NCBI GenBank assembly: GCA_016937035.1
Contig: JAFGWS010000183.1
Location: 1 to 9,744 of the forward strand
DNA from: Pontiellaceae bacterium
Lineage (GTDB): Bacteria > Verrucomicrobiota > Kiritimatiellia > Kiritimatiellales > Pontiellaceae
Direction: 5' to 3'
DNA length: 9,744 nt
Part shown: piece by piece, positions 1 through 9,744 of the stretch
How positions within the stretch are numbered: position 1 is the first letter of the stretch
Layout of the letters: each line of letters opens with the position of its first letter
Position numbers and translations under genes: made by a program
Notes under the pieces: model-generated
Told to the model about the DNA's origin: nothing
Databases searched by the model: none
The model's input: only the letters and a program-made list of their open reading frames with translations

Positions 1-286
1 CGTCCGCGCTGGAGCAGAGCGCAACGCCATCAACGCCCCCATTCAGGGGACCGCCGCCGATATGATCAAGATTGCCATGATCGAAATTCAGAAGCTGCTG
101 CGGGATCGTAATGCTAAAACCAAACTGCTCCTGCAGGTGCACGACGAACTCGTCTTTGATCTCGCGCTCGATGAGAAGGACGAACTCGTTCCGCTCATCG
201 AAGAAAAAATGAAATCCGCCATCCCCATGGAAATCCCGATTCTCGTGGAATCCGGCACCGGATCCAACTGGCTGGATGCGCACTGA
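1..286 (+). CDS. polA: DNA polymerase I, C-terminal fragment (5' end outside window)
   Basis: This is the last ~94 codons of a family A DNA polymerase, read in the frame that begins at base 2. The fragment opens with the fingers/palm segment NAINAPIQGTAADMIK, the conserved run before the last helices of the polymerase domain. It then carries motif C, LLLQVHDELVF, whose His-Asp-Glu includes a metal-binding catalytic aspartate. It closes with GTGSNWLDAH, the usual family ending, so the C-terminus is intact. The enzyme fills gaps in repair and removes Okazaki primers in the cytoplasm. The 5' part lies outside the window, so the 5'-3' and 3'-5' exonuclease domains cannot be judged. The next gene converges on it from the other strand. 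Confidence 0.96.
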   Translation, partial: VRAGAERNAINAPIQGTAADMIKIAMIEIQKLLRDRNAKTKLLLQVHDELVFDLALDEKDELVPLIEEKMKSAIPMEIPILVESGTGSNWLDAH

Positions 287-312
287 TTCTCAAAGAACGC
301 TCGTTCTGTATC

Positions 313-343
313 GCCCGCTTCCAGCGGGCATTGGAGCCTCCAA
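313..343 (+). other. GC-rich hairpin plus short palindrome downstream of polA
   Basis: GCCCGC (313-318) and GCGGGC (324-329) form a 6-bp stem with a 5-nt loop. Directly after it, TTGGAG (331-336) and CTCCAA (338-343) form a second palindrome around one base. There is no T-tract on either strand, so this is not a standard intrinsic terminator. It may help separate polA from the convergent gene, or be a copy of a dispersed palindromic repeat. The rest of 287-423 shows nothing else I can support. Confidence 0.4.
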
Positions 344-423
344 GATGGCGGCGATATCGGTTGTGTTGCAGGTGGATCGCTTGTTCCTGAAACAGGCCGC
401 TTTTCGGACAAACTGCGCGAAGC

Positions 424-1236
424 CTAAGAGCCATTCGAATCGGGCTCGGCCGATTGCTCACCTTCTTCCTCTGGGTCTGAGCTCTGGAACTCATAATCGG
501 ATACAATGTCGTCCTTGGTTCCTACTTTTCCATCCGGTCCGGCTGAACGGATGGTTGGTACACCATTTTCCAGCCGATAGATGAAATCATTTCCCCATCC
601 ATCTTTCGGCAATACTTTCTTTTGTAAATATGGGCCACTCCAATTCTCTACACCGGGATACTCTATCAGGGATATGAGACCCATTTCCGGATCGGGATAG
701 TTGCCTGTATTCATTTTATATTCATCAATTGCGATTTCAAGAGTGATGAGATTAGCCTTGGTCGCAACTATCTTTGCCTTATTTCGATGGGGAGTTCTGC
801 TGGGAAAGATCTCAAATAGAGCAACCAAAGCAATGCCCACAATAAAGCTGATCAAATTGGCCGTGACAATTTTTCTTGTCAGGCCCGGAACCTCGATTCT
901 CTTTTTCTTCAGGTGCTTTCGGTACAATATGGGTTCGACCGTAAGGGGAAAAATTTCTGCGAACCACACCAGAAAAGAACCGAGTATTTGTGTTATGGGA
1001 AATGTGATTAGGTTAACGAGAAAGAATACAGGAAGAACGCGCCGTAACGGCATCCATTTCCGTAAAAAAAAACGCACGGCGATGTATTCAATCAGCAAGG
1101 CCGTTGGCGCGACAAATAAAGGAGCGATTGTTTCTGATATCCCATAAAGGTTTGGGAACACAAGAATTGGATTGGCAAACACCGAGCGTGTTGTCCAAAC
1201 AACCAGCAATGCGGTAAGAAGCTTTTTGTGTTTCAT
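424..1236 (-). CDS. Multi-pass membrane protein with C-terminal GspG-like pseudopilin domain
   Basis: This 270-residue protein has two parts. Residues ~5-21 are hydrophobic (signal peptide or first membrane segment), and further hydrophobic stretches lie at ~38-58, ~68-94 and ~124-144. From ~155 it matches the soluble domain of GspG, the major type II secretion pseudopilin: a helix ending in LEIAIDEYKMNTGNYP (167-181), then GLISLI, W-S-GPYLQKKVLPKDGWG (199-215), and the calcium-loop-like SAGPDGKVGTKDD (231-243). The last ~20 residues are acidic and polar. There is no prepilin peptidase site (G followed by FTLIE); the fourth membrane segment sits where the pilin N-terminal helix would be. The ATG at 1236 is supported by GAGG 8 nt upstream. 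Base composition is visibly more AT-rich than in polA or folD. No other secretion gene is adjacent. The domain assignment is confident; the function is unknown. It may be an anchored decoy or assembly factor, or simply a reused domain. Confidence 0.8.
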   Translation of the reverse strand: MKHKKLLTALLVVWTTRSVFANPILVFPNLYGISETIAPLFVAPTALLIEYIAVRFFLRKWMPLRRVLPVFFLVNLITFPITQILGSFLVWFAEIFPLTVEPILYRKHLKKKRIEVPGLTRKIVTANLISFIVGIALVALFEIFPSRTPHRNKAKIVATKANLITLEIAIDEYKMNTGNYPDPEMGLISLIEYPGVENWSGPYLQKKVLPKDGWGNDFIYRLENGVPTIRSAGPDGKVGTKDDIVSDYEFQSSDPEEEGEQSAEPDSNGS

Positions 1237-1398
1237 TCTGTTGACCTCGGCGGTGCATGTGAATTGCGCGGAAGTATCCTTTCAAGAAGAGTGCCGTTAT
1301 TTATTACGGATGCTATGCGCCAGATAACGCACACGGATTATCGAAAATTGCCCGTCCCCTCAGAAGGGAAGCGGGTTCTACACCGTCGGGGCATATAA

Positions 1399-1469
1399 CG
1401 TAGACGGAGCTTCCTTGCTCCGTTGTGCATGCCGAGCCAAGACAACGAAGCAGGGATGCTTCGTCTACG
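1399..1469. repeat. Nested palindromic element (two hairpins inside a larger inverted repeat)
   Basis: The 28-nt arms 1399-1426 and 1442-1469 are inverted copies matching at 24 of 28 positions, separated by 15 nt. Each arm is also a hairpin: ACGGAGC/GCTCCGT (1404-1410 with 1417-1423) and ACGAAGC/GCTTCGT (1445-1451 with 1458-1464), each with a 6-nt loop. Two of the four mismatches between arms form a matched pair: a G-C pair in the left hairpin is an A-T pair in the right one. That compensation suggests the small hairpins are maintained. The shape is like REP/BIME-type or MITE-type elements. No transposase gene is nearby. Confidence 0.75.
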
Positions 1470-1506
1470 AGGTAATCCAACCTTCGCTTAAAAACTGAAA
1501 TGAGGT

Positions 1507-1535
1507 TTGCCGCATCGCCGGAGCGCGGCTATTTT
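1507..1535 (+). promoter_or_regulatory. Possible folD promoter
   Basis: TTGCCG (1507-1512) and TATTTT (1530-1535) stand 17 nt apart, matching the sigma-70 layout with 3 of 6 and 4 of 6 consensus bases. A start near 1542 would leave a ~50-nt leader before the folD ATG. The spacer holds a GCCGC/GCGGC inverted repeat (1509-1513 with 1525-1529). With the T-rich run after it, the same sequence could be a weak terminator, but no + strand gene lies immediately upstream, so a promoter is the better reading. Confidence 0.35.
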
Positions 1536-1594
1536 ACTTTTTCGTGTTTGCAGAGCGTGTGGATTTTTCTGAAATGTGGAAAGAGAGGGAATGG

Positions 1595-2482
1595 ATGTCG
1601 GCAAAGATTATTGATGGGAAACAGGTTGCAGTGGATATTCGTGCGGAGCTGAAGAGCGAAGTGGCTCAGCTTGCAGAGAAGGGAATTGTTCCGGGGCTGG
1701 GGGTTATTCTGGTTGGGGAGGACCCGGCATCGAAGTCGTATGTTTCCGCCAAGGAGCGGGCCTGCGGTGAGATCGGTATTTTTTCGGATGACCATCGGTT
1801 ACCTGTTGAAACGACGCAGGAGGAACTGCTTGCGCTGGTGGAACGGATGAATAAGGACCCGAAGATTAACGGGATTCTGGTGCAGCTTCCGCTGCCGAAG
1901 CATATCAACGAGTCAGCAGTCCTGCTGGCGATTGATCCGGATAAGGATGTGGACGGATTCCACCCGATGAATGTGGGTAAAATGGTCGTGGGCGAGAAAG
2001 CTTTTCTGCCGTGTACACCGCACGGCGTGATCCAACTGCTGAAACGGAGCGGGGTGGATACCTGCGGCAAGCACGTGGTGGTCGTTGGGCGCAGTAATAT
2101 TGTCGGCAAGCCCGTGGCCAATATGCTGTTGCAGAAGCAGGAGGGCGCCAACGCCACGGTGACGCTGTGCCACACCCGCACAAAGGATCTGGGGTATCAT
2201 ACGCGGCAGGCGGATATCATTATCGCCGCCTCCGGCTGGCCGAATACGGTGACAGCGGACATGGTTAAAGAGGGCGCCGTGGTGATCGATGTGGGCGTGA
2301 ACCGCGTGGAAGATGCCACTCGCGAGCGCGGGTATCGGTTGGTGGGTGATGTGGATTTTGAAGCCGTGAAAGAGAAGGCCTCGCTGATCACCCCTGTGCC
2401 CGGCGGTGTGGGACCGATGACGATTACGATGCTGCTGTATAATACGGTGGAGTCGGCTAAACGCGCCAATCGTATTGACTAA
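1595..2482 (+). CDS. folD: Bifunctional methylenetetrahydrofolate dehydrogenase / methenyltetrahydrofolate cyclohydrolase
   Basis: FolD interconverts 5,10-methylene-THF, 5,10-methenyl-THF and 10-formyl-THF with NADP, supplying one-carbon units for purines, initiator tRNA and thymidylate in the cytoplasm. The 295-residue product has the normal length. The catalytic residues lie in register with E. coli FolD: Tyr49 and Lys53 in SKSYVSAK, Gln97 in GILVQLPLP, and Asp120 in DKDVDGFHP. The Rossmann domain shows VVVVGRSNIVGKPVA, and the C-terminal signature is TPVPGGVGPMT. The ATG at 1595 is preferred because an AGAGGGA ribosome site lies 4 nt upstream and MSAKIIDGK is the typical FolD beginning. 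The in-frame GTG at 1544 has no such support. The gene is monocistronic or weakly linked to ferritin, 52 nt downstream. Confidence 0.97.
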   Translation: MSAKIIDGKQVAVDIRAELKSEVAQLAEKGIVPGLGVILVGEDPASKSYVSAKERACGEIGIFSDDHRLPVETTQEELLALVERMNKDPKINGILVQLPLPKHINESAVLLAIDPDKDVDGFHPMNVGKMVVGEKAFLPCTPHGVIQLLKRSGVDTCGKHVVVVGRSNIVGKPVANMLLQKQEGANATVTLCHTRTKDLGYHTRQADIIIAASGWPNTVTADMVKEGAVVIDVGVNRVEDATRERGYRLVGDVDFEAVKEKASLITPVPGGVGPMTITMLLYNTVESAKRANRID

Positions 2483-2534
2483 TGAATTGGAGGGGTAGAT
2501 AGTCCCTGAACAGACTGAAAAAAGGAGTGTTGAA

Positions 2535-3050
2535 ATGATTTCTAAACGGATGGAAGAGGCCCTGAATGAGCAGGTTAATAAAGAGTTTTATTCGGCATAC
2601 ATGTATTTGGCGATGTCGGCCTATTGCAACTCGCTGGGGCTTCTGGGATTTTCTCATTGGATGCGCATGCAGTATGAAGAGGAAAATCTGCATATGACGA
2701 AGATGTATGATTATATCCTCAACCAGGGCGGAGAGGTTCACTTGAAAACCATTGAAGAGCCGCCCAAAGAATATGGAACGCCGCTGGAGATTATCCAGAA
2801 GACGCTTGAACACGAACAATTTGTTACCCGGTCCATTCATCAGTTGATGGGGTTGGCGATGGAGGAGCATGATTATGCTACGCAGGCTTTTCTGCAATGG
2901 TATGTAAGCGAGCAGGTCGAAGAAGAATCTAATGTTCAGGATGTGCTGAATCCGCTGCGTATGGTGGGCGAGGATAAGGGCGGCCTGATGATGATTGATC
3001 AAAAACTGGGTGGACGGATGGCGCCGTCCATGCCGGTATCTGCAAACTAA
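2535..3050 (+). CDS. ftnA: Bacterial non-haem ferritin
   Basis: The 171-residue protein is an iron-storage ferritin: a four-helix subunit of a 24-subunit cage that oxidises Fe(II) and stores the ferric mineral. Ferroxidase ligands fall at the same numbers as in E. coli FtnA: Glu17, Glu50, His53, Glu94, Gln127 and Glu130. Glu49, Glu126 and Glu129 (the third iron site) and Tyr24 are also present. The EEENLHMTK segment (48-56) carries the helix B site. There is no methionine placed as in haem-binding bacterioferritin, so FtnA type is preferred. AAGGAG ends 7 nt before the ATG. A secreted-protein gene follows after 14 nt, so they are probably co-transcribed. No Fur-box could be identified by eye in the 52-nt upstream gap. 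Confidence 0.94.
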   Translation: MISKRMEEALNEQVNKEFYSAYMYLAMSAYCNSLGLLGFSHWMRMQYEEENLHMTKMYDYILNQGGEVHLKTIEEPPKEYGTPLEIIQKTLEHEQFVTRSIHQLMGLAMEEHDYATQAFLQWYVSEQVEEESNVQDVLNPLRMVGEDKGGLMMIDQKLGGRMAPSMPVSAN

Positions 3051-3064
3051 GGAAGGAGTTTGTC

Positions 3065-3856
3065 ATGAAACGGTCGGTGTGTATTTCGATGATGGTGGTT
3101 CTGCTGGGTGTCTGCGGCGTGGTTTCCGCTGCTGAGAAGGCGCAGTCGCGTACGCTGATGCTCATTCCGGCGGAAGAGGATGTGATTAAAATGGCTTTTG
3201 ATGTGGGGAATACCTATCCCACGATTCTGCTGTGCTATAAAGCCCTGCCTGATAATTCGTATGCACTTAAAGGGTGGAACGGCGAAGAGTGGCTGACGAT
3301 CTCCGGAGCGTCGTATAAAGAGGGCACTTTTTTAAAAGCTGAACCTTCTTCCGCTCTCGTGATTTCAGCGAAAGGTGCGAAAACTCCGGCGGCGCTTATT
3401 CCCCCGGAATCGTGGTGTTCGACCGTTTATGCCATCACTACCACGGAGATGTGCCCGCTGCTTCATTTGGTGGGTTGCCATTATGATTTCTCGGCCAAAA
3501 GCTGGAAGCAGTTTGCGAAAACCTATGGATTTGATGTCAGGAGTATAAACCCGGAAAACGTTAACATGCCGTGGTATCACCGCTCGCTGAAGGAAAATTC
3601 TGAAGGGGCCACGCAGGGCGTGAAGGATTTTCAGTATCTGACGACGATCCGTGAACCTGAGCCGGTACTGCCGGTCGAGGAGATGGATGAATTGGATCTG
3701 GGTGGAGAGATCAATTTGGAGCCGATTCAGGAGTCTGAGTTTGTTGATGAAATTGCCCCTGAAGAAGAACCCGATGAAGAGACCGCTCTGGAGCTTCCTG
3801 ATGCTCCGCCGGCGGTGATACGCGGGGTGGAAAATATGGAAGACGTTCAGTTGTAG
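3065..3856 (+). CDS. Secreted protein of unknown function with acidic C-terminal tail
   Basis: I do not recognise this 263-residue protein. It starts with a clear Sec signal peptide: MKRS, a hydrophobic core at ~5-20, and a likely cut at VVSA-AEKA near residue 22-23. The mature part to ~195 looks like a folded domain rich in Trp, Tyr and Cys (Cys57, Cys118, Cys130, Cys138), so disulfides are possible outside the cytoplasm. Residues ~197-250 form a Pro/Glu/Asp-rich, low-complexity acidic tail, probably disordered. AGGAAGGAG overlaps the ferritin stop codon and sits 6 nt before the ATG, indicating translational linkage in an operon with ferritin and the lipoprotein gene. The C-terminus has no membrane helix plus basic tail, so it is not an evident exosortase substrate. 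Confidence 0.8.
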   Translation: MKRSVCISMMVVLLGVCGVVSAAEKAQSRTLMLIPAEEDVIKMAFDVGNTYPTILLCYKALPDNSYALKGWNGEEWLTISGASYKEGTFLKAEPSSALVISAKGAKTPAALIPPESWCSTVYAITTTEMCPLLHLVGCHYDFSAKSWKQFAKTYGFDVRSINPENVNMPWYHRSLKENSEGATQGVKDFQYLTTIREPEPVLPVEEMDELDLGGEINLEPIQESEFVDEIAPEEEPDEETALELPDAPPAVIRGVENMEDVQL

Positions 3857-3868
3857 AAGGAGAAGGGA

Positions 3869-4210
3869 ATGAAGACAAAAAGTCGGCGTTGGGTTTCAGT
3901 TGTTTTTTCAGGGTGTATTTTTGCGGGGGTACTTGCTTTTTCGGGCTGTGTTCGTACGGTGATTGAACCGATGTATATTCCTACGGTCTCAGCGTCTCGA
4001 GGAAAAGACGGCATTGTAACAGTCAGTTGGCCCAGCCGTGTAGGATATCGTTACCGCCTGTTCGTAACAACCCCAAATGGCGAGAAGGGGCCGGTGGAAA
4101 GATATGGAGAAACTTTTACGGGCACGGGGGAGAATATTGAAATATCATTTGTGACCAATCCGAATGAACCTCTCCGTGTGTATAGTGTTATGCCGGAAAA
4201 AATTGATTAA
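3869..4210 (+). CDS. Small predicted lipoprotein with a beta-rich, fibronectin III-like domain
   Basis: The 113-residue product has a basic start (MKTKSRRW), a hydrophobic segment (~9-25) and a lipobox, AFSGC, with Cys27 as the likely lipid-modified residue. Mature length is ~87 residues. The rest alternates short hydrophobic strands: DGIVTVSWP, YRYRLFVTTP and LRVYSV. This arrangement is reminiscent of one fibronectin type III-like or other Ig-fold domain; that fold is inference. AAGGAG lies 6 nt before the ATG and the gene begins 12 nt after the previous stop, so it is the last gene of the ferritin group. It would be anchored to a membrane, possibly the outer one, facing the periplasm. No clear terminator follows in 4211-4290. 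Confidence 0.75.
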   Translation: MKTKSRRWVSVVFSGCIFAGVLAFSGCVRTVIEPMYIPTVSASRGKDGIVTVSWPSRVGYRYRLFVTTPNGEKGPVERYGETFTGTGENIEISFVTNPNEPLRVYSVMPEKID

Positions 4211-4290
4211 TACTTTTGTGTTCGTTGAAGGAAGAGAGTCGGTATTTCGGAGCGCTGAGGGTCCTGGATCTAATCCGAAGTGAACGAAAT

Positions 4291-4322
4291 AAAAAAAACC
4301 GGACAGCACAAGGCGGTCCGGT
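4291..4322 (-). terminator. Rho-independent terminator of tRNA-Gly
   Basis: Read on the minus strand, ACCGGAC (from 4322-4316) pairs with GTCCGGT (from 4304-4298) around an 11-nt loop, followed by an unbroken run of eight T (4298-4291). It begins 7 nt after the CCA end of the tRNA. On the plus strand the hairpin has no T-run, so it should not stop the convergent lipoprotein transcript. Confidence 0.85.
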
Positions 4323-4328
4323 CTGAAA

Positions 4329-4403
4329 TGGAGCGAGCGAAGGGATTCGAACCCTCGACATTCACCTTGGCAAGGTGAAGCTCTACCACTGAGCTACGCT
4401 CGC
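4329..4403 (-). tRNA. tRNA-Gly (anticodon GCC), CCA encoded
   Basis: The 75-nt gene folds into a complete cloverleaf on the minus strand. The 7-bp acceptor pairs GCGAGCG (from 4403) with CGCTCGC (ending at 4333), then comes discriminator T and an encoded CCA (4331-4329). The D-stem is GCTC/GAGC and the anticodon stem TCACC/GGTGA, with loop TTGCCAA. The variable loop is 5 nt, and the T-arm has loop TTCGAAT with one G-T pair. Anticodon GCC reads GGC and GGU glycine codons. It has its own promoter and terminator, making an independent unit on the opposite strand from its neighbours. No integrase gene or duplicated 3' tRNA fragment is visible beside it. Confidence 0.97.
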
Positions 4404-4427
4404 GTTTTCTCTCAAAAACGAAGCGGC

Positions 4428-4455
4428 ATTATTGAGATCTGAGTTTGGTTTGCAA
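4428..4455 (-). promoter_or_regulatory. Probable promoter of tRNA-Gly
   Basis: On the minus strand TTGCAA (4455-4450, 4 of 6 consensus bases) and AATAAT (4433-4428, 5 of 6) lie 16 nt apart. Transcription would start near 4420, giving a leader of about 17 nt before the tRNA 5' end, a usual distance for RNase P processing. Confidence 0.55.
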
Positions 4456-4624
4456 GCCTAATTGGGCAAAAAATAAGGTGTATTCTGATGCGGGCATGGA
4501 AGTCGATCTCCCGCATTGAATTGCGGTTTTTTTGCCCGGAGATAGGGTGTTGGGGTTTCCCTGACGGGATTAACGCAGTAACACCGTAGCAAATCTGAAC
4601 GGTTGAATATTTGGCGAAACAGGT

Positions 4625-4652
4625 TTTTTCGAATCCGATGATCGTGTTATAA
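4625..4652 (+). promoter_or_regulatory. Possible promoter of the exosortase pair
   Basis: TTTTTC (4625-4630) and TTATAA (4647-4652) are 16 nt apart and 45 nt before the exosortase ATG. The -10 match is fair and the -35 match poor. The rest of 4404-4696 shows only the divergent tRNA promoter and no believable gene. Confidence 0.3.
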
Positions 4653-4696
4653 GGGGGCGACTTTAGGATATAGCGGCGAACGAGGATCTTCACAGC

Positions 4697-5650
4697 ATGA
4701 ATAAAGGCGATGAAAAATTAATATGGAGCGATCGGTGGCGATTGGGCGCACTCTCCAGAAATGAGGTGCTGAACATCTGTTTTGCCTCGATTCTCATTGG
4801 TTTTCTAATGGTGCTCTTTCATCTGTTGGGCAATCGGGTGGAAAATGTGGAGAGTGCGTCGGCGTTTAAATGGATGGTTGCTCGTTGGGCGGACCGGGAG
4901 TCGTTTGGTGAAGACTATTCGCACGGTTATCTGATTCCGTTCGTCAGCTTATGGGTGATTTGGCACAAGCGCAAGGAGTTCAGGAGCGTGCCGAAGAAGG
5001 TGTGCAGTTGGGGCTTGGTGGTGATTGTTTCTGCGCTTTTGCTCCACTGGCTTGGTGCCAAGGTGCAGCAGACGCGTATTTCGCTGATCAGTCTGATTAT
5101 GCTGATCTGGGGCATTCCGCTCTATTTTTGGGGTTGGGGCGTTGCTCGCCTGCTGATATTTCCGTGTGCCTATCTGATTTTTTGTGTGCCGCTGAATTTC
5201 CTGAATTCGATTTCCGGCCAGTTGCAGCGCATTGCGGTTGCGTTGGGGCATTCCGGGGTTGAGGCATTGGGGATTGAGTGCAGCCGACAGGGAAGTATGC
5301 TGGTTTCTCCATATTTCAGTTTCAATGTGGAAAAGGCGTGTTCCGGTCTGCGCTCTTTGTTGGCGATGACGGCTTTGACCGCGATTTATGCCTATTATAC
5401 GCAGACGCACATTATTAAACAGTGGCTGCTCTTCTGGCTCTGTATTCCAATTGCTGTGCTCGGAAATATTACGCGTATTATATCCATTGCTCTGGTTGCA
5501 GTGACGACCGGTCAGGAATATGCCGGCGGGCTTCACCATGACTGGGCCGGATATCTCTTTTTTGCGGTGGCGATCGCTGCCATGGTGGGTTGCGGAAAGT
5601 TGCTTTCACTGGATTATCGGAGAATGTTTTCTAAATGGAAAAGAGCCTAG
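4697..5650 (+). CDS. Exosortase (transpeptidase-like membrane sorting enzyme)
   Basis: Exosortases are inner-membrane cysteine enzymes thought to cut C-terminal sorting tags (PEP-CTERM and related) from exported proteins. The 317-residue product has about eight hydrophobic segments and the family signatures in order: DYSHGYLIPFVSLWVIW (73-89), catalytic Cys215 in EKACSGLRSL (212-221), the Arg motif GNITRI with Arg260, and His280/His281 in HHDWAGY. Cys, Arg and His are all present, so it should be active. The length fits the single-domain exosortase family, without the C-terminal EpsI fusion seen in some members. GAGGA lies 10 nt before the ATG. Its 3' end overlaps the EpsI-family gene by 16 nt. 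The subtype cannot be assigned by eye. No tagged substrate, and no polysaccharide locus of the kind often beside exosortases, is visible here. Confidence 0.92.
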   Translation: MNKGDEKLIWSDRWRLGALSRNEVLNICFASILIGFLMVLFHLLGNRVENVESASAFKWMVARWADRESFGEDYSHGYLIPFVSLWVIWHKRKEFRSVPKKVCSWGLVVIVSALLLHWLGAKVQQTRISLISLIMLIWGIPLYFWGWGVARLLIFPCAYLIFCVPLNFLNSISGQLQRIAVALGHSGVEALGIECSRQGSMLVSPYFSFNVEKACSGLRSLLAMTALTAIYAYYTQTHIIKQWLLFWLCIPIAVLGNITRIISIALVAVTTGQEYAGGLHHDWAGYLFFAVAIAAMVGCGKLLSLDYRRMFSKWKRA

Positions 5651-6405
5651 TTAAACCTTTTTTGATTGTTGTCGGATTGATGTCCGTTACGGCGCTGGCA
5701 CTCGCTTTTACTTGCGACGTTAAGCTCAATTTTACTCCCGGCGTAAAGATGGAGCTGCCTGAAGAACTGGACGGCTGGGTAGGAAATGAACTGCGGTTTT
5801 GTCATAATCCCGAGCTGTGCGCCAAAAATTATCAGAACGCCTCATTTTATGTGCGCGATCTTGAGGATTCAAATCGGTGCCCGAATTGCGGGTATGAATT
5901 GTTTAATATGACCCGATCGGAATATGAAGCATTGCCCAAGGATACGGAGTTTATCAAGTCAGCCTACACCAACGATCTGGGGCGAAGGGTTTTTGTTTCG
6001 ATTGTGTTGAGTGGAATGGAACGCGACAGTATTCATCGTCCGCAGCGCTGTCTGGTGGCACAGGGAAATGCGCTCGATCAGGAATATACGTTGGAGGTTC
6101 CGTTGGAGGGACGCGATCCATTAGAGATCAGGGTGATTAAAGCCTCGCGGCCGGGCGAAAATATTTATTATGCATATTGGTTTGTGGGGCAGGAACGGGA
6201 AACGCCTTCTCATTTAAGCCGCATGTTTTGGCTGGCGTGGGATCGCGTGGTACACAGCAAGGCGAGTCGTTGGGCCTATATTTCGGTTTCGGGTGATTGT
6301 GAGCCGGAGGGCAATGCGCATGAGGCCGAGATTAAGGACATTGTTCAGAAACTCTATCCGAAGCTCTTGACTGAATCGATGAGCAAAAAAGTGTACGGCG
6401 AATAA
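5635..6405 (+). CDS. Exosortase-associated EpsI-family protein with a four-cysteine insertion
   Basis: The 256-residue product has an N-terminal membrane anchor (~8-25) and an exported domain. The EpsI-domain hallmarks are LPEELDGWVG (41-50) and SGMERDSIHRPQRCLVAQG (126-144), including the conserved His134-Arg-Pro and Cys139. Its exact role is unsettled; the family accompanies exosortases and is thought to act with them outside the inner membrane. Unusually, residues 56-85 hold Cys56, Cys62, Cys82 and Cys85, the last pair in CPNCGYEL, resembling a zinc ribbon or rubredoxin knuckle. The gene overlaps the exosortase gene by 16 nt (5635-5650), with CGGAGA 11 nt before the ATG, a sign of translational coupling. 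A strong terminator follows 25 nt after the stop. No C-terminal sorting tag is seen on the protein itself. Confidence 0.85.
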   Translation: MEKSLVKPFLIVVGLMSVTALALAFTCDVKLNFTPGVKMELPEELDGWVGNELRFCHNPELCAKNYQNASFYVRDLEDSNRCPNCGYELFNMTRSEYEALPKDTEFIKSAYTNDLGRRVFVSIVLSGMERDSIHRPQRCLVAQGNALDQEYTLEVPLEGRDPLEIRVIKASRPGENIYYAYWFVGQERETPSHLSRMFWLAWDRVVHSKASRWAYISVSGDCEPEGNAHEAEIKDIVQKLYPKLLTESMSKKVYGE

Positions 6406-6422
6406 TCTTCCTGCCTTGGCAG

Positions 6423-6450
6423 TTGCGCCCGCCCGCAGTTTCTTTATACT
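6423..6450 (+). promoter_or_regulatory. Possible gatC promoter embedded in the upstream terminator
   Basis: TATACT (6445-6450, 5 of 6 consensus bases) lies across the loop and descending arm of the terminator hairpin, with TTGCGC (6423-6428, 3 of 6) 16 nt upstream. Initiation near 6457 would give a leader of roughly 23 nt before gatC. A promoter must lie somewhere here, because the hairpin leaves only 14 nt between its T-run and the gatC start. Confidence 0.35.
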
Positions 6451-6465
6451 GCGGGCTTTGTTTTT
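6431..6465 (+). terminator. Rho-independent terminator after the exosortase pair
   Basis: GCCCGCAG (6431-6438) pairs perfectly over 8 bp with CTGCGGGC (6449-6456) around a 10-nt loop, followed by TTTGTTTTT (6457-6465). It starts 25 nt after the EpsI-family stop codon and ends just before the gatC ribosome site, so it separates the two operons. Confidence 0.9.
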
Positions 6466-6479
6466 ATAGAGGAATATAA

Positions 6480-6776
6480 ATGGCTGAAAAAAATCAAGGA
6501 ATGGATGTCGGTTACGTCGCCAAGTTGGCGTGCATCAATCTGACCGACGAAGAAAAAACGCTTTTTCAGGGTCAGCTCGATCAGGTGCTGCAGTATGTCG
6601 AACAGCTCAACGAACTGGATGTGGACGGCGTTGAACCAACGGCTCATGCGATTCCGGTTTATAATGTGCTCCGCAAAGATGAGCTGGGCGAGAGTCTGGA
6701 TCACGATGCGGTAATGGCCAATGCGCCTTCCTCCGCCGATGGTCATGTCCGCGTTCCAAAAATTATTGATCAATAG
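6480..6776 (+). CDS. gatC: Aspartyl/glutamyl-tRNA amidotransferase subunit C
   Basis: GatC is the small subunit that wraps around GatA and stabilises the GatCAB complex. The 98-residue length is typical (~95). Family features are the helix VGYVAKLACINLTDEEKTLF (10-29), then QLDQVLQYVEQLNELDVDGVEPT (31-53), and the later LRKDELGESL segment. The start is well supported: AGAGGA lies 6 nt before the ATG. It is the first gene of gatC-gatA-gatB. The next reading frame is not gatA but a GxxExxY gene within an inverted-repeat cassette beginning 10 nt after the gatC stop, which pushes gatA 462 nt away. Confidence 0.93.
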   Translation: MAEKNQGMDVGYVAKLACINLTDEEKTLFQGQLDQVLQYVEQLNELDVDGVEPTAHAIPVYNVLRKDELGESLDHDAVMANAPSSADGHVRVPKIIDQ

Positions 6777-6785
6777 GGAGAATCG

Positions 6786-6816
6786 AACCACTAATTATCG
6801 CTAATCGACACTAGTT
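6786..6816 (+). repeat. Left inverted terminal repeat of the GxxExxY cassette
   Basis: The 31-nt segment matches the reverse complement of 7201-7231 at 26 positions, beginning with an identical 12-mer, AACCACTAATTA. Internally it is three 10-nt steps (from 6789, 6799 and 6809) built on YRCTAAT/CACTAGT, so like sites recur once per helical turn. The outer end lies 10 nt after the gatC stop. No target duplication could be identified beside it. Confidence 0.8.
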
Positions 6817-6835
6817 TTAACAGAAGGTGAACAGT

Positions 6836-7201
6836 ATGCTTGAGCAGGAAGGCTATGATCTGATGGGTGCGGCTTTTGAGGTATACAATGTGGAGGGCCA
6901 TGGATTTCTCGAAGATGTTTATCAGGAGTGTATGGAAGTAGAACTTTCTTTCCGCAACATTCCATTTGATGCTCAAAAGGAGCTCCTTTTGTACTACAAA
7001 GGGAAGCCTCTTCGTCAGAAATATATACCTGACTTCTTTGTGTTCGGTGAGATTATTGTGGAAATAAAGGCTGTAAAAAAGTTGCTTCCGGAGCATGAGG
7101 CGCAACTCATGAACTATCTCAAGGCAACGAGTAAACAGGTGGGTTATCTGATTAATTTCGGGAATACTTCTGAGTTGGAGTGGAAAAGGATCATAATCTG
7201 A
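6836..7201 (+). CDS. GxxExxY-family protein (PD-(D/E)XK nuclease-like)
   Basis: The 121-residue protein belongs to the GxxExxY family, a small PD-(D/E)XK-fold group of unknown physiological role. The name-giving motif is GFLEDVY, next to a conserved N-terminal helix (GYDLMGAAFEVYNVEGHG). The nuclease core follows: YIPDFFV with the acidic residue, then IVEIKAV as the ExK element, and the QLMNYLKAT helix. GYLINFG is the usual closing strand. All expected catalytic residues are present, so activity on nucleic acid is possible but unproven. I choose the ATG at 6836 because AGAAGG (6822-6827) lies 8 nt upstream; the in-frame GTG at 6827 would overlap that site. GC content is ~42% by hand count (152 of 360 bases over 6841-7200), well below the neighbouring gatA. 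It sits between gatC and gatA inside matching inverted repeats, so it looks like an inserted cassette. Confidence 0.88.
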   Translation: MLEQEGYDLMGAAFEVYNVEGHGFLEDVYQECMEVELSFRNIPFDAQKELLLYYKGKPLRQKYIPDFFVFGEIIVEIKAVKKLLPEHEAQLMNYLKATSKQVGYLINFGNTSELEWKRIII

Positions 7202-7231
7202 ATTAGTGAAGATTAGTGTTAATTAGTGGTT
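7201..7231 (-). repeat. Right inverted terminal repeat of the GxxExxY cassette
   Basis: This is the inverted partner of 6786-6816 (26 of 31 matches). On the plus strand it shows ATTAGTG three times at 10-nt spacing, ending at 7208, 7218 and 7228. It begins on the last base of the GxxExxY stop codon and ends 7 nt before the gatA ATG, occupying the place where a gatA ribosome site would be expected. Confidence 0.8.
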
Positions 7232-7238
7232 AAAAAAA

Positions 7239-8699
7239 ATGAATTTGAATGAGCTGACAATATCGAAACTCTCTGAAAAGCTGGCGAACGGCGAGTGCAC
7301 CTCGGTGGATATCGTTAACGATGTGCTGGCCGCGATTGATGTGCGCGATGCAAAGATCGGGGCATACCTGACCATTGACCGCGAGTCTGCACTGGAGCAG
7401 GCGCGGGCTGCGGATGCTGCGCGGGCCGAGGGAAAAAAACATCCGCTGCTCGGTATTCCGGTGGCCATTAAGGATCTGCTGAATGTGAAGGGGCAGCCCT
7501 GCACCTGTTCGTCTAAAATTTTAGAGGGTTATACGGCTCCGTATGACGCCACCGTAATTGCCAAGCTGCGCGAAGCCGGTGCGGTGCTGCTGGGGCGTGT
7601 AAACATGGATGAGTTTGCCATGGGTTCGAGTACGGAAAACGCCGCGCTTGGAAAGACCTCCAACCCGTGGAATTTGGACCACGTTCCCGGCGGTTCCTCC
7701 GGCGGTTCCGCGGCCTCCGTTGCTGCCGATGAAGCGATCTGTTCGCTGGGCTCCGACACCGGCGGATCGATTCGCCAGCCGGCGGCGTTTTGTGGATGCG
7801 TCGGCGTTAAGCCGACCTACGGGCGTGTTTCGCGTTACGGACTGACCGCTTTTGCTTCCTCGCTCGACCAGATCGGTCCGCTGTCCAAAACGGTGAAGGA
7901 TTCCGCCATTCTGCTTGAAACGCTCTGCGGCCTGGATGCCAAGGATTCTTCGTCGATCGATATGGAGGTGCCTGCGTTTTCGGCCGCGCTGGGAGCGGAG
8001 ACGTCGCTCAAAGGGATGAAGCTGGGTCTGCCGAAGGAATATTTTGTGGACGGCATGGATCCCGAAATTGAGAAATCGGTGCGCGATGCGGTGGAACACT
8101 GCAAAAACCTCGGAGCGGAAATTGTGGAGGTGAGTCTGCCCAACGCAAAATATGCGATTGCGGTTTACTACATTATCGCAACCGCGGAGGCCTCGGCCAA
8201 TCTGGCGCGATTCGACGGTATTCGTTACGGCATGCGCCTCGACGGGAAAGACCCGGCTGAGCTGTATGGAAAAACCCGCGCGGCCGGATTTGGATCGGAA
8301 GTGAAGCGCCGTATTATTCTGGGCACCTACGTGCTGAGCAGCGGCTACTATGACGCGTACTACCTGAAAGCACAGAAGGTGCGTACGCTGATCCGTAACG
8401 ATTTCACAGAAGCGTTCAAGCAGTGCGACGCCATTCTGGCTCCGGTTACGCCGACCGCAGCCTATCGAAAGGGCGAAAAAACCGCCGACCCGCTGAAAAT
8501 GTATCTCGACGACATTCTGACCACGCCGATTAACCTTGCAGGAAACTGTGCGCTTTCGCTGCCGTGCGGTTTTACCTCAAACGGAATGCCGATCGGACTT
8601 CAGATTATCGGCGATGCCTTTAAGGAAGAGACCATTCTCAACGTCGGCCACGCCTACGAACAGACGACAGAGTGGCATAGATTGAAACCTGAAATTTGA
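7239..8699 (+). CDS. gatA: Aspartyl/glutamyl-tRNA amidotransferase subunit A (amidase)
   Basis: GatA hydrolyses glutamine and passes the ammonia through a tunnel to GatB, which amidates misacylated Glu-tRNA(Gln) or Asp-tRNA(Asn). The 486-residue length is normal. The amidase-signature Ser-cisSer-Lys triad is intact and one residue off the S. aureus numbering: Lys78 in VAIKDL, Ser153 in PGGSSGGSAA, and Ser177 in GSDTGGSIRQPA. KPTYGRVSRYGL and SLDQIGP follow as in other GatA proteins. The start MNLNELTISKLSEKL matches family N-termini. It has no recognisable ribosome site: the bases before the ATG are a poly-A run after the right cassette repeat. Translation may rely on coupling or an A-rich leader. 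The end, HRLKPEI, is family-like and overlaps a 7-nt tandem repeat. Confidence 0.97.
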   Translation: MNLNELTISKLSEKLANGECTSVDIVNDVLAAIDVRDAKIGAYLTIDRESALEQARAADAARAEGKKHPLLGIPVAIKDLLNVKGQPCTCSSKILEGYTAPYDATVIAKLREAGAVLLGRVNMDEFAMGSSTENAALGKTSNPWNLDHVPGGSSGGSAASVAADEAICSLGSDTGGSIRQPAAFCGCVGVKPTYGRVSRYGLTAFASSLDQIGPLSKTVKDSAILLETLCGLDAKDSSSIDMEVPAFSAALGAETSLKGMKLGLPKEYFVDGMDPEIEKSVRDAVEHCKNLGAEIVEVSLPNAKYAIAVYYIIATAEASANLARFDGIRYGMRLDGKDPAELYGKTRAAGFGSEVKRRIILGTYVLSSGYYDAYYLKAQKVRTLIRNDFTEAFKQCDAILAPVTPTAAYRKGEKTADPLKMYLDDILTTPINLAGNCALSLPCGFTSNGMPIGLQIIGDAFKEETILNVGHAYEQTTEWHRLKPEI

Positions 8700-8713
8700 A
8701 ACGTGAAACCTGA
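8683..8713. repeat. Four-unit 7-nt tandem repeat at the 3' end of gatA
   Basis: Four consecutive 7-nt units starting at 8683, 8690, 8697 and 8704 share the form TGAAAYN, followed by a further TGA. The first two units encode the last residues of gatA and the third supplies its stop codon (8697-8699). Confidence 0.65.
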
Positions 8714-8732
8714 GGCCGTCCGGCGCTGAAGG

Positions 8733-8760
8733 TACGAATTATTCATTACGGATTACGAAC
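8733..8760. repeat. Four-unit 7-nt tandem repeat abutting the gatB start
   Basis: Units begin at 8733, 8740, 8747 and 8754. Three have the form TACGRAN; the second (TATTCAT) is diverged. The array ends exactly one base before the gatB ATG, and a related TACGAA occurs within the first codons of gatB. Part of it (8740-8753) matches 1298-1311 at 13 of 14 bases. Confidence 0.55.
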
Positions 8761-9744
8761 ATGAAATACGAAGCAACCATTGGTTTAGAGACGCATGTCA
8801 TGCAGAAGACAAACACGAAGATGTTCTGCTCCTGTAAATATGAGTACGGCGCGGAGCCGAATACGCACGTTTGCCCGGTCTGTCTGGGGTATCCCGGGGC
8901 GCTGCCGGTACTGAACGAAAAGGCGATTGAACTCTGCTGCAAAGCCGGGCTGCTCTTGGGCTGCAAGATCAATCCTTACAGTAAGTGGGATCGTAAAAAC
9001 TATTTTTATCCAGACATGTCCAAAAACTATCAGATTTCACAGTATGACCAGCCGCTTTGCCTGGGCGGATCGCTCACCGTTGAGGTTGAGGGCGAAATGA
9101 AAACTTTCAGCATTGAGCGGATTCATCAGGAGGAAAATGCGGCCAAAAACACGCACGCGGCTGGAGCGAGTCTGGTGGACTATAACCGCGCCGGCACTGC
9201 GCTGATGGAGATTGTGTCGGATCCCTGCATGCATTCGGCGGCGGATGCGCTGGCGTATATGACCGCGCTCAAGCAGATCATGCAGTACGGCGGTATTTCC
9301 GACTGCGATCAGGAAAAGGGACAGATGCGCTCGGATGTGAATGTTTCCGTCCGTCCGATCGGCCAGAAAGAGCTGGGGGCCAAGGTCGAGATAAAAAACA
9401 TGAACTCCTTTGCTTTTATTCAGCAGGCGATTGAATACGAGATTGATCGACAGATTGATGTGCTCGAACGCGGCGGAAAGGTGGATCAGGAAACGCGCGG
9501 TTTTGATTCAGATCGAGGAGAAACCTTTATTCAGCGCACCAAGGAAGATGCGCACGATTATCGCTATTTCCCCGAGCCCGACCTCATGCCGGTCAAGATT
9601 GCGGCGGAGCAGGTGGAGCAGTGGCGTGCGGAACTGCCTGAGCTTCCGGCACAGCGACGTGTGCGCTATGTTTCCGAACTGGGGCTTCCTGAATATGATG
9701 CCGGCGTGCTGACCGCGGATAAAGCGACGTCGGACTGGTTTGAA
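8761..9744 (+). CDS. gatB: Aspartyl/glutamyl-tRNA amidotransferase subunit B, N-terminal 328 codons
   Basis: GatB binds the misacylated tRNA, phosphorylates the Glu or Asp carboxylate with ATP, and adds ammonia delivered from GatA. The frame is open from the ATG at 8761 to the last base of the window. Family features are IGLETHV (7-13), four likely zinc ligands (Cys23, Cys25, Cys38, Cys41 in MFCSC and VCPVC), DRKNYFYPDM (77-86), YQISQYD and RIHQEENAAK. Also present are SLVDYNRAG, MRSDVNVSVRP, EIKNMNSF and DYRYFPEPDL. His12, Glu124/Glu125 and Glu150 align with the family's metal and activation site. The start gives MKYEATIGLE, the expected beginning, but no ribosome site is seen; the upstream bases are a 7-nt tandem repeat. 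About one third of the protein, including the tail domain that contacts tRNA, lies beyond the window. Confidence 0.97.
   Translation, partial: MKYEATIGLETHVMQKTNTKMFCSCKYEYGAEPNTHVCPVCLGYPGALPVLNEKAIELCCKAGLLLGCKINPYSKWDRKNYFYPDMSKNYQISQYDQPLCLGGSLTVEVEGEMKTFSIERIHQEENAAKNTHAAGASLVDYNRAGTALMEIVSDPCMHSAADALAYMTALKQIMQYGGISDCDQEKGQMRSDVNVSVRPIGQKELGAKVEIKNMNSFAFIQQAIEYEIDRQIDVLERGGKVDQETRGFDSDRGETFIQRTKEDAHDYRYFPEPDLMPVKIAAEQVEQWRAELPELPAQRRVRYVSELGLPEYDAGVLTADKATSDWFE

Follow-up and report, generated by a model that had tools for sequence, protein, structure and literature searches.

In REPIN/RAYT systems, inverted extragenic doublets form repeat classes that are tied to particular enzymes, and these enzymes are encoded by distinctive single-copy genes (PMC3116915, as excerpted); enzyme and repeat co-evolve (PMC8266576, as excerpted). 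GTAG- and CGTC-tagged REPs of Planctomycetes and Verrucomicrobia are a different repeat form (excerpt of PMC3733652). The intervening sequences of 23S rRNA contain an S23/four-helix-bundle ORF framed by complementary ends (excerpt of PMC4990558). GxxExxY is a named protein family without known function. In the literature, searched mainly as open-access text, its name appeared in 2 of 5.39 million papers, once in each and only in passing, and a GxxExxY-repeat system was absent among the matches listed for PDDEXK_3/PF13366, repeats, rRNA inserts and four-helix-bundle proteins. A GxxExxY-gene-plus-array system, as proposed below, would be previously unrecognised, although an earlier description is possible.

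In the 9,744-nt stretch of DNA analysed here (the window), a GxxExxY gene framed by short repeat arrays lies between gatC and gatA. The features of the locus are as follows:

6480..6776, + strand: gatC (TIGR00135), the upstream neighbour of the cassette.
6786..6816, + strand: left arm with three units at 10-nt spacing, CACTAAT (6789-6795), CGCTAAT (6799-6805) and CACTAGT (6809-6815); array score 15.
6836..7201, + strand: GxxExxY gene, 121 aa, predicted PD-(D/E)XK fold, with residues E26, D66, E76, K78, Q90 and Y94.
7201..7231, + strand: right arm with three units inverted relative to the left arm, all ATTAGTG (7202-7208, 7212-7218, 7222-7228); array score 21.
7239..8699, + strand: gatA (TIGR00132), the downstream neighbour of the cassette.

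An earlier note on this DNA had described 31-nt inverted repeats matching at 26 of 31 positions, each composed of three CACTAAT-like units at 10-nt spacing. Both statements were confirmed: the two arms, 384 nt apart, are complementary at 26/31, and coordinates could be given for all six units. With ATG 6836 taken as the start of the gene (the alternative GTG 6827 would add 3 aa), the start codon follows the end of the left arm by 19 nt, and because the ORF ends at 7201, the last base of its stop codon is also the first base of the right arm. None of 2000 dinucleotide shuffles of both flanks attained the inverted-repeat score of 16 (maximum, 11), and the array scores were matched in 0/1000 shuffles each (maxima, 13.5 for the left and 15 for the right array); a chance origin of arms and arrays was rejected. 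Elsewhere in the window, no CRCTRAT pairs were found. As the same note had estimated, the GC content of the GxxExxY ORF (42%) is lower than that of gatA (56%); gatC has 50%. Farther upstream, an exosortase (TIGR02602, above cut-off) and then an EpsI-like protein (below cut-off) occupy positions 4697-6405, and a terminator-like stem is located at 6431-6456, ahead of gatC.

The window protein matched PF13366 with 138.3 bits (cut-off, 22; 1.9e-40) and TIGR04256 with 137.9 bits (cut-off, 35; 1.8e-40). The domain search of this protein found only PF13366, and no HUH (Y1) transposase domain. Its closest named relative is from Pontiella desulfatans (82%), which makes an origin of the window in the Kiritimatiellales probable, and 854 homologs were recovered with it at 1e-3. 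The top fold matches of a structure model (pLDDT 96.1) were nucleases, the best PDB match being 4ic1 (SSO0001), which we take to be a Cas4; a search for solved structures related by sequence gave none at E up to 1. In an alignment of 67 proteins, D66 was invariant, and E76 and K78 were conserved at ≥90%; D, ExK and QxxxY are presumably the conserved nuclease motifs of the protein. By its model and its conserved motif residues, the protein is thus a predicted minimal Cas4/RecB-like PD-(D/E)XK nuclease, and the earlier assignment to this fold, in a cassette without a transposase, holds. PADLOC gave a weak Cas4 match (E 0.021). Cas4 proteins have four cysteines for an iron-sulphur cluster. The 121-aa protein contains a single cysteine and therefore lacks such a four-cysteine site.

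No phage record matched the protein at 1e-5, no match in viral contigs was confirmed, and among 72,556 plasmid records there were 8 matches, all typed non-mobilizable, from Spirochaetota, Bacteroidota, Fusobacteriota, Gemmatimonadota and Pseudomonadota. On these grounds we rejected phage or conjugative cargo; a single GxxExxY protein listed for an algal virus (excerpt of PMC12085832) counts against this rejection. Clear inverted arms flanked 2 of the 8 plasmid matches, from Bacteroides (score 21) and Bernardetia (score 16), and the other 6 scored 6-11, with some arrays one-sided or direct by eye. At a Prevotella nigrescens locus (L346, ~1956-2381), ACAAAT-type units with ~10-nt spacing were present on both sides of the gene, and by eye these were direct, not inverted.

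GatC was found in 39 of the 43 genomes of the order of G001, and 30 of these loci were examined. Twenty had only a short gap of 3-16 nt between gatC and gatA, 4 contained a GxxExxY cassette, 2 contained gene-less arrays (L190 and L193), 1 retained a short remnant (L194), and 3 carried other inserts (L170, L183 and L197). Besides these 30, the window and L002 have filled junctions. Empty sites, for which the earlier note had proposed to check close relatives, were therefore frequent (20/30). The last codon of GatC and the start of gatA are separated by 466 nt in the window, compared with 3-16 nt at those sites, and the note's description of an interrupted, usually tight operon was accurate. In L190, the left array is largely preserved and is followed by the gene's final bases and the right array, a state resembling that after an internal deletion of the cassette. 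In the relative whose GatC is most similar (94%), the junction carries a different ORF of 126 aa (L170:1081-1479, - strand), without CACTAAT arrays; this ORF looks to us like a retroviral-type (DTG) aspartic protease.

In a GatCA tree, from which L181, L184 and L196 were left out for their short GatA, filled sites were scattered among empty ones. Moreover, GxxExxY identities did not track GatCA identities (0.85 versus 0.83 for L174-L189; 0.74 versus 0.91 for L174-L171). Both results led us to reject a strictly vertical old gene. The gene appears either to have entered the junction repeatedly or to have been lost from it repeatedly after an old entry; with the weak internal support of the GxxExxY tree (0.55 and 0.16), either history may apply. 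Judging from the junctions compared, the gene is apparently dispensable at gatC-gatA. For the pair L002-L003, dN was 0.032 and dS was 1.12; other pairs were saturated, and L174 was left out.

To describe the surroundings of GxxExxY genes more widely, we used the best 80 of at least 580 confirmed stretches in genome contigs, mostly from Verrucomicrobiota/Planctomycetota; together with the window and copies from 20 whole genomes, they provided 156 distinct copies. In the 120-nt flanks of 81 loci, identical 7-mers at lag 10 were counted 101 times upstream and 76 times downstream versus 3.75 expected from control windows. Counts were also raised at lag 20 (64 and 28 versus 0.3) and lag 21 (33 and 30 versus 6), and weakly at lag 11 (11 and 9 versus 3.75). 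Arrays scoring ≥14 were present in 91/147 upstream and 81/144 downstream flanks, compared with 19/847 control windows. After removal of copies with <80 nt of flank, inverted arms scoring ≥14 were found in 104/156 distinct copies; the remaining 52 were below threshold, partly from missing flank. The association seen in the window thus recurs, with repeats and GxxExxY genes co-occurring in many genomes. Nor were relatives uniform in gene and spacing, as their junctions were empty, filled or occupied by gene-less arrays. According to a crude gene caller, a same-strand gene preceded the GxxExxY gene in 96/114 copies (those with a neighbour >600 nt away are left out), and insertion sites fell inside operon-like gene runs. 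Named neighbours in annotated matches were mostly housekeeping genes, and no cas genes adjoin the gene in the window. Since many different genes adjoin the elements elsewhere, a gatCAB-specific element was rejected.

Both arrays were called in 64 of 137 copies, and 50 of these shared their units. Between the arms of these 50 copies, units agreed at 985/1050 positions and spacers at 104/204. In the 29 copies with strict 10-10 spacing, spacers agreed at 86/174 positions versus 48 when loci were re-paired, and 0/2000 re-pairings were as high. The units are kept and the spacers exceed the re-pairing level, so the arms seemingly start as true inverted copies of which only the units are then held. 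The six gatC-gatA elements behaved likewise (units, 124/126; spacers, 16/36). Held units with drifting spacers are the behaviour of a sequence-read signal, not of a continuous RNA stem. Transition mismatches between arms were skewed, with 60 keeping a sense G-U pair and 93 not (p 0.009; 104 copies); antisense pairing or mutational asymmetry could be the cause.

Several unit words can occur in one genome together with several protein types (CACGAAA, CACGAAT and ACAGGAT in G006), and one unit word recurs across genomes alongside related proteins. Protein distance and unit distance, compared for 90 short copies (55 genomes), were correlated with a rho of 0.51 (maximum of 1000 permutations, 0.21). 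In 39 of 49 comparisons, the nearest protein elsewhere had a closer unit than siblings from the same genome; the opposite was found in 8, and 2 were ties. By these comparisons, the unit sequence apparently tracks the protein more than the host. Gene and arms are, however, co-inherited, and the distance correlation alone is therefore a sign of linkage rather than recognition. Array architecture, in relation to protein length, is the stronger sign of putative recognition. Among proteins of <170 aa, the period was 8-11 nt in 84/90 and a third unit was present in 79/90, whereas all 14 longer proteins had a period of 14-20 nt (8-11 nt in 0/14) and only 2 had a third unit; periods were called automatically in the range 8-21 nt, and odd units were picked in a few copies. 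Two domains were detected in 5/14 long proteins with our own profile, and an NCBIfam scan of 7 long proteins revealed two TIGR04256 stretches in 3. At one locus (L163:1102-2265), an open frame of 388 aa encodes two GxxExxY domains, and the arms have two units each. The helical phasing that had been proposed for the repeats fits the 10-nt period of the window's subfamily, but other subfamilies have periods of 8-9 or 14-20 nt, and "helically phased" is therefore no general rule.

Arrays were also abundant away from the gene. CRCTRAT triple arrays occurred in 16/20 whole genomes, at 1 to 118 per genome, and the reversed control pattern had 0 matches in the same 20 genomes. Many gene-less arrays are inverted pairs only 10-60 nt apart, too close to enclose a gene. 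The genome with 118 arrays (G007) had 2 GxxExxY matches, and many of its arrays were arranged in regularly spaced clusters (e.g., G007:C169:459172-468558). Array matches were intergenic in 79/82 cases (66 distinct contexts, 56 fetched loci), with 23% of the DNA there non-coding by the crude caller. In the order of G001 (43 genomes), the 6 genomes with a homolog of ≥60% identity contained 8-36 CRCTRAT arrays and the other 37 contained 0-13, with none in 18 of them; the difference was significant (Mann-Whitney p 5e-5, and 8e-5 after subtraction of the gene's own two arms). G021 (12 arrays) and G052 (13 arrays) had CRCTRAT arrays with no matching gene found.

Other unit words behaved similarly. 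Among the 20 genomes, CGCTTAA arrays were found only in G016 (14 arrays), which was also the sole one with a CGCTTAA-type gene found. Among the 387 genomes of its phylum, such arrays were present in 5 and a gene with CGCTTAA arms in G016 and G420; G217 (9 arrays), G073 (2) and G206 (1) had arrays and no such gene found. G217 and G206 had no protein match at 1e-40, and the best protein match of G073 carries CGCTAAT arrays in its flanks. The reversed CGCTTAA control matched in 1/387 genomes (G235, 3 per strand). CRCAGAT arrays occurred in 12/20 genomes, mostly in G012 (46), G008 (23), G015 (21) and G020 (13); CGCAGAT-type copies were present in the first three, and none was called in G020. G016 has a CGCAGAT-type copy with an altered middle unit and no CRCAGAT arrays. 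The tie between arrays and gene is strong but has exceptions, as it would if arrays persisted longer than their genes.

No target-site duplication was detected in 73 elements, in which direct repeats were no longer than chance (6 or 7 nt in 2/73). Within genomes, 0/135 pairs of gene copies with called arms were ≥80% identical, and 8 were ≥60%. These results and the lack of a cassette transposase led us to reject a plain insertion sequence, and the absence of target-site duplications and young gene duplicates argues that the gene cassette is not an active cut-and-paste element. The earlier proposal of a minimal mobile unit is consequently supported in part: the gene-less array pairs look as if they were dispersing, while the gene-bearing cassettes have neither of these marks. 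Its suggestion of repeat recognition by the protein has indirect support, as both the unit sequence and the geometry of the arrays track the protein; the binding itself is what we infer from this. We consider it probable that the cassette represents, within a REPIN-like nuclease/repeat system, the copy that carries the gene. In such a system, the GxxExxY nuclease would have a signal of its own, made of short, regularly spaced units in arrays that frame the gene in opposite orientations. Several protomers would bind a cognate array in register, each shifted by one unit from the next, and the nuclease may nick, cut or remodel the DNA there. Over time, array pairs would move or be copied while the gene remains as one distinctive copy per type, leaving gene-less inverted pairs of the matching kind dispersed between genes in REPIN-like fashion. 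Arrays without a matching gene count against this interpretation, as do the missing target-site duplications, the missing near-identical gene copies and the 52 copies below the arm threshold. So does co-inheritance, which explains part of the tie between unit and protein.

Arrays on both sides of the gene, units conserved while spacers drift, and the frequent same-strand gene upstream would also suit operators, through which either a host regulator or GxxExxY itself would control transcription of the gene and its neighbours with no role in mobility. Such a function is unlikely, since arrays are also found downstream as well as at many sites that lack the gene, and rarely (4/73) in the facing-promoter position between divergent genes. 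In addition, a promoter search of 6400-7500 gave nothing on the + strand and a single match on the - strand (shuffle mean, 1.6). If, instead, the arms paired in the operon transcript and were processed (e.g., by RNase III), the insert might do little harm, like the intervening sequences of 23S rRNA. Indeed, the arms pair in the predicted fold of the sense RNA from 6777-7238 (z -5.4), the insertions are situated in operon-like runs of genes, and terminal stems of 28 bp are described for a Coxiella intervening sequence (excerpt of PMC4990558). However, the spacers lose pairing while the units are kept, the transition mismatches reveal no sense-strand G-U preference (60 compatible, 93 not), Rfam gave no match in 6300-7700 at E up to 1, and gene-less arrays exist away from the gene. 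We rejected a continuous RNA stem because of the drifting spacers and missing G-U bias; the arms may still pair in RNA, given their predicted fold, but processing as the explanation of the arrays seems improbable.

Arrays in genomes with no matching gene found, together with the gene-less junctions of L190 and L193, are what one would expect of an independent miniature repeat family that is moved by another host enzyme and contains GxxExxY genes only by accident. Accidental capture is hard to reconcile with a unit sequence and an array period that track the protein, including its length class, or with several unit types pairing with several protein types in one genome, and we judge it quite unlikely. 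Finally, the Cas4-like fold of the model and the weak PADLOC match could indicate a stand-alone defence or DNA-capture nuclease, with the arrays as memory or target. As the arrays have no long spacers, the named neighbours are mostly housekeeping genes, and phage, viral and plasmid sequences yielded almost no matches, we give this very little credence. The REPIN-like nuclease/repeat system thus remains our preferred interpretation.

A parallel gene-plus-repeat system was observed at the 30 best-scoring TIGR02436 four-helix-bundle loci (L230-L259) from the 20 whole genomes, which had 7-nt-period arrays, often inverted between the two sides. Counts in their flanks at lags 7, 14, 21 and 28 were 173, 146, 97 and 96 versus 14, 9, 4 and 2 in control windows, with only 11/30 loci clearly positive. 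It is possible, though we propose it tentatively, that GxxExxY and four-helix-bundle proteins are the readers of a large undescribed class of repeat systems, in which each lineage has its own unit word, number and spacing, and gene-less pairs spread under the action of the protein. The matching repeat code gives the GxxExxY family a concrete, testable role. If correct, the proposal would account for the intergenic repeats with 8-10 nt periodicity in many Verrucomicrobiota/Planctomycetota, and for those beside Bacteroides GxxExxY genes; the REPIN way of life would then have been reached a second time, independently, and the range of unit/protein pairs in nature would provide a data set on DNA reading by a tiny nuclease-fold protein.

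Compared with known systems, the cassette shares with insertion sequences and MITEs a single gene between terminal inverted repeats and the existence of shorter gene-less derivatives (L190). Unlike insertion sequences, it has no known transposase, target-site duplication or near-identical copies within a genome. With the 23S rRNA intervening sequences, as far as the excerpted account describes them, it has in common a small ORF, complementary ends and a length of about 430-450 nt, and four-helix-bundle genes in the present genomes are also flanked by arrays. In contrast to those sequences, it is located between protein genes, encodes a PF13366 nuclease-fold protein and has phased units with drifting spacers. 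Its modelled protein resembles Cas4/RecB nucleases in fold (4ic1) and in the D, ExK and QxxxY residues, and differs from Cas4 in its 121 aa, its one cysteine and the lack of adjoining cas genes. RAYTs are HUH tyrosine transposases and REPs are palindromic hairpins, whereas the enzyme here is a predicted PD-(D/E)XK nuclease, the repeats are non-palindromic 7-nt units at fixed spacing, and the gene is framed at both ends. Because enzyme class and repeat form differ, the GxxExxY system is not a member of REPIN/RAYT. By analogy, REPIN/RAYT nevertheless appears to be its closest counterpart: as in the excerpted descriptions of those systems, inverted doublets lie between genes, clusters and tandem copies occur, repeat classes are tied to enzymes, and the enzyme gene is distinctive.
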